Shown here in pieces: positions 1-64,000 of a DNA stretch of 64,000 nt. The DNA is taken from assembly GCF_022568815.1 (NCBI RefSeq), contig NZ_JAKZHX010000001.1, positions 1 through 64,000 on the forward strand, given 5' to 3'. The position numbers and the translations under genes were made by a program. This DNA is from Undibacterium paludis. GTDB taxonomy: Bacteria > Pseudomonadota > Gammaproteobacteria > Burkholderiales > Burkholderiaceae_D. The notes beneath the pieces were generated by a model. That model was not told where the DNA came from and searched no databases. It saw nothing but the letters and a program-made list of their open reading frames with translations. Within the stretch, counting starts at the first letter, position 1; each line of letters starts with the position of its first letter.

Positions 1-390
1 CTTCCCAAAACAGAATGAATATTATGGATAAATCAATTTTTCTTACAGGTACTTACATATTACATATCAGGCGATAGTAGCATTGAACTAAATGTAAATT
101 CATGACAAAAATCGCTAATATACTGAGAGGTCAAACAAATTTTACATTTGTTATCCATTGATGAAACAAGTCTTTGCACCAGCCTGCACAATGCCGGTGC
201 AAGGGCAATACAGGAATGGGAATCCATTCCAATATTACTAATCAGCAATACTGGAACGGATTCCCATTTCTGCCTGCATTTGTTGTTGCCAATATCTGAC
301 TAATTGTAATCAGTCAGACAACTTGCCATGCTGGCAAACATATCACTCACATATTATTTTGTCTGTGGTTTTAGAATCCCGGCCCAGGAA
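1..390. other. Intergenic region at the left edge
   Basis: I see no convincing gene in these AT-rich bases. The only clear structure is the long inverted repeat at 211-272, listed separately. A short minus-strand frame at 60-248 has no recognisable motif and runs through the repeat, so it is not called. Confidence 0.5.
211..272. repeat. Long imperfect inverted repeat (26-bp arms, 10-nt loop)
   Basis: The arms at 211-236 and 247-272 are reverse complements with only three mismatches, around the loop actaatcagc. The shared core is AATGGGAATCC and its complement GGATTCCCATT. A transcript of either strand would fold into a very stable hairpin. No T-tract follows on the plus strand, and the minus side is not a typical terminator either. 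It may be a small dispersed repeat; a degenerate GGATTCCC-containing element also occurs at 4944-5052. It lies about 120 bp downstream of the minus-strand acetyltransferase gene, so it may also act in 3'-end formation. Confidence 0.7.
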
Positions 391-939
391 TTAATGAGTA
401 TTAAGAACCAGGCTCATGAAGCGCCAGTCTGGCTGCAAGGCGACGGGCACTTCCGTTTCTGCATAGGCAGGACAATCGGTGAAGCCAGCTGCTTCATACA
501 GGTGATGTGCAGCCTTCATAAAAGGTGCCGTATCAAGAAAAACCTGTTGGTAACCAAACTTGCGGGCATCAGCCAGTAATTGTTGCAACAAACTGTTCCC
601 CAATTGCAGGCCCCGAAAATCTGGCAAGATATACAGACGTTTGATTTCAGCAGTGTCAGCGCGAAGGCGACGCAAGCCGCCCATGCCCGCCAGCTGGCCG
701 TCAACTTCTATCAGGTAGTACACACCTTGTGGCGGACCTTCGCCACAGATTTTGTCAAGGGCAGCGGGCACATAATCAGCCAGTGGCATTCCCAGCAAAT
801 CCTCGACATCGACGGAAAAGGTTTCCTGTATGCCGCCCATCACCCAGTTCATGTATTCAATGTTGATGCGTATCAACGCCTCCCTGTGGTGCAGCACATC
901 GACCTGAATGAAGCTTGTCTTTGTCGTTGAATTTGTCAT
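391..939 (-). CDS. GNAT-family N-acetyltransferase
   Basis: Probable acetyl-CoA-dependent N-acetyltransferase of 182 aa, cytosolic, acceptor unknown. The acetyl-CoA-binding motif A is visible: the beta strand IKRLYILPDFRG is followed by LQLGNSLLQQLL, matching the R/Q-x-x-G-x-G/A loop. A C-terminal HHLYEAAGF segment is the usual motif B (Y in helix alpha-4, then GF). The ATG at 939 is chosen because GGGGGACAGG lies just upstream; a longer reading to 981 adds 14 residues without family similarity. It stands alone among minus-strand genes and nothing nearby indicates the substrate. Confidence 0.85.
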   Translation of the reverse strand: MTNSTTKTSFIQVDVLHHREALIRINIEYMNWVMGGIQETFSVDVEDLLGMPLADYVPAALDKICGEGPPQGVYYLIEVDGQLAGMGGLRRLRADTAEIKRLYILPDFRGLQLGNSLLQQLLADARKFGYQQVFLDTAPFMKAAHHLYEAAGFTDCPAYAETEVPVALQPDWRFMSLVLNTH

Positions 940-1049
940 TACCTGTCCCCCGGATAACCCAGGCAATGATAGCAGAACCACCCCTATCGGCAGTCATGCC
1001 TTGCCCGGGTTTATGGCATCAGGGAAAAGGCCCAGCCAGCGAACACGTA

Positions 1050-1574
1050 CTACGCCTGCACATCCACGTTATTGCCGAGCTTCTGCGAGGATGAGGTTGC
1101 ACTGACTGTACTGCTGCTCGTCGTGGCTTTGGCACTCTGGACCGCCTGCGTGATCTCATAGACCAGTTCCTCTGCTGCAGATACCGTACCATCCTTGTTG
1201 AGGTCTTTGGCGTCATACGTCTTGGTGCTTGACGCACCACTGGCTCCACCTGCATTACCTGCCCCTCCGGGACCACCGGCTGGTGGTGCGCCTTCTGGTG
1301 GTTTACCGCCGTGTGGCCGATCCCCTTTGTGGGATTTAATGTCAGCTTCTATGTCAGCCTGGGTGATCTTGCCGGTTTTCTGGGTATCGATTTCATCAAA
1401 CTTCTTGGCGGCATCTTCTGCCGATATGCCTTTGGCTGTCAGTCCTTTGACAAATTCATCCTTGTCCAGGCTGCCATCACCATTGCTGTCAAATTTTTTA
1501 ACTATTCTGGCGGAAAAGGCCGAAGGATCAAATGCCCTGGCCCCGCCTGCTCCACCGATTCCATTGACTGACAT
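1050..1574 (-). CDS. EF-hand calcium-binding protein
   Basis: 174-aa protein with three EF-hand-like motifs. The first loop (D29-E40, DSNGDGSLDKDE) and the third (D124-E135, DLNKDGTVSAAE) have a full set of Ca2+ ligands. The middle one (about 63-74) lacks some acidic ligands and may not bind. A Pro/Gly/Ala-rich low-complexity linker (about 85-118) separates the second and third motifs, and the tail (about 145-174) is Ser/Thr-rich. The start at 1574 is supported by an AGGAG site six bases upstream; upstream in-frame ATGs have no such site. There is no classical signal peptide. It is probably a Ca2+ sensor or buffer; the role is unknown. Confidence 0.85.
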   Translation of the reverse strand: MSVNGIGGAGGARAFDPSAFSARIVKKFDSNGDGSLDKDEFVKGLTAKGISAEDAAKKFDEIDTQKTGKITQADIEADIKSHKGDRPHGGKPPEGAPPAGGPGGAGNAGGASGASSTKTYDAKDLNKDGTVSAAEELVYEITQAVQSAKATTSSSTVSATSSSQKLGNNVDVQA

Positions 1575-1947
1575 AGTAGCTCCTTGTAGATGAATATCGA
1601 TGTAGATACCGATAAATTGAACATGCTTCACATGTCTTGAGTATCGGTCATGAGGTAAAAATCTGAATGAACAGAAATGTAAATCCGCGTAAAGTTGCGT
1701 ATCGCAATGTAGGGGCATTGGCAATGAAGATTCTTGTTGCCACATGGTCATTGACAAGATGTCAGTGCGACCAGGAGAATGTCGCCCAGTTCATTGGGCA
1801 ATACAGATGAAACGAACCCGGTATTGGTGATAAATCGTGGAAGTGAAGTATTGTTAGAAGTATCGTTAGAAGTATTGTTATGATAAGCAACTTGCAACCT
1901 CCAACGAAGGAGACTTTTACAAGTGATGCTGTAAAGTCGCGCCCGCC
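1575..1947. other. Intergenic region with a 12-bp tandem repeat
   Basis: No gene seen. It holds the EF-hand gene's ribosome-binding site and upstream region, and three adjacent 12-bp units at 1845-1880, listed separately. Confidence 0.5.
1845..1880. repeat. Three adjacent 12-bp direct repeats
   Basis: The units GAAGTATTGTTA (1845-1856), GAAGTATCGTTA (1857-1868) and GAAGTATTGTTA (1869-1880) abut one another; only the middle unit differs, by one base. The 12-bp period is not a whole number of helical turns, so this may be a slippage-prone microsatellite or an array of protein sites. It lies about 270 bp upstream of the EF-hand start and 68 bp beyond the stop of the minus-strand 99-aa gene. Confidence 0.8.
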
Positions 1948-2247
1948 TTAACGGTGAACTGACTTCAGAAACAAGGAGCGCTCTTCTTTTTCTTTCACCA
2001 GTTGCGTGCGAAAATCAGCAACCAGTGCACTGAGCTCAGCCTCAGTCATACAATGGAATTGCCGCGACTGTGCTTTGAGCAGGTTTTGCTCTTCGATAAG
2101 CATGGACAGGCGCTGTCCGTTCGGACGCGGCTTGATGTCTTCATCATGTATCCAGGCAGAACGCAATGCCAGCAACTCGCTCACAAGCGCCTTTGCCTGT
2201 GCAACGATCTGTTCTTGCCGCATGACTGTTTGATCTGCTTCAAGCAT
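1948..2247 (-). CDS. Orphan paralogue of the zeta-toxin partner protein
   Basis: 99-aa, predicted mostly helical, soluble protein. Read side by side, it aligns over its whole length, almost without gaps, with the 98-aa protein encoded at 11822-12118 directly before a zeta-toxin kinase. Shared landmarks in order are QT-MR-E near the N-terminus, AK, the LRS triplet, E-LL in the middle, the MT-EAE segment, and R-QL near the end. I infer that it descends from an antitoxin or toxin-binding partner. No toxin gene lies next to it: the neighbours are an EF-hand gene and a PLP-lyase gene. The first ATG is kept because the N-terminal alignment with the paralogue supports it; no clear Shine-Dalgarno site is visible. 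It could be an anti-addiction antitoxin or a leftover. Confidence 0.65.
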   Translation of the reverse strand: MLEADQTVMRQEQIVAQAKALVSELLALRSAWIHDEDIKPRPNGQRLSMLIEEQNLLKAQSRQFHCMTEAELSALVADFRTQLVKEKEERSLFLKSVHR

Positions 2248-2368
2248 GGGACTATTGTTGAAATCGACTGCGATTAATTGAGGAACAAAGTTATTCTAAG
2301 CCGATTCTTGCCTTGCGGGAAGTATCAGCGCGGGCAATATTTTATTGATGACCAAAAAATAGTCCTGA

Positions 2369-3508
2369 TCATGTCGGCAAGGCTTGCTGTACATCATTGA
2401 ACAGCTCATCGGCATTCTCTATACCGACATGCAGTCTGACCAGCCATGCAGGATCGGCCAATGTTGTCATGTGGTCAGGCATGGGGGATACGGCAACCAG
2501 GCTATGTACACCACCCCAGCTATTGCCCAGCCTGAACAGTTTCAGGCGGCCGACAAACTCTTCCACCACCGTCAACCCGGCCTGCCTGAAGCTGAAAGAC
2601 AATAAGCCGCAACCAAGCCGGTAATCACGCCGCCACAAATCATGACCGACAGCACCTGGCAGCGGTGGGTAGTTGAGCTGTGCTATCGCCGCATGGTTTT
2701 GTAACAAAGCAGCAATCCGCAAGGCCGATGCGAATTGACGCTCCAGGCGCAGCGCCATGGTCGGCAAACCGCGCAGGGCAAGAAAACATTCATCGGGCGA
2801 CACATAGTAGCCCAGCAATTCACAGGTTTGACGCAGGCTATGTATCAACTCAGCATTGCGCACCGTTACCGATCCCATCAACAGGTCCGAGTGGCCGCCT
2901 ACATATTTGGTCAGTGCCTGCACGGAAAAATCAACACCTGCATCGAGTGGTTTAAAACCCAACGGTGTTGCCCAGGTATTGTCCATCGCCACCATCACAC
3001 CATGTTGCCGGGCCACCTGTACGATGGCCGGTACATCCTGCATCTCCAGCAAATTCGAAGCCGGGCTTTCTGTCCAGACCAGACGGGTGTGCGGCTGTAT
3101 CATCGCTGACAAATCCGCAGCACTGTCATACAGGGCGTACTGCACACCCCACTTGCCAAACAGTACACGCATCACCTCCAGGCTGGGGCCATAGACTGCG
3201 CGCGGCAATAACACCTGGTCACCAGCAGACAGGACGCTACTATTGACCAGTACGATAGCTGCCAGGCCGGAAGGCACCAGCACGGTCTCGCCACCACCTT
3301 CAAGCTCCGCCAGTTTGATGGCAAGGGCATGCTGGGTTGGCGTGCCGTTTTGTCCGTAGCTATAAGCATGCTCGATGCCACGATTCAAAAAGCTGGCAAC
3401 ATCGGGATAAAGTATTGTCGATGCATGGAACACGCCCTGCGACAAGGATGCAAAACCTTCAGGCACATCCTGCGCAGGCTGGACGAGTTGGGTGACTTGG
3501 CTGGACAT
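2369..3508 (-). CDS. metC: Cystathionine beta-lyase-like PLP enzyme (Cys/Met metabolism family)
   Basis: 379-aa fold-type I PLP enzyme of the Cys/Met metabolism family. The PLP-binding lysine is K201 in ALTKYVGGHSD, and the conserved aspartate contacting the pyridine ring is D176 in AMDNTWATP. The motif YSYGQNGTPTQHALAIKLAELE (about 49-70) matches the family's YSR-x-GNPT region with an altered Tyr-Arg pair, as is common in MetC-type enzymes. Family reaction: beta-elimination of cystathionine to homocysteine, pyruvate and ammonia. The start lies 9 bp after the stop of a cysteine-hydrolase gene, with a GntR regulator gene upstream. That arrangement suggests a regulated catabolic or sulfur-scavenging operon rather than core methionine synthesis, so the exact substrate is uncertain. 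Confidence 0.85.
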   Translation of the reverse strand: MSSQVTQLVQPAQDVPEGFASLSQGVFHASTILYPDVASFLNRGIEHAYSYGQNGTPTQHALAIKLAELEGGGETVLVPSGLAAIVLVNSSVLSAGDQVLLPRAVYGPSLEVMRVLFGKWGVQYALYDSAADLSAMIQPHTRLVWTESPASNLLEMQDVPAIVQVARQHGVMVAMDNTWATPLGFKPLDAGVDFSVQALTKYVGGHSDLLMGSVTVRNAELIHSLRQTCELLGYYVSPDECFLALRGLPTMALRLERQFASALRIAALLQNHAAIAQLNYPPLPGAVGHDLWRRDYRLGCGLLSFSFRQAGLTVVEEFVGRLKLFRLGNSWGGVHSLVAVSPMPDHMTTLADPAWLVRLHVGIENADELFNDVQQALPT

Positions 3509-3517
3509 GGCAGCTTT

Positions 3518-4051
3518 CTAGAATTGAACGTCGTCAGCAGCACATAACTGCAATGCTGTGCCAGGGCTGGCAAACTCACTCCACACCCAATTATGGTGGG
3601 CAATGATCTGCGGCGCTTCCAGCACCGGCCGGTTACGTGTGGTGTGGGCATCCTGCACCACAACGGTCTGCAAACCCAGACTGACGCAACGCCTGACATT
3701 GGTGTCTATGCAAAACTCGGTGGCGTAACCGCAGATGACAACCCTGGTGATGCCTTGCTCTGCCAGATGCTTCTCCAGTGCGGTATTGCTGAAGGCGTCG
3801 CATACCGATTTGCTGCTGACATAGTCTTGCGGCTGTGGTGCAATCGCTGCAGGAAATTCCCAGGTCTTTCCACCTGCTGCCCAGGCAGTGCCGGCTTGCT
3901 CATGCTGCACATAAATCACGTCAATACTGCTGGCACGCGCCTTCCCTATCAGTTGGCGAATTCGCTCCAGTACCGCATCACCCTGGTAAGCAACGGGCGC
4001 GGTAAAAATGGCGTTCTGAAAATCGATGATCAACAAGGCAGACTTCGTCAT
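3518..4051 (-). CDS. Isochorismatase-family cysteine hydrolase
   Basis: 177-aa hydrolase of the isochorismatase-like superfamily. The likely catalytic triad is visible: D10 in LLIIDFQNAIF, K81 in SSKSVCDAF, and C114 in YATEFCIDTNVR. Family members cleave amides, carbamates or isochorismate; the substrate here is unknown. The start at 4051 has CTGGAG seven bases upstream, and a slightly longer reading to 4066 is not needed. It lies between the GntR gene (88-bp gap) and the PLP-lyase gene (9-bp gap) and is probably cotranscribed with both. A plausible reading is a small pathway that removes an N-acyl or carbamoyl group and then cleaves a C-S or C-N bond. Confidence 0.85.
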   Translation of the reverse strand: MTKSALLIIDFQNAIFTAPVAYQGDAVLERIRQLIGKARASSIDVIYVQHEQAGTAWAAGGKTWEFPAAIAPQPQDYVSSKSVCDAFSNTALEKHLAEQGITRVVICGYATEFCIDTNVRRCVSLGLQTVVVQDAHTTRNRPVLEAPQIIAHHNWVWSEFASPGTALQLCAADDVQF

Positions 4052-4139
4052 GTACAACTCCAGCAAAAATAGTTAATGTTGAAAGGGCAACAGCCTTGCC
4101 ATGTCAAGACGTATTGTTTTGGTGCGTGTTTGGTGCCTG

Positions 4140-4775
4140 CTACGACAACCAGTTTTTTTTCAAGATCCCTGCCGCGCCAGCGACATCACCCTTCTTCAGT
4201 GCCTGGATAATCGCAGCATGTTCTGTCACAGATTGACGCGCCACCAGTTGATTGCCAAAGTGGGCGAGTTCTATGCGTTGCAAACGTGGCAGCAAGCCGG
4301 CCAGTAATTTTTCGATTTCTGCATTGCCGCTCTTTTCTACGATCACGGCGTGGAATTGCCGGTCCAGTCGCGCAGCCAGGTCCGCATCCTGTTGTTTGAT
4401 GGCCTGTTCCAGTGCCTTGTTGAGTTTGCCCAGTTGCGCCAGATCTATTGCCGACAAGTGTGCCGCTGCCAGCTCAAGGGCCATGGATTCCAGCGCTGCC
4501 ACGGCAGGGTAAAGCTGCGCAGCCTCGTCCATGTCAGCGGCGGCAACCTTGGTCCACTTGTGAAAACTGGTGATCACCAGTCCTTCATCTTCCAGCCGCC
4601 GCAAGGCTTCACGCACGGGTGTGCGTGATACCCCCAGACGCTCGGCGATGTCATGGTCACGTAGCAGTTCTTCCGGAGCAAGTTGCAGACCGATGATCCA
4701 TTGCTTGATTGTGTGATAGACCTCGTCACGCGCCAATGTACGTGTCATGGCCTGTACAGTCAGAGGTATGGGCAT
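4140..4775 (-). CDS. GntR-family transcriptional regulator (FadR/FCD type)
   Basis: 211-aa regulator. The N-terminal winged HTH (about 10-75) shows the GntR signature, with LRDHDIAERLGVSRTPVREAL followed by RLEDEGLV. The C-terminal part (about 80-205) is an all-helical FCD ligand domain, with the usual D-x-x-FH (LDRQFHAVIVE) and a late H (SVTEHAAII) that coordinate metal or ligand. The first ATG (4775) has only a weak ribosome-binding site; an internal ATG at 4748 would still leave the HTH intact. It is the first gene of a minus-strand cluster with a cysteine hydrolase and a PLP-lyase, which it presumably controls. A 22-bp palindrome just upstream (4793-4814) is the likely operator and suggests autoregulation. 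Confidence 0.9.
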   Translation of the reverse strand: MPIPLTVQAMTRTLARDEVYHTIKQWIIGLQLAPEELLRDHDIAERLGVSRTPVREALRRLEDEGLVITSFHKWTKVAAADMDEAAQLYPAVAALESMALELAAAHLSAIDLAQLGKLNKALEQAIKQQDADLAARLDRQFHAVIVEKSGNAEIEKLLAGLLPRLQRIELAHFGNQLVARQSVTEHAAIIQALKKGDVAGAAGILKKNWLS

Positions 4776-4792
4776 GTCTTTATCATTCTTGC

Positions 4793-4814
4793 AGTATGTA
4801 ATGTGTAATATACT
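4793..4814. promoter_or_regulatory. 22-bp palindrome, probable GntR operator
   Basis: The outer pentamers AGTAT (4793-4797) and ATACT (4810-4814) are exact reverse complements. Inner positions also match (T, A, T and A on each side), centred between 4803 and 4804. It sits 18 bp upstream of the GntR start, where an autoregulatory operator would lie. FadR-type regulators usually bind short palindromes such as TGTA-N-TACA, which this resembles only loosely. Confidence 0.5.
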
Positions 4815-4943
4815 ACTGTATTAAAAAAAGATCTGCAACCAGGACATTTTCTGCCCTGGCGGTCAGGAACACCTGGATAACAGATAAGTTCAGGACTTAC
4901 ACAAAACCACCCCAAAAGCTTGCTGCTTAGCGTATTTCCAATT

Positions 4944-5052
4944 TGTCATACCCGCGCAAGCACGGCATACATTCCTGATCAACTTCTCCCGCCTCACTGT
5001 CAGCGCAGTTGGCCAACGATGGATTCCCGCTAAAAACAGGTGGGAATAACGG
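4944..5052. repeat. Degenerate dispersed inverted-repeat element
   Basis: The left end TGTCATACCCGCGC and the right end GGTGGGAATAACGG are imperfect reverse complements. Inside lie GATGGATTCCCGC and a matching CATTCC stretch. This resembles the short intergenic GGATTCCCGC...GCGGGAATGAC elements seen in many beta- and gammaproteobacteria (comparison from memory). It is too eroded for the copy to be considered intact. Confidence 0.4.
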
Positions 5053-5162
5053 TTTGGAGCGCACTGTGCTCATTGCGATGCATGCATCGCCATTGCAAAA
5101 ACCGCCCGAGACAATTTCGTGCAAGTCCAGAAGTTAACAGTCTGAAAGCAATCGGCCATACC

Positions 5163-7283
5163 TTATTTCGGCGTATGGTTGGCAAACCAGTCCAGGATAA
5201 TTTGCGTGCGCTGAATCGACAAATCACGAACAACCGGCATATGCAAGGCATCATCCATAGGTTTTGCAAGTACGGTCCTGATGGGCTCGGCATATTCGAC
5301 CACGCTGGCATAGTCATCCAGCTTGAAACGCCCCATGATGGGATACAGCTTGGCATATTGCGGCAGAATGAATTGGATGCAATTATCCCAGGTTGGACAA
5401 TCGGGGAAGGTCTGCTGGCTAAACAGCAGGATACTGATCAAATCGTCCGGATGCTGTGTGTAGCTTTTTGCGATATTTTGATCGGAAAAATTGTAGCGCA
5501 CAAAGTAAATTTGCCCATCGACGTTTTGACTGGCGCGCGGAAAACCAGGATCAGTGCCAACGATTTTCAATTCTGCCATGCCTTGCGCATCGGTCACCAA
5601 TGAGGCAGGGCTGAAGGACAGGGCATTTTGCGGTACGGCGATATTTTTTATTCCAGAGGTGCCGCCAGTACCCATCGTATTGCTTGTGTACTTCACAGAA
5701 TCTTCCGGCGACATCAGCGTTGCCTGGAGGCTGATATTGGCCGCAGGCTGACCAAATTTAGTGGCATATAAGCGAACCAGCGCTGTTTCGCCGTTTGGCC
5801 CCGATTTAACGCCTGGGTTCATTCTAAAGACAAACTGATCAGCCCGCAGATTATAGCCATGGATATTTTCTGCCAACCAGATAATTTGGAAAAATGCATT
5901 TTTGCCCACGAGGCCCAAGGGCATCGTCAGCACCCCCTGTTCTGCCTGCTGCAAAGTCAAACCGGGTGGCAGTAAGGAAGGATTGACTTTCACAGTCAAT
6001 ATGCCGCCGCTCACTGTCATCAATTCCGCCATCTGGGCCGGGTCGTTTGGCAAAGCGGCGATAGTAACCGCATTGTTCAAACTAATGCCCGTCCCCTGAC
6101 TTTGATCAAAATAAACCAAAAACAGATCACCCAACGCATACAAGGCAACCCCGAAACCCTGCGCTGGGTCGTTATAGCCGGGCTTATTGGTGGCGAGCGA
6201 GTTGCCCAGATTAACGGTGATCAATACTTCCTTGCTACCATTACTATCGCTAAGCACCTGCGTGCAGAACGGGGCAAAATTACATTGTGTGTTGCTATTG
6301 GGCAGCGCAATCGGCGCCATCATGCGTGATGGCGTGTAAAACACCGGAACCGCCGTAGCCTGTGGCCCTATCGTTCCAGTTAACAGGCCAGTTGGAAACT
6401 TGGTATTAATATTCGGCGGCGGCACTGGTGACGGCGGCGGCATCAGCGTCGTCGCCAGGATAGTGCTGCGATAGGTATCGGCGTCGGCCTGCCCCAATAA
6501 AATAGTGAGCCGATTATTCACATACGATTCAGTTGGAATCCAGCCCCGGTTGGCGGGCGCGCCCTTACTATCAAGGTTCATGAAATACTGAGTCATGGGC
6601 AGTAATTTTGCGGTGATACTTGCAGGTACGCCTTTTTTCTCTAATGCCTTCAGGGTATCGGCAGTGAATAAATAGATCACTGGCGCATTATTATGCGCAT
6701 TCACCACAAAATTGATGCTTAATTGTTTCGGCGATTGTTGCTGGAGCAGGCTGAGAAATTTAGATTGCGGTTTTGCCGCAGTCGTCCAACTTAAGTTGGT
6801 CAGGCTTGATTGATATACCCCGCAACCACTGCCCGAGCTTCGCGGGCCATTGATTGCCTGGGCCCACACCGCGTTATACGAGCCAGCGACATAGTCACCG
6901 CGGACAAAATCGCTGATCGACGCCGGGTTGGCGCTAACACCAGCCACTTGCAGGCTCAATCCCCATATTTCGCTGGTATTTTGCTGATCCGGGTCGAGGT
7001 CAACCAGTTTCGGTGCCGCCATCGCATACACGGCATTGACTGCTTGTCCAATCACCGGATCAACAGCAGGGTCTGTGGTTTCGTCGCCGGGACCATAGAC
7101 GACCTTGGTGACAACGCAGCCTTGAAAATCAAAAATACCGGTGCCGTTCGGATTCCAGTAAAGCTGTAACTTTGCGATCTCATTGTTCGCATCGGTATAA
7201 TTGTCCGGAGTATTATTCACCGTGCTCGGATCAGCCAGAAAGCCGCCGCTAAAATGCAATCTTGGGTATGTCAAATAACTCAT
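5163..7283 (-). CDS. VioB/RebD N-terminal-domain-like protein (stand-alone)
   Basis: 706-aa protein without a signal peptide or membrane segment. The start at 7283 is preceded by GAGAGGAA; an ATG 15 bases earlier has no site. From memory of the violacein and rebeccamycin enzymes VioB and RebD, three regions look homologous. These are the N-terminus (TYPRLHFSG against DFPRIHFRG), the segment VDLDPDQQNTSEIWG (about residue 97, against VDSDPTRRDAAQIYA), and the C-terminus, with LYPIMG, F-L-D, YAEPI, MPVVRDLSIQR against the same order of landmarks in VioB. VioB then continues into a ferritin-like catalytic domain; this protein stops. It is therefore probably the N-terminal half as a free protein. 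The gene follows an exported haem protein by 33 bp and is probably its operon partner. Reaction unknown; no violacein genes are present. Confidence 0.55.
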   Translation of the reverse strand: MSYLTYPRLHFSGGFLADPSTVNNTPDNYTDANNEIAKLQLYWNPNGTGIFDFQGCVVTKVVYGPGDETTDPAVDPVIGQAVNAVYAMAAPKLVDLDPDQQNTSEIWGLSLQVAGVSANPASISDFVRGDYVAGSYNAVWAQAINGPRSSGSGCGVYQSSLTNLSWTTAAKPQSKFLSLLQQQSPKQLSINFVVNAHNNAPVIYLFTADTLKALEKKGVPASITAKLLPMTQYFMNLDSKGAPANRGWIPTESYVNNRLTILLGQADADTYRSTILATTLMPPPSPVPPPNINTKFPTGLLTGTIGPQATAVPVFYTPSRMMAPIALPNSNTQCNFAPFCTQVLSDSNGSKEVLITVNLGNSLATNKPGYNDPAQGFGVALYALGDLFLVYFDQSQGTGISLNNAVTIAALPNDPAQMAELMTVSGGILTVKVNPSLLPPGLTLQQAEQGVLTMPLGLVGKNAFFQIIWLAENIHGYNLRADQFVFRMNPGVKSGPNGETALVRLYATKFGQPAANISLQATLMSPEDSVKYTSNTMGTGGTSGIKNIAVPQNALSFSPASLVTDAQGMAELKIVGTDPGFPRASQNVDGQIYFVRYNFSDQNIAKSYTQHPDDLISILLFSQQTFPDCPTWDNCIQFILPQYAKLYPIMGRFKLDDYASVVEYAEPIRTVLAKPMDDALHMPVVRDLSIQRTQIILDWFANHTPK

Positions 7284-7316
7284 GCCAGTTCCTCTCATTA
7301 TTTTTGAACTCGGTTT

Positions 7317-8843
7317 TTACCTTTTAGGGCCACCGTTGGCGGCGCACATCGGGTTGCTTGGCAGTACACCCGTGTTGCAACCTTTGGTTTTCAGATTCAG
7401 TAAATTGAAAATGTGAGAAAGCCCGGCTGGCGGTAACTGAACTTTCACTGCCTCATTCAGTGACTGACCCCGACTCTTGCCATCCAGATTATGGCAACTG
7501 AAGCAATTGTACGGATTTTGAATATTGGAGACGCCATTTTGCACATAGGTTTCCATGCTATTGTTTGCGCCCGACAGCGACCCGACCTGTGCCTGCATTG
7601 AGGGCGGCAATGTCCCTCTTGCTGTCCATACATTGCCAACCAGTGAATAATTGGCCCACAATTTATTGGCGTCGCCCGCAGGCAACGCGGCCAGCATTTT
7701 TTGTATGGATAAATCCAGCGCCTGCAAATTGGCGGTACTTGGCTGTATGACGAACTTTTGGGTATCCGGGTCACAGATATAGCCAGGCGGCGGGGTGGAA
7801 CCACAATTCAGGTTGTTGGGCATGGTGCCAAGAGTCGGGTCACCCCAGGGGTGCATGGTGCAAACCTGGGTGGCTTTGCCTTCGGCATAATGATTGGTAG
7901 TACAGTTGCCGCCCGTGCAGTTGGGATTATAAAAAGTCCAGTTTCCACCTAAAGGTGGTTTGGCCTCTGTGTTGGAACAATACGGCGCATTATTGCGGTG
8001 TTCAAAAGTACCCCAGATAAACTCCGGCTGGGATGGTGTCTTGCTCACGATGTGCATGCCCACCAGTCCAAGATCTACATTCTCCATACAGTTTTTATCG
8101 GGCGCCTTAACCGAGCCTTTGGTGCTATAAAAGGTCTTGCTCGCCAGTTCGTCGGGCGTCAAAATTTTCCACGCGGTTTTCAATTCCGTTGATCCGGAAG
8201 GAAACGCCAGATTCGGGTACAGATTCGGAATGTCTACCACTTTGTAACCAGCCGGATCGACCAGATCGGGCGCCAGGCTTAAACTGCACTGCGCCTGATA
8301 CAAGCCACAACCCGTGATGAAGTCATAAGCTGGTTTATTGACCGACACGCCGTAAAATACCCGATTCAGCGATTTGTCGATCAATGGTTGCCCTACTCCC
8401 GCCTGCAAGGTCAGATTGGAAAAGACATAATTCTGTTTTAAGTTCTGCTTTAAGGTGGATGGCCCTTTGCAATAAGTCGGTTTGGGAACTTTTCCCCATG
8501 CAGTCGGGGTTTTGCCCGGATCAACAAAAATGCCATAGCTAGGCATAAAGGTTTCAAATTGCAGAACCTTGCTGCCCGTTGCTACCGGTTGCACCAGATA
8601 TAACATGGTCTGCCACATATACTGTTGAAAACTGCAGTTATCGGTATTCTGTACATCGACTGGCAAGGACGGGTTGCTGACCCATGTGGGACTGGCATTG
8701 CAGCTTGCGCTACCTTGGGTCTGGCTCTGTTGGGCCAGGCCAATTGAAGGAAGCACGGCAATGGCGCCTGTGACGGTAATTGCCATTGCAACGACAGCGG
8801 CCGAGCTTATTGAGAGACAGCGCTGCGGGATGATTTTTTTCAT
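7317..8843 (-). CDS. Exported protein with one c-type haem motif (CxxCH)
   Basis: 508-aa protein. The N-terminus MKKIIPQRCLS, a hydrophobic stretch of about 25 residues, and an AQQSQ junction form a Sec signal peptide (cleavage about residue 37). A single covalent haem site, CFSCH, lies at 447-451 near the C-terminus, followed by an LDGK segment as in c-type cytochromes. The body is rich in Cys, Pro and Asn and I do not recognise its fold. Two ATGs (8849, 8843) share the AAGGAAAGGA site; the second gives the more typical signal peptide. It is the first large gene of a pair with the VioB-N-like gene 33 bp downstream. Inference: a periplasmic redox partner or haem-dependent oxidase. The function is not established. 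Confidence 0.65.
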   Translation of the reverse strand: MKKIIPQRCLSISSAAVVAMAITVTGAIAVLPSIGLAQQSQTQGSASCNASPTWVSNPSLPVDVQNTDNCSFQQYMWQTMLYLVQPVATGSKVLQFETFMPSYGIFVDPGKTPTAWGKVPKPTYCKGPSTLKQNLKQNYVFSNLTLQAGVGQPLIDKSLNRVFYGVSVNKPAYDFITGCGLYQAQCSLSLAPDLVDPAGYKVVDIPNLYPNLAFPSGSTELKTAWKILTPDELASKTFYSTKGSVKAPDKNCMENVDLGLVGMHIVSKTPSQPEFIWGTFEHRNNAPYCSNTEAKPPLGGNWTFYNPNCTGGNCTTNHYAEGKATQVCTMHPWGDPTLGTMPNNLNCGSTPPPGYICDPDTQKFVIQPSTANLQALDLSIQKMLAALPAGDANKLWANYSLVGNVWTARGTLPPSMQAQVGSLSGANNSMETYVQNGVSNIQNPYNCFSCHNLDGKSRGQSLNEAVKVQLPPAGLSHIFNLLNLKTKGCNTGVLPSNPMCAANGGPKR

Positions 8844-8905
8844 GAACATTCCTTTCCTTGCGATAAAGAAACCTGCTGACAGAAGACAACCTCCTGCATA
8901 TCCAT

Positions 8906-9007
8906 TTACACCAACGCCGTATATCCAGGCCGCTCTGAGACAGTGCAGTGCAGCTCCCAACCATCGATCAACTGCCGTTTTTGATCATTCAGAAAAGAGT
9001 CAAGCAT
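8906..9007 (-). CDS. Possible 33-aa micro-ORF with strong ribosome-binding site
   Basis: Read by eye: ATG at 9007, stop TAA at 8906-8908. The purine-rich GGGAGGGGG lies seven to eight bases upstream of the ATG, stronger than most sites in this window. The peptide begins MLDSFLNDQKR and looks protein-like, with a mixed charged and hydrophobic composition. It lies 31 bp after the stop of the 59-aa micro-ORF and 62 bp before the haem-protein start. It might be a leader peptide, a small subunit or chance. No family is recognised. Confidence 0.3.
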   Translation of the reverse strand: MLDSFLNDQKRQLIDGWELHCTVSERPGYTALV

Positions 9008-9037
9008 CGTGGCGCCCCCTCCCGGCATTGACGCAGG

Positions 9038-9217
9038 TCAGGTCTTTGTCAGCACCATTTTTTTCGACGACCAGTCATGCTGAAATGGCAGGTGATCGTT
9101 TAGTTGCTCTCTACTGAGGAAGACCGTCTCGCTGCCGGTGATAACGATATCCGGGTCAATACCAGGGGAAGCATCGGCTGCACTTTGGACAACGCCGGGT
9201 AAGCTAATAGTGGACAT
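9038..9217 (-). CDS. Possible 59-aa micro-ORF upstream of the haem-protein operon
   Basis: Read by eye: ATG at 9217, stop TGA at 9038-9040. A weak AGAAG site precedes it. The peptide starts MSTISLPGVVQSA and contains DPDIVITGSETVFLS, a natural-looking composition with no membrane segment. It would be the first gene of a string: 59-aa ORF, 33-aa ORF, haem protein, VioB-N-like protein. Two 10-bp direct repeats at 9272-9293 lie in its presumed promoter region. No family recognised; conservation of the frame in relatives would decide. Confidence 0.35.
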   Translation of the reverse strand: MSTISLPGVVQSAADASPGIDPDIVITGSETVFLSREQLNDHLPFQHDWSSKKMVLTKT

Positions 9218-9686
9218 GGCTTCTCAAGTTTAATCGTGCGTCAAATAGGGAACGACTACGTTTAATTTCAATTTTCTTGAAACTTTTCTTGAAGCAATTG
9301 CTGGAACCTGAGGGTAGGAGGCTCCGTTAAAACTGTGATGCAAATCTCACCAATAGGATATGTGGCGAGACTCAACGACAAACTCAGGGATGAACAGGTT
9401 ATGATGCAAAATACACCATTATTTATATTTAATCAATTGATTTTTTTAAAACAAATTTCAACTGCTGATTGCGTACCTTCTAGACGGCTGTGTGCCAGAG
9501 AGGGGAAAAGGCGCAACGATATCGATACGTTGAGTTGGCAGCAAATTTATTGTATCGACGTTATGGTTGGCGGACCGGGTGAACGCTCTCTTGCGGCGCC
9601 TGAAGAAGGCATTGCGGATGCAACTGAAGCAATTTCGGCAGGGCTGCATTGAAGCAAGGTATTGCGAAAAATTGACGCAGCCCTCG
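9218..9686. other. Intergenic region
   Basis: I see no convincing gene. The end next to the micro-ORFs holds a direct repeat (9272-9293). A plus-strand frame of about 105 codons starting at 9335 lacks a ribosome-binding site and any motif, so it is not called. The rest is AT-rich. Confidence 0.4.
9272..9293. repeat. Direct repeat TTTTCTTGAA x2
   Basis: Identical 10-mers TTTTCTTGAA at 9272-9281 and 9284-9293, 12 bp from start to start. They lie 55 to 76 bp upstream of the minus-strand ATG at 9217, a suitable place for an activator or repressor binding as tandem monomers. Confidence 0.5.
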
Positions 9687-10496
9687 TCAGGCCACCATAT
9701 ACGTCAGGATGGCGCGCTGCACTGGCAGCAAGATCTGCTTTTGGTGATAACCAAAGAACCTGCTGCAAGTAGCCGGGTCAAAACCTATTTCACGGCCAAC
9801 AGAAAATGGTGGTGTAGGCAGCAGCCATGGATGGCCCAGGCTGGCCATGTGCTCTTGTGTCAATGACCAGGCATTGTCTTCAAAACTGGCGGGCCAGCTG
9901 TCGGTGATGAGTACATCAAGCTCCATGTCATCAACCTGCTCTGTTGCCGGCAAAGCGTGGTAGCGTACCTGCCCGGAGGGGCGATGAAATTCCTGCGGAC
10001 AAAAATGATGAACGGAAAAACCCAGCACCTCTGCCAGTTCATGCCATGAATGCAGGACATTGGTCAATGGTCCCCACAGACCTATCCTGAGTTTGCTGAT
10101 ATCACCGACCTGGTCATTGATATAGCAGGCGTCGGCCAACACTTCACAGGGATGACCAACACCTGACATGGCGTTGATCACCGGACGACTGGATGCCAGG
10201 GCAAATTCCTGCAGACGCTGGTGATTCGATTCACGCACCACATACAATTGATAATACGGGTCAAGATAGGCTGCCAGATCGCAGGCACGTTCGGATGTCT
10301 TCAACAAATTGGGCAACTCCGTAAATGCCAGCCCGAGCTCGCGAAAAGCCGCAATGAAGCTTGTGCGGGTTCGTATGCCATTACCCTCAAATGACCACGC
10401 CACAGTGCCATTGAGTGATGCGGCCGGCTGGTTTGCCAGCGCCCAGATGGCATGGATATCGTTTGCCTTGAGATCAGGGATTTGTATGAGCTTCAT
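9687..10496 (-). CDS. Atypical carbamoyltransferase (aspartate/ornithine carbamoyltransferase family)
   Basis: 269 aa, short for the family (usually 300-340). Recognisable landmarks are R42-T43-R44 in NGIRTRTSF, the carbamoyl-phosphate loop normally read as STRTR; H115-P116-C117 in SGVGHPCEVLAD, normally HPCQxLAD; and LLPTPPFSVGREI near the C-terminus, in place of the ornithine enzyme's HCLP loop. The loop serine, the Gln after HPC and the substrate-specific HCLP Cys are all altered, so the amino acceptor is not ornithine by motif. The start at 10496 fits the family N-terminus but has no clear ribosome-binding site; a longer form to 10559 is possible. It follows the zeta-toxin operon by 44 bp and may be the last gene of the same transcript. 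Confidence 0.65.
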   Translation of the reverse strand: MKLIQIPDLKANDIHAIWALANQPAASLNGTVAWSFEGNGIRTRTSFIAAFRELGLAFTELPNLLKTSERACDLAAYLDPYYQLYVVRESNHQRLQEFALASSRPVINAMSGVGHPCEVLADACYINDQVGDISKLRIGLWGPLTNVLHSWHELAEVLGFSVHHFCPQEFHRPSGQVRYHALPATEQVDDMELDVLITDSWPASFEDNAWSLTQEHMASLGHPWLLPTPPFSVGREIGFDPATCSRFFGYHQKQILLPVQRAILTYMVA

Positions 10497-10540
10497 AGAA
10501 TACGGGGCCGTGTCAGCAGCCGGGGATGAATCAAAGAGTA

Positions 10541-10789
10541 CTATTCTACCTTGCCACATGCTCGACGATTGCTGCGATGCTGGTGAATCAACACGGCGCC
10601 ACCGTCCTGGTCAAGCATGACAAGACTTGCCGACCAGGTTGATTTTTCATCTGCCCCGTTTTCGAGCGCAACGCCGTGCCGTTTCAAATGTCGCTGCAAT
10701 TTACGTGTATTACCAATACTATCAAGACCAATAGAAAACGCATCAAGTTGTATGACCGCTCCTGGCAACGCGAAATCCCTTGCCTGCAA
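10541..10789 (-). CDS. 82-aa protein of unknown function, third gene of the zeta-toxin operon
   Basis: Starts with TTG at 10789, one base from the toxin's TAA (10791-10793), with CGAGG just before it, so translation is probably coupled to the toxin. The peptide is basic and soluble, containing GNTRKLQRHLKRHG and LVMLDQDGGAVLIH, and looks like a real folded domain. I do not recognise a family. Its position could make it a second toxin modulator or an accessory factor. The non-ATG start adds some doubt. Confidence 0.5.
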   Translation of the reverse strand: MQARDFALPGAVIQLDAFSIGLDSIGNTRKLQRHLKRHGVALENGADEKSTWSASLVMLDQDGGAVLIHQHRSNRRACGKVE

Positions 10790-10790
10790 A

Positions 10791-11822
10791 TTACCTCGGT
10801 TTCTGCCCCGCAGCCTGAGCTACTGTCGCCGACAAGGGTTCTGGTGACCTCTCCAGCAAACGACTGGCCGGACTGACGGGCATGCTCAATAGTGTGGCGC
10901 CGTGCTTAGCCGTACTGGCGTCTGTCTTGTTATCAGCACCTGCATCGAGCACCTTGCCTGCCCCGCACATCTGCTGCGCCAATTGCCTGACCTCCTGCAA
11001 TTCAGTCTCGGGGGCATGCCGGCGCTCCATCGAAGTGGTGAGCTTTTCCCAGTCTTTGGCATAGGTTTGTACTTCACTGCTGTTCAAGGGGCGTTGCCGC
11101 TCGTGATTCAAAGACGGTACAGATGACGCCATGCCGGCATTATTTGCCGGTATCTCAAAATTGTCATACAACTTGGCCTTGCTACGATCAAAAACCTGTA
11201 AGTGTACAGACTCTTTAAGCTGCGCAGTCTCTATGGCCTGCAAGGTCTTGGGCAAACCGTCAAAAGCCAGTTTTTCGATCTGCGGCGGGACCCAGCGTGG
11301 GTTACCCTCTGCCTTGCCGTCTTCAAATCGCTTGAGCACACCCAGGTGACTGACTTCCGGTTGCACAGCCACTGCCCTTACTATCACGCGATACCCGGCA
11401 TCCTGCAAGCTGGTTATCTGATTCAGCGCCGCCTTGGTATTGCCCAGCGTCGTGTCAAACACGATATTGCGCCTGTTTTCTATTGCCGATGCGAATAATT
11501 CACGGCCCCAGGCGCCCGCGTCTGGTTGCGTCAAGTCTGCCGCGCTTTTTTCTGTGGCCGGATTTGTTTGCCATTCACGGTATCTGGGATGCACATCACG
11601 CAACTCATCTATATCGATGGTCACTGTTTTATCCGGGCCCAATTCCCGCATGGACATGTTGGATAACTGACTTTTCCCTGCCCCGGGTTGCCCCCCCAGG
11701 AAAATGGCAACAGGCTGCTCGCTTTGCCCTACTGCGCTGGTCGTATTGAGCATGTCTCTTTCAATGAATCGCTTGAAAAGCAGATCGTGCTCATCCTGCG
11801 ACAATTTCCCTTCATTGGCCAT
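10791..11822 (-). CDS. Zeta-toxin-family kinase
   Basis: 343-aa P-loop kinase of the zeta/PezT type. The Walker A motif GGQPGAGKS is at residues 43-51 (K50). It is followed by VTIDIDELRDVHPRY (D70/D72), the zeta substrate-side D-x-D-x-x-R signature, and NIVFDTTLGN (Walker B-like). Zeta toxins phosphorylate UDP-N-acetylglucosamine and so block peptidoglycan synthesis; relatives such as AvrRxo1 use NAD. The kinase core ends near residue 220; the last 100 or so residues are extra, predicted helical (RRHAPETELQEVRQLAQQM) and of unknown role. The start ATG overlaps the stop of the 98-aa partner gene (TAATG), as expected for a toxin-antitoxin pair. I infer intact catalytic residues. Confidence 0.85.
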   Translation of the reverse strand: MANEGKLSQDEHDLLFKRFIERDMLNTTSAVGQSEQPVAIFLGGQPGAGKSQLSNMSMRELGPDKTVTIDIDELRDVHPRYREWQTNPATEKSAADLTQPDAGAWGRELFASAIENRRNIVFDTTLGNTKAALNQITSLQDAGYRVIVRAVAVQPEVSHLGVLKRFEDGKAEGNPRWVPPQIEKLAFDGLPKTLQAIETAQLKESVHLQVFDRSKAKLYDNFEIPANNAGMASSVPSLNHERQRPLNSSEVQTYAKDWEKLTTSMERRHAPETELQEVRQLAQQMCGAGKVLDAGADNKTDASTAKHGATLLSMPVSPASRLLERSPEPLSATVAQAAGQKPR

Positions 11823-12118
11823 TATTGCCCCCTTGGGTTCAGGTCAGCATCTTGCCCCGCAGTTTCATGCTGTAGCTGTGCCCGGCGGACTTCCACTTCA
11901 TGCTCAGCTTCTTCAACCGTCATCAGTGTCACACGTTTGCGTGCAGCAAAAAGCGCCAGCAATTCATCCTCTACCCTGACCATCAGACCCAGATCCGGTA
12001 CATTCTTTTTTCGCTCGGCACTGAGTATTTCCGAGCGCAAGCTGATCAACGCACCGATCATGTCCTTCGCTTTGAGAGTTGCTTCTTCGAAACGCATTGT
12101 TTGTTCAAGATCGTTCAT
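11822..12118 (-). CDS. Partner (probable antitoxin) of the zeta-toxin kinase
   Basis: 98-aa protein, predicted all-helical and without an HTH. Its stop overlaps the toxin start by one base (TAATG). The order antitoxin then toxin, the size, and the expected three-helix bundle agree with epsilon- or Arc1-type partners that block the kinase's substrate pocket, although the sequence is not the classic epsilon. An internal motif MTVEEAEHEVEVRRAQL near the end is shared with the 99-aa orphan at 1948-2247. No strong ribosome-binding site is seen. Because it lacks a DNA-binding domain, regulation of this operon must lie elsewhere. Confidence 0.7.
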   Translation of the reverse strand: MNDLEQTMRFEEATLKAKDMIGALISLRSEILSAERKKNVPDLGLMVRVEDELLALFAARKRVTLMTVEEAEHEVEVRRAQLQHETAGQDADLNPRGQ

Positions 12119-12413
12119 TTTTATATCGCCATTCAGCTTTGTTGCTCATGTTGCTTATGTTGTTTATACATGCATCGCTGCCTGTATAGCCAGATATGCA
12201 TGCCAGGTCAGTGATTTTACTTTATATTTGCACAATATTTTCTAAATGTACTCTCAATGACCTGTTTCTTGCGCCAACTCACGCATTGATACGACAGTTT
12301 GCGAGCTGATTTGCGTCAACCGTGGCCATCAGGCTACACTGAATACCAGTTGAAATGCCCGGAACGGGCAAATAGCGGGGACACACACATGACATCATCA
12401 ATGTGAATATAAC
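12119..12413. other. Divergent intergenic region (toxin operon / eutB)
   Basis: About 295 bp separate the minus-strand toxin operon from plus-strand eutB. It must hold both promoters. I cannot point to a clear -35/-10 pair or an operator, and no eut regulator gene is adjacent. Confidence 0.4.
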
Positions 12414-13811
12414 GTGAACACACCAGCCTACACGCATCAGATCGGCAGCAAAACGTTTCACTTCCGCGATCTCAAGGACTTGATGGCCAAAGCCACGCCG
12501 GCCCGTTCCGGTGATTACCTGGCCGGTGTGGCCGCGAGTGACGCGCAGGAACGGGTGGTGGCGCAGATGTGTCTGGCCGAATTGCCGCTGACAATTTTCC
12601 TCAACGATCTGCTGGTTCCATATGAAGAAGATGAAGTCACGCGCCTGATCGTGGACAGTCACGATGCTGCAGCCTTTGTCCGCATCAGCCATCTGACGGT
12701 CGGCGATTTTCGCAACTGGCTGCTCAGCGACGAAGCCGACACAGCAACCCTGAGCGCTATCGCCATGGGCATTACGCCCGAGATGGCAGCCGCCGTCAGC
12801 AAGATCATGCGCAACCAGGACTTGATACTGGTCGCACAAAAGTGCCAGGTCACCAGCGCCTTCCGCAACACTATAGGCTTGCCCGGACGTCTGTCGAGCC
12901 GCCTGCAACCGAACCATCCGACGGACGACGCCACCGGTATCGCCGCCAGCCTGTTTGACGGCTTGCTGTATGGCTGCGGCGACGCCGTCATCGGTATCAA
13001 CCCTGCTACCGACAATGTGCCGCAAGTCATCAGGCTGCTGGGCATGCTCGATGAAATCATTACGCGTTACCACATCCCCACTCAGTCTTGCGTGCTGACC
13101 CATGTCACCAACACCATTGCCGCCATTGAGCGTGGTGCGCCGGTGGACCTGGTCTTTCAATCGATTGCCGGCACTCAGGCTGCCAACCGCAGCTTTGGCA
13201 TCAATCTTGACCTGCTGGCGACCGCCCAGGCTGCAGCCCTGTCGCTGGGGCGCGGTACTGTCGGCAATAATGTCATGTACTTTGAAACCGGCCAGGGCAG
13301 TGCCCTGTCTGCAGTTGCCCATCATGGCATGGACCAGCAAACCTGTGAGGCCCGCGCCTATGCCGTCGCAAGACGCTTCCAGCCACTGCTGGTCAACACC
13401 GTCGTCGGCTTCATCGGACCGGAATACCTGTACGACGGCAAGCAAATCATCCGCGCCGGTCTCGAAGATCATTTTTGCGGCAAACTCCTGGGCCTGCCCA
13501 TGGGCTGCGACGTCTGCTACACCAATCATGCCGAGGCAGACCAAAACGATGTCGATGTCTTGCTGACCTTGCTTGGCGTAGCCGGCTGTAGCTTTGTCAT
13601 GGGCGTACCAGGTTCTGACGACATCATGCTCAATTACCAGAGCACATCCTTCCATGATGTACTGTATGCGCGTCGCGCCCTGCAACTGGCGCCTGCCCCT
13701 GAATTTGAAGCCTGGTTGCGTCACATGCATATCCTCGCCGCAGACGCGCCGTTCAGCCTGCAGCAGGATTTGCCTGCGTTGTTCGAGCAAGCCCTGTTGC
13801 GCTTGAAATGA
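12414..13811 (+). CDS. eutB: Ethanolamine ammonia-lyase, large subunit
   Basis: 465-aa subunit of the adenosylcobalamin-dependent enzyme that converts ethanolamine to acetaldehyde and ammonia. Near-identical family blocks are visible: RSGDYLAGVAA (about 33-43), YEEDEVTRLI, GDAVIGINPATDN, HIPTQSCVLTHVT, YFETGQGSALSA (about 292-303), FIGPEYLYDGKQI, MGCDVCYTNHAEADQND and PGSDDIMLNYQ. Length matches E. coli EutB (about 453). The start is GTG at 12414; no ATG fits and the ribosome-binding site is weak. eutC follows after 46 bp. There are no shell proteins, aldehyde dehydrogenase, permease or EutR here, so this is the simple cytosolic form of the pathway. Confidence 0.97.
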   Translation: MNTPAYTHQIGSKTFHFRDLKDLMAKATPARSGDYLAGVAASDAQERVVAQMCLAELPLTIFLNDLLVPYEEDEVTRLIVDSHDAAAFVRISHLTVGDFRNWLLSDEADTATLSAIAMGITPEMAAAVSKIMRNQDLILVAQKCQVTSAFRNTIGLPGRLSSRLQPNHPTDDATGIAASLFDGLLYGCGDAVIGINPATDNVPQVIRLLGMLDEIITRYHIPTQSCVLTHVTNTIAAIERGAPVDLVFQSIAGTQAANRSFGINLDLLATAQAAALSLGRGTVGNNVMYFETGQGSALSAVAHHGMDQQTCEARAYAVARRFQPLLVNTVVGFIGPEYLYDGKQIIRAGLEDHFCGKLLGLPMGCDVCYTNHAEADQNDVDVLLTLLGVAGCSFVMGVPGSDDIMLNYQSTSFHDVLYARRALQLAPAPEFEAWLRHMHILAADAPFSLQQDLPALFEQALLRLK

Positions 13812-13857
13812 AATTGACATGAAATCCACATGAAGCGGACCTGGAGCTGAATCCATC

Positions 13858-14679
13858 ATGAGCAAATCCAAGCACCCTGTCCACGCCAATCCCTGGCAAG
13901 CACTGCGCCAGTTCACTGCCGCCCGCATTGCCCTGGGCCGTGTCGGCAACAGCCTGCCCACCACACCGCAACTGGATTTCCAGCTCGCGCACGCCCGCGC
14001 CCGTGATGCCGTCCATCTGGCGCTTGATGTAGAGGCACTGGCCGGTCTCTTGCGCAAATCAGGTACAGTACACGCCCTGCAATGCCTCAAACTGCATAGC
14101 GCCGCCGCTAATCGTCACAACTACCTGCAAAGACCTGACCTGGGCCGCCAACTTGACACCCCGTCTCGCCAGCAACTGTTGGACCTGCCCGCGCCTGCTG
14201 TCCCGTATGACCTTGGCTTCGTGATTGCCGATGGCTTGTCCGCCCTGGCAATAGCGCAAAACGCCGCAGCTTTTTTAGAAACCATGCTGCGCCGCCTGCC
14301 ACTTGACGAATGGCATATCGCCCCGTTCACCATCGTCAGCCAGGGTCGGGTCGCTGTTGCTGATGAAGTCGGCGAATTATTACAGGCCAGGTGTACCGTC
14401 ATCCTGATCGGTGAACGCCCCGGCCTGAGTTCCCCTGACAGCATGGGCATCTACCTGACCTGGGCACCCAGGGTCGGTCTCTCCGACGCCGCCCGCAACT
14501 GCATCTCCAATGTCAGGGCTGACGGCCTGTCGTACGAGACTGCCGCCGACAAACTGCACTACCTGTTGACACAAGCCCGCCTGCGTCAATTGTCGGGAGT
14601 GGAATTAAAAGATGAGACGACAGTTGAAACAGGTATCCAGACTATGTCACAAGCAAATTTCCTGCTTGGTTCGTGGTGA
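13858..14679 (+). CDS. eutC: Ethanolamine ammonia-lyase, small subunit
   Basis: 273-aa subunit that completes the cobalamin site of ethanolamine ammonia-lyase. Family blocks: [14 protein letters not shown] (about 22-35), [59 protein letters not shown] (about 181-200) and [22 protein letters not shown]. The N-terminus has a basic [12 protein letters not shown] leader typical of proteobacterial EutC. It is cotranscribed with eutB. A GGAG site lies about 12 bp upstream of the ATG. A convergent acetyltransferase gene follows. Confidence 0.97.
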
Positions 14680-14762
14680 GTCGCCCGAAAAGCACAGAAC
14701 AGCAACGCTGTGATTGTGCACGGTCAATCTGCGTCTTGATATGATCGATACCTGGCGTCGCA

Positions 14763-15227
14763 TCAGACAGGAAAGCTGCTTGTCCCGCAAGCAAATGATT
14801 TCTTGAAACGCAAACTGGTTACCTCATAACCGAGGTGCTCATAAAACAAATGTGCATTAAGCAGTTTTTTGTTGCTGGTGAGTTCTACCAGACCGCAGCC
14901 TTTGGCCAGCAAAGCCTGTTCGCCTGCTTCAACAAGCATACGACCTACGCCGCTACCACGTTCTTTTGCTGTAACCACCAGTGCAGACAGACGGCCAACT
15001 GGTGCCGGGCGGTGTAGCACCGGCATCATATGGATAGTCAGTAGTCCAACTACTACGCCATCCTTGACGGCGACGAGAATAAGCTCTTTTTGCATCAAGC
15101 CTTGCAACCGCTCAACAACTTCAGCAACAGATGTCGGAAACCCCAGCTCATCGAGCAATCCGGCCAATGCCAATGCGTCTTCGAGAATTGCAACGCGGAT
15201 ATGAATGGCTGGCCTGACTGCTTGCAT
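14763..15227 (-). CDS. GNAT-family N-acetyltransferase
   Basis: 154-aa acetyltransferase. The acetyl-CoA-binding loop is clear in LSALVVTAKERGSGVGRMLVEAGE (the RGSGVGRML part is the R-x-x-G-x-G motif). The second half carries ELTSNKKLLNAHLFYEHLGYE, the usual FYE-x-x-GY end of the fold. The N-terminal IRVAILEDALALAGLLDELGF matches the first strand and helix. The substrate is unknown. It is convergent with eutC, and its start region faces the remnant MCP fragment at 15245-15394. Confidence 0.9.
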   Translation of the reverse strand: MQAVRPAIHIRVAILEDALALAGLLDELGFPTSVAEVVERLQGLMQKELILVAVKDGVVVGLLTIHMMPVLHRPAPVGRLSALVVTAKERGSGVGRMLVEAGEQALLAKGCGLVELTSNKKLLNAHLFYEHLGYEVTSLRFKKSFACGTSSFPV

Positions 15228-15548
15228 AGATATCTCCGTAAGGTGTGATTACTGTCCCAACTTTAGCACATCAGCTATTGGAGATGGTCGGCCAGTTCAA
15301 ACTCAATGAGCTGGTGCAGACTGCGAAGTCAGAACTCAAGGCAGTCCAGAGCCAGAACAAAAAAATGCAGCGAGCCTGCCTGCTATCCCCATGAACCGGA
15401 TCATGCGTTGAACCCTGCATTGAAGGGCCAGCCAGATGAGTCTGAAGGGGCAAAGGCTGCTCAATACTGTTAGCGAAACAATGGATTTGTGGCATGCCAA
15501 TACCAATTTCAGCTATAGTTTAAGGCAGACCGCATTAAGAGGAAAATC
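15228..15548. other. Intergenic region with a coding remnant
   Basis: No intact gene. A plus-strand open stretch at 15245-15394 reads like the 3' end of a chemotaxis receptor and is listed separately. The remainder leads into the ribosome-binding site of the 79-aa gene. Confidence 0.4.
15245..15394 (+). pseudogene. Possible 3'-end remnant of a methyl-accepting chemotaxis protein
   Basis: Reading the plus strand in the frame of 15245 gives 49 codons before TGA (15392-15394). The segment LAHQLLEMVGQFKLN matches the C-terminal helix end of MCP signalling domains: the MCP encoded at 45648-47363 has [14 protein letters not shown] at the same place. It is followed by a Lys/Gln-rich helical tail. 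There is no receptor or signalling domain upstream; the opposite-strand acetyltransferase starts at 15227. I read it as the eroded end of a deleted MCP gene. It could be chance, as it is short. Confidence 0.35.
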
Positions 15549-15788
15549 ATGAACACTGTATTTGCCGCCCCCGTCTTTGACACTTCAGTCATTTATGAAG
15601 GCAAAGAACTCTTCAAGGGCAAAAGCGCCGCTGAGAACTGGGCAAAAAAACTGGGGGCAGAACTGGATTGCGCCGCGACCGTGCAGAAAATCGGCACTGG
15701 CTGGGCTATCTGCGGGAACGTTGACGGCGATGACTGCATCTGGGCGATACATGGGCAAAGGCTCAAGCGTATCAATGAACAGGGTTAA
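15549..15788 (+). CDS. Conserved-looking small protein, function unknown
   Basis: 79-aa soluble protein. A good GAGGA site sits about seven bases before the ATG. The sequence has a compact mixed alpha/beta look: SVIYEGKELFKGKSAAENWAKKLG, then GTGWAICGNVDGDDCIWAIHG. Three cysteines (in LDCAAT, AICGN, DDCIW) could bind metal or form disulfides. I do not recognise a family. The gene is convergent with the exported 158-aa protein gene, leaving 15 bp between the stops. Confidence 0.7.
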   Translation: MNTVFAAPVFDTSVIYEGKELFKGKSAAENWAKKLGAELDCAATVQKIGTGWAICGNVDGDDCIWAIHGQRLKRINEQG

Positions 15789-15803
15789 CCAGTCTCTGGC
15801 GTA

Positions 15804-16280
15804 TCACATCGCCAGCGTCTTGTTATTCAAAAACTGTCTGTAGACCGTTTTGAATTGTTCGATATTGCGATTGTCGTCCTGTATCAGCAAGTCACGCACT
15901 TCACAGTTTTGTCCATCTGTCTTGTAGACCCAGAAATCCAGTATCACCTCCGGATGTTCTTGCGAGACGATGGATACACCCTTGCCGCCACCAATGATAT
16001 TGGCATACTGATAGACGATGAATCTGGCTTTCAGGATTGCCGGGTCCAGTTTCATGCCATCAAGCACCTTTGCCGCATTTTCTTCGCCTGGCTCTATCTT
16101 GTCTCGCGCATTGACATAGGTATCAAGAAACTTGCGCAAATGAATCACTTCGGGAGCTTTGTAGGATTTGCCGTATTTGGCCAGTTGCTGCGCATTGAGC
16201 ACCAGCTCTTTCGTCTCTTGTGCGCGTATCACCAGCGGCAACAGGAACAGGGCAAAGAAAAAATATTTATAGACTTTCAT
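15804..16280 (-). CDS. Exported protein of unknown function
   Basis: 158 aa. Start at 16280 with AAGGTG upstream; it gives a Sec signal peptide (MKVYKYFFFALFLLPLVIRAQE, cleavage near residue 20 after RAQ). The mature part is about 138 aa, soluble, with a glycine loop NIIGGGKGVSIVSQEHPE and a late Cys (GQNCEVRDLL). I do not recognise a family. Likely periplasmic. An in-frame ATG 39 bases upstream lacks a ribosome-binding site. Confidence 0.75.
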   Translation of the reverse strand: MKVYKYFFFALFLLPLVIRAQETKELVLNAQQLAKYGKSYKAPEVIHLRKFLDTYVNARDKIEPGEENAAKVLDGMKLDPAILKARFIVYQYANIIGGGKGVSIVSQEHPEVILDFWVYKTDGQNCEVRDLLIQDDNRNIEQFKTVYRQFLNNKTLAM

Positions 16281-16414
16281 GATGACACCTTCAAGGAAGG
16301 CGTCATTGTAAATGAGCAATCCGGGCTGACATCATGCGGGCCCGTGACTTTTACAGCTTGTTGCAATGTTTACCGCGGTCAGGCCAAAATTCCCGCCCTC
16401 CCCCGCTAAACTTT

Positions 16415-17107
16415 TTACATTCCCAGCGATTTGAGCAATTCTGAATTGTCGTCTTCAGCAATTGCGGCCGGTGCAGATGCTCCCTGTCCCTGGCTTGCCT
16501 GTTGCTGGTCCAGCAGCGTATCGGGGTCAGGCACATCGTGGGCTTCAAAATCATGGAGTTTAATGAACTCGGTACGATCTATCGCCAGTTCCAGATAAAA
16601 GATATTGTTCTTTTCTGTAAAGAAGGACACACGGCGCAATTCCGGTCTGTCCAGCGGTGTATCGACACTGAGCATGACCTGCTTGGTCAGTACCAGCATC
16701 TTGGGCTGATTCTGGGTGATATTGGTTTGCAGTTCGCGACGTACCTTGCCGGTAAAATCACCGACGATCTGGTTCATCAGCTCACCAAGGATATTGGCGA
16801 CTTCATCCGAAGTAAACGAAGTGGCCAGCTCAGACTTGGGCATCCCCATGGTCAGCATGTATTTTTCATAAATTTCCAGCGCGGTGTCGCCGTCAAAATT
16901 GAGCACCACCAAACCAGAAAAACCACCATCAAACAGCACAAAGCAACCAATGTCCGGCTTCAGGCCTATCTTGGTGATGCGTTGTACCATGGCAGAGTAA
17001 TGCACCTTGCTTTGCGTCGCGACATTCAATACGCGTATGACCGAGTTGCACAAACTGGTTAATAAATCTTCGGTACCGTATACCACTCCATCTTCTCCCG
17101 CAGCCAT
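16415..17107 (-). CDS. DUF3334 family protein (CheC/CheX-like)
   Basis: 230-aa soluble protein matching my memory of DUF3334 throughout: TRITKIGLKPDIGCFVLFDGGFSGLVV-type core (KIGLKPDIGCFVLFDGG at about 54-70), EIYEKYMLTMGMPKSELA, DEVANILGELMNQIVGDFTGK, and NNIFYLELAIDRTEFIKLHDFE. The family has a CheX/CheC-type fold and is found with chemotaxis and motility genes, but its activity is not established. The C-terminal 35 residues are Gln/Ala-rich and acidic. Start at 17107, chosen because AGGAG lies six bases upstream; an upstream ATG at 17131 has none. Confidence 0.88.
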   Translation of the reverse strand: MAAGEDGVVYGTEDLLTSLCNSVIRVLNVATQSKVHYSAMVQRITKIGLKPDIGCFVLFDGGFSGLVVLNFDGDTALEIYEKYMLTMGMPKSELATSFTSDEVANILGELMNQIVGDFTGKVRRELQTNITQNQPKMLVLTKQVMLSVDTPLDRPELRRVSFFTEKNNIFYLELAIDRTEFIKLHDFEAHDVPDPDTLLDQQQASQGQGASAPAAIAEDDNSELLKSLGM

Positions 17108-18007
17108 GGTTGACTCCTGATTATTTTGCATGATTATGACTCCGTCTCGCCCTCAGGGGCAGCAAGTAATCTCCGTTCACTGCCACAGGCAGCTGACGGC
17201 TCCCATAGTAGCCCGGTAGGTCGCAGTGAAAATGCCAGTCGACTCAAGGCCAGCTTGCTCAATACCGCATCAGCTGGTTTTGTCGGTACTGGTCCTGATG
17301 AACCAGATCAGTCTCCAAGACCAGACTCGCTTACAAATCCTGCACCGCATTAACGATCAAGGCGGTGCAACACCATCCCTTGCTTACCTGCCGGACATAT
17401 CTGAGAAACGAAACAGCATGTCCCCCTATGGCACAGACCGTGCTGTCCATAGGAATAATGAAAGAATACTGAAGCATCGCCCCCCCGTCCACATGTTTCA
17501 AGCTGACTTTGCGAAATGTCACCTCTGAGCAAGGTGTTGATATTGACATAGTTGCCAAAACACAACCAATCACGAGCCAGTTGCGGTGTGCCAGGTGATA
17601 TGCAGACGGCGTGTCCTGTTGTCCGTCATCTGCGGCATCCATGTACCGCACAAGATGTCGTGGAAATGAGCGATGCCGGTAGTGATTTGTGCAACAGACA
17701 CGCGAAAAATATTTTATTCACATCACAAAAATTTTTGCACCAAACCAGAATCAAAACGCAGCATTGGTGGGCAATTCAAGCGATTTTGCACAAGCAGGAA
17801 GAGTTTTTTACTGAAGAGCATCACCTGTAACGCACCAACTGAATGCATTGATCCTGTTATGTTTTTTGGAAATAACGCCTATAAGAATTATTGATTTTTT
17901 TCAATGCTGCATCGCAACGTATAGTTGCTTCATCCACTTGATGCTGTGGTCAGAAATAAAAGCAGCACAGCACCAAATTCATCCATTTCTTATTTTCAGG
18001 AGTTTTT
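17108..18007. other. Large intergenic region (about 900 bp)
   Basis: I see no convincing gene. Open frames on both strands (for example 17126-17353 plus and 17331-17651 minus) lack ribosome-binding sites and motifs, and they overlap each other. The right part (17840-18000) is AT-rich and should hold the promoter of the small TonB-domain gene. Confidence 0.4.
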
Positions 18008-18346
18008 ATGTCCCCGCATTTCCGTCTTTATGCAATAGTGACAGTTTTCGCATTTGCCTTGGTTGGCCTGCCTGCATTTGCCAAGGAAGCGACCAATCCA
18101 TTCACAGATTCCGGATGTGAAGCCCCTTCTTACGATGCGCGTACCCTGACCGACGAAGTAGAAGGCCAGGTCAAATTCGATTTTCTGCTGGACAAACAAG
18201 GCGCGGTCGTCGATGCGAAACTCGTCACCTCCAGCGGCTTTCGCAAGATAGACAAAGAGTCCCTTCGTGCCCTGAAGGCATGTCGCTTCCAGAACGGCGC
18301 AACGGCAGGCTGGAATACCGTGGCATTTACCTGGACATTGAAGTAA
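18008..18346 (+). CDS. Stand-alone periplasmic TonB C-terminal-domain protein
   Basis: 112 aa. CAGGAG lies upstream of the ATG. A signal peptide (residues 1-25, ending LPAFAKEA) is followed directly by a TonB-type C-terminal domain: EGQVKFDFLLDKQGAVVDAKLVTSSGFRKIDKESLRALKACRF fits the V-x-F-x-ID-x-G-x-V-x-x-x-x-V-x-x-SSG-x-x-x-LD pattern. There is no transmembrane anchor beyond the signal and no Pro-rich linker, so it cannot be a normal energy transducer. It is probably a soluble periplasmic protein using the TonB fold for binding. Two Cys (GCEAP, KACRF) may pair. A GC-rich hairpin follows the stop (18355-18385) without a T-tract. Confidence 0.8.
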   Translation: MSPHFRLYAIVTVFAFALVGLPAFAKEATNPFTDSGCEAPSYDARTLTDEVEGQVKFDFLLDKQGAVVDAKLVTSSGFRKIDKESLRALKACRFQNGATAGWNTVAFTWTLK

Positions 18347-18446
18347 ACCGCCGTGCTGCGCCGACATATCCTTTGCTGGCGCAGCATGCTTTGCCCTGCA
18401 AGCAGCTTACATGAAGAGTCGGGCATCTGGGCGCACTGCTGCATCA

Positions 18447-19175
18447 TCAGTCAGTCGTCGCTTTGACAATCACGATTATCTGGTCGCTCCCTCTGTGATG
18501 AAAGGTCCACAGATGGCGCTCAGCATGTGGATCATCCAGGTCGAAATAACATGAGCAGTCCGGATTCCAGATATAAATATCCTGCTCCCCCTGCATGCCG
18601 CCAAACACCTGGTCAAGCAAACTAAAGTAATTCGCATTGATGGTGGCATTGCCGCCAGATATTTTATCAAGCGCATCCAGGTAGAAGCTTGTGAAACTGG
18701 GATCGTCATCAGGTAATGAATAAGGATCGATGATGTTCTTGGGTATCTCGCGATCACCAAACCAGAACGGCACCCTGGGGAAATTTTTTGACTCACCACC
18801 CAGCAGTAATCTGCGCTTTTCAAGATCACAACCGGGACCTAGAAACTGCCGCGCCGACATGGTCACAGCTGTTGCCAGCAAATCCTCACGCAGGACAAAG
18901 GGTTGAAATTGCAGAGCCGCCCCGTCTGCATAACGGGGTAACAGATTCAGTGCCGCTACATGGTCAGCACACTGCTGCTCCAGTATCTGCAATGCCAGTC
19001 GAACTGCCTGCCTGTGAGCGTCCAGCATTACACAGGCACCTGCAGGAAGACGTAAAGGAATCAGTTCCAGTTCATCACTGCGTATGCCAAGCCGCTGAAA
19101 CAAATCAGCAAGCTCACTGATTGGTTGCATGCCTGCTTGCTCACCCACCTGATAACTGTTTTGGTCTGCCGACAT
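18447..19175 (-). CDS. Protein of unknown function (242 aa)
   Basis: Soluble, acidic, no signal peptide. The N-terminal third is helical and Leu/Ala-rich (LADLFQRLGIRSDELELIPL; ALNLLPRYAD). The C-terminal third is rich in aromatic and Asp residues with a Cys pair (WNPDCSCYFDLDDPH) and ends in a probable beta strand (SDQIIVIVKATTD). I do not recognise a family. The ATG at 19175 opens the frame; no strong ribosome-binding site is seen. It is convergent with the TonB-domain gene. Confidence 0.6.
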   Translation of the reverse strand: MSADQNSYQVGEQAGMQPISELADLFQRLGIRSDELELIPLRLPAGACVMLDAHRQAVRLALQILEQQCADHVAALNLLPRYADGAALQFQPFVLREDLLATAVTMSARQFLGPGCDLEKRRLLLGGESKNFPRVPFWFGDREIPKNIIDPYSLPDDDPSFTSFYLDALDKISGGNATINANYFSLLDQVFGGMQGEQDIYIWNPDCSCYFDLDDPHAERHLWTFHHRGSDQIIVIVKATTD

Positions 19176-19521
19176 AAACCCTTAGTCGCCACTCTGCCCA
19201 TGATGTCTAGTCGCCTATTGTAACAAGCCACATCTGCTTATTCCTGTTTCTCTACCTGTAAAAACACGAAGTTCACCTCTCCTTATTGATACTTAGCGTT
19301 ACATAAAGATGTGTTTTTATAAAAATTAGATGTTTTTAAGTGAAGAATTTTCTTAAATTTGCAAAATAATTAACTTTCACCATACCTCATTTGACATTCA
19401 TTATCATTTAACTTCTTACAAAATGGTGACATAGTTAGCACAAAATTGATATATTAAAATCCCCCCTGATGTAGATACATTGAGTTACAATCATCTGCAA
19501 TACGAAACAAATGGTGTCACA
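19176..19521. other. Divergent AT-rich intergenic region with a Fur-box-like site
   Basis: No gene seen. It separates the minus-strand 242-aa gene from the VirK/YbjX-family gene and carries a Fur-box-like 15-mer at 19392-19406, listed separately. The stretch 19300-19480 is strongly AT-rich, as a promoter would be. Confidence 0.5.
19392..19406 (+). promoter_or_regulatory. Fur-box-like site upstream of the VirK/YbjX-family gene
   Basis: TGACATTCATTATCA matches the 7-1-7 Fur consensus TGATAATNATTATCA at 12 of 14 informative positions. It overlaps a TTGACA hexamer (19391-19396), so a bound repressor would block a -35 region. No perfect -10 follows at 17 bp. This suggests iron control of the downstream gene; other AT-rich-site regulators cannot be excluded. 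Confidence 0.45.
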
Positions 19522-20496
19522 GTGAATCGATTGATTTGGCGAATGTTGTCGCCTGCCAGCAAACTGCTGGAGGAGGACAGCGCAAAAAAGCATGAGCTGC
19601 CAGGAACCTGGCTGGCCAGCCTGCGCTGGGCGTGTCATTTGCGCCTGGCTGACGACAATAGCAAGCTCAAAAGCAAATGCCTGTTTTTGCTGCGCAGCGG
19701 ACTCCGTCCGCGTGCCAGCCTGACCTGGTTCAACTATCTGCATCAATCCTATTTGCGCAAAGCTGCACACACCGACATCGCCCTGCTCGACGCCATACAC
19801 AGACCATTTTTTGACCGCCAGATTGATACGCGCAGCCGCCTGGATTTGCTGAAGAACCATTTCCAGCTATCCGGCTCTCTGTTTGGTAAAAACCTGGCCC
19901 AGCAACTGGCACACGGCACGGAACTCGACATTGCCACCCTGCAGGGCAAAAACCAGGAAGAATTTCGTCTTTGCCTGTTCCGTGCCTGTGATTTCAAACG
20001 CGAAGGCGGCCTGACCCTGGGTCTGTTCCTGGATAACTGTCTATTGCAAAGCCTGAGTTTTTCGTTCGATCGCAGCCAGCACCGCATTGTCATGCGTGTC
20101 GGCGGCATACAGGCCTGCAAGCACAATGCACGCGAGCTGATACGCAATTGCACCAAGAGCCTGCACGGCATACAGCCACGCCTGCTGCTGATCGAAGCTC
20201 TGCGTTGCATTGCCCGTGAAATCAATTGTGCCAGCATAGAATGCATCGCCAAAAAGAACCACATCTACCAGTCATGGCGCTACCGCTTCAGCAAGTGCAT
20301 ACGGGCCGATTATGACAGTCTGTGGCAAAGTGCAGGTGGTCGTCAGCACAGCAACGGCAATTTCCTGCTACCACTAGCCGCTGAAGAAAAACCCTTATCA
20401 GAACGCCCTGCCAACAAGCGTAGTGAATACCGCGCCCGTGATGAGTTGACCCGTATCATGCGCGAGTCCATTGCACGCAGCCTGCCGGTGATGTAA
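19522..20496 (+). CDS. VirK/YbjX family protein (DUF535)
   Basis: 324 aa from GTG at 19522; a TTG start at 19480 would add 14 residues, and neither has a good ribosome-binding site. Family hallmarks: FNYLHQSYLRKA, LLKNHFQLSGSLFGKNLAQQL, EGGLTLGLFLDN-LLQSLSFSF, VGGIQACK and ELIRNCTKSLHGIQPRLLLIEALRCIA, and then NHIYQSWRYR. In enterics VirK and YbjX affect virulence and resistance to antimicrobial peptides; the biochemical activity is unknown. No signal peptide, cytoplasmic. A Fur-box-like element lies upstream. The C-terminal tail is Arg-rich. Confidence 0.85.
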   Translation: MNRLIWRMLSPASKLLEEDSAKKHELPGTWLASLRWACHLRLADDNSKLKSKCLFLLRSGLRPRASLTWFNYLHQSYLRKAAHTDIALLDAIHRPFFDRQIDTRSRLDLLKNHFQLSGSLFGKNLAQQLAHGTELDIATLQGKNQEEFRLCLFRACDFKREGGLTLGLFLDNCLLQSLSFSFDRSQHRIVMRVGGIQACKHNARELIRNCTKSLHGIQPRLLLIEALRCIAREINCASIECIAKKNHIYQSWRYRFSKCIRADYDSLWQSAGGRQHSNGNFLLPLAAEEKPLSERPANKRSEYRARDELTRIMRESIARSLPVM

Positions 20497-20978
20497 ACAG
20501 GGTCATACTCAGCAGCATCACCAGCACCTTCAGCATCTATTGTCAGCCTTGGACTCACCAACCTGCCTGGGATTACTGACTGAAATGCCCAATTGGCCGT
20601 AGTCCTGCGCATGGCAGAAAGCCGGTCCGCAAATTTCCCCTCATTTCGGCAAACAATGCCCGGCATTCAAAAAACGTGGCAGTCTCGACAATATACTGCT
20701 GGCGCTCCCCTCCCTTTATTCATCTTGTAGCCCCACCTGACACAAACTTCGACTGCCAGTAAATATCTGTGCAATAGTGCAATGACAGACTCGCGACCAT
20801 ACACCCACTTCATCACAGCGCCAAAGCTACACAATTTTTAACAATTTAGTATCAAGTCCTGTTTTTATTGTTTTCTAGACAGCAATATCGTGTAAACTTC
20901 AATACATTCAGACAGTTGCCCCGAGCGACAGCTCTGCACAAGCACAACCTATTGCATTACAGACGGAGACCCAGCCTG
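20497..20978. other. Intergenic region upstream of the MASE1 hybrid kinase
   Basis: No gene or clear motif seen. A TTG-started in-frame extension of the kinase to 20868 exists but has no family similarity, so I treat this region as leader and promoter. Confidence 0.4.
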
Positions 20979-23900
20979 ATGACAGCCTTGCAGGACAGCG
21001 GCGCTAGTAACAAGACAGTAATACAAGCTGGCCTGCTGTATTTTGTCCTGGCGGTTGCGGGCATCCTGTTGACACGTAGTGATGATAGTATTGCCATCCT
21101 TTGGTTTGCCAACGCCCTGGCAGTAGCGTATATGTCTGGGCAGACTACCAGCTTGCGCATGCAGATACTGGGGGTCTGCACAATTGCAAGCGTGACTGCC
21201 AATCTGGTGTCGGGTAACGACCTGGGGGCATCAGCCCTATATAGTTTTGCCAATGTGCTGGAAATCTTGCTGGTCGTCTACACCATAGAGACGGCAGGAC
21301 TGGCCAGGCAGTTTGAACAATCAAGCAATCAGTTGCTCAAGCTGATCACGCTGGGCTTTTTCTTGCCTTGCGCCTGCAGCGCTACCCTAGCCGCGGCCCT
21401 GGCGTCCTGGTACGGGCTAGGCGAATTCAACATGATTTTTACCAAGTGGTATGTCGACACTGCGCTTGGACAAACCCTGATATTCCCGTTGATGCGCTTA
21501 TGGCTGCGACCAGAACCGCGATTTTTGACTGACTGCATCAACTGGCGGCGCTTTTTGTCGGCTGCGACTACCACCCTGGCAGTTGTCGTCCTGGCAGTGA
21601 CCTACCTGCCCTTTCCGCTATTGTACGTGCTGGTGACGCTGACCTTTGCCACACAAAAACTGGTGTATGAAGAAGCGCAATTGCTGCTGGTGCTGGCGGT
21701 GACCTGCCTGGGATTGCTGGCGACTCCGGCCGACATCATGCCATTGAATGTCGCTGGCAGCTGGCAAACGCTGTTCATTTACCTGCCCATCATCATCACT
21801 ATCATCCCGCCGATGCTACTGGCAGCCAGCCTGAATGAAAACCGGGTCAAAGAAGCCGAACGCCTGCGTGTTGCACAAGACCTGGCCCGCAGCCAGACCA
21901 ATCTGCAAGCCACGATAGACCACATGCCGGCACTGATCTGCTTTGTTGATACAGACATGGTCCTGCGCTTTGCCAACGATGCCTATTTCAAGTGGTTCCA
22001 CGTTGATGGCAAGGTCTCTCTGAACAAACCTGTACGCGAAGTGATAGGTGAAGAAGTATTCCTGATCCACCTGCCATATATAGAAGCCGCCCTGCAGGGC
22101 CGGCCACAATTGTTTGAAAGAGTCATGCAAGACCAGCAGGGCGAAACCCATTACCTGCTGGCTACCTATATCCCACAATATATCGATGGCACGGTGCATG
22201 GCATGTATTCGTTCGTGACAGACATCAGCCCGCTGAAACGGTCACAGGCACAAGAAATGCGTACCCAGGCCAAGCTCAAGAGCATTTTTGAAGCTGCCGG
22301 CGAATTTGCCATCATATCAACCGATCTGCAAGGCGTCATCCGCTATTTCAGCCCCGGCGCCGAACGCATGCTCGGTTACAGCGCCCTGGAAATGGAAAAC
22401 CGCCAGACCCCGCTCATCATCCATCTGCCAGAAGAAATCGAGGCACGCAGCGCCCTGCTGAGCGCCGAACTTGGCACCAACATACAGGATTTTGAAGTTC
22501 TGGCCGTCAAGGCGCGCATGGGCAAACCCCAGGCCCAGCAATGGACGTATGTAACCAAACAGGGGCAACAAGTGCCAGTTACCCTGGTGATCAGTGCCGT
22601 CCATAATGAAGACCATGAGATAGACGGCTATCTTGGCATCGCCATCGACATCAGCCGCCAGAAACAGTTGGAAGCCTCGCTGATCGCCGCCCGCGATCAG
22701 GCAGAAACAGCCAGCCGTACCAAATCCGGCTTTTTGGCCAACATGAGCCATGAGATCCGTACCCCCATGAATGCCGTACTGGGCATGAGCTATCTGCTGA
22801 GCAAGACTGACCTCACCCCGACCCAGCGCAACTACCTGGAAATGATACGCTCCTCAGGCCAGTCCCTGCTGGGCATACTCAATGACATCCTTGACATATC
22901 CAAGATAGAGGCTGGCCGCATAGAGTTGTCACCTACTCGCTTCATGTTAAAAGACATACTGAGCGCCCTGGCCAATATGATGTCCGTCAATGTAGGCGAG
23001 AAGCAACTGGAATTGTCCATGGGTGTTGATGCCGGTGTCCCCAAGGAACTGATAGGCGATGCCCTGCGTCTGCAGCAGGTATTGATCAATATCATTGGCA
23101 ATGCCATCAAGTTTACCGAACGTGGTGAAGTATCACTGCTGGTGCAACAAGCCAGCAGCAATGAGGCCGGTTTAATGATACAGTTCATCATACGTGATAC
23201 CGGCATAGGCATGACAACGGAGCAACAAGGCAGGCTCTTCAATGCCTTCCAGCAGGCTGATGCGTCAACTTCGCGCCGGTTTGGCGGCACCGGGCTGGGC
23301 TTGGCGATTTCCAAGCGCTTTGTCGACCTGATGGGTGGCAATATTGAAGTCAACAGCACGGCGGGTGCAGGTACAGAATTTATCGTCAGCATCCCCATGC
23401 AACCCGTACCGGAAACCGCTGACAGCCTGCCCGCCTTGCCAGGCACAGCGCAAAACGATACAGATCTGGAGAGTGCCGTGAACCACCTCACCGACCGTTC
23501 GCATAAAAAAATACTGGTCGTTGATGACAACCACACCAGCCGCAATTACATTGCCAAAACCGTGCAAGCCTGGGGCTGGCAGGCCGATACCGCCGAATCC
23601 GGTCCCGACGCCATCACCAAGATACGCCGTCAGGTCATCGAACAGGGCAAAGATACGCTTGACTACCGCGCCATCCTGGTTGACTGGCATATGCCGGTAC
23701 AGGATGGCATTGCCACCATACAAGAGTTGAAAAACCTGCTGCAAGACAGCGACATCCCATTGATACTGATGAGCAGCGCCTATGACCGTAGCGCACTGGG
23801 AGTAGAGGGCCACCCGGCCGGGCCAGATGCAGTCTTGCTGAAACCGGTCACCGGTTCCAGCCTGTACGATGTCTTGCAAGAAACAGCTCGCCAGGCCCAC

Positions 23901-24815
23901 GCCGACGCCCCTCCCACTGTAGGAGACAACGCTGCGTCACAGCGCTTTGCCGGCAAGCGTTTTTTGCTGGTGGAAGATAATTATTTCAACCAGGTCGTTG
24001 CCACCAAGGTGCTGGAACAGACCGGCGCCAGGGTAGACATCGCCAACAATGGCGCCGAAGCTGTGCAACTGCTGAAAACCTCGACCGAACAATTTGACCT
24101 GGTGTTGATGGACATACAGATGCCCGTCATGGATGGCTGGACTGCAACAGAAATCCTGCGCAAGGAACTGGCCCTCACCCTGCCCATCCTGGCCATGACC
24201 GCCGGTGTCATGACAGCAGAGCGCGAACACTGCCTGTCAGCCGGCATGGACGACGTGATCTCAAAACCCATAGACATAGACCAGATGTTGTCCGTGCTGG
24301 AATGTTATCTGCCCAAAAATGGCAAAGGTGATCAAGGCGACACAGGCAGCAAAGGCAACAGACCGGCAACGACCAGTAACGGCGACACCACTGCAACTCC
24401 GACAACCAGCGAAACAGGCCAGACCAAAGACGGTAGCGTCAGTAACGCCAGTGACATCTTTGATCCGGTTAAAATCATCGGCCTGGCAAAAGGTAATCCC
24501 ACCGTCATGAAAACCCTGTTTGGCGTCATCCAGAACATGGTCAACCATGCCCGCAATGATTTCGACAAAGCCCGTCAGCACTGGCAAAACGGTGACGACC
24601 AGCAGGCTGCACGCACCCTGCACACCATGCGCGGCAGCATAGGCACGCTTGGCGCCAAAGACTTTGCCAAAGCCGCCCTGGCCCTGGAAACCGCCATCCT
24701 GGAAAAGAACCATGACCTTATCCCAGCCTTATTCGCCATGGCAGAAAACAAGCTGACCCTGACCATCACAAGCGTCAAGACCTGGTTGCAAGACCAGGAA
24801 AAAGTGGTGGGATGA
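20979..24815 (+). CDS. MASE1-PAS-PAS hybrid histidine kinase with two receivers and HPt
   Basis: 1278-aa inner-membrane phosphorelay protein. Order: MASE1 sensor with about eight membrane helices (residues 10-295), two PAS domains (about 308-425 and 435-560), HisKA with H591 in [11 protein letters not shown], HATPase (GTGLGLAISK in the G2 box), receiver 1 with D902 in LVDWHMP, receiver 2 with D1045 in LMDIQMPVMDG, a Thr/Gly-rich linker, and an HPt domain with H1215 in LHTMRGSIG. All four phosphorylation sites are present, so a complete intramolecular relay is possible. The output partner is unknown; no separate response regulator is adjacent. Start 20979 has CGGAGAC upstream. A strong hairpin follows the stop. 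Confidence 0.93.
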   Translation: MTALQDSGASNKTVIQAGLLYFVLAVAGILLTRSDDSIAILWFANALAVAYMSGQTTSLRMQILGVCTIASVTANLVSGNDLGASALYSFANVLEILLVVYTIETAGLARQFEQSSNQLLKLITLGFFLPCACSATLAAALASWYGLGEFNMIFTKWYVDTALGQTLIFPLMRLWLRPEPRFLTDCINWRRFLSAATTTLAVVVLAVTYLPFPLLYVLVTLTFATQKLVYEEAQLLLVLAVTCLGLLATPADIMPLNVAGSWQTLFIYLPIIITIIPPMLLAASLNENRVKEAERLRVAQDLARSQTNLQATIDHMPALICFVDTDMVLRFANDAYFKWFHVDGKVSLNKPVREVIGEEVFLIHLPYIEAALQGRPQLFERVMQDQQGETHYLLATYIPQYIDGTVHGMYSFVTDISPLKRSQAQEMRTQAKLKSIFEAAGEFAIISTDLQGVIRYFSPGAERMLGYSALEMENRQTPLIIHLPEEIEARSALLSAELGTNIQDFEVLAVKARMGKPQAQQWTYVTKQGQQVPVTLVISAVHNEDHEIDGYLGIAIDISRQKQLEASLIAARDQAETASRTKSGFLANMSHEIRTPMNAVLGMSYLLSKTDLTPTQRNYLEMIRSSGQSLLGILNDILDISKIEAGRIELSPTRFMLKDILSALANMMSVNVGEKQLELSMGVDAGVPKELIGDALRLQQVLINIIGNAIKFTERGEVSLLVQQASSNEAGLMIQFIIRDTGIGMTTEQQGRLFNAFQQADASTSRRFGGTGLGLAISKRFVDLMGGNIEVNSTAGAGTEFIVSIPMQPVPETADSLPALPGTAQNDTDLESAVNHLTDRSHKKILVVDDNHTSRNYIAKTVQAWGWQADTAESGPDAITKIRRQVIEQGKDTLDYRAILVDWHMPVQDGIATIQELKNLLQDSDIPLILMSSAYDRSALGVEGHPAGPDAVLLKPVTGSSLYDVLQETARQAHADAPPTVGDNAASQRFAGKRFLLVEDNYFNQVVATKVLEQTGARVDIANNGAEAVQLLKTSTEQFDLVLMDIQMPVMDGWTATEILRKELALTLPILAMTAGVMTAEREHCLSAGMDDVISKPIDIDQMLSVLECYLPKNGKGDQGDTGSKGNRPATTSNGDTTATPTTSETGQTKDGSVSNASDIFDPVKIIGLAKGNPTVMKTLFGVIQNMVNHARNDFDKARQHWQNGDDQQAARTLHTMRGSIGTLGAKDFAKAALALETAILEKNHDLIPALFAMAENKLTLTITSVKTWLQDQEKVVG

Positions 24816-24849
24816 TATTCGCTGACCAAGGCTATAACGAGCACACTGC

Positions 24850-24888
24850 CTGAAAACAGCCTACCAGATGCTCACAGGCTTTTTTCAG
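24850..24888. terminator. Bidirectional intrinsic terminator
   Basis: AGCCT (24858-24862) pairs with AGGCT (24876-24880), and the outer CTGAAAA (24850-24856) pairs with TTTTCAG (24882-24888). The 3' side runs into TTTTTT. It lies between the convergent hybrid-kinase gene (plus) and the 249-aa gene (minus) and can serve both. Confidence 0.75.
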
Positions 24889-24967
24889 TGGCGTATGGGC
24901 GGAATATGTGCAAGCGCGTTGCCCCGTCCATATGCTATTTTAAGCGGCAGACAAGGCGCAATATCTT

Positions 24968-25717
24968 TTAGCTCTTCAGCAAAGTCTTCAGTTTCTGGAA
25001 AAATCCAGCGCCATCATTACCCTCCGCTTTCTTGCTGCCGCCACCAGGCCTGGTTTGCCCGTCCATAGTTTCTTTCAGTTTTTCGCTTGTGCGAAAATAG
25101 CGGTACTCAGGCGTTTGTGCACTTGTCCATGGACAGACACCAAAATTTATCTCCATGGATTCGCGCAGCAAGCGCCCGGTCAGGCCGTCTTCTGATACCC
25201 AGTTGTCTTTATCGCCAACATAAAAAATCTTCATTCGCTGCTCGACCGGACAGTCCTCTTCGTCGTCATCATAATAATGATCCGCCTGTAACCAGGGCAT
25301 TTCAAATTCCTTTGGCGGTCCGGTCTCCAGCAGCGGAGGCAGACGAGGGACACCGGTGGTCTGCAGACGGGTACGGGTTCGTTGACCATTTTCAACAAAG
25401 GCATAGCCGTAACTGCCACCCGCGTCATAGCAACAAAAAATGATGAACAGTTCTGGTTTGCCCAATTGCTCATAGAGGATGGAAACGTCTTTTTCCTGAT
25501 ACGCAAGAAAATCCCAGGCCAGCTCATTATTCGAGATAACGCAGACATCGTGATATTTTTCAACCAGTACATCACCGGGGTTGCGCGTATCAAACCTGGG
25601 AGACGCAGACTGGCTGATTTCCATGACAGCCTTGCCAGACAGCTGTGCCAACAATACTTCCCAGTTCGTGATTGCTGGTTGTGGACGAAAAATGATACCG
25701 GCTTGAGCAACTCCCAC
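24968..25717 (-). CDS. Protein of unknown function (249 aa)
   Basis: Soluble protein starting with GTG at 25717, with GAAGGAG about seven bases upstream. Features: IIFCCYDAGGSYGYAFV (a Cys-Cys within a beta strand, about 91-107), an acidic patch YYDDDEEDCP (about 148-157), a C-terminal VCPWTSAQTPEYRYFR, and a Gly/Lys-rich linker (about 228-238) before a short amphipathic helix (GFFQKLKTLLKS). No signal peptide or membrane segment. I do not recognise a family. It stands alone between a terminator and a long intergenic region. Confidence 0.65.
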   Translation of the reverse strand: MGVAQAGIIFRPQPAITNWEVLLAQLSGKAVMEISQSASPRFDTRNPGDVLVEKYHDVCVISNNELAWDFLAYQEKDVSILYEQLGKPELFIIFCCYDAGGSYGYAFVENGQRTRTRLQTTGVPRLPPLLETGPPKEFEMPWLQADHYYDDDEEDCPVEQRMKIFYVGDKDNWVSEDGLTGRLLRESMEINFGVCPWTSAQTPEYRYFRTSEKLKETMDGQTRPGGGSKKAEGNDGAGFFQKLKTLLKS

Positions 25718-26543
25718 AACGCACTCCTTCAGGTAAATCAGTTGAAGAAAACAGATGGCGCTTCAGATTGCCATCGACAACCGTACAGCACAACAGGCTT
25801 TGACGAAAAACCACCATCACAGCGACGATCTTCAATAATGCCATGCAAGACAATTGAAAACACTCCCTGGCCAACCCAGTACAAGGCCTGTCCTTTTTCA
25901 GGAAAAACCATGCATGAAAACGTGGCGGCCATACCAGGCTTCTTTATACAAGGTATCAAGTCTTACTACTTGCTTCATTAAGTCCAACTACCTGGCAGTA
26001 GCATTCAGGGCACGAAACATACATCATTTACACTTGATCACCATCGCTCTACGGAGAGCTTGTACCATGTTTTTTCCTTTACATGCAACCCGTTCATCCA
26101 CTGACAGACAGCCGGCTCAGGCCGGCCAGGATTCGCTCTGAAATGGTATAAATACCTGACCAGCCTGATGCTTGTCATCGTTGTGTACCTGGGGTTGCTA
26201 TCACCCATCCTGATCAATCAGACCTGGCCACCTGTCGTTGCTGTCCTGTTATTCCTGCCGTACTTGATCACGCTATGACTGCACAATGCGGTTTTGCCTG
26301 GCATGCTCGATCCTGCGAGTCTGCGCGGCGAGCGCCGATGCGCACCGACGATATAGGGCTGGGTATTGGCCATCACAATTTTTTTGTACTGCAATGACCC
26401 GGCTTGCAATAGTTACCCGCTTGGTTGCTATTTTCTGGCGACGGAACTGAAACGGACATCGCGGGTCAAAGCTTCATGGATAGCACGATTGTCATTCATG
26501 CTCACTATAATGCTCTCATTGAAAAAACAGGATTAATCAAGCC
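25718..26543. other. Large intergenic region (about 825 bp)
   Basis: No intact gene. Frames on both strands between 25740 and 26140 are mutually overlapping and have no motifs. A short hydrophobic frame at 26138-26278 is listed separately. The right end holds the NHL gene's promoter region. Confidence 0.4.
26138..26278 (+). pseudogene. Short hydrophobic frame, possible membrane-protein remnant
   Basis: Plus-strand frame ending TGA at 26276-26278. In-frame starts are only CTG (26138) or ATG (26168). It encodes a K-W-Y-K-Y lead followed by two hydrophobic stretches (LMLVIVVYLGLLSPIL and VVAVLLFLPYLITL) separated by a short polar turn. That is the pattern of a two-helix membrane hairpin. Reading continues after the stop with a plausible LPGMLDP segment, so it may be a truncated relic. 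It may equally be a real 36-aa membrane peptide or chance. Confidence 0.25.
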
Positions 26544-27647
26544 ATGATGTTCAAATCTGCTTCCATGAATATATTTGCCTTTTCCCCGGTCGCCATCGTT
26601 GCGGCCATGCTGACGGCCTGTGGCGGTGGTAGCGGCAATGGCAATGCGCCAACCTCGCCAGATAAACCAACCACGGCGATCAGCCTGTTTGCCGGTGCAG
26701 TGGATGGTAATGGCTACATTGATGGCAAGGCTGATGTGGCGAGGTTTGGACAGATCAATGGCATTGCCCTGGACCAGGCCGGCAACCTGTATGTGGCAGA
26801 TGATGGCAACCATGTCATCCGCAAAATATCCGCAGCCGGTGATGTGACCACCCTGGCCGGTACAGCGGGGCAAATCGGCCTGGATGATGGCGACGGTGCG
26901 GTAGCCCGTTTTAACAACCTGCGCGGTCTGACACTTGGAACCGGTAACAATTTATACGTGGCTGACTTCTCCGTCAGAAAAATCAGCAGTACTGGCAAAG
27001 TAAGCACCTTGGATGGCAGTGGGCCTCCGGCGCAATGGAACGGGCAGGGACCGACCTTTGGCACACCATATCGAGCACAGAGCGTCGCTGCTGATATCGC
27101 GGGAAATGTGTTTGCTACCTACACCGGTTATCCCAACACAGTCGTCCAAAAAATACCGGCAACAGGGCCCGTCAGCAATTTTGCCGGCTCCCCCAACAAT
27201 AGCTCGTCAACGGATGGAACAGGTACAGCTGCCAGATTGTCCAATGATGGCTATCTTGCAGCTGATAGCAGTGGCAACATCTATCTGGCCGATACGTATA
27301 ACAGAAACCTGCGCAAGATCACGGCGGCAGGTGTTGTCAGTACCATCGCCGGTTCCATGTCGGTAACAAATCAGGTAGATGGACAAGGCCTTGCCGCCGG
27401 CTTTGCTGCACCAGCTTACCTGACGGTGGATACGGCCGGTGTTGTCTATATGGTTGACCAGAATCTGATTCGCAGGATTTCCGCCAGCGGCGCAACCACC
27501 ACACTGGCTGGCAAAATTGGTAGCAGTGATGTGCAACTTGGCGCCCTGCCCGGTGCAGTTGGTACGCCAGCGGGCATAGCTGTCAGTGCCGACGGCAATC
27601 TGTATGTTGCCAGCCGCAATGCCATCCTGAAAATTAAACTGCCTTGA
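26544..27647 (+). CDS. NHL-repeat beta-propeller lipoprotein
   Basis: 367 aa. The N-terminus has a lipobox (VAAMLTAC, lipidated Cys about residue 28) after a hydrophobic segment, followed by a Gly/Ser linker. It is therefore an outer- or inner-membrane-anchored periplasmic protein. The rest is a repeated propeller blade: G-x-A-x-D-x-x-GN-x-YVAD-x-x-N-x-IRKI-x-x-x-G-x-V-x-T-x-AG recurs at about 70-110, 125-160, 170-210, 230-270, 285-325 and 335-367. Such NHL proteins bind ligands or partner proteins; the specific role is unknown. The second ATG of the ATGATG pair is an equal start choice. It is convergent with the hydrolase gene. Confidence 0.88.
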   Translation: MMFKSASMNIFAFSPVAIVAAMLTACGGGSGNGNAPTSPDKPTTAISLFAGAVDGNGYIDGKADVARFGQINGIALDQAGNLYVADDGNHVIRKISAAGDVTTLAGTAGQIGLDDGDGAVARFNNLRGLTLGTGNNLYVADFSVRKISSTGKVSTLDGSGPPAQWNGQGPTFGTPYRAQSVAADIAGNVFATYTGYPNTVVQKIPATGPVSNFAGSPNNSSSTDGTGTAARLSNDGYLAADSSGNIYLADTYNRNLRKITAAGVVSTIAGSMSVTNQVDGQGLAAGFAAPAYLTVDTAGVVYMVDQNLIRRISASGATTTLAGKIGSSDVQLGALPGAVGTPAGIAVSADGNLYVASRNAILKIKLP

Positions 27648-27727
27648 ACACTGTCAGGCGTGATCATGGTTGCGTCTGATCATTGACGCCATATCCATTT
27701 ACCTGTTGCAGCAAGGCTATCTGACGA

Positions 27728-28540
27728 CTATGTCGATTCAGCATCACATGACGGACTGCTGCCCTGGATAAAACTGTCAATCACGGCAAAGCTCTTTTCT
27801 GGCTGCTCCATGTGAGGCATGTGTCCAGCCTGCGGGATCAGTTCAAAACGGGCATTGGCGAAAGCATGGGCATAGGCCAGTCCATATGCCGGAGTTACAA
27901 TACGGTCGCTCTCTCCCCAGACAAACAGCGCAGGTAACTGGATTTGCCCCAGTTTGCCCAATAATTGCGGGTCATGCATATAGGGATCACCTGCCAGCTT
28001 ACGCAGTGTCGCCATGTTGGCACGTTGCATAGCCTGCTGCGCGACAGAGACTGTGGACGGGTCGACATAGAATTTGTCAGGCTGGTGGAAGGCATGCTCT
28101 GCAACACCACGCGCCCCCATGGTAAACACATCAGCGATTACTTCGCCGTCGACATGAACACCTGCAGCATTCATTAAAATCAGGCTTTTGATGCGTTTTC
28201 CCATGTCACGCAATGCCATCTCGGCAGCAATCCAGCCACCTATCGATGAGCCCAGCACGATGACCTCGTACAAATCAAGTTTTTCCAGCAAAAGCAGGTA
28301 AGCTTGGGCCAGCGCCGCCACACTGTCCAGATACTCTGGGCACGTCGTGCCATTCCACCCAGGGTGCACAGGGGTGACCGTGCGTGAGCTGCTTGCCAGA
28401 TGACTGACAATGCCAGCCACGGTGGCGGGTCCACCGCCGCCATGCAGTATCAGGATCGTCTGACCTGTGCCAGATTCGGTATAACTGATGGCAAGACCAT
28501 TGTCCAGATCTGCCACGTAGCTTGTTGTTGCAATACTCAT
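27728..28540 (-). CDS. Alpha/beta-fold hydrolase
   Basis: 270-aa alpha/beta hydrolase. Oxyanion region ILHGGGGPA (about 31-39), nucleophile elbow VLGSSIGGW with S99, acid residue in WGESDRIVTP (about 213-222), and catalytic His in AGHMPHMEQPE (about 240-250). No signal peptide, so cytosolic. The sequence resembles esterases and C-C bond hydrolases; the substrate is unknown. It is transcribed away from a MarR regulator gene, with a 36-bp palindrome between them, so it is probably the regulator's target and may remove or modify the inducer. Confidence 0.88.
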   Translation of the reverse strand: MSIATTSYVADLDNGLAISYTESGTGQTILILHGGGGPATVAGIVSHLASSSRTVTPVHPGWNGTTCPEYLDSVAALAQAYLLLLEKLDLYEVIVLGSSIGGWIAAEMALRDMGKRIKSLILMNAAGVHVDGEVIADVFTMGARGVAEHAFHQPDKFYVDPSTVSVAQQAMQRANMATLRKLAGDPYMHDPQLLGKLGQIQLPALFVWGESDRIVTPAYGLAYAHAFANARFELIPQAGHMPHMEQPEKSFAVIDSFIQGSSPSCDAEST

Positions 28541-28644
28541 GTCGGATTCTCCAGTAAATTCCGGGTGCAGACGATGTGGCTATCCACAGTCACCGCATAT
28601 GTTTGTTACATGGACAGTTTATTAGCACGCAGTACTATGGCGCA

Positions 28645-28680
28645 TTATATCAACATATTTATATAAATGTGCTGATATAA
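28645..28680. promoter_or_regulatory. 36-bp near-perfect palindrome, MarR operator
   Basis: The arms TTATATCAACATATTTAT and ATAAATGTGCTGATATAA are reverse complements except at two pairs. The centre TTTATATAAA also resembles a -10 element in both directions. It lies between the divergent hydrolase (start 28540) and MarR (start 28713) genes, about 33 bp from the MarR ATG. This is the placement expected for a MarR dimer that represses both promoters. Confidence 0.8.
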
Positions 28681-28712
28681 ATTAGTTTATAACATGTGCT
28701 ACAGTAAGACCT

Positions 28713-29138
28713 ATGCTAAATCACATACAACAATTGGGGCGCGCAGTGAAACAGGCGCAATACCGACAACATCGCGCCCTGGAAAATGCCCTGGCCGAAG
28801 CAGGTACCACCCTTGCCCAATGGGATGCATTGCGAGCCATAGACCGCACGCCGGGCGCCTCGTCCCACGACCTGGCCCTGGCAACGTTCCAGACCGACCA
28901 GGCATTCGGTACCCTGGCCAACCGCCTGGTAGCACAAGGTCTGATAGAAAGACGCGCAGGACAAGGAAGGCGCATAGAGCATTTCCTGACGACCGAAGGC
29001 GCGCAAATCCTGGCAACAGGCAACCAAATCGCCAATACCGTATTGACCAGCAAATTTGCCATACTGAATCAGGCAGAACAAAAAACCCTGCTCAAGTTAC
29101 TGACGCGTATTACAGATGTGCAGGAACAGGATTTTTAA
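28713..29138 (+). CDS. MarR-family transcriptional regulator
   Basis: 141-aa winged-helix regulator. Helix AEAGTTLAQWDALRAI (about 28-43), the recognition region PGASSHDLALATFQTDQAFGTLANRLVAQGLIERRAG (about 48-84), and the wing GQGRRIEHFLTTEGAQIL (about 84-101) fit MarR. The C-terminal dimer helix ends at about 141. It is divergent from the hydrolase gene with the 36-bp palindrome between, and probably represses both until it binds a small aromatic or lipid-like ligand. The start is the ATG at 28713; the ribosome-binding site is weak and the transcript may have a very short leader. Confidence 0.92.
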   Translation: MLNHIQQLGRAVKQAQYRQHRALENALAEAGTTLAQWDALRAIDRTPGASSHDLALATFQTDQAFGTLANRLVAQGLIERRAGQGRRIEHFLTTEGAQILATGNQIANTVLTSKFAILNQAEQKTLLKLLTRITDVQEQDF

Positions 29139-29270
29139 TTCTTGTGTCACCAATTGTGTCACCAACGCAGATCCGTCCTGGATTGACCGTTTTATCATTG
29201 ACCGCACCGCCATTGCCAACCCGTAGGGCTTAAGGCGATACATTCCTCCTTCCCCATCACCCGTACTGAC

Positions 29271-29828
29271 ATGATGCAAGCCAAGCCCATGACACACACT
29301 TCACACCAGACCAGGATACTGTGCTGGGCATTCTGCCTGCTAACTTCCCTGATGGCATCTGTCATACAAACCGTTGTCTGGCGCTGGACCGGGCTTGATC
29401 TGTTTTCTTTTTCTTATCTTGTCTTGCTACCAATTGGTGCACTCGTGATGGGTTTCATTGCCCTGAGCGGTTTTTATCTGGGCGCAACGTCTTTCAAATA
29501 CCAGCCTGATCGCATCGACTTCAGTTTCTTGCTAGTCGCTGCACTGGCTTTTGCCCTGCAGATTTTTCTGGGCATGTATCTGTCGCTTTATCTTATGGGA
29601 AGGCTCCCTTTTCCTGACATGGATATACTGACTTCCTTTATTTCGTTCTATGTCACAGAGGCAAAACATACCATGCACTTCAACCGTCAGACCAGTGATA
29701 CTGTCGCCGCAGGCGGTGCCGGCTGGTATCTGTTAATGGTACAAATCATGGCCCTATGTGCCGTCGCACGCACTATTTATGGTGCAACAGACAGAAGTGG
29801 CAATGCGCAATGGGAGTCGAAGTATTAA
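29271..29828 (+). CDS. Four-helix inner-membrane protein, function unknown
   Basis: 185 aa. Hydrophobic segments: about 17-37, 46-70, 85-112 and 145-163, giving four probable membrane helices. No catalytic motif is seen. The loop before the last helix contains a polar TEAKHTMHFNRQTSDTVA stretch and the C-terminus is hydrophilic (TDRSGNAQWESKY). The start is ambiguous among ATGs at 29271, 29274 and 29289. It lies after marR, same strand, 132 bp gap, so it may be cotranscribed. I do not recognise a family. Confidence 0.65.
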   Translation: MMQAKPMTHTSHQTRILCWAFCLLTSLMASVIQTVVWRWTGLDLFSFSYLVLLPIGALVMGFIALSGFYLGATSFKYQPDRIDFSFLLVAALAFALQIFLGMYLSLYLMGRLPFPDMDILTSFISFYVTEAKHTMHFNRQTSDTVAAGGAGWYLLMVQIMALCAVARTIYGATDRSGNAQWESKY

Positions 29829-29995
29829 AAGGTTTCTATCTGGCTTAGCCTGGATTGTTACGACCTCACGCAGGCCGCAAGCTGCAGCACATGCTGCGCA
29901 GAAGTGCACAAGACTGACGGAACGCTCGCACTTTGGATGCCTGACCAGTCTTTATAATCACCGGCAAATCGGTGAATGGACGAGCAATCTCGCAA

Positions 29996-31219
29996 TCACG
30001 CCATCCCTCTTACTACATGCAAATGCCTGAGTGGTTTCTGCTGCCATGCCAGCATGCTGCCGATAAACAGCGTCAAGCCAGAAAATATCAGGCCGCGCTC
30101 CAGGCCGCCAGGACCGTCAGCTATCCAGCCCACGATGGTTGGGCCGACAATCTGGCCTAAAGCAAAGACAGTAGTAAAAGCACTGATACCGGCCGACCAG
30201 GCTTCTGGCGCTGCATTGTGTCTTACCAGTGCCGTCGTCGACGCCACCACAGATAGAAACACGGCGCCGAACAGCAAACCAGAAACAAAGACAGCAGGGA
30301 CTGCGCTGGTCAAGGCGGGCAGCAGTGTTGCCACGGCAACCAGGGCGGTCAAGATCGACAGCGATTGTCCGCCCTTGAAATGATCAAGCATACCAGCCCA
30401 GATACGTGACGAGGCGACCACGGCAAGCCCGAGCAAGGCGTAGAAGACAGTAATGGTCGATGCCTGCATGCCCTGTTCTTTCAGCAAAGCCACCACGAAC
30501 GTCATGTAGCCGATATAACCTGCTCCAAACATGAAATACCCTGCCAGGCCAAATCCGAATGCACTGATCCTGAACGGGCTTTTGGTACCGGCATGCGCCG
30601 GTAAATCTGCAATAGCCCGGACTGGCAAAGCCATGGCAACGGTGACCAGCAGACAGATGCCGCCCATCACCAGCCATGGCCATTGCCAGGTGTGAGCGAC
30701 ATGTTGAGCCTGGGCATGCATCAATGTCAGCGGGACCAGCAGGGCTGACAAGGTAATGCCAAAGCCGGTGCCACCGTAGTACAAGCCAATCAGCAAACCA
30801 GCCCGTGCCGGATGCAGACCTCCCAGGCGCGATGCCAGCAGGCCGCCGGCAATAAAAATAAATGCGCTCGACATACCGGCGAGCACACGTTGCAGCAGCA
30901 GTACTTCGGCAGAGGTCACCATGCCAGAAACCAGCATGAAGATAGCGGTCAATACTGAACCGCCTATCAACAGACTCTGCGCACGAAGATATCGCATCAG
31001 CACGGGCGTCAGCAATGCCCCCAAAAAATAACCAAATGCATTGCCGGTGTTCATGCCACCAGCCAGAAGGTAGGACCATCCCAGATCAGTACGCATGGGT
31101 GGCAACAGCAAACCATACGAAAAGCGTGACAGACCAAGCGCTATCGCCGCGCCGAAAGACAGGGCCAGCGCCGTCAAAAGCGGATGACGTACTGGAAAGT
31201 GATTGAAAGCTACGGACAT
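29996..31219 (-). CDS. MFS transporter, YbfB/YjiJ family
   Basis: 407-aa inner-membrane transporter with 12 predicted helices. The N-terminal LGLSRFSYGLLLPPMRTDLGWS (family signature, about 29-50) and MNTGNAFGYFLGALLTPVLM (about 55-74) mark the YbfB/YjiJ branch of the major facilitator superfamily. Family members are proton-driven exporters or sugar/drug efflux pumps with mostly unknown substrates. The gene is divergent from a LysR regulator gene, which probably controls it. It converges with the four-helix membrane protein gene. Confidence 0.92.
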   Translation of the reverse strand: MSVAFNHFPVRHPLLTALALSFGAAIALGLSRFSYGLLLPPMRTDLGWSYLLAGGMNTGNAFGYFLGALLTPVLMRYLRAQSLLIGGSVLTAIFMLVSGMVTSAEVLLLQRVLAGMSSAFIFIAGGLLASRLGGLHPARAGLLIGLYYGGTGFGITLSALLVPLTLMHAQAQHVAHTWQWPWLVMGGICLLVTVAMALPVRAIADLPAHAGTKSPFRISAFGFGLAGYFMFGAGYIGYMTFVVALLKEQGMQASTITVFYALLGLAVVASSRIWAGMLDHFKGGQSLSILTALVAVATLLPALTSAVPAVFVSGLLFGAVFLSVVASTTALVRHNAAPEAWSAGISAFTTVFALGQIVGPTIVGWIADGPGGLERGLIFSGLTLFIGSMLAWQQKPLRHLHVVRGMA

Positions 31220-31308
31220 GACATGTCAATTCAAAAAAATGAGTCGGGATTTCCTGACAAACCGGGGAAATTTTCTAGCAATTCCCTGTCACATTTAACA
31301 TGGTTTTC

Positions 31309-31328
31309 ATTCATGCTATAAAATGAAT
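31309..31328. promoter_or_regulatory. Inverted repeat between MFS and LysR genes
   Basis: ATTCAT (31309-31314) and ATGAAT (31323-31328) are exact reverse complements separated by 8 bp. The A+T-rich half-sites, the short spacing and the place between divergent genes suit a LysR-type site, though the strict T-N11-A pattern is not obvious. Confidence is modest. Confidence 0.35.
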
Positions 31329-31402
31329 CCACTGTTCAGATTCTATAGACAAGACAGACATGTACAAGTGTAAATTACGCATGGCTTGCATGAATTAAAA
31401 TC

Positions 31403-32335
31403 ATGAATAAATCCCTGCTAAACCTGCCTCCACTGGATGCCATCCGCGGCTTTGTTGCCGTCGCCCGACGCATGAGCATCACGCTGGCGGCCAATGACCT
31501 GTGCCTGACGCAGTCGGCAGTCAGCAGGCAGATACAGGGGTTGGAAGAACATCTGGGCACTCCGCTGCTGATACGCAAGCACCGCGCCATTGCCCTGACC
31601 GACGCGGGGGAACAGTTGCTGCAACTGGCATCTCCCTGGCTGGACAGGCTGATCGAATATAGCGAGTCCCTGCGGAAATCCGCGCAACTGCACTCTGTCA
31701 CCATTACTGCATCCATCAGTGTGACAGGGTTGTGGATATTGCCAAGACTGGGCACATTTCAAGAAGCCCATCCCCATATCGACGTACGCGTGTCGGCCAA
31801 TAATCGCGTACTGGATTTGAAAAAAGAAGACATAGACCTGGCTATCCGCTATGCCCGCGCGCAAGACGTGCCGGCAAATGCGATCAGACTTTTCACTGAA
31901 AAAATCATACCAGTGGCCAACAAGAAAGTCGCTGCCCGCGCTTTTAAAAACCCCAAAGCGTTGCTCAATGAAGTCTTGCTGGAACTGGATGAACGGGCCC
32001 TGCCCTGGTTACGCTGGTCCGACTGGCTAACCGCCACTGGCCTGCCTCATGCAAAACCCAAAGCCTACCTGCACCTCAATCAATACGACCAGGTCATCCA
32101 TGCCGCCATTGAGGGCCACGGCGTCGCACTGGGGCGTGTTGCGCTGGTGCAGCCCATGCTCAAGGATGGCCGTCTCGTGGCATTGGGCGACAGCAGTCTT
32201 GGCAACAGCGACTACGCATATTGGCTGATGGAAGGTTCATCTTCACCGCGAGCAGAAGTACAGGTATTTCGCAATTGGATCATTGCAGAAGCAGGGCTGA
32301 ATGAGCATCAACTTGAACCGGGCAATTTGACATAG
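31403..32335 (+). CDS. LysR-family transcriptional regulator
   Basis: 310-aa regulator. N-terminal HTH ITLAANDLCLTQSAVSRQIQGLEEHLGTPLL (about 30-60) is the LysR signature, close to the GcvA branch. It is followed by the linker helix and a two-lobed substrate-binding domain (about 95-300) with INISVTGLWILPRLG-type first strand and VKKEDIDLAIRYARA. It is divergent from the YbfB/YjiJ-family transporter gene 183 bp away and probably controls that gene and itself. Ligand unknown. Confidence 0.93.
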   Translation: MNKSLLNLPPLDAIRGFVAVARRMSITLAANDLCLTQSAVSRQIQGLEEHLGTPLLIRKHRAIALTDAGEQLLQLASPWLDRLIEYSESLRKSAQLHSVTITASISVTGLWILPRLGTFQEAHPHIDVRVSANNRVLDLKKEDIDLAIRYARAQDVPANAIRLFTEKIIPVANKKVAARAFKNPKALLNEVLLELDERALPWLRWSDWLTATGLPHAKPKAYLHLNQYDQVIHAAIEGHGVALGRVALVQPMLKDGRLVALGDSSLGNSDYAYWLMEGSSSPRAEVQVFRNWIIAEAGLNEHQLEPGNLT

Positions 32336-32705
32336 CAAAACGAATGAACACCCTGACAATTTCTTTTGTCGAAACCTGAAAGCATCTCGCCTGTCGCATT
32401 ACGACTGCCAGTCAACAACTTCATGCATTTGCATGGACACATGCAAAGCTGCCTCTCCTTAGCTGCATCGCGTCACATGGCGAACAATATCCGGATGATT
32501 CAGACAACTTTCATCACGACCATGATGTCAGATCCATCCCTTCATCCCCTGTGACAATCCTATTACAGATGTGAATTGCATTATTTGCAATTTCAATTAA
32601 CATTAATCAAAACATCATTTAATTTCCCGTGGAAACTGTCTGTGTCATCACTATCGTCATTACAGATTCCATTTTTCTGTTTCATCTTTTTAACGGAGGC
32701 AATCA
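32336..32705. other. Intergenic region before the GH18 gene
   Basis: No gene seen. The half next to the GH18 gene is very AT-rich (about 32570-32680) and should hold its promoter, but I cannot fix a -35/-10 pair. The GGAGG ribosome-binding site of the GH18 gene ends the region. Confidence 0.4.
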
Positions 32706-33638
32706 ATGACAACGAGCAATAATATTTGCCTGTATGCGAACGGGCTGTTCGGACGTAATGATGACAAGGTCAATGCAGCACAATGCGCCGCATTACAGGA
32801 ATCAGGGTTCACCACGGTCATCATCTGGGCCCTGCATGTGAACCAGCAAGGTAACCTGCAATTTGCTGACGACCCTGTCGTGAGAGATGGCGTATTGTCC
32901 AGCCAGTATCTGTACATGGGCAACTGGATCAACAAGCTCAAGTCCAGCGGCAGTGTCAATCGCGTATTGATCAGCCTTGGTGGCTGGGGTGTGGGGGACT
33001 TCAGCAATATGACCCATTTACTGAAAACCACACAAGGGAAGCATGAGCTGACACAGAATTTCCAGGCCATGGTCACGGCATTGCCAATAGACGGTTTTGA
33101 TTTTGATATGGAAGAATGGGACAACCCCGGTATTACGAACAAAGAATATGTCAATACCATCGCCACGCTGACCAGCATGCTCAGCGGCATGGGTGGCGGC
33201 ATGACAATCACATATTGCCCTTACAATCATCAGGCACACTGGCTTACAGCTCTTGAGCAGGTATACGCCAAAGCTAATGGCAGGCAACTGGTTAGCGCCT
33301 ACAATCTGCAATGTTATGCAGGCGGCACAGGCAACGAACCGAGCGCGTGGGCAGAGACACTGCAGAGTGCGAAAACTACGACAGGCATCAGTGCGCCTGC
33401 CGCTTTCATCATCCCGGGCTTTGGATGTTACAACGCTGCCGACAGTTCGGGCTTGTGCCCTTCCGACGTACAGACGACGTTCGCTCAACTGGCAAACAGC
33501 ACCCCTGGTATTACTGGTGGTTTCATCTGGAATTCTGGCAACATCTTTTCCAGCGAAAACTCCAATGGCTGCAACGGCTCCCCCATGACGGCAAGTGCCT
33601 ATGCGACAGCAATGGGCAAAGGATTGAACGACGGCTGA
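32706..33638 (+). CDS. GH18-family glycoside hydrolase (chitinase-like)
   Basis: 310-aa TIM-barrel protein. The GH18 catalytic motif D-x-x-D-x-D-x-E is complete: D129, D132, D134 and the acid E136 in DGFDFDMEEW. VLISLGGWG (about 89-97) is the upstream SxGG motif. Family reaction: hydrolysis of chitin or related GlcNAc polymers. A strong GGAGG site precedes the ATG. There is no Sec or Tat signal peptide and no carbohydrate-binding module; the N-terminus MTTSNNICLYANGLF runs straight into the first barrel strand. So it is either cytosolic, released by another route, or a lectin-like relative. A strong terminator follows. Its AT-rich surroundings differ from its neighbours. Confidence 0.88.
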   Translation: MTTSNNICLYANGLFGRNDDKVNAAQCAALQESGFTTVIIWALHVNQQGNLQFADDPVVRDGVLSSQYLYMGNWINKLKSSGSVNRVLISLGGWGVGDFSNMTHLLKTTQGKHELTQNFQAMVTALPIDGFDFDMEEWDNPGITNKEYVNTIATLTSMLSGMGGGMTITYCPYNHQAHWLTALEQVYAKANGRQLVSAYNLQCYAGGTGNEPSAWAETLQSAKTTTGISAPAAFIIPGFGCYNAADSSGLCPSDVQTTFAQLANSTPGITGGFIWNSGNIFSSENSNGCNGSPMTASAYATAMGKGLNDG

Positions 33639-33668
33639 ACACTGCTGATGACAGTGAGCATGCATCAT

Positions 33669-33705
33669 TGACGACACTTGGAAAATCGGGTGTCGTCATT
33701 CTTTT
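33669..33705 (+). terminator. Intrinsic terminator of the GH18 gene
   Basis: TGACGACAC (33669-33677) pairs perfectly with GTGTCGTCA (33690-33698) around a 12-nt loop, followed by TTCTTTTT. It lies 31 bp after the GH18 stop. Confidence 0.85.
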
Positions 33706-34296
33706 TCTGCATCTCAAAAAACTACCAAACTGCATATCGCCGAAAATAAAAATCAAAAAAATAATGTGTATCTGCTGACCACAAGTGAGTTTTTTTGCGA
33801 CTGAATGACACGACACGCAACATGTTTCATTACCGTGCACATCACCGCCGTCGATTCGTTCGTCCGCACAGGATGACATACTGCCCAGGTTGCAGGACGA
33901 CTTACTCGCAAAACAAGGGCACAAAACGGCGACACAACACAGGGAAACAACCGGGCATCCTGCAAGCATTTGAGAGTGAGCGGGCATGGACCTGGGCAAC
34001 GCCATTTACCCCCACCTGACATCAATCCTCACACAATTCTGGTTTGATTCATTGAAGCCCTCTTGGTCCTGCGTTTGTCGCAGCGCAGCATCCGATTAAC
34101 CGCCCAGAAACGACCTGTCAATCCGCAGAAACCGCAAAATTGTCTCTAAATTGTATTTTCGTTGTGGTTTTACAACGCTTTTAGACATTTCTTTTTCGTA
34201 ATAAAAGCTTCCATTTTCCCTATGAATCATCCCTGTCAGAAACGTTTTTTGAGGTAAAAAATTGAATGTTTCCTCAAATTCAATCATTTAATGTTT

Positions 34297-34325
34297 TTGA
34301 CACATTGTCAAATAATGTTAATAAT
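34297..34325 (+). promoter_or_regulatory. Sigma-70-type promoter for the S53 protease leader
   Basis: TTGACA (34297-34302), a 17-bp spacer, and AATAAT (34320-34325) match the consensus at 11 of 12 positions. The -35 is also half of a perfect palindrome, TTGACA-CAT-TGTCAA (34297-34311), which a regulator could use. Transcription would begin near 34332, some 365 nt before the protease ATG. Confidence 0.65.
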
Positions 34326-34331
34326 CAGCTT

Positions 34332-34698
34332 CCATTACAAACAGATTACAAAAAGACACACTGGTATTAGATAAAAAATATAAACAAATAAAACACAAAG
34401 GCGAAGTAACTGTCTTGCATGCAGCATCGCATGCAAGTGGTCTTACTATTGCCCAAAGAATTCCTATGCGGCAATTTGATCAATTGTTTGCATAGTAATA
34501 AGGAAAACCTGATCGGGTGTCGCGCAGCCCGCCTGGGTAATCCATAGGTGAAGGGGAAAACCGGCTCAAACAAGCTGGTTTTTTTCAAATGACCTGTCCC
34601 GGCAGGGTGCACTGAGGGGATGGGTGACTGAGCGGTCGGTGTTACAAAAAATGACATTGACCACATTCTTCGCATTTTAAAAATCAGGGAGAGAAGTA
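34332..34698 (+). ncRNA. Long structured 5' leader of the S53 protease gene (possible attenuator or sRNA)
   Basis: From the predicted start to the ATG the RNA can form a perfect 9-bp hairpin (CTTGCATGC 34414-34422 with GCATGCAAG 34429-34437), a second stem (ATTGCC with GGCAAT at about 34449-34476), and a complete intrinsic terminator at 34557-34585, more than 110 nt before the ATG. A terminator placed between promoter and gene suggests transcription attenuation by a ligand, protein or RNA. Alternatively it ends a separate small RNA of about 250 nt. I could not match it confidently to a known riboswitch class. The boundaries are predicted, not observed. Confidence 0.45.
34557..34585 (+). terminator. 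Intrinsic terminator inside the S53 protease leader
   Basis: AAAACCGGCT (34557-34566) pairs with AGCTGGTTTT (34573-34582), ten pairs with one G-U, around the 6-nt loop CAAACA; the run of T continues to 34585. No plus-strand coding gene ends nearby: the GH18 gene has its own terminator about 890 bp upstream. So it must act on the leader transcript. Confidence 0.75.
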
Positions 34699-36987
34699 AT
34701 GAGTATCAGTTGTAACTTCAAATTATTGCCTTTGGTCGCTGTGGCCATGGCAATGGCGGCCGGCACTGCGCAAGCAGAACAATGGGTGTCGACCGAAACC
34801 AAAGCAACCAGGGTGCTGAGTACGGCAACAACACCTACCGGTGTTGTCACCATGATGCAGGCAGGTTCGCCAACACATGTGGCCGTATCACTCAAGCTGC
34901 GCAACAAGGCAGACCTGGACGCATTGACGACTGGCATCATGAGCGGCAAAAACGTCAGGACAATTTCGAATGCCGAGTTCATGTCGCGTTATGCGCCAAC
35001 GGCAGCACAAGTCCAGGCCGTGGTTGATCACTTGAAAGCCAGCGGCTTTATCAACATCAAGGTAGCGGACAACCGCATGCTGGTTGAGGGTGATGGCACG
35101 GTCGCGTCGGTCAAGAGCGGTTTCAACACCGACTTGCATAGCTACGTGGTTGATGGTCGCTCTGTGCATGTGAATCTGTCAGATGCACAAGTACCTGCAT
35201 CACTGTCAGACACAGTCTTGGCGGTGCACGGTCTGCAAACCATGCATCTGGCACGTACTCACCTTGTCAGGCCAAAAACCAATACCCTGGCAAGCACAGG
35301 ACATAATCCGACTGAGTTCTCAGCCATCTATAACGCGACCGGCCTGCCTAGCGCCGTAAATGCCACTATCGGCATCATCACGCAAGGTAGCATGACGCAA
35401 ACGATTACTGACCTGAACACTTTCACCAGCCGCGCCGGTTACCCAGCCGTGAACGTGCAAACCGTTACTGTCGGCGCTGCCAGCTCTGACACAGCCGGTG
35501 TCGGTGAGTGGAACATGGATACGCAAGATGCACTGGCTGCTGCCGGCGGTACCATCAAAAAGATGATACTGTACACAGCAACCACCTTGAACGATGCTGA
35601 CCTGACTGCCACATTCAACCGCGCAGTGACAGACAATGTCGCCAAGTCCATCAACGTCTCTCTGGGTGAATGCGAGAACGATGCCAAGGCATCGGGCTTC
35701 ATGGCAACGAACGACCAGATATTCCAGACTGCGGTTGCACAGGGCCAGACTTTCTCTGTCTCTTCCGGCGACTCCGGTGCGTATGAATGCGGTGGCCCAG
35801 GTACTTCACAAAGCTACCCGTCCGTATCCCCATACGTGATTTCTGTTGGCGGCAGTTTGCTTAACACCAATGGTTCGACACGGATTTCTGAATCGGTATG
35901 GTCATGCACGAGCGCATCAAGCTGCCAGCAAAGCGCCAACGGCGGCGCCGGCGGCGGACCATCCCTGACAACGAATGCACCTAGCTGGCAAATCAATTCC
36001 GGCGTTCTGGGTTCTTCTACCAAACGCGGCACGCCAGATATCTCATTTGATGCAGACCCAGCCAGTGGCGCTCTGGTGATCGTCAATGGTTCCAACCAGC
36101 AGATCGGTGGCACCAGTCTGGCAGCACCGATCTTCACCGGTTTTTGGGCACGTGTGCAATCGATGAATAACAACAGCCTGCCTTTCCCGGCTGCAGCTAT
36201 TTATCAAAAAGCTGCCAGCACACCTGGCATGTTCTATGACATCACCTCCGGCAGCAACGGTGGTTATACTGCCAAAGCCGGCTGGGATTATGCCAGTGGT
36301 TATGGCAGCCTGAACATGGCTAATTTTGCAGCGGCAATGGGTTCCACACCTCCACCACCAAATGTACTGGTCAAGGATGTGCCTATCACTGGTATCAATG
36401 TAGCTACCGGTGGTAACCTGGTCTACACTTTTGCTGTACCTAGCGGCGCGACCAACCTGACATTCAAAACATCGGGTGGCACAGGTGACGCCGATCTGTA
36501 CGTGCAAGTGGGTTCTGCACCGACCACATCCGCCTATCTGCAAAAGTCTGACGGTTCCACTACGACAGAAAACATCACCATTGCTGCACCAACAGCAGGT
36601 ACTTACTATGTACTGTTGAATGGTTACACGGCAGCGAGCGGCGTCAGCCTGGTAGCCAGCTACCAGACCGGCACTCCTGGTAATGTATTGTCGAACGGTG
36701 TACCGGTGAATGGCATCACCCTGGCATCCGGTGCTTCGCAGGTCTACACCTTCGTTGTACCAGCCGGCCGTCCAACCCTGACCATCAAGACTTCCGGTGG
36801 TACAGGCGACGCCGATCTGTACGTGCAACTGGGTTCTGCTCCAACGACTTCTTCTTACCTGAAGAAATCCGATGGCGCCAGCACCAATGAAACCATCACC
36901 ATCAATTCACCAGCAGCCGGTACTTACTATGTACTGGTCAAGGCTTACAGCGCCGTCAGCGGCGTCAGCCTGGTGGCGACAGACTAA
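34699..36987 (+). CDS. Secreted sedolisin (S53) protease with two PPC domains
   Basis: 762-aa serine-carboxyl peptidase. Signal peptide 1-26 (ending GTAQAEQ); activation propeptide about 30-195; catalytic domain about 205-550 with E270 and D274 in GEWNMDTQDA and nucleophile S473 in GGTSLAAPIF (the GTS motif). Two homologous pre-peptidase C-terminal (PPC) domains follow (about 558-655 and 660-762); both contain TSGGTGDADLYVQ. Their DNA repeats are also close. Sedolisins are endopeptidases usually active at acid pH and self-processed; PPC domains are normally removed after export. It is probably secreted to degrade protein in the medium. A GGGAGAGAAG site precedes the ATG. It has an unusual long regulatory leader and a strong terminator. 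Confidence 0.92.
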   Translation: MSISCNFKLLPLVAVAMAMAAGTAQAEQWVSTETKATRVLSTATTPTGVVTMMQAGSPTHVAVSLKLRNKADLDALTTGIMSGKNVRTISNAEFMSRYAPTAAQVQAVVDHLKASGFINIKVADNRMLVEGDGTVASVKSGFNTDLHSYVVDGRSVHVNLSDAQVPASLSDTVLAVHGLQTMHLARTHLVRPKTNTLASTGHNPTEFSAIYNATGLPSAVNATIGIITQGSMTQTITDLNTFTSRAGYPAVNVQTVTVGAASSDTAGVGEWNMDTQDALAAAGGTIKKMILYTATTLNDADLTATFNRAVTDNVAKSINVSLGECENDAKASGFMATNDQIFQTAVAQGQTFSVSSGDSGAYECGGPGTSQSYPSVSPYVISVGGSLLNTNGSTRISESVWSCTSASSCQQSANGGAGGGPSLTTNAPSWQINSGVLGSSTKRGTPDISFDADPASGALVIVNGSNQQIGGTSLAAPIFTGFWARVQSMNNNSLPFPAAAIYQKAASTPGMFYDITSGSNGGYTAKAGWDYASGYGSLNMANFAAAMGSTPPPPNVLVKDVPITGINVATGGNLVYTFAVPSGATNLTFKTSGGTGDADLYVQVGSAPTTSAYLQKSDGSTTTENITIAAPTAGTYYVLLNGYTAASGVSLVASYQTGTPGNVLSNGVPVNGITLASGASQVYTFVVPAGRPTLTIKTSGGTGDADLYVQLGSAPTTSSYLKKSDGASTNETITINSPAAGTYYVLVKAYSAVSGVSLVATD

Positions 36988-37065
36988 GGTAGTACAGCCA
37001 AGCATGGATGCAGCAGCCTGAGGCATGACAGTAAAACCAAAGGCTGATGCAGGCTGATCAAAAAC

Positions 37066-37098
37066 AAAACCCCCGGCGATTCATCTGCCGGGGGTTTT
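37066..37098. terminator. Strong bidirectional intrinsic terminator
   Basis: AAAACCCCCGGC (37066-37077) and GCCGGGGGTTTT (37087-37098) form a perfect 12-bp stem with a 9-nt loop. It ends the S53 protease transcript and, read the other way, the four-gene c-di-GMP operon on the minus strand. Confidence 0.9.
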
Positions 37099-37152
37099 GT
37101 TCTTTGTGCATAGGCTGATGCCTGTCAGCTTGCATTCGGTTTACATCGGTCA

Positions 37153-37443
37153 TCAATCCGCCCCCAGGTCCTGTACGAAACGGGTAGTCAGGTGCAGTTG
37201 CTCAGGTCTGACACCTAGCTGGGCACAAATGATGGTACGTAGCTGGTCGAGCACTATGTCACTATTGACGCGCGGGCGTTGCAAACGATTCAGTTCGATC
37301 ACAACAAAGTCACGAAGCTTGCCCACCGTGTCCAGACCAGATGCTGCATCGTCGCGAATGCTGATATCAAAATTTCTTTCCACAGCGATGATCAATTCAA
37401 CGGTATCCAGACCCATGATATGTATCAGTAACTCATCCAGCAT
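37153..37443 (-). CDS. Acyl-carrier-like protein with its halves in permuted order
   Basis: 96 aa. From memory of E. coli AcpP, residues 11-54 (GLDTVELIIAVERNFDISI then TVGKLRDFVV) match helix II to the C-terminus of ACP (SLDTVELVMALEEEFDTEI), and residues 61-96 (DQLRTIICAQLGV...RFVQDLGAD) match the ACP N-terminus up to D35. The chain thus covers a whole ACP but starts after and ends before the phosphopantetheine serine; that Ser is Gly11 here and the stop codon follows GAD directly. It cannot be modified in the normal way. Stop codons flank the frame on both sides, so this is not a simple frameshift. No ribosome-binding site is obvious. It follows the GGDEF-EAL gene by 56 bp as the last gene of that operon. 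Confidence 0.6.
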   Translation of the reverse strand: MLDELLIHIMGLDTVELIIAVERNFDISIRDDAASGLDTVGKLRDFVVIELNRLQRPRVNSDIVLDQLRTIICAQLGVRPEQLHLTTRFVQDLGAD

Positions 37444-37499
37444 ATATTGTAATGGTCAAACCAGCACGATGTCTGTGTCAGATGCAGTCACTTCATATA

Positions 37500-39398
37500 T
37501 CAGGCATGTTTTCCCTGGCTATGCGTCTTGCGCAGAAATCCCGGCACGTCCGCTGCCGGCATCGGCTTGGCCAGGAAATAACCTTGTATGCTGTCACACT
37601 GTACTGAACGCAAAAAATTCATCTGCTGCTCGGTCTCTACCCCTTCAGCGATGACGGAAAGGCCCAGACCGTGGCCCAGTGCAATAATGGCCGTGATGAT
37701 GGCCTCATCTTCACCGTCGCCCGGAATGTCGCGTACAAAGCTGCGGTCGATTTTCAGTTCATTGATGGGGAAGCGTTTGAGGTAGGCCATTGACGAATAG
37801 CCGGTACCAAAGTCATCAATTGACAGACGCAGGCCGCGGGCACGCAATTGTGACAGCAGTTCGATATTGGTACCGACATTTTCCATCAATTGGGATTCGG
37901 TGATTTCCAGTTCCAGCCGGCTGGCGTCAATGCCGGCTGCAGCGATTTCAGCAAAAATTTCTTCGGCCAGGTTAGCGTTCTTGGTTTGTCTCGGTGACAG
38001 GTTGATCGATACCTTGAAATCGCGCAAACCCAGCTCTTCCCATACGGCGACCTGCATGCAGACGGTGCGTGTGACCCACATGCCGATCTCATTGATAAGA
38101 CCGGTTTCTTCGGCGATAGGGATGAACTCCACCGGACTGACCGAGCCAAGCTGCGGATTGGTCCAGCGCAACAAGGCTTCAAACCCGACTATGCGGTTGT
38201 GACGCAGCAGCAACTTGGGCTGATAGCATAGTGATAATTCATTATTCTGTATGGCTTTTCTGAGACTGGTTTCCAGGGCCAGGCGTTTTTTTGCATGCTG
38301 GTTCATTTCCTGACGGAAGATTTCGTAAGTGTTTTTGCCTTTGGCCTTGGCAGCATACATGGCGGCATCGGCATTGCGTGTCAATGTCAGCGGGCTGAGC
38401 CTGTCATCGCCACTGCTGCTGACACCGATGCTGCCAGTGACAAAAACTTCTTGCTCGGCAATCTCGAAAGGCGCTGCCAGCGAAAGTATGACTTTTTGAG
38501 CGACGGCTTCACCAGTGCGACTACCTGCCCTGGATTGCAGGATCATGGCAAATTCGTCGCCACCGATACGGCAGACGATATCGGCATCGCGCAAGCTGTT
38601 CGACAAACGATCACCAACAGCCTTCAGCAATTGGTCACCCTGATTGTGCCCCAGCGAATCATTGACGGCCTTGAAATTGTCGAGATCGAGCAGGAGCAGT
38701 TCCAGTTGCCCTCCGAACCTGGCTACGGTCACCAGCGAATGTGCCAGGCGCTCGTTAAAAGCGTGACGGTTAGGCAAGCCGGTAACAGCATCAATATGGG
38801 CGAGGTAGGTCAGGTGCTCTTCTGCCTGCGCCACCGCCTGACGCATGCGTGCCACCATCAGGTAACCGATGCCCAGGGACGCAAAGATCACACACAGGGT
38901 GATCAGTGCATACATGCTGAAGCGGCCATACAAGGCATCCAGTGAAGCACGCATGACGACCTGTGCAATCGGCTTGCCATCGAGCTCAGCTGTCTGCACC
39001 AGGTCCAGGTAATTCCAGTGGAATTCATGGCCATTGAGCATCAGTGCCGGTGTCGGCGCCTGCAAGGCATTACCCTTGCCACGCGAATAATAGGCAAAGG
39101 CCGGTCCTGGTTCAATAAAGATGGCGGCGGCAGCGATGCTGGAAGAGGCATTCAGGGCGGCCAGGGTCTCTGTCGCCGTCTTGACATCCCGAAAAACAAT
39201 GGCAGCCGTAATATTGGAGCTGACGATGCGCCCCTGCACCTGCATGTCTTCGATAAAACTCTGGCGCAAGGATAAGAACTGCACCACAATCAGCAGCACG
39301 GCGGCACACAGCATCGCCACGCATAACGCCAGCAAGGCTGAATTGGCAGATTTGCCACTCAACCCTGTCTGCTGCTCCTCCCTGATGTTCACCACCAT
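37500..39398 (-). CDS. CHASE8-like GGDEF-EAL protein (c-di-GMP synthesis and degradation)
   Basis: 632 aa, inner membrane. A helix at about 20-45, a periplasmic domain about 46-150 (QGRIVSSNITAAIVFRDVKTA, the CHASE8-type start seen in YfiN) and a second helix about 160-180 lead to GGDEF (279-283, intact, RIGGDEF) and EAL (407-409 in GFEALLRW, intact, with DDFGTGYSS). Both diguanylate cyclase and phosphodiesterase activity are possible. It lies downstream of YfiR- and TonB-receptor genes, so its periplasmic domain is probably bound and inhibited by the YfiR-like protein. AGGGTG precedes the ATG. It is followed by the ACP-like gene. Confidence 0.93.
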   Translation of the reverse strand: MVVNIREEQQTGLSGKSANSALLALCVAMLCAAVLLIVVQFLSLRQSFIEDMQVQGRIVSSNITAAIVFRDVKTATETLAALNASSSIAAAAIFIEPGPAFAYYSRGKGNALQAPTPALMLNGHEFHWNYLDLVQTAELDGKPIAQVVMRASLDALYGRFSMYALITLCVIFASLGIGYLMVARMRQAVAQAEEHLTYLAHIDAVTGLPNRHAFNERLAHSLVTVARFGGQLELLLLDLDNFKAVNDSLGHNQGDQLLKAVGDRLSNSLRDADIVCRIGGDEFAMILQSRAGSRTGEAVAQKVILSLAAPFEIAEQEVFVTGSIGVSSSGDDRLSPLTLTRNADAAMYAAKAKGKNTYEIFRQEMNQHAKKRLALETSLRKAIQNNELSLCYQPKLLLRHNRIVGFEALLRWTNPQLGSVSPVEFIPIAEETGLINEIGMWVTRTVCMQVAVWEELGLRDFKVSINLSPRQTKNANLAEEIFAEIAAAGIDASRLELEITESQLMENVGTNIELLSQLRARGLRLSIDDFGTGYSSMAYLKRFPINELKIDRSFVRDIPGDGEDEAIITAIIALGHGLGLSVIAEGVETEQQMNFLRSVQCDSIQGYFLAKPMPAADVPGFLRKTHSQGKHA

Positions 39399-39453
39399 AG
39401 CTGTTCACCCTGATCCTGTGCCTGCATGCCCTGCTCGCTCTGTCTGATGTCCC

Positions 39454-40017
39454 TCACCACACTTTACGCGCTAATCGCAATAATTTGGAGCTGATGGTAA
39501 AACCCGCCTGGCGGGCGCTGCTGGCATTGACTTCAAAGACAAAACGGTTATTGTCGACCGCGATGGCGATCATGGCTCCTTCATCAATCGCACGCTCACG
39601 GTCGGAAATGGTCAGTACACTCAGGCCTTCCAGTTTTTTTCTGATCTGCGCCGGACGCTGATGCTCATCGTCGTCCAGGTACAAAACCTTACAGCTTTGC
39701 AGGCTGTCTTGCTCGGCCAGCAATTTGAAACGCAATTCATGATTACCCACAGTCTTTTTCTGTAACTGTATCAAGGCATCGCTGACCGGGCCAGACTTCA
39801 ATGCGCACAGGGTCAATACTTCATTGCTGGCCAGACCAGCCACCGGCCATTCAGTAAACAACATGAAATTGTAGATCAGTGCTGCTTTCAACTGGTTTTC
39901 CGGTGCTTGCTGCGCCCGTGCATGGTTCGCCATCGTGACGAACAGGCTCAGCACACCAAATAGCAAGGGCACGAATACCTTTGCCCGGACTGGTCGGAGC
40001 AGCGCTGACGTAGTCAT
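39454..40017 (-). CDS. YfiR-family periplasmic protein (DUF4154)
   Basis: 187 aa. Signal peptide (FVPLLFGVLSLFVTMANHARAQQ, cleavage about residue 36). The mature part shows the YfiR/DUF4154 blocks: LKAALIYNFMLFTEWP, LCALKSGPVSDAL, SCKVLYLDDDE, GLSVLTISDRERAIDEGAMIAIAVDNNRFVFEVN, SSARQAGFTISSKLLRLAR. YfiR represses the diguanylate cyclase YfiN through its periplasmic domain; here the partner is likely the CHASE8-like GGDEF-EAL protein 55 bp downstream. The ATG lies 8 nt past the TonB receptor's TGA, so the genes are cotranscribed. A TTG start at 40029 is an alternative. Confidence 0.9.
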   Translation of the reverse strand: MTTSALLRPVRAKVFVPLLFGVLSLFVTMANHARAQQAPENQLKAALIYNFMLFTEWPVAGLASNEVLTLCALKSGPVSDALIQLQKKTVGNHELRFKLLAEQDSLQSCKVLYLDDDEHQRPAQIRKKLEGLSVLTISDRERAIDEGAMIAIAVDNNRFVFEVNASSARQAGFTISSKLLRLARKVW

Positions 40018-40025
40018 ATGCCCGC

Positions 40026-42062
40026 TCAAAACTTGTACGTGAGTTTGAGGCGATAACTGCGCCCGTCCTGCTGCAAGCTGTCTTGCAGATGTTCTGGTCC
40101 TCCTGGCACACTGTAATGACGGTCAAACAGGTTATACACTCCGAGCGAGATTTCAGTATGATCGAGCCATTGTGCAGAAACCAGGCTGAGATTGCACAGC
40201 GCATAACCACCGGTGTCACCACGCAAGGTCTTGCGTCTGGCAACATACTGTCCCTCGACAGCCAGTCTGGCACGCAACAGAGCGAGGGGAGAAGACAGGT
40301 TGAGCTTGGCCAGGTGCGCAGGTGAATTCACCACTTCCTGGCCTGTCATTTCGTCAGTGACACGTTGCCAGCTATAGCTGCTGCGCAGGTGTGCGCCCTC
40401 ATTCCACAGACGCTGATATTCCAGCTCGACGCCACTGGCGCTGACGCGTGAGACATTCCTGAACACCAGCAAACCATCACGCTCATCGAGCTCTTGCGAT
40501 ATCAGGTCAGACACGGTATTGCGGTAAGCCGACAGGAGCAGGCGGCTGCTGGCAGACAATTGCTGCTCCCACGATAGTTCACGGGTCAGTATGTGTTCTG
40601 GCCTCAGCATGGGATTGATCTTTTGCCCGCCTTCTCCAGGCAAACTGTAATATAGCTCGAAAGCATTTGGCGAACGAAAGGCCTTGCCGACAATACCCTT
40701 GACAGTGGTATTGAGCCAGGGTTTATAGATCAACGCTACACGTGGACTGACGGCCCCAGAGCTAAGGCTGTTACGGTCATAGCGCAAACCGGCATTGAAC
40801 AGGAGGTCATCACGCAGACTCCATTCGTCCTGCAGGTAGAGGCCGAGGCGATTGGCGCTGCGCGCATCATTGAGCAAAACCTGCGGTTGCCCTGGCTGAG
40901 CACCTGCGGACTGCAAGTATGTATTCTGGCTGAACTGTTTCAACTGTGCATCACGCTGATACTCCATGCCAGCCAGCAATTTATGCTGTTTGAAGCGGGT
41001 CGTCACCAGATTCAGTTCACCGCCCCACCAGGTCGAACTGCTGCCATCCTCATTGACCATATCAGGCGCACTATAGATATAGGTACCGGCAAAGTCATGA
41101 CTGCCCCAGAACAGCCTGGTGCTCAGACGCGTCTGTCCTGACAGGGCTGTATTATAGGCAAGGGCAATATTACTCTGCCGGTCCAGGGTAGCAGAACGCG
41201 GATCGTTAAATACCTGACTATACGAGGCGGTCGGTATGCCCTTGCTACGCTCGATATGTGCTGCCGACAGAGTGAATGCACCGAGATCCGCGCGAAAGAA
41301 TAATTGATCAAGCTGCTCATGATCAAGTCGGTGGGCAATACCATGATTATTATCGGGTGTATCGTACTCCGCAAAATACAGGTCACGGCCATCACGCCGG
41401 TAACTGCTGGCTGACAACAGGAACTCCGCATCACCGGCCTTGCCATCAGACGTCGTGCCGCTCCAGCCATAACTGCCACGCAGACTACGTTCACCAACAC
41501 TGCCGACGCTGACACTGGCAACCGGGCCAGCCATGTCGCGTCCACGTTTGGTGATGACATTAATGACGCCAAAGAAGGCATTGGAACCATACACCGATGA
41601 ACCTGGCCCGGGCACGTATTCCACCCTGTCGATCACATCGAGGTCAAGGATGAATTCACGCCCCAGAGATGCCTGGTCATACACAGAATCATTGTTGCGA
41701 TTGCCATCGACCAGCAATAGAAACCGTGTATCGTAATCACCCGGCCGCAAAAAACCACGCCCGCCCAGATAACTGTAGTTGCGATCATTGCTTGCGTACA
41801 GCCCCCGTATGCTCGACAGTAATTCTGCCAGGCTGCGCCAGCCGTACAATTTGATATCGGCAGCCGTGATCACACTGACCGACGAGGGCGCATCCGCCAG
41901 CGCCTGCGGGAATTTGGATGCAGTCGATATCTGCATAGCCAGTAGTTGCTCTATCGACAAATCCGTCAGATCATCATCAGCCAGGCTGGCGGCATGTACC
42001 GTGGTGCCAGCAACGCACAGACACAACAACAAGCAGGGAGTACGCAAAGGAATGTGGAACAT
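40026..42062 (-). CDS. TonB-dependent outer-membrane receptor
   Basis: 678 aa. Signal peptide 1-24; an N-terminal DDLTDLSIEQLLAMQIS stretch (TonB box / plug start); plug domain about 45-150 (APSSVSVITAADIKLYG, GYLRPGDYDTRFLLLVDGNR-type, VDRVEYVPGPGSSVYGSNAFFGVINVITKRG); then a 22-strand barrel ending in the usual aromatic C-terminus (KLTYKF). Ligand unknown. It is the first gene of an operon with YfiR and a GGDEF-EAL protein, an arrangement that suggests ligand- or transport-dependent c-di-GMP signalling. The start at 42062 gives a typical signal peptide. Confidence 0.93.
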   Translation of the reverse strand: MFHIPLRTPCLLLCLCVAGTTVHAASLADDDLTDLSIEQLLAMQISTASKFPQALADAPSSVSVITAADIKLYGWRSLAELLSSIRGLYASNDRNYSYLGGRGFLRPGDYDTRFLLLVDGNRNNDSVYDQASLGREFILDLDVIDRVEYVPGPGSSVYGSNAFFGVINVITKRGRDMAGPVASVSVGSVGERSLRGSYGWSGTTSDGKAGDAEFLLSASSYRRDGRDLYFAEYDTPDNNHGIAHRLDHEQLDQLFFRADLGAFTLSAAHIERSKGIPTASYSQVFNDPRSATLDRQSNIALAYNTALSGQTRLSTRLFWGSHDFAGTYIYSAPDMVNEDGSSSTWWGGELNLVTTRFKQHKLLAGMEYQRDAQLKQFSQNTYLQSAGAQPGQPQVLLNDARSANRLGLYLQDEWSLRDDLLFNAGLRYDRNSLSSGAVSPRVALIYKPWLNTTVKGIVGKAFRSPNAFELYYSLPGEGGQKINPMLRPEHILTRELSWEQQLSASSRLLLSAYRNTVSDLISQELDERDGLLVFRNVSRVSASGVELEYQRLWNEGAHLRSSYSWQRVTDEMTGQEVVNSPAHLAKLNLSSPLALLRARLAVEGQYVARRKTLRGDTGGYALCNLSLVSAQWLDHTEISLGVYNLFDRHYSVPGGPEHLQDSLQQDGRSYRLKLTYKF

Positions 42063-42463
42063 GATCGGTTCTTTAAAGAGTGCCAGCACCCGCACCGGGC
42101 TGCGGATGATACCTGTTGCGAGGGACTATTCATATTGCCTATGAACAAACTAGCACTCAATATTGAGGCCGTCAAACTTGTATGGCGTGAGGGCAACAGG
42201 TACTTGCTTTTATTCCTGAAAGCATAGCGGGACAAGTACAATTAATTCCTGCACGGAAATATTCACGGAAATATCTTAGTCGCCTGCCTGCGTCTGCCAT
42301 GTGTCGCAAGCTGTTAAACCATCCGTTTTTGCACCGCACCGATAAACTGATTCTGTACGGGCCCCATACTGGCCCTGTACTGCTGTTTTTCGTTCATCCC
42401 AACTCACATGTAAAATGGCGCATTCAGGCTCACCACATCCAGCCTGCACAACAGGAGAACCAG
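42063..42463. other. Divergent intergenic region (TonB receptor / LysE)
   Basis: No gene seen; longer readings of both flanking frames enter it without ribosome-binding sites. It should hold the promoters of the receptor operon and of the LysE gene. Confidence 0.4.
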
Positions 42464-43096
42464 ATGGAACACTACGCTTCGCTGCTCGGCATCTGTGCCG
42501 CCCTGACCGTTGGCGTCATCAGCCCCGGTCCCAGTTTTGTCATGATTGCCCGCACCGCCGTTGCCGCCAGCCGCAATGAAGGTGTCGCCGCAGCCATAGG
42601 CATGGGCTGTGGCGGCGTACTGTTTGCCATTGCCGCCCTGCTGGGCCTGCAAGGCCTGCTGCTGGCCGTGCCACTGCTGTACACCGTGCTAAAAGTGGCG
42701 GGGGGCATCTATCTTGCCTTTCTCGGCTTCAAAATCTGGCGTGGTGCCAGCCTGCCCTTGCAGATTGCCGCCGCTACCGGCAACCTGACCGGCAGAAACA
42801 GCCTGTCCAAATCGTTGATACTGGGATTCACCACCCAGGTCAGCAATCCCAAGACATCCATCGTTTACGCCAGCGTGTTTGCCGCCTTCATGCCCGGCAG
42901 CCAATCCATCAGTTTTGATGTCTTGCTGATCTGCACCGTTTTTGTCATAGAAAGCAGCTGGTATGCCATTGTCGCCGTCGCCCTGTCTTCTGCACGCCCG
43001 CGTACCACCTACCTGCGCTACAAGCACTGGCTGGACCGTGTGGCAGGTGGCGTCATGATGGCACTTGGCATCAAGCTGGTGGCATCGGCGCGCTGA
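42464..43096 (+). CDS. LysE/RhtB-family amino-acid exporter
   Basis: 210-aa inner-membrane protein with six hydrophobic segments. The family signature GVISPGPSFVMIARTA (about 17-32) is followed by a Gly-rich helix, and GFTTQVSNPKTSIVYASVFAAFMP (about 123-146) marks the second half. Family members export amino acids such as lysine, homoserine or threonine by proton antiport. Start at 42464 with AGGAGA upstream. The GNAT gene begins 35 bp later and is probably cotranscribed. Confidence 0.92.
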   Translation: MEHYASLLGICAALTVGVISPGPSFVMIARTAVAASRNEGVAAAIGMGCGGVLFAIAALLGLQGLLLAVPLLYTVLKVAGGIYLAFLGFKIWRGASLPLQIAAATGNLTGRNSLSKSLILGFTTQVSNPKTSIVYASVFAAFMPGSQSISFDVLLICTVFVIESSWYAIVAVALSSARPRTTYLRYKHWLDRVAGGVMMALGIKLVASAR

Positions 43097-43131
43097 ATTC
43101 TGAATATCTGCCCCCTCGTTTGCACGACACC

Positions 43132-43605
43132 ATGACAGACATACGCAAAGCACTTGCCACTGACGCCACCGAGGTCCATGCCTTGCGCAAACTGGCCATT
43201 CTCAGCCAATGTGCCTGCGCTTATGATGCAGAATTGCTGAGATTGTGGACAGACGGTGAATTGAGCGAACGCTTCAGCCAGGCTGTGCAAGACAGCTTTT
43301 ACGTCATCACCAGCAACGACAAGATCGTTGCAAGCGGGGCCGTTGATCTGGTCAGCGGGCAGGTTGACGCCATTTTCGTCCACCCGGCACACTTCAGACA
43401 GGGGCTGGGCAAACGCATCATGGGTTTTCTGGAACAACGCGCCCTCGATCATGGCCTGACACAGCTCAAGCTCGACGCCACCCTCAATGCTGCCGATTTT
43501 TACCGCTCCTGCGGTTTTAGCGGCGACACCGTATCCATCTACCACTCACCACGCGGGATAGAACTGGCCTGTGTGCCTATGCTGAAGGTGTTGCAGCGTA
43601 AGTGA
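43132..43605 (+). CDS. GNAT-family N-acetyltransferase
   Basis: 157 aa. IFVHPAHFRQGLGKRIMGFLE (about 82-102) contains the acetyl-CoA motif R-Q-x-x-G-x-G, followed by LDATLNAADFYRSCGF (motif B with FY-x-x-CGF). The N-terminus DIRKALATDATEVHALRKLA matches the first strand and helix. Substrate unknown; coupling to a LysE exporter hints at an amino-acid or amine substrate. A TTG start 12 bases upstream is possible. Confidence 0.9.
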   Translation: MTDIRKALATDATEVHALRKLAILSQCACAYDAELLRLWTDGELSERFSQAVQDSFYVITSNDKIVASGAVDLVSGQVDAIFVHPAHFRQGLGKRIMGFLEQRALDHGLTQLKLDATLNAADFYRSCGFSGDTVSIYHSPRGIELACVPMLKVLQRK

Positions 43606-43667
43606 TATCGTTTGTAACGTAGTCACCTGAATGACTTGGAGGCTGTTGCGAAACTGAGATAAGCCTC

Positions 43668-44465
43668 TTAGGCCCGACACCCCATCTGCTTACGTAATTG
43701 CCCCAGATCACTGGCTGATATATTCTTGAGGATATCGGCGGTGACATGGCCATATTCTTCGCGCATCAAACTAAAACCTGACTTGCTACCCGGCGGCACA
43801 AACCAGACGACATAACCACAGGTGATGGGTGCTGCACTGTGCCGGGTTTCATAGTCAACCGCGATGTAAACACCCGGTTGCTGTGAATTGGCTGGATTGT
43901 CATAGACAGTAATGCGCCACAAATCGCGATTGATGAGCTTGCCTATCGTCGCCTGGTAAGCAGAAGCTCTGGCTTTCCATTCTGGGTAAGCACTGAGGCT
44001 CTTTGTGCTGCTGCCCAACATATTGTAGGCAGCCTGGTAATCACCTTTTTCCAATGCAGAAAAATAGATGACGGTCAGTTTTTTGACTTCGTTCCTGAAC
44101 CTGGCTTCGTCATCACTGCTGAGTTTGGCAACACTGAATGGCTTTGCCGTAGTAGGTAAAGCGTCCACACAATTCAAGGTTTGCATCATCTTGAATGAAG
44201 CAGAGCGAGCATCGTTAATGCTGCCAGCCTTGGATTCATCAGTCTTGAAGGTGTATTTGCCAAATTGCGCTTTCTTGTCACCGCATAGAGTAGTCGCCGG
44301 TCCTTGCATCGCAGCTTGTGCCTGCGCTATCGTCATACTGGCATTGTTGCTCAAAACCAGTTCATATTCACTTGCTGAGATTTTTTTGTAAGCAAGTTCA
44401 ACGGCCTGACTATAACTGGAGAACAGACACAGGCTGGCACTGATGGCTATGCTGATTTGTTTCAT
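43668..44465 (-). CDS. Exported DUF4019-type protein, copy A
   Basis: 265 aa. Signal peptide (MKQISIAISASLCLFSSYSQA). The N-terminal half is an unrecognised domain with a conserved Cys (TTLCGDKKAQFGKY; NCVDALP); the second half matches DUF4019 (LEKGDYQAAYNMLGSS, EWKARASAYQATIGKLINRDLWRITVYDNP, YVVWFVPPGSKSGFSLMREEYG). It is a paralogue of the product of the gene 155 bp upstream on the same strand. The start at 44465 yields a clean signal peptide; the longer frame has none. Periplasmic; function unknown. Confidence 0.78.
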   Translation of the reverse strand: MKQISIAISASLCLFSSYSQAVELAYKKISASEYELVLSNNASMTIAQAQAAMQGPATTLCGDKKAQFGKYTFKTDESKAGSINDARSASFKMMQTLNCVDALPTTAKPFSVAKLSSDDEARFRNEVKKLTVIYFSALEKGDYQAAYNMLGSSTKSLSAYPEWKARASAYQATIGKLINRDLWRITVYDNPANSQQPGVYIAVDYETRHSAAPITCGYVVWFVPPGSKSGFSLMREEYGHVTADILKNISASDLGQLRKQMGCRA

Positions 44466-44620
44466 GGCAAATGCGCAATTTGTTTTTGATCGCGCAACAA
44501 TAAAGGATAAATCAATATCCGTATAGTGATTTGATTTCAGCTTCAAGCTTCACTCCAGCGACGCCTATGGATTTGATTCGATCATGATCGTGTTTTATTT
44601 TGTTTTGCTGTCAGACCAGC

Positions 44621-45433
44621 TTAGCCCTTACACCCGAGCATCTTGCGCAATTTGGCCTGCTCGGCAGCAGGGATATTGGTCGGCACATCGCCTGGAGTGT
44701 TGCCATAGCCTTCACGCACAATAGTGAAATTGGACTTGCTGCCTGCAGGTAAAAACCAAGTGACAAAGCCGCAGGTGACCAGGCCTTCGCCATACTTGCT
44801 TTCATATTCGACGGTCATATGCACGCCACGCAGGGCCGACGCTGGCAGTCTTTCCGTGACAGTGACGCGCCACAGGTCACGCTCTACAGCTTTGCCGACC
44901 TGGGCCTGGTAAGCGCTGACCCTGGCTTGCCAGGCGGCATAGTTGCCCTCCTCTTTCAAACCATCGCCGAGCATGCTGTAGGCGGTTTCATAATGGGCAT
45001 TTTCCAGCGCTGTCAGGTACATGGTAGTCAGCTTTCTGGCTTCTATCCTGAGCCTGACTTCATCGTCGTCACTAAGCCTGGAGACTGGCTCTGCTTTGGG
45101 GCGCACCGGTGTATCTGCTACATCGCCGACGCAATTGATCATTTGCAGCATATTGAAAGGAGCTGCCTTGCCATAGGATTTTTGACCAGAAAAAGCATCC
45201 GTATCCTGAAAGGCATAGCGGCCAAATTTTGGTTTGCGATTGCCGCACAGGGTTGCTGCCGGGTCCTGCATCATGGCTTGCGCCTGTTCCACCGTCAGGC
45301 TGACATCATTACTCAACACCAGTTCATAGTCATGACCAGCCAGTTTTTTATAGACAAGATCAGCCGCCAGACCATGGCTGGGGAGCAGGAAGAAACTGAT
45401 GACAGAGAGGGCTGCAAGAAAACGTGGTGTCAT
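44621..45433 (-). CDS. Exported DUF4019-type protein, copy B
   Basis: 270 aa. Signal peptide 1-24 (ending HGLAADL). Same two-part layout as copy A: an N-terminal domain opening VYKKLAGHDYELVLSND, with ATLCGNRKPKFGRYAF and NCVGDV, and a DUF4019 domain (LENAHYETAYSMLGDG, YAAWQARVSAYQAQVGKAVERDLWRVTVTE). The two copies are alignable end to end, so this is a tandem duplication. Which copy is ancestral cannot be told. Both conserve the Cys-containing motifs. Confidence 0.78.
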   Translation of the reverse strand: MTPRFLAALSVISFFLLPSHGLAADLVYKKLAGHDYELVLSNDVSLTVEQAQAMMQDPAATLCGNRKPKFGRYAFQDTDAFSGQKSYGKAAPFNMLQMINCVGDVADTPVRPKAEPVSRLSDDDEVRLRIEARKLTTMYLTALENAHYETAYSMLGDGLKEEGNYAAWQARVSAYQAQVGKAVERDLWRVTVTERLPASALRGVHMTVEYESKYGEGLVTCGFVTWFLPAGSKSNFTIVREGYGNTPGDVPTNIPAAEQAKLRKMLGCKG

Positions 45434-45647
45434 GGAACTGGGCAGGCAAAGGTAGGTAAGCCCAGATGATAAGAGAGGACAGCCACGGACCAAAATGATA
45501 TTTGGTGTGCATTTGTAACTTGATGCGCATCGTCAGCAAGATATCAGTTCAATTACAGCGATTCTGAAGAACAAATTTTGCGGGCAGCAACAGACCTAAT
45601 CCCTTGTGACAACACCTGTGTACCGGTGCTGCCGTGACCCACACGAA

Positions 45648-47363
45648 TTAAAACTCTTCCCAGTCCTGTCCAGTATCCGCTGGTGTTTTCGCCGCGGGTG
45701 CAGGTGTTGCGGCACGTTTTACCGGTGTCGGCGCATGCCTGATCTGTTTCGGGCCGGCAGCAGTCGGCCTGCTCGTCGCAGGTCTGTGTGGCTGCACCTT
45801 GGCTATGCCAGGTGCAGGAGCTGCAGCCAGCATGCCATTGATCTTGAACACGCTGACCACTTGCGTCAGTTTTTGCGCCTGGTCCTGCAAGGACGAGGCG
45901 GCTGCAGCAGCCTGCTCGACCAATGCAGCATTTTGCTGGGTGGCTTCGTCCATGTGGATGACAGCCTGGTTGATCTGGTCTATGCCAGACGACTGTTCAT
46001 GGCTGGCCGAGCTGATTTCACTGACGACGTCAGTGACACGGGTGATGCTCTCGACCACATTGTTCATGGCCAGACCTGCCTGGTCCACCAGCCTGCTGCC
46101 AGAAGCAACCTTTTCCACCGAGTTGTCAATCAGGGTCTTGATTTCTTTGGCAGCCGACGCCGAACGTTGTGCCAGGTTGCGCACTTCGGAAGCAACCACG
46201 GCAAAGCCCCTGCCCTGCTCACCGGCACGCGCTGCCTCCACCGCTGCATTAAGCGCCAGAATATTGGTCTGGAAAGCAATGCCATCAATCACACTGATAA
46301 TGGCTTCTATCTGTTTGGCAGAAGCATTGATATCAGCCATGGTATTGACCACCTGCGACACCACCGCACCACCGTCTACCGCCACCTTCGACGCAGTCTG
46401 CGCCAGCACATTGGCCTGACGTGCGTTGTCGGAATTCTGTTTGACGGTGCTGGTCAGTTCTTCCATCGATGAGGCGGTCTCTTCCAGTGCACCGGCCTGT
46501 TGTTCGGTACGCGATGACAAGTCCATATTGCCGGTAGCAATTTCTGACGATGCCGTAGCGATCGCATCAGTACTGTGACGGATTTCCGAGCAGATTTTTT
46601 CCAGGTTGGCTGACATCTCTTTTAAAGCATGCATGAGTCTGGCAATCTCATCCTTGCCACTGTCATCAATATTCAATGTCAGGTCACCGGATGCTACTGT
46701 ACTGGCAACTTCGATAGCCATATTGAGTCCGTTGACAATTTTTCGCGCCAGCAGCATGGCCATCGCGGTAACAGCCAGTATGGCCAGCACACCGACAATT
46801 GACGAAGTCCAGTTGGCTTTCTTGAGTACGGCGCTGGCTTCTTCTGCACCGGAATTCCCTATTTTTACGTTGTATTGCTGATGCTCATGCAAGGCTTCCA
46901 GTGCTTTCTGCACTACCGCTGCCTGGGTAATCAGCAGGTCTTTTGCTTCATCCAACTTGCCTTCGGCCCCCAGGGCCATCACCTTGGTGCGTACCGCATC
47001 ATAGGTGGCAAAGGTACTGCGATCAGCGGCCAGCAGCTCACGGTCTTTTTGGTCTGCTATGTATTCTTTTTCGTACTTGTCGAGAGCCTGTAAAAACTTG
47101 GTTCGCGCAGCATCAATACGTGCAGGATACGTGGCACGACGTGTTTCATCATTGTCTGACAGGTAGGTGAGTGTGGCTACCCGCATGGTGCTCATCGCGG
47201 TGATGCTGTCATCTATTGCCAGCAGGCTGGGGATAACATTGACGTTGGTAAAATTGGCGGCATCAAATACTTTGCTGATCTGTGTCAGGCCAAGACCAAT
47301 CAGGAAAATCAGTACGCCGGTAACAAAGGCAATCAGGATATACAGTCTTTTGGCAATGCTCAT
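45648..47363 (-). CDS. Methyl-accepting chemotaxis protein
   Basis: 571-aa receptor. Membrane helix about 11-31, periplasmic four-helix-bundle ligand domain about 32-185 (starts [23 protein letters not shown]), second membrane helix about 187-210, HAMP about 211-265, signalling domain about 270-520 with the conserved hairpin tip ([17 protein letters not shown] and the [11 protein letters not shown] core). The C-terminus ends DWEEF, a CheR/CheB-docking pentapeptide after a Pro/Ala linker, so it is a high-abundance-type receptor able to recruit adaptation enzymes. Start at 47363 with AGGGGA upstream. Ligand unknown. Confidence 0.95.
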
Positions 47364-47707
47364 GTTGTCCCCTGCAATGGTTTTCTGGCGATGGACTACA
47401 GCCAGCCACAATCCATCTTCAATTATTAATTTTTTGGTGAAAAGCTGCGCCTGTCCTGATAAACCCGGTGCCTGCGCGTCAACCAGACGTGGCGCATATA
47501 GTGATGACATATCAGTAGTGCAATGACACTTCAATTTACAGCAGAATTACTGTAAGTAAACCCGCCAGTCTGCCTGTCAGCCTGAAGTTTGCAAAATTTG
47601 ACATGCATTAATGATTGTAGTTGCAACACTGCACTATGCAAGCCCGGGGCTGGGCTTTATGGGTAGCTTATTGTGACTTTATGTATCACCCATGTATCAG
47701 GCATGTA
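47364..47707. other. Intergenic region upstream of the MCP gene
   Basis: No gene seen; the MCP reading frame stays open into it, but without a start site. It should contain the MCP promoter. I looked for a FliA-type -35/-10 and did not find one. Confidence 0.4.
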
Positions 47708-47842
47708 TCAAGCTTGTTCCGGTTCATTCAGGTATATGTCAGCCATCAACATCCCTTCCTGCAGTTCCGGCACCTGTGCCAACAGATTGCCATCAGGGCG
47801 CAATATGACGGTGCAGCCATGAGCCGATGTGTCACCGACGTG
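47708..47842 (-). pseudogene. 3' remnant of a nitrilase / carbon-nitrogen hydrolase gene
   Basis: About 45 codons ending at 47708 read VGDTSAHGCTVILRPDGNLLAQ and then EGMLMADIYLNEPEQ. This matches the C-terminal strand-turn-strand of the nitrilase superfamily (F-G-x-S-x-I-x-x-P-x-G-x-x-L-A...EG-x-L-x-A-D-I-x-L). The catalytic Glu, Lys and Cys regions are missing: upstream there is only a 10-bp tandem repeat and unrelated sequence. I infer that the rest of the gene was deleted. Confidence 0.55.
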
Positions 47843-47846
47843 ACCA

Positions 47847-47874
47847 GTGACATCAGATGACATCAGATGACATC
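47847..47874. repeat. 10-bp tandem repeat at the break of the nitrilase remnant
   Basis: The unit GTGACATCAG/ATGACATCAG/ATGACATC repeats the 10-mer ATGACATCAG about 2.5 times. It directly abuts the surviving 3' end of the nitrilase remnant and may mark the deletion junction or slippage. Confidence 0.6.
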
Positions 47875-48003
47875 GCCCAGCAATGCGTCTCACGCACCCT
47901 TTGTACAAGATTGTCCAAATACCTGATATGTATTGCAGCGCTTGCTATAGAGTATTCATGCTGTAGCAGAAACGAACTCAGCAGGCGAGCACCAGCACGA
48001 AGA

Positions 48004-48669
48004 TTATTTTCTTGATCTTGCCAAGGCCGGCTCTATTTCTTTCTGCAGGGATTTTGCATAGCTGCAAGCCGGGTCATCTATCCCGAATTTGCAGGATTTA
48101 CTCAATTTTTTCAATGCCAGAGGCAAGTTCTTTGATACACCCAGCCCCCTGGTCAGGTGTAATGCCGACATGGTACAAGCCCACGGATCATCCAGCTCGC
48201 AGGCACGGTCATAAGTCCTGGAGGCACATTGCAGAACGGTCTTGTCATGCGGTTTTTCTGTCGTCAATCCTGCTGCATGATTGGTGCAGCCAGAGATGAC
48301 GCCAAGCTTGCAAGAGCGTTGATACAAGGCTTCATATGCCTGATCAGGCGCGCCATTTTTCTGCATGCTGTAAGCCAGGACATAACACATGTCCCCCCGG
48401 TCAGATCCGCACTGGGTCAGGCATTGTTGCGGATTCAAGGTGCAGGATTCAAGTTCAAAGTAATTCTGCCTTTGACTGGAGGGGATGAGTTTATCCGGAC
48501 AGACTTTTGCTTCTGCCAGCCAGTCATCCTTTTTTAAAACAATATTTGCAACCTCCTGGATAGCTGCGGGTACCGATCCGTGACCTGCAGCACCTGTACT
48601 CGTCACAAAAGCGGATAACACCACGAGAATCAGTATCGAGGTGATTTTGAAAGGAATTTGAATGAGCAT
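48004..48669 (-). CDS. Sel1-repeat exported protein (cysteine-rich)
   Basis: 221 aa. Hydrophobic N-terminal signal (ITSILILVVLSAFVTSTGAAG). The mature part has about three Sel1-like repeats with paired cysteines: YQRSCKLGVISGCTNHAAGL, YDRACELDDPWACTMSALHL, LSKSCKFGIDDPACSYAKSL. Each shows the A/C-x-x-L-x-x-x-A-C pattern of the cysteine-rich Sel1 proteins (Helicobacter HcpA type), with helix pairs clamped by disulfides. Such proteins act as periplasmic protein-interaction scaffolds. It starts 15 bp after the DapF-like stop, so is likely cotranscribed. No clear ribosome-binding site is seen. Confidence 0.78.
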   Translation of the reverse strand: MLIQIPFKITSILILVVLSAFVTSTGAAGHGSVPAAIQEVANIVLKKDDWLAEAKVCPDKLIPSSQRQNYFELESCTLNPQQCLTQCGSDRGDMCYVLAYSMQKNGAPDQAYEALYQRSCKLGVISGCTNHAAGLTTEKPHDKTVLQCASRTYDRACELDDPWACTMSALHLTRGLGVSKNLPLALKKLSKSCKFGIDDPACSYAKSLQKEIEPALARSRK

Positions 48670-48684
48670 ATTTTTTTAATAAAC

Positions 48685-49542
48685 TTACCTGCCTGCTTCG
48701 GTAGTACTTGCTTCTGCGAGCCCGCTACAAATAGACACTACCGGCCCGGTCATCACCACCTCAAAATCCGGCGAGATGCTGATATCAATCTGGCCGCCAC
48801 GCATATGCACAGTCAATGCAGCATCGACCAAACCCAGTTTGTAAACGACTGCGGCAGCGGCGCAACTGCTGCTGCCGGATGCATAGGTGTAGCCCGCACC
48901 ACGTTCCCAGATTTCCAGTTGCAGGTTTTGCCTGTCTATCACCCTGGCGAATTGTACGTTGCTGCGATTGGGGAAAAGTGCATAATTCTCCAGCAATGGC
49001 CCCAGTCGTCTTGCCAGAGCCTCTGTCGGCGCTTCATCTGCAACATCACTCAGCACTACGCAATGCGGATTACCTATGGTAGCGCAGGAAATTGCCAGTT
49101 TTTCACCGGCAAGAACAATCTCTTCCAGCAGTACTTCACGCGGCGGGCCATTGACGGGGATGTCGCTGGAATGAAAGCTGACCTTGCCCATCGCCACCCT
49201 GACCAGTTGACGTTCGGGAAAAACCTGTGCCTGTACGATGCCGCCTCTGGTCTTGATGGTGAAGGCGGCGGTGGACACCAGGCCGTGATCATACAGGTAC
49301 TGGCAAAATATGCGCAAACCATTGCCACTCTTTTCTGCCTCGCTGCCATCGGGATTGATAATCCGCAAACCAAAGTCAGCATCGTCTGCTGGATACGGGC
49401 CGAGCAATACACCATCGCTGCCTATGCCCATACGAAAATCGCACAGTCGGCGAATTTCATCCGTTGTCGGTTGTCCCTGCCCTGCTGGTACAACGATATA
49501 GGCATTACCCAGCGCCTGGTATTTGGAGAAACGGATTCGCAT
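48685..49542 (-). CDS. Diaminopimelate-epimerase-fold protein lacking both catalytic cysteines
   Basis: 285 aa, two-lobed DapF fold. Landmarks: RFSKYQALGNAY at the start, GIGSDGVLLG, RIINPDGSEAEKSGNGLRIF (canonical EAEMCGNGARC), IGNPHCVV, and ERGAGYTYASGSSSCAAA (canonical ERGAGETLACGTGAC). The two acid/base cysteines that racemise meso-DAP are both Ser here, so a normal thiol mechanism is not possible. From memory, a subfamily with these same two Ser motifs exists across bacteria and is usually annotated DapF. Cytosolic. Its function may be another isomerisation. No ribosome-binding site is clear; the start ATG at 49548 is an alternative. The Sel1 gene follows. Confidence 0.8.
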   Translation of the reverse strand: MRIRFSKYQALGNAYIVVPAGQGQPTTDEIRRLCDFRMGIGSDGVLLGPYPADDADFGLRIINPDGSEAEKSGNGLRIFCQYLYDHGLVSTAAFTIKTRGGIVQAQVFPERQLVRVAMGKVSFHSSDIPVNGPPREVLLEEIVLAGEKLAISCATIGNPHCVVLSDVADEAPTEALARRLGPLLENYALFPNRSNVQFARVIDRQNLQLEIWERGAGYTYASGSSSCAAAAVVYKLGLVDAALTVHMRGGQIDISISPDFEVVMTGPVVSICSGLAEASTTEAGR

Positions 49543-49767
49543 GAACATGAAAATAGTGTTTTGTTGAGCATAACGATACCGCAATACGCGGGCACATGCT
49601 ACACACCCGCTCCGGGCCAACAAAAAAACAGGTATTCGTTGATACTTGCCGATCCGGTATGGAGCAAACTGTCGATGTTGTTTATTTATTTGCGGCGAAA
49701 ACTGAAGCTGGGAAAGTATGGCGCGAAGAATGCGATCATGGTAATGAATCAAAAACACTCATAAGCA

Positions 49768-49803
49768 GAAAAGCGCAGAATTACGAGCAATTCTGCGCTT
49801 TTC
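49768..49803. terminator. Perfect 15-bp-stem intrinsic terminator
   Basis: GAAAAGCGCAGAATT (49768-49782) and AATTCTGCGCTTTTC (49789-49803) form a perfect stem with a 6-nt loop. It lies 65 bp after the stop of the minus-strand Ala-rich gene at 49868 and would end its transcript. Confidence 0.85.
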
Positions 49804-49867
49804 TTTTCCACACAATCCTGACGAAAAACCTGACTGTCAGGGCAAACCCGGTTCACTTACCTGGTGA

Positions 49868-50326
49868 TTATTTCGCAGATGGTGTCGCTGTTTTCGTCAC
49901 TGCACCTGTTGCGCCTGCTGTCGCGGTTTTTTCTCCATCAACTTTTACTTCTTTTTTTGCATGCTTGACATGCCTTGCATGCTTCTCATGTTTTTCTGCC
50001 GTTGCCATGACCGGTTTGGTTTCCGTTGTGACGGTTGTTGCAGCAGGTTTGATTGTTGGTGCAGCAGCTACCGGCTTGGCAGTCGGATTTGCCGTAGCAG
50101 CCATTGCAGTAGTTGTAGCAGTATTTGCGGCAGTTGCGGGGCTGGTCACGGCCGAAGTTGTCACCGCTGCAGCTTTGGTGGCAGCAGTTGTGGTAGCTGC
50201 CTCAACTTTCGCTTCTACTTTTGCCTCAGTCTTTTGAGTAACTCCAGGCGTTGTCGGTGTTTGCTGCGCAAAAGCGCCGCCAGCCAGAACTGTTGTTGCA
50301 ATCAGGGCAGTGATGATTTTGTTCAT
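49868..50326 (-). CDS. Secreted Ala/Thr/Lys-rich protein, copy 1 of 3 (Asr-like)
   Basis: 152 aa. Signal peptide MNKIITALIATTVLAGGAFAQQ. The mature part is low-complexity: Ala/Thr-rich, with a Lys/His cluster HEKHARHVKHAKKEVK (about 112-127). AGGA precedes the ATG. Composition and layout resemble the periplasmic acid-shock protein Asr of enterics (Ala/Lys/His-rich), but similarity is compositional only. The longest of three tandem paralogues (49868-51117) with nearly identical signal peptides. Confidence 0.75.
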   Translation of the reverse strand: MNKIITALIATTVLAGGAFAQQTPTTPGVTQKTEAKVEAKVEAATTTAATKAAAVTTSAVTSPATAANTATTTAMAATANPTAKPVAAAPTIKPAATTVTTETKPVMATAEKHEKHARHVKHAKKEVKVDGEKTATAGATGAVTKTATPSAK

Positions 50327-50433
50327 GATGTTGATCCTATTCTTTATAAAATGTGAGCGGTGTTATGTATTGTTTTTTGTGGCAGCCTTAACTGCCACTT
50401 TATCGTTGCTGAATGACTGTAATCTGTTGCAAC

Positions 50434-50718
50434 TTATTTCGATGCTGCTGAAGCGGATGCAGATGCCGGCTTGGCGTGTTTTTCATGCTTTGCTGCTTTT
50501 TCGGTTTTTGCATCTGCCGGTGCAGATACGGCAGAAGCAGTTGCAGATGCGACCTTGGCAACCGGCGCCTTGACTTCTGCAACCGGGGCAGACTTGGCGA
50601 CACTGGCTGCTGCGGCAGCAGTGGCTGGTTTGGCTGGTGTTGATGCGCCTGGAGTTTGGGCGAAAGCACTGCCAGCCAAAACGGTGGTCGCGATGAATGC
50701 AGAAATGATTTTGTTCAT
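50434..50718 (-). CDS. Secreted Ala/Lys-rich protein, copy 2 of 3 (Asr-like)
   Basis: 94 aa. Signal peptide MNKIISAFIATTVLAGSAFAQ; the mature part repeats Ala-Pro-Val-Lys units (SAPVAEVKAPVAKVAS) and ends with KHEKHAKPASAS. The N-terminal 20 residues match copy 1 almost exactly, and the segment AAAASVAKSAP-AEVKAPVA matches copy 3. An AGGA site lies upstream. Periplasmic, probably unstructured and strongly basic, so it may buffer acid or bind polyanions. Inference only. Confidence 0.72.
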   Translation of the reverse strand: MNKIISAFIATTVLAGSAFAQTPGASTPAKPATAAAAASVAKSAPVAEVKAPVAKVASATASAVSAPADAKTEKAAKHEKHAKPASASASAASK

Positions 50719-50814
50719 GATATGAGTCCTGTTCTTTATTTAAAAATTGGAGCGTGTATTTGCTACAGTATTTCCTGCACGGCAGCCTCAGCTGCCGTTT
50801 TCACCTATATCTGT

Positions 50815-51117
50815 TTATTTCGATGCTGCCGGTGCAGATGCAGTTGCTGAAGAATTGCCCTCTTTCTTCGCATGTTTATGATGTTTGCCTTTGACTTTTT
50901 TCTCTGCTGCCTTGTCTGTTACAGGGGCTGTTGTTGTCGCCGCGGTCGTTTTTGTGTCTGCTACCGGAGCCTTCACTTCAGCGGCTGGTGCAGATTTGGC
51001 GACGCTGGCTGCAGCGGCAGCACTGGCTGGTTTGGCTGGGGTGCTGGCTGGTGTCTGTGCAAAAGCGCTACCCATCACAACGGTGGCAGCAACGAGAGCG
51101 GTGATGATTTTTTTCAT
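50815..51117 (-). CDS. Secreted Ala/Lys-rich protein, copy 3 of 3 (Asr-like)
   Basis: 100 aa. Signal peptide MKKIITALVAATVVMGSAFAQ; the mature part is rich in Ala, Thr, Ser and Lys with KVKGKHHKHAKKEG near the end. It is the first gene of the tandem cluster (gaps of 96 and 107 bp, each with its own AGGA site). The shared Lys/His blocks and signal peptides show recent duplication, while the middles diverge in length and composition. Confidence 0.72.
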   Translation of the reverse strand: MKKIITALVAATVVMGSAFAQTPASTPAKPASAAAAASVAKSAPAAEVKAPVADTKTTAATTTAPVTDKAAEKKVKGKHHKHAKKEGNSSATASAPAASK

Positions 51118-51628
51118 GATGTTTTCCTATTCCTGTCTGAGTTGATTGTTTGCTTGTTTTGCGTTTCGTAGTCAGCCTACGTAAGCCAAAAACGCCGTCA
51201 GCGAAGATAGGGTTGACTGAAAAAAGACAGATTCTCGCTGTTAGTATTGCGGTTCTAAACGGCAGCAAAGATGTCAACCATATGCGGGATCTGTGCGTTA
51301 TGCGCGCATGGGTGCGAGAGAAAAAGGCAGGATGAAAATATCCTGTCGCCAGTGGTCGACTGACTACTTTGCATCTCTGCCTCGTCCCAAGTGCAATGCA
51401 GCCTGACTGACAAGTCCTATATTCAAATCACGGATCAGGCGCAGCTTGTCAGCATGGATTGACTGTAAGCTGAAGTGAGGTAATTCATCTGTCGCAATTG
51501 ACTTCAGTGCACAAATGATAAGTTTTTCGCGAATTTGCCGGTAGTGCGCCAGGTGCTGGCAATCGATTCACTCCTGAGCCCCATTTTCGGGTATATTCCT
51601 TCGTCTTCGCTAACACTGCCCTGCCAGG
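51118..51628. other. Intergenic region with a non-ATG coding-like stretch
   Basis: No standard gene. The left part is the promoter side of the Ala/Lys-rich cluster. A 67-codon minus-strand open frame at 51364-51567 with protein-like composition but no usable start is listed separately. The right end is the EamA leader. Confidence 0.4.
51364..51567 (-). pseudogene. Protein-like frame without a standard start codon
   Basis: Read by eye on the minus strand from the stop TGA at 51568-51570 to TAG at 51364-51366: 67 sense codons with no ATG, GTG or TTG near the 5' end. The peptide (REKLIICALKSIATDELP, then LQSIHADKLRLIRDLNIG and a final QAALHLGRG) looks like a real helical domain. An AGGAG lies just upstream, and a GTG with that site opens a different frame, so one frameshift could have disabled an original gene. 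Alternatively it starts at ATC, ATT or CTG. No family recognised. It is divergent from the EamA gene. Confidence 0.4.
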
Positions 51629-52531
51629 ATGATTCCTCATCGTAAAAATCTTGATGGTTTTGCCATTTCGCTCATGCTTTTACTCTGCCTGTGCTGGGGT
51701 TTGCAGCAGGTGGCGGTGAAACTGGCGATACCTGTCATTGGGGCCAGCATGCAATTGGGGTTGCGATCTGGCCTGGCGGCAGCGCTGGTTTTGCTGTTGA
51801 TATTTATTAAAAAAATTCCAATTTCTTTGCGTGACCGGCATGTCTTGCCGGGCATTGCAGCCGGCATCCTGTTTGCCCTGGAGTTTTTGTGTGTATCACT
51901 GGGGCTGAAATACACAACGGCCTCACATATGTCAGTATTTTTGTATACCGCCCCGATTTTTACCGTTCTGGGCCTGCACTGGCTGATCCCGGCAGAGCGT
52001 TTGCAGGCCGCTCAATGGCTGGGGATATTGTCAGCCTTTGCTGGCGTCGCCATCGCTTTTTCCGGGGCGTTTGTCCAAAGCCCACACGAGCTGGGCGAGA
52101 TGCTCATTGGTGATGGCCTGGGTGTGCTCGGAGCAATACTGTGGGCGGCCACGACGATTACCGTGCGCAAATCCAGCCTGTCTGAAGCAGAACCGACAAC
52201 CACCCTGTTTTATCAGTTGGCGGTAGGTGCATTGATATTGCTGGCTTTTGTTTTTTTACGCGGCGAAAACCTGCCCACGCAGTGGGACAGGACCAGTATC
52301 ATCAGCCTGTTTTTCCAGGCTGTGATCGTGGCTTTTGCCAGTTTTCTGACCTGGTTCTGGCTGATGCGGCGCTACCTGGTGTCGCGTCTGTCTGTATTTT
52401 CTTTCCTGACACCCTTGTTCGGCGTGGCCGCTGGTGTCATCCTTATGCACGATCCCATCAGCCCGCGTTTTGCGCTGGGTGCGATACTGGTCTGTGGTGG
52501 TATTGTATTGGTGAATTTCCGTCGGACATAA
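51629..52531 (+). CDS. EamA/DMT-family permease
   Basis: 300-aa inner-membrane protein with ten hydrophobic segments in two EamA repeats (about 10-140 and 155-297). Typical: WGLQQVAVKLAIPVIG near the start, LGLKYTTASHMSVFLYTAPIFTVLG (about 91-115) and PLFGVAAGVILMHDPIS at about 264-280. Family members export metabolites or amino acids; substrate unknown. The waaA start lies 3 bp after its stop, so the two genes are cotranscribed. Confidence 0.92.
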   Translation: MIPHRKNLDGFAISLMLLLCLCWGLQQVAVKLAIPVIGASMQLGLRSGLAAALVLLLIFIKKIPISLRDRHVLPGIAAGILFALEFLCVSLGLKYTTASHMSVFLYTAPIFTVLGLHWLIPAERLQAAQWLGILSAFAGVAIAFSGAFVQSPHELGEMLIGDGLGVLGAILWAATTITVRKSSLSEAEPTTTLFYQLAVGALILLAFVFLRGENLPTQWDRTSIISLFFQAVIVAFASFLTWFWLMRRYLVSRLSVFSFLTPLFGVAAGVILMHDPISPRFALGAILVCGGIVLVNFRRT

Positions 52532-52534
52532 AGC

Positions 52535-53812
52535 ATGCGTCTTGTTTATTCCCTGGTATGGGGTCTGTCCCTGCCTTTTGCCCTGTTTCGTCTTTGGTGG
52601 CGTGGCCGCAAAGAACCTGGCTATCGCGAGCATATCGCTGAGCGCCTGGGGTTTTACCCTGCCTACGCCAAAACACCAACCATATGGGTGCATGCCGTAT
52701 CAGCCGGTGAAACCCGTGCGGCCGAACCACTGGTACGTGCGCTGCTGGCACGCTGCCCCGAACACACAATTTTGCTGACACACATGACAGCAACAGGGCG
52801 TGAAACGGGCGGCAAACTGTTTGCCGATGTCGGCCCGCGTCTGCAACAGGCTTTTTTGCCATATGACATCAACTGGATGATCATACGCTTCCTGCGTCAT
52901 TTTTCACCACAATTGTGTGTATTGATAGAAACTGAAGTCTGGCCCAACCTGATTGCCCAGTGTGAAGTGCATGCCATCCCCGTGACCCTGGTGAATGCCC
53001 GCCTGTCAGAAAAGTCCCTGCGCAAGGCGCAACGTCTGGCGTCACTGATCCTGCCTGCGGCCAGGGCAATATCCTGTGTAGCGGCACAGTCAACCCCTGA
53101 TGCAATGCGCCTGCATGAATTGGGCATAGAAAAACCCGGTGTCACCGGCAATATGAAATTTGATGTAACACCACCGCTCCTGATGGGCGAGCGCGGTGCC
53201 GCCCTGCGCCGCAGTTTTGGTGAGCGCCAGGTGATCTTGTGCGCCAGTACCCGCGATGGTGAAGAAGAACTGATACTGCAAGCCTTTGTCGAGCAGGTGC
53301 CTTTGCTGCAGACCAATCCCTTGCTGATCATCACGCCACGCCATCCCCAACGTTTTGATCATGTTGCGGGCCTGCTGGAGTCACATGGGATCAAATACTT
53401 GCGCCGCACCGCGCTTAACCATGAAGAAATCGCCCCTATTGCCAGCGAGGTGCAGGTCATACTGGGCGACAGCATGGGTGAAATGTATATGTATTATGCT
53501 GCCTGTGACATCGCCTTTGTCGGTGGCAGCCTGGTTGCACTGGGCGGACATAATCTGATTGAAGCCTGTGCCATGGCCAAACCGGTATTGACGGGTACCC
53601 ATACCTTCAATTTTTCTGAAATCACTGACCAGGCCATCGCCAGCGGTGCAGCTTTCCGTGTTGATGGCGCCTTGAGTCTGTTTCAGCAGGCGCACGCCTT
53701 GCTGGCAGATCAAAGACAATGCCAGCGCATGGGCGAAGCGGCACATGCCTTCTTCCTCCAGCACCAGGGAGCAACGGCGCGCACCATGCAGATGCTGGAA
53801 GCCTATCTGTAA
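52535..53812 (+). CDS. waaA: 3-deoxy-D-manno-octulosonic acid (Kdo) transferase
   Basis: 425-aa GT30 glycosyltransferase, also called KdtA. It adds Kdo from CMP-Kdo to lipid IV-A in the inner-membrane cytoplasmic face during lipopolysaccharide core synthesis. Family blocks: N-terminal membrane anchor (LVYSLVWGLSLPFALFRLWWRG), IWVHAVSAGETRAAEPL (about 49-65, with the catalytic-base Glu), LPYDINWMIIRFLRHFSPQLCVLIETEVWPNLI, VNARLSEKS, STRDGEEEL, and ILGDSMGEMYMYYAACDIAFVGGSLVALGGHNLIEACAMAKP (about 311-351). The length is normal. It stands after an EamA gene, and is convergent with the giant kinase gene (17 bp between stops). Confidence 0.97.
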   Translation: MRLVYSLVWGLSLPFALFRLWWRGRKEPGYREHIAERLGFYPAYAKTPTIWVHAVSAGETRAAEPLVRALLARCPEHTILLTHMTATGRETGGKLFADVGPRLQQAFLPYDINWMIIRFLRHFSPQLCVLIETEVWPNLIAQCEVHAIPVTLVNARLSEKSLRKAQRLASLILPAARAISCVAAQSTPDAMRLHELGIEKPGVTGNMKFDVTPPLLMGERGAALRRSFGERQVILCASTRDGEEELILQAFVEQVPLLQTNPLLIITPRHPQRFDHVAGLLESHGIKYLRRTALNHEEIAPIASEVQVILGDSMGEMYMYYAACDIAFVGGSLVALGGHNLIEACAMAKPVLTGTHTFNFSEITDQAIASGAAFRVDGALSLFQQAHALLADQRQCQRMGEAAHAFFLQHQGATARTMQMLEAYL

Positions 53813-53829
53813 TTCTTGTTGCCGTTTCT

Positions 53830-56800
53830 TTATAAGCGGGTGCTGCTGTCTTTTGGGCTGACGCTGTCAAGTATCTGTAAGGCGGCTTCAAAGTCAAAAG
53901 CCTGCAATAGCTGCCTGAACTGCCCTGCCTGAGCACCAAGCAGATGCTGCAAACCGAATTTGTGCATCTGGTAGTAATCGAGCGCCTCGCTGTCAGAATC
54001 CTCCAGGTATTGCCGTAACTGTACGAGCACTTCTGCCACTGGCAACGAGTCAGTGGTGTTGACAGCTTCTACCTGCTCAGCCTGTGCCTTGCTTGCCTGC
54101 TCTTGCAAGGCATGTTGCAGGACTGAGATCAGTTCGCTGGTGGCATCTTCAAATTTCTGCAGCAAGCTCAGGTCTTCAGTGCCATTTTCTATCGCCAGCT
54201 CCAGTTCGGTCGCCACTGCGGCCAGATTCACTGCGCCGATATTGCCGGCTGCACCGCGCATGGTATGCGCCTCTCTCTCTGCCGAAGCACGGTCAGCCTC
54301 ATCCAGGTGACGGCGTATCTTGGCAGGCGTGCTGGCCGTGCTTTCTACAAATATCTGCAACAGGCGAAGGTACAGGTCGAGGTTCTGACTGCAACGGCGC
54401 AAGGCAGGTGCGGTATCAACGCCAGGAATGCGCAAATCTATTGGCGTCTCCATGACTTCTGGCGCTAGTGGCCTGCTGGCCTTTGGTTTTTCTGTTACTG
54501 GTATGCTGCCGGTTGGCATGTCAAGCTGGTATCCGGGCATGCGGCGGGCACTCCAGCGACCCAGTGCCTCAAAAAAGCTGGTGGGGTCTATGGGTTTGGC
54601 GATATGGTCATTCATACCAGTGTCGAGGCAGCGCTGCTTTTCTTCATTCATGGCATGCGCCGTCATGGCAATGATGGGCAGGTCCAGCCATTCCGGATAG
54701 GAGCGGATGACGGTCGTGGCGGCATAACCATCCATTTCCGGCATCTGTAAATCCATCAGGACAATGTCATAAGGATTATCGCGATTCAGTTTATCGATGG
54801 CAATACGACCATTGTCAGCCACATCAACAATAATTCCGGCTTCGCTCATCAGTTCAGCGGCGATTTGCTGATTGATGTGATTGTCTTCCACCAGCAAGAC
54901 ACGCAAACCCTCAAAGCGTTTATCCGTTTGTTGTTCATCGCTTGCATGGATGGTGGCTTCCCGTGTCTGTGCAGTGATGCGTATCAGGTTTTCCATCAGG
55001 CCGGCCATGCTGATGGGCTTGGGCAAATAGGCTATCGGTGCATAGGCCCGTCCTAACATGGTGGCTTCATCAAAATTCATGGTAGTCAGCATCATGACGT
55101 CGGGTGCCTCCTTGCCCATGCTGGTAGCGATGACGTCCATCGTTGCCGCGCCGTTCATGTCGGGCATCTGTGCATCTAACAGTAAGAGGTCATACGGTGT
55201 ATTGTGCACCCTGGCTTCACTGATCATATGCAAGGCCAGCTTGCCGCTATTGGCAGCATTGGCTGTCATGCCCAGTTGCTGACAAAGTTTTTGCAGGTGC
55301 TGACGGGCGATATCATGATCATCGACAATCAAGACCTTGAGATTCTGTATCTGTGCCGGCAATATCATCTGGTCCGCAGAACTGGCAAAGGCAAACCAGC
55401 AATTGAAATGGAAGGTGCTGCCAACGCCAACCTGACTTTCCACCCAGATTTCACCTCCCATCAATTCCACCAAGTGGCGCGATATGGTCAACCCCAGGCC
55501 AGTGCCACCATATTTGCGGGTGGTGGAACTGTCAGCCTGCGTAAAAGCTTCGAACAGATGTTCCTGCTGCTCTGCCGTCATGCCCACACCCGTATCCTGC
55601 ACAGTAAACTGCAGTTGTACCTTGTCGATTTCCGCCTGTATCTGCTTGACAAAAATGATGACAGAACCCTGTTCAGTGAATTTGATGGCATTGTTGACCA
55701 GATTGGTGATGATCTGCCCAAGACGCAAAGGGTCGCCACGCATGCTGCGCGGTACGTGAGCGTCAATGTCGAATACCAGTTCTATGTCTTTTTCAGCGAC
55801 CTTGTGACTGACGATGGTCGCAACATCATCAATGACTTCCGCCAGCACGAATTCTGCCGATTCTATATCCAGTTTGCCGGCCTCGATCTTGGAGAAATCC
55901 AGGATGTCGTTGACCACGCCCAGCAGAGAAGTGCCGGCACTATGGATTTTATCGATGTAGTCACGCTGCTTTAAAGTCAGGCGAGTCTTCTTGGCCAGGT
56001 GGGACAGACCAATGATGGCGTTCATCGGCGTGCGTATCTCATGGCTCATATTGGCCAGGAAATAAGATTTGGCCACCGTGGCCTGCTCCGCCTGCTCCTT
56101 GGCTTCGCGCAGCTCGTCTTTTTGCAGGTAGGTTTCTGTTTCATCTATCCAGAAGCCGTTCCAGACCCAGTCACCATTGACACGCTTGGGTGCCACAGTT
56201 TGCGAACGCAGCCAGCGCACTCGTCCATCGACCAGCACACGCTGATGGAAATTGCTGGACAGACGGTTATCCACCGCACGGTTGAGACTGGCTTCCGCAC
56301 CAGCCTTGTCTTCTTCCAGTGTGGTGCGCCAGCGAGCTTCTTTATCAGCCAACAATTCTGCCGCCGGCACACCGATGACGTTTTTGACGTTTTCACTGAC
56401 ATAGGCATATTCCCTTTGCCCGTCCGGTCTTTCACGGTACTGGTAGACCGATAGCGGCAGTACATCCGTCAGATCAGTCAGGCGCTTGCGTTCACGGTCC
56501 GCCTCGGCAGTCCTTTGCCTGACCAATTCTTCCAGCAGAGCTTGCTGATCAGAATAACGCTGTACACGCCAGCGATACACCAGGTAGATAGCCAGCAGCA
56601 GCACCAGGCTGACACTGAGCCTGAACCACCACTCCATCCAGAATGGCGGCGTGATGGTAATCAGCAGGCTGGCACCGCCCTCAGTCCATTCACCATCCTT
56701 GGTTGCCGCCCTGGTCCTGAAGATGTATTCACCAGGTTCAAGATTGGTATAGTTGGCCGCCCTGTGTGCACCATCTATCCTGACCCAGTCTTCATCAAAG

Positions 56801-59103
56801 CCATCCAGCTTGTAGGCATAGCGGTAGTGGGCAGGATCGGTAAAATTGAGGGCGGCAAATTCTATCGATATCACACTGTGCCGGTAAGACAGGGTGATCG
56901 ATTTGGCATCAGAAATATTGCCATCCATTTTCACGCCCGGAGGTAACTTGCTGCCACGCACCGACTGATTGAAAATCAGGAAGTCGGTAATCGTCGTCAT
57001 AGGTGAACTGGCATTGTCGCGTATGGTTTCAGGATGAAACCATGCCAGCCCCTGGAAGCCACCAAAATACAGCGCGCCATCGTTGTCCTGGTAGCCTGCG
57101 CCGACAGTATAGGTACCATCAATCAGACCATCATCGGCGGAGTATTTCTTGACGGTTTTACGGTCCGGTCCCAGCTTGTACAAGCCACTGTCAGTGCTGA
57201 TCCATAGATTGCCGGCCTTGTCTTCGGCAAAGGCAGCAGTGGCGTCATTGCCCAGGGCCCCACCATAACGGATAAAACTGATCTTGCCATTGGCACCCAG
57301 CACCATCTGGTTGAGACCGCTGGCCGTACCTACCCAGAGCACACCTGACCTGTCTTCATATACCGCATACACACGGCTGTGGCTAAGACTGTTGGGATTG
57401 TCGGGTTCATTGCGATAGTGTTCAAAGCGGCCGGTGCGCATATCCAGTTTATCGAGGCCGCCAAAGGTTCCCACCCACAACTGGTCGTGCCTGTCGAACA
57501 GCAGCGAAACCACCCGGCCATGACTGATGCCATACTGGTCTTTGGGGTCATGCATGTAGCGCCGGAACTTGCCACTGTCAGCATCGAGAACATTGAGGCC
57601 GTCATCAGTCGCCACCCACAGTTTGCCGGCGCGGCTGGCATCCTGACTTTTATCAAAGGCCAGGGAATGCACGATGCTGGAGCTGATACTGTCCGGCTGT
57701 TTGGGGTCATTCAAGAACAGCCTGGCTTTTTCTGTGAGCGGATCAAACAGGTTCAGACCATCCTGGGTGCCTACCCAGAGTTTCCCATCCGCAGCCAATT
57801 TCAGGGCTCTGATCTTGCTGTTGCTGATACTGTCAGCCTGATCCTGCTTGTGGTAGTAGACCTTTATCTGCTCACTGGTCCTGTCAAGGCGGTTGAGGCC
57901 ATTACCGGTACCTATCCACAACACCTCATCCTTGCCGGTGATTGCCGACACCGTGTTATTGCTCAGGGTATTGGCCTCACCCGGTAAATGCAACAGGCGC
58001 TCGAAACCGCCGCTGACCAGGTTGGTACGGCTGGCGCCACCCAGCCAGGTTCCTACCCATAAGGTGCCTGACCTGTCCTGCAACAGGCGGGTGACACGGT
58101 TATCGGCCAGGCTGTGCCTGTCGCTGGCATGATGGCGGTAGGAGGAAAAACGCTGCTCGGCACCATTCCAGCGCTTCAAACCATCATCCGTCCCGATCCA
58201 GATGATGCCTTCGCGATCTTCCAGCAGCGAACTGACAGGGCCGGGGTCAAGTCCCTCCTTTGCACCCAGCCTGCGCTTCTCGGTGCCTGCCTTGTTCCAG
58301 ACCTCCAGGCCGGCCACCGTGGCTATCCACAGGTTCCCCTGTCTGTCACGCAAGATACTTTGCACAGTGTTATGGCGCGGATCAGGCCTGGCATCGCTGT
58401 CGAGACGAAAATTTTCGAAGACAATCTTGCCACGGGGCAGCATGCTGAGACCGGCATTGCTGCCTACCCACAGATTGCCGTCTTTATCAAGGTTGAGCGC
58501 ATTCACCTGGTCACTGGCAACACTGCCGGCATCCTTGTCATCATGACGCAATATCTGGAATCGTCCGCTGTCCGGGTCGAAGTGGGCAAGACCGTCACCG
58601 GTGGCCAGCCACATGCCGCCGGCACTGTCGCTGATGATGGCAGAAATCTGGTTACTGCCGGCACTGCGTATATCGGCCAGGTTGCGCCTGTACCTGACCA
58701 TGGTTTCTGTCGCCATGTCATAGCGATGCAAGCCGCCATTACGGGTACCTACCCAGATACGCCCCAGTTCATCCTGATGCAGCGACCAAACCCAGTTATC
58801 GGCCAGGCTGTCGTTGCGGTTGGGGTCATGGCGGAAAAAAACTACCTTGGTGCCATCATAGCGGTGCAGGCCGCCCTGGGTGCCAAACCACATATAACCC
58901 TGGCGGTCTTGCAGCATGGACTGCACCGACTCATGCTGCAAGCCCTGGTCACGTCCTACCTGCTCAAAACGCAGGCTCTGCACATTGCCAGCCTGCACTG
59001 TGGGTAAAAACGACAGGAGCAAGACGAGCAAAAACAATAAACTGGTGCAGGAAAATAAAAACTGACGATATTGGTATGGGGTAGCCCATCGCTCCTGCCT
59101 CAT
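53830..59103 (-). CDS. Giant hybrid two-component kinase with periplasmic beta-propeller sensor
   Basis: 1757 aa, single polypeptide. Signal peptide 1-38; two seven-bladed propellers of regulator-propeller repeats (about 45-700; repeated LWVGT-x-x-G-L-x-R/L and D-x-x-G-x-x-W); Y_Y_Y domain about 715-785; membrane helix about 795-815; PAS about 835-955; HisKA with H1021 in [11 protein letters not shown]; HATPase; receiver 1 with D1310 in [11 protein letters not shown]; receiver 2 with D1451 in [11 protein letters not shown]; HPt with H1613 in [10 protein letters not shown]; helical tail. It lacks the AraC output domain of the Bacteroides hybrid systems. The start at 59103 is preceded by GAGGGC and gives a good signal peptide. 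Propeller sensors of this type usually detect sugars; the ligand here is unknown. Confidence 0.93.
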
Positions 59104-59767
59104 TGCCGGCCCTCTATGTGCGCAAATGGTCTCTGAATAATTTGTCTCGGAAATTGCCATACAAGCTGGAAGTATAAGTTATCCAGCCCACAAGAAAGCG
59201 ATTTGAACTCTCCCGGCATGGCGTTTTTCCGTGTTTGCGAGTAAATGACTTTAGCAAACTATACTGGCTATACAGGAAGCTGTCCCATCTTCCATTGAGA
59301 AATTTACGTTGCAGGACAACATGACAACAGGCAGACGACATTACTGCAACAGCATTCAATTTCTGCATCCCATGACACCGTCGGCTGCACACTGTTTTCC
59401 CGTTTATTATTTTGTCTCTCGAACATCTGGATAAAGACCTACTATCTAGAGGCATATCAAGGCAAAAGCCCGCCCCAGGGTTTATAATGCACACTTCAAG
59501 ACCTCAGGATGGTCAACACATGGATAGACAGTTTTTTTACCTGATTTTCAATTAGGCAATGTTTATCTCCATTGGCACATATCCACCCTGCCTCCCCGGA
59601 CTTTCAACTGACGACATCAGCATAGAAGTCGCTCTTGTTAAAGTATTGAAGTACACAGACAAGTATTGGCAATGAATCGATAACTATCGCAACCATCGGC
59701 AATCAAGCAGTGGCAACAGGTCGACAATATTATCTATGCAACAAGTAACAAAGAAAAACACCCTCAT
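59104..59767. other. Divergent intergenic region (giant kinase / nrdJ)
   Basis: About 660 bp without a convincing gene. It must hold both promoters. I looked for a cobalamin riboswitch (nrdJ is B12-dependent) and for NrdR boxes and found no convincing match to either. Confidence 0.45.
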
Positions 59768-62257
59768 ATGAATGCAAACGAAAAAATACTAGGACTGACA
59801 GAAATGCCCCCCCAGGAAATCTCTCTCGATGTCTTGCTGGAAAAATACGCTAAGGGTGATGAAGTCACCATCCATGACGTACAGTCACGTGTTGCCAGGG
59901 CACTGGCCAGTGTGGAGCAGCCAGACTTCCAGGCATATTACGAAGAAAAGTTTCTGTGGGCGCAAAAAAATGGTTTCGTACCGGCAGGTCGCATCAATTC
60001 TGCCGCGGGTATGGACTTGCACGCCACCCTGATCAACTGCTTCGTACAGCCGGTAGGGGATTCTGTCTCCAGCGCCACCGATGGCAAGCCGGGCATCTAT
60101 ACGGCCCTGGCTGACGCGGCAGAAACCATGCGTCGCGGCGGCGGTGTCGGTTATGATTTTTCCACCATACGTCCCAAGGATGCCCTGGTGCGCGGCACAC
60201 GTTCGCGCGCATCCGGCCCGGTGTCTTTCATGCAGGTTTTCAATGCGTCATGCTCCACCGTCGAGTCGGCCGGCGCCCGTCGCGGCGCGCAGATGGGTGT
60301 CTTGCGTGGCGACCATCCGGACATACTGGAATTCATCCGATCCAAGGACAAAGGCGGGCTGACCAATTTCAATATTTCCATCGGTGTCACCGATGAATTC
60401 ATGGAAGCCGTTGCCAAAGATACCGATTTCTGCCTCGTGCATAAAGCAGAACCAGGGGAAGACAAAAAAGCCGCTGGTGCCTATCAGCGCGAAGATGGCC
60501 TGTGGGTTTATGAAACTGTCCGTGCGCGTGAATTGTGGGATGTGGTCATGAAGTCGACTTATGACCATGCAGAACCGGGCATCCTGTTCCTTTCACGCAT
60601 GAATGCAGAAAACAACCTGTACTATTGCGAAAAAATCGAGGCAACCAATCCCTGCGCTGAACAACCCTTACCAGACTATGGCTGCTGCTGCCTGGGTTCG
60701 ATCAACCTGACCCGTTTCATCAAAGGCGCGTTTACCAATGCGGCAGAGTTTGACTATGACGCATTCCAGTCCGTCGTCACCATTGCCAGCCGCATGCTCG
60801 ACAATGTGCTGGATGCCACCGCCTGGCCACTGCCACAGCAAAAAGCAGAGGCCATGTCCAAGCGCCGCGTGGGCCTGGGCTTCCTGGGCCTGGGCAGCAG
60901 CCTGGTAATGCTGGGCATACGCTATGACTCTGATGCAGGCCGCGCCTTTGCACAGAAAGTGTCTGAAGTCATGCGCGACGCCGCCTATCTTGCGTCTGCA
61001 GAACTGGCCAAGGAAAAGGGCCAGTTCCCCCTGTTTGACAGCAGCAAATACCTGGCCGGCACTTTCGCCAAACGCTTGCCTAAGAATGTACGCACAGCGA
61101 TTACCAAACACGGCCTGCGCAATTCTCATCTGCTATCGATTGCGCCAACCGGCACCATTACACTGGCATTTGCTGACAATGCTTCAAACGGCATCGAACC
61201 CGCTTTCTCCTGGGTTTATAACCGCAAGAAACGCATGGCGGCGGGCGACAACAAGACCTATGAAGTAGCCGACCATGCCTGGCGTCTGTTCCGCCATATG
61301 GGTAACGACGTATCAGACGACAGCAAGCTGCCGGAACAGTTCGTCACTGCCCTCAACATGTCCGCCAGCGACCATATGAAGATGTTGCAGGTTGTGCAAC
61401 CCTTCATTGATTCGGCCATTTCCAAAACGGTTAATGTACCGGCTGACTACCCGTATGAAGATTTCCAGAATCTCTACATGAATGCCTGGCGCGCCGGCCT
61501 GAAAGGCCTGGCGACTTACCGCCCGAATAATATCCTCGGCAGTGTCCTGTCCGTCACTACCGAAGCAGCCCCGGAAGTCAAACAGATACCAGACGACGAC
61601 CTGCTTCGCAAGCAATTCGATGGTCGCCCGTTTGGCGACCTGGAATCGGTCACCTCCAAAGTGCAGTACATGACGTATGAAGGCAAGAAGACTGTCTACC
61701 TGACCGTCAGCTTCATCCATATCCAGGGTATGGTCGGTGGCGAACGCGTGACGATCGAGCGGCCGTTTGAATTCTTCATGCCCGCCGGCCAGAAGAACGA
61801 TGGCCAGCAATGGATATCGGCCAGCATGCGCTTGCTGTCGATGGCGGCACGCTCCGGCGGTTCAATCGCCAAGGCACTGGCCGATATGCGTGAAGTGGTC
61901 TGGGACAAGGGCACGGTACGCTGCGGCATGATCACCAAGGACGACGGATCGCAGGCGCCGCTGTTCCATGAGTCTGAAGTAGCCGCCATCGGCTACTCAC
62001 TGCAACGCATACTGATGAAGCGCGGTTTCCTTGATGCTGCTGGCAACCAGATACCCATCACCGTACTGGCAGAAAAGTTCAAGCAAAGAACCCACCACTA
62101 TGGCATGGATGATCTTGCCTACGAAGGCGAAACAGCCGCACCGATCAGCTATATCCCGACCGGGAAAAAATGCCCCGATTGCGGCGCACACGCCCTGCAA
62201 AAGATAGACGGCTGCAGTCGTTGCGTTTCTTGCGGTTATGTAGGGGCTTGCGGTTAA
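59768..62257 (+). CDS. nrdJ: Adenosylcobalamin-dependent (class II) ribonucleotide reductase
   Basis: 829-aa class II reductase, which makes dNTP precursors with AdoCbl and no oxygen requirement. Landmarks: [14 protein letters not shown] (about 69-82), [25 protein letters not shown] (about 122-136), [51 protein letters not shown] (about 294-314, radical-adjacent Cys site), and a late [22 protein letters not shown]. The C-terminus has a CxxC...CxxC cluster ([28 protein letters not shown] region, about 800-829) used as Zn site and redox tail. The ribosome-binding site is weak. No NrdD or NrdAB is in the window. A hairpin follows the stop. Confidence 0.95.
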
Positions 62258-62268
62258 GTGAGCAGGCA

Positions 62269-62297
62269 GTACCCACCCGGTTAGTTCGGGTGGGTAC
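62269..62297. terminator. Hairpin after nrdJ
   Basis: GTACCCACCCG (62269-62279) and CGGGTGGGTAC (62287-62297) form a perfect 11-bp stem with a 7-nt loop. No T-run follows, so it is either a weak bidirectional terminator or an mRNA-stabilising hairpin between the convergent genes. Confidence 0.55.
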
Positions 62298-62367
62298 CAC
62301 AGGTTAAATATCAGTTGCAGATTTTTTTAGTTGGCTGAAACAGGTACATAAAAATCAAATATCTCTC

Positions 62368-64000
62368 CTAATACAGCAGGTTCTGCCTTGCTGTGCATAG
62401 TGGTTTGAGTTTTTCACAGATCCGGTTTGCCTGCTCAGAAATGGCGATATGCATATCGCCAGCACTTTTCTTTGTAAGATACCAGCCTAGCGGTGCACTC
62501 CGCAAGCGGTGAATGAATTCACAGCGGTGGTTCGCATCGCTGATGGAATGGCTGAATGCCTTATCGAGGTCGATATTGACATAAACGTCTTCCAGAGTGG
62601 TTTCGAGCCTGCGGACAGCCAGTCCTGCCTGGGCTTCACGTACGGCGAACAAAGCGCTCAGGCCTGACCAAGCTTCTTGCGTCTTTGCTTTTTCCAGTGT
62701 CGGGCAATCAACCGCTGGCGGGTTGCCGTCAATATTGATCCAGTGTTTACCGGCATCACCTGCCTGACTGCCGGTAGTACGCAATGTTTCGGCGCCGCTA
62801 TTGTCGGCATAACCGCCATCGACCAGTTTATAAGTACCATCAGACTGCGGGAAAGATCCTGACGGAGATACCAATGGGAAGCGTGCGCTGTGCAGTGCCG
62901 CCATCCCGACCTGGAACTGGCTAGCCAGTTTGCCTTGTCGGCCTGCACCGTCGCCCCAGTTACCAGTATTGGAGAGCCAGAGTCTTTGGCCGCTTGCTGA
63001 TTCAGTACTGTTGAAATAAATTTTTGGGGCAGGTGCGACGCCAGCCGTAAGGCTGGTGATGGGCCTGGCCAGGGCGAATAAAGAAATGGCATTACTGCCC
63101 TCTGGCCCTTGTTGCGCCTTCAGATTGCCCAGTGCTTTTTGGGTGGCATCTTGCCAGCTATTGAGCAACGCCTGTCCGCGTTGAGGAACGATACCAGGCA
63201 GCAAGTCGATAGACAACATACGTGCCAATACAGGAGAAAGATGGTCTTGTATCAGTACATCGTCAATCAACAGTTCAAGATGCGCAAGTCTTGGCAGGTG
63301 CCGGCGGCAATCAGCAGGCCAGCCACCGCTGGCCACATACTCCTGCCTTAACGTCGCATAGACAGCGATGCCAACGCTGCCACCGGATACGCCACTGAGG
63401 CGATCAAGCTTTTGTCCGAATTCACCGCAGGACATATCATCGACCCTTGCCAGCAGCGTTGCGGTGAACAGGGCGGCTCTGATGCCACCGCCATAAGCGT
63501 TGACAATAATGTCCTGTTCTTTGGCTGGCTGAATTTGCGGAAGCATGAGTGCCTCGGATTTCGCCATCAGTACCTCTTCGCCTGGTACTTCCTTGAAAGG
63601 TGACCAGCCGAACTGGGCGTGGAGTACGAAGTACACGGCCAGGAGTACCAGGCTACCTGTCAACGCGAAGCCGGGTACATGGTACCCCAGTCGCCTGAAG
63701 CATAAAGTCAATGCGCACAACAACAAGAGACTGCTGCTGCAAAACAGCATGACGATTGCAGCAGATCCTATACTGCTTGTCAGGCTTTCTGCACCGAAAA
63801 CCAGGAACAGGAACAACATGACAGCGGCAATGAACAGGCCCGCCAGACGCCTGACAGCATGCTCGAACAGAAGTGTTTCATTGGCTTCTGGCACGATGAT
63901 GTTGAGCTTGCGCAGCAAGGAACGGCGATTTACCGTCGCCTTGTACAGCAGGATGGGTAGGTATGTCATCGCCAGCAAACTGCTCAGGACTGGGATGTTA
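62368..64000 (-). CDS. Membrane-anchored patatin-like phospholipase (5' end outside window)
   Basis: At least 536 aa; the frame stays open upstream of 63978 to the window edge, so the true start may lie outside. The N-terminal part has four hydrophobic segments (about 1-25, 45-65, 70-95, 105-125). The patatin domain follows with oxyanion motif GGGIRAALF (about 168-176), nucleophile elbow GVSGGSVG (Ser about 200) and catalytic Asp in DGGYADNSG (about 395). Hydrolyses acyl esters of phospholipids in related proteins. Its combination with several membrane helices is uncommon. Convergent with nrdJ; substrate unknown. Confidence 0.85.
   Translation of the reverse strand, partial: NIPVLSSLLAMTYLPILLYKATVNRRSLLRKLNIIVPEANETLLFEHAVRRLAGLFIAAVMLFLFLVFGAESLTSSIGSAAIVMLFCSSSLLLLCALTLCFRRLGYHVPGFALTGSLVLLAVYFVLHAQFGWSPFKEVPGEEVLMAKSEALMLPQIQPAKEQDIIVNAYGGGIRAALFTATLLARVDDMSCGEFGQKLDRLSGVSGGSVGIAVYATLRQEYVASGGWPADCRRHLPRLAHLELLIDDVLIQDHLSPVLARMLSIDLLPGIVPQRGQALLNSWQDATQKALGNLKAQQGPEGSNAISLFALARPITSLTAGVAPAPKIYFNSTESASGQRLWLSNTGNWGDGAGRQGKLASQFQVGMAALHSARFPLVSPSGSFPQSDGTYKLVDGGYADNSGAETLRTTGSQAGDAGKHWINIDGNPPAVDCPTLEKAKTQEAWSGLSALFAVREAQAGLAVRRLETTLEDVYVNIDLDKAFSHSISDANHRCEFIHRLRSAPLGWYLTKKSAGDMHIAISEQANRICEKLKPLCTARQNLLY

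Follow-up and report, generated by a model that had tools for sequence, protein, structure and literature searches.

A rare gene of Undibacterium paludis predicted from its sequence to encode a natural circular permutant of acyl carrier protein, opened at the missing prosthetic-group serine

Acyl carrier protein (ACP) is a hub recognised by many enzymes and regulators, including SpoT. SpoT and FAS enzymes are reported to recognise AcpP through its helix II (PMC3340395), AcpP residues D35, S36, L37, D38 and L42 are among those most perturbed by FabB (PMC7966745), and the alpha2-helix of ACP is referred to as its recognition helix (PMC12469350). No natural permuted or serine-less ACP was found in the open-licence literature, outside of which lie most subscription papers and all preprints, and the 8 of 24 papers listed on integrons in combination with ACP contained nothing relevant.

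The gene analyzed here is located in a window of 64,000 nucleotides (the whole stretch of DNA that was studied) at the start of contig NZ_JAKZHX010000001.1 of Undibacterium paludis, and by its sequence it encodes a natural circular permutant of ACP whose chain is opened at the missing prosthetic-group serine. The minus-strand frame 37443-37153 is open over 96 codons (96 amino acids), as first reported, and is a real gene. Translation probably starts at the inner ATG at 37416, because the relatives begin at M-G-L-D, and the probable coding sequence (37153..37416, minus strand, stop included) then specifies 87 amino acids, MGLDTVEL...FVQDLGAD, its start being taken from homology with full-length relatives in the same permuted order. 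The in-frame upstream extension of nine codons (37417..37443, minus strand) is without counterpart in the relatives and is probably untranslated, so that the originally proposed frame stands as an open frame but probably not in its nine N-terminal residues. Inspection of the sequence upstream of either ATG (37416 and 37443) revealed no clear ribosome-binding site that would decide between them. A weak promoter-like site is located upstream of the gene (37446..37475, minus strand), but one such site found versus 0.7 expected by chance is not significant. Downstream, a strong hairpin flanked on each side by T/A runs (37060..37105, no strand assigned; fold z-score -5.41 for 37050-37120 on the minus strand) is possibly a terminator common with the convergent gene 34699-36987; it was absent from the list of a simple terminator scan. 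The convergent gene itself is protease-like, S53 type by inspection, without an NCBIfam match, and ends in two tandem segments of about 100 codons (36361-36977) that are 73% identical in DNA.

Both profile searches and structure-database searches detected ACP in the window protein in two pieces. The PF00550 score was 30.1 bits (cut-off 20.8), split over two partial stretches, and the TIGR00517 score was 57.3 bits (E 1e-15), also in two stretches and below the cut-off of 70.45. Both pieces matched the same PDB chains, with a best E of 1.6e-8 for chain 6n3p_G; in the best chain, residues 12-47 of the 96-amino-acid query matched ACP 40-75 and residues 60-96 matched ACP 2-38. The residue mapping of the sequence-only reading was thereby borne out, with query 12-47 corresponding to the ACP 38-75 region and 60-96 to the beginning of ACP as far as the Asp that precedes the Ser. 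PHROGs families of phage ACPs were matched by the window protein and by two long relatives described below. Weak PADLOC matches of the window protein to Cmr8 (E 0.0012), which had no equivalent in the three relatives scanned, were taken as chance.

The permutation was tested with an HMM constructed from 58 ordinary ACP frames taken from the loci matched in the window's own genome and in other contigs; its rows include the AcpP gene of the window's genome twice and the AcpP of the L005 locus (see below) once. On the 87-amino-acid form, model positions 39-74, comprising helices II, III and IV, aligned with residues 3-38 (37303..37410, minus strand), and model positions 5-37, comprising helix I and the loop to the Asp preceding the missing Ser, aligned with residues 55-87 (37156..37254, minus strand). 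Residues 39-54 (37255..37302, minus strand) form the linker that joins helix IV of ACP to helix I, and this linker is variable in relatives. Position 38, the phosphopantetheine serine, was the sole interior model position skipped. When all rotations of the window protein were tried, the best cut, at 50/51 in the linker, produced one match of 78.4 bits versus 32.6 bits for the best native piece. By sequence, the helix order is therefore II-III-IV-I versus I-II-III-IV in ACP. The predicted model of the protein has four helices (best pLDDT 80.2, pTM 0.71), and in VIA-align, HAD hydrolases had Z values close to those of ACPs.

Six further intact short relatives were identified in Alphaproteobacteria, the window's own order and Gemmatimonadota, all with the same order of halves as the window protein, an M-G-L-D start and a final D where the serine would follow, to which one of them adds a Q. 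These included L005 from an Alphaproteobacteria MAG (44% identity to the window protein over residues 10-96), L065 from genome G061 of the window's order (32% identity), L066 from the Gemmatirosa kalamazoonensis plasmid NZ_CP007129.1, a complete plasmid record (32% identity), L124 from genome G509, also of that order, and L152 and L153 from the genus of G061. Residues M1, G2, L3, D4, V6, E7, L8, E13, F16, T30, V31, L84 and D87 are invariant in the seven intact short forms. L124 alone among the six came from a pattern demanding MGLDxVEL; the patterns that found L005 included FVQDLGAD, so that selection applied to its end and not to its start. In L139 (Persicobacter), an MGLDTVALVM start is followed by a stop after 81 amino acids.

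Rotation raised the single-domain score in all five short proteins tested, from 52.5 to 104.5 bits for L005, 42.5 to 79.5 for L065, 36.4 to 61.4 for L066 and 34.4 to 53.7 for L124, in addition to the window protein. The Ser position alone was skipped in four of the five, the second match of L066 stopping at position 35, and Gly occupied the serine column after rotation in 7/7 intact short forms (window plus six relatives). The sequence-only reading had claimed a complete ACP in circularly permuted order, with the Ser lost at the seam and no frameshift as explanation. The rotation test and the relatives with the same order agree with the first claim, and the skipped position 38, the Gly in the Ser column and the chain end at the Asp preceding the Ser agree with the second. 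The alignment check against AcpP that it had proposed, run with PDB chains, TIGR00517 and HMM rotation, supported the permutation, and the same order and seam in relatives from separate assemblies, one of them a complete plasmid record, speak against a frameshift. Nothing was found in favour of an artefact, whether a chance frame, a frameshifted ordinary ACP or an assembly join, and this reading has a negligible chance of being correct; no second ACP frame is present in the window.

Larger relatives were also found. L126 (G817, uncultured Pirellula; 233 amino acids), L123 (G575; 222 amino acids) and L151 (G1296; 230 amino acids) share a layout of the same first half, an FY.(L/I)R segment, a hydrophobic stretch and the last half, and end in DLGAN, DLGLS and DLGLD, respectively. 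L151, which was found solely via the middle domain, also has an MGLDGVEL start and its DLGLD end is directly followed by the stop. A plasmid search matched 28 records, of which six were fetched; L135, L136, L137 and L138, on plasmids of Sphingobium, Novosphingobium and Asticcacaulis, have the long layout without the M-G/D seam. Kyte-Doolittle peaks above 1.6 were present in 7/7 long forms versus 0/7 short forms. In Pfam scans of two long forms and NCBIfam scans of four, ACP models alone were seen above or near the cut-offs, and L135 matched no NCBIfam model. L140 (Subdoligranulum), from one of the six plasmid records fetched, proved to be an ordinary ACP and not a permuted relative.

Additional observations were made on the long forms. 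The long form at L126:1501-2199 passes the NCBIfam ACP cut-off of NF002148 (71.5 versus 71) though its chain ends offer no serine at the carrier site but Gly and Asn, which is a warning that pipelines may annotate such proteins as acyl carrier protein. At L135:5962-6654 (Sphingobium indicum UT26S pUT1) is an unannotated long relative that scored equally on ten plasmid records of Sphingobium/Sphingomonas; on pUT1, the conjugative Sphingobium plasmid that was examined among these, no further annotated gene separates the long form from an IS6100 transposase. In G817 (L147:2490-5488), a long form is located between a zeta-toxin-like gene (Pfam) and an opposite-strand small ORF that on inspection resembles RelE; the contig is 7.7 kb long and contains repeats. 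In the final 60 residues of L151, L126 and, weakly, L123, a second T(L/I).DL-like, helix-IV-like motif is found ahead of the helix I half, a pattern resembling a fusion of two permuted units. L151:5760-6449 matches phrog_27464 (function unknown) over residues 3-68, beyond the ACP half, at E 2.8e-7.

The permuted ACP-like gene is rare, sporadic and self-contained. With the window protein as query, no match was found in the 214 other sampled genomes of its family (1/215 including itself, E <= 1e-6), and 2 of 98 genomes, again including itself, matched at E <= 1e-8. The sequence-only reading had named absence of the frame from all relatives as a refutation; such absence was found among the sampled family genomes but not in distant ones, which contain full-length permuted relatives. 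DNA patterns matched in 8 of 399 genomes of the window's order (three of them chance frames), in 2 of 9 in a further small set, and in four of the 246 genomes scanned from the G817 phylum, where three were chance frames. The L065 query matched 4 of 43 genomes in its family; L005 matched only itself among 190 genomes of its class (E <= 1e-10) and L124 only itself among seven of its genus, and the middle part of the long form matched 1/274 genomes of the window's class (E <= 1e-5). These counts are lower bounds, because exact patterns miss divergent members, and the queries and thresholds differ. Across 60 contig loci, L005 alone had a collinear full-length match free of stop codons, and L012 crosses a stop.

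Several candidates were rejected in these searches. Pattern matches L118, L120, L125, L132, L133 and L134 were discarded on translation. A profile of four short forms matched 379 of 398 genomes and was swamped by ordinary ACPs, the matches listed, the window's excepted, starting at position 3 and ending at 39-73. The start MG[LMIV][DE]xV[ED]L was absent from the 21 viral loci among 117 loci scanned, later viral scans returned nothing, and of 26 phage records matched, the two examined, from cyanophages P-HM1 and MED4-213, held ordinary ACPs.

Sequence comparisons bear on the origin of the permutation. Rotated L005 is 65% identical over 72 columns to the AcpP of its own locus, which is closer to it than all other ordinary ACPs compared, and the best value among permuted forms is 47%. 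The other six short forms are about equally close to each other and to ordinary ACPs, three orthologues of one genus excepted, and the window protein is 39% identical to its own AcpP. In a tree built on 79 columns from 64 rows, the closest neighbour of L005 was the AcpP of its own locus, and very long branches led to several permuted rows; with few columns and long branches, a single permuted clade was neither rejected (p-AU 0.666) nor shown. L005 may have arisen by its own permutation of the local acpP, or may be a slowly evolving member of a single ancient family. It was also proposed that the protein is a slice of a tandem ACP. This is plausible as an origin, but no further ACP halves are present in or beside the gene and no further ACP frame occurs within the window; a search of its own genome returned the window gene, an ordinary AcpP containing DLGADSLDTVEL and encoded on a different contig, and a weak match (E 0.37) inside a 520-amino-acid frame.

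The genomic contexts of the permuted genes differ. In the window, the order of transcription is the TonB-dependent receptor (40026-42095) and a YfiR-like gene (39454-40029), which together occupy 39454..42095 on the minus strand, the GGDEF-EAL protein gene (37500..39398, minus strand), the permuted ACP-like gene and the strong hairpin. The sequence-only reading had remarked on cotranscription with c-di-GMP and receptor genes, and this layout is as stated; a conserved linkage was not found. Three of 42 same-genus genomes had an EAL match at E <= 1e-150. One of these, G037, has the EAL gene alone (48% identical), whereas G021 and G040, the 2/2 genomes found holding the three genes, contain the TonB, YfiR and GGDEF-EAL genes (EAL 70% and 66% identical) and lack the ACP-like gene. 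Because both keep the operon without it, the linkage is probably incidental.

Elsewhere, the permuted gene of L005 is located 5 bases behind gmk at the end of a same-strand run (L005:757-5261) that starts with acpP and fabF and continues with YicC and guanylate kinase (gmk) genes, and its halves are most like the AcpP of this run (65%), as if made from it. In G509 (L131:1-8000, contig 6), the permuted gene is a single-gene integron-like cassette among about 12-13 attC-like repeats (13 copies of the repeat core were counted), the ORF 628-891 being placed directly between GTTAGGTG and the next CCTAAC. This cassette array contains small ORFs, two others of which were scanned without a Pfam match; no attC-type repeats were listed around the window copy (33000-43000). 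In the L065 genus, the permuted gene follows an MFS transporter gene, and in G747 of this genus (L130 around 6795) a short copy at the corresponding position after the MFS gene is frameshifted after about 20 codons. No recurring neighbour was seen outside the L065 genus in the contexts examined.

Orthologues in the L065 genus provided an estimate of selection. The pair L065 and L152 had dN 0.254 and dS 3.15, a ratio of about 0.08 that is only indicative because dS is saturated, and the other two orthologue pairs had no usable whole-gene dS. With that limit, the pair shows purifying selection in one lineage, other than the window's. Across these genomes, the MFS protein encoded upstream shares 89-90% identity, versus 53-66% identity of the ACP-like proteins to L065, suggesting fast evolution under constraint.

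Without serine at the site, the window protein would not be a phosphopantetheine carrier of the usual kind, and it is probably a cofactor-free look-alike of ACP and not a working carrier. We give about an even chance to its being a carrier-dead mimic of ACP that docks on a partner handling ACP, be it an enzyme or a regulator, and either competes with this partner or modulates it. By sequence, helices II-III-IV come first and helix I with the long loop last; in such a mimic the four helices would pack as in ACP and bring the Gly of the N-terminus and the Asp of the C-terminus together at the empty cofactor site, which could not receive phosphopantetheine, and the helix II face would dock on the partner. 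In AcpP numbering, the kept helix II face consists of L37, D38, V40, E41, L42 and E47, together with D35 as the terminal Asp. Retention of the face read by SpoT and fatty-acid enzymes is the reason for favouring the docking mimic, and the position of L005 at the end of an acpP-fabF cluster and the single-gene integron-like cassette of L131 were also counted for it. It is weakened by Ile at the M44 position in the window protein and by the lower acidity of this protein.

A less probable alternative, to which we assign somewhat more than one chance in five, is that the ACP fold serves as scaffold alone, the protein being a subunit with a structural or regulatory role and possibly forming a domain-swapped oligomer, with a partner that does not handle ACP. 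The half-ACP segments that stay at both ends around a large insert with a hydrophobic stretch, the contexts that differ by lineage and the occurrence of an ordinary ACP frame in only 1 of 16 stretches scanned (L005) are in keeping with this, but the residues retained are those that ACP partners read, though ancestry could explain them, and the L005 gene ends an acpP-fabF cluster. The domain-swapped binding protein put forward in the sequence-only reading is possible. It is rather improbable that, in the window lineage, the gene was recently acquired and is decaying without present function. Its occurrence in one of the 215 sampled family genomes, the flanking operon intact without it in G021 and G040, and the frameshifted copy in G747 would fit such decay; the frame is intact, however, a distant relative matches its residues 10-96 at 44% identity, and constraint was detected in the genus of G061.

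We consider it very unlikely that the chain ends themselves act as a carrier, with the Gly amine (after Met removal) or the terminal Asp carboxylate at the old site carrying or receiving a group independently of phosphopantetheine. An M-G start and seam Asp are present in 7/7 intact short forms, and similar ends (DLGLD, DLGAN and DLGLS) in 3/7 long forms, but the terminal residue is not constant (D, N, S or D-Q), Gly and Met would also be an easy way to begin a helix, and no modifying gene recurs alongside in the contexts examined.

The docking mimic being the preferred function, we tentatively propose, as a reading with roughly one chance in three, that rare and sporadic natural permuted ACPs are cut at the cofactor Ser so that their ends replace the cofactor site, that they are docking inhibitors or regulators of ACP enzymes or carriers using Gly or Asp, and that permutation there took place maybe more than once. 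A natural ACP with the recognition helix and without the cofactor site would be a ready-made probe or inhibitor of ACP contacts, and the circular permutation would be unusual in being placed at an active site.

The window protein was compared with the closest known systems. Cyanophage ACPs PHM1_027 of P-HM1 and CPMG_00087 of MED4-213 match in the helix II-IV half, but they have the ordinary order and the DSL serine. The protein SJA_RS20660 of Sphingobium indicum pUT1 (WP_007685994.1, 'hypothetical protein') has split ACP-like halves at both chain ends, but its subgroup has a large middle with an FYRLRR motif and a hydrophobic stretch, and no M-G and D seam. E. coli AcpP S36T is likewise reported to be unable to receive phosphopantetheine (PMC3340395); it is unpermuted, and an engineered laboratory mutant rather than a natural protein. 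With type II AcpP (TIGR00517/PF00550), the window protein shares both sequence halves, the helix II recognition residues, an acidic pI and the predicted helices, and it differs in that its halves are swapped, the DSL serine is missing and its TIGR00517 score is below the cut-off.
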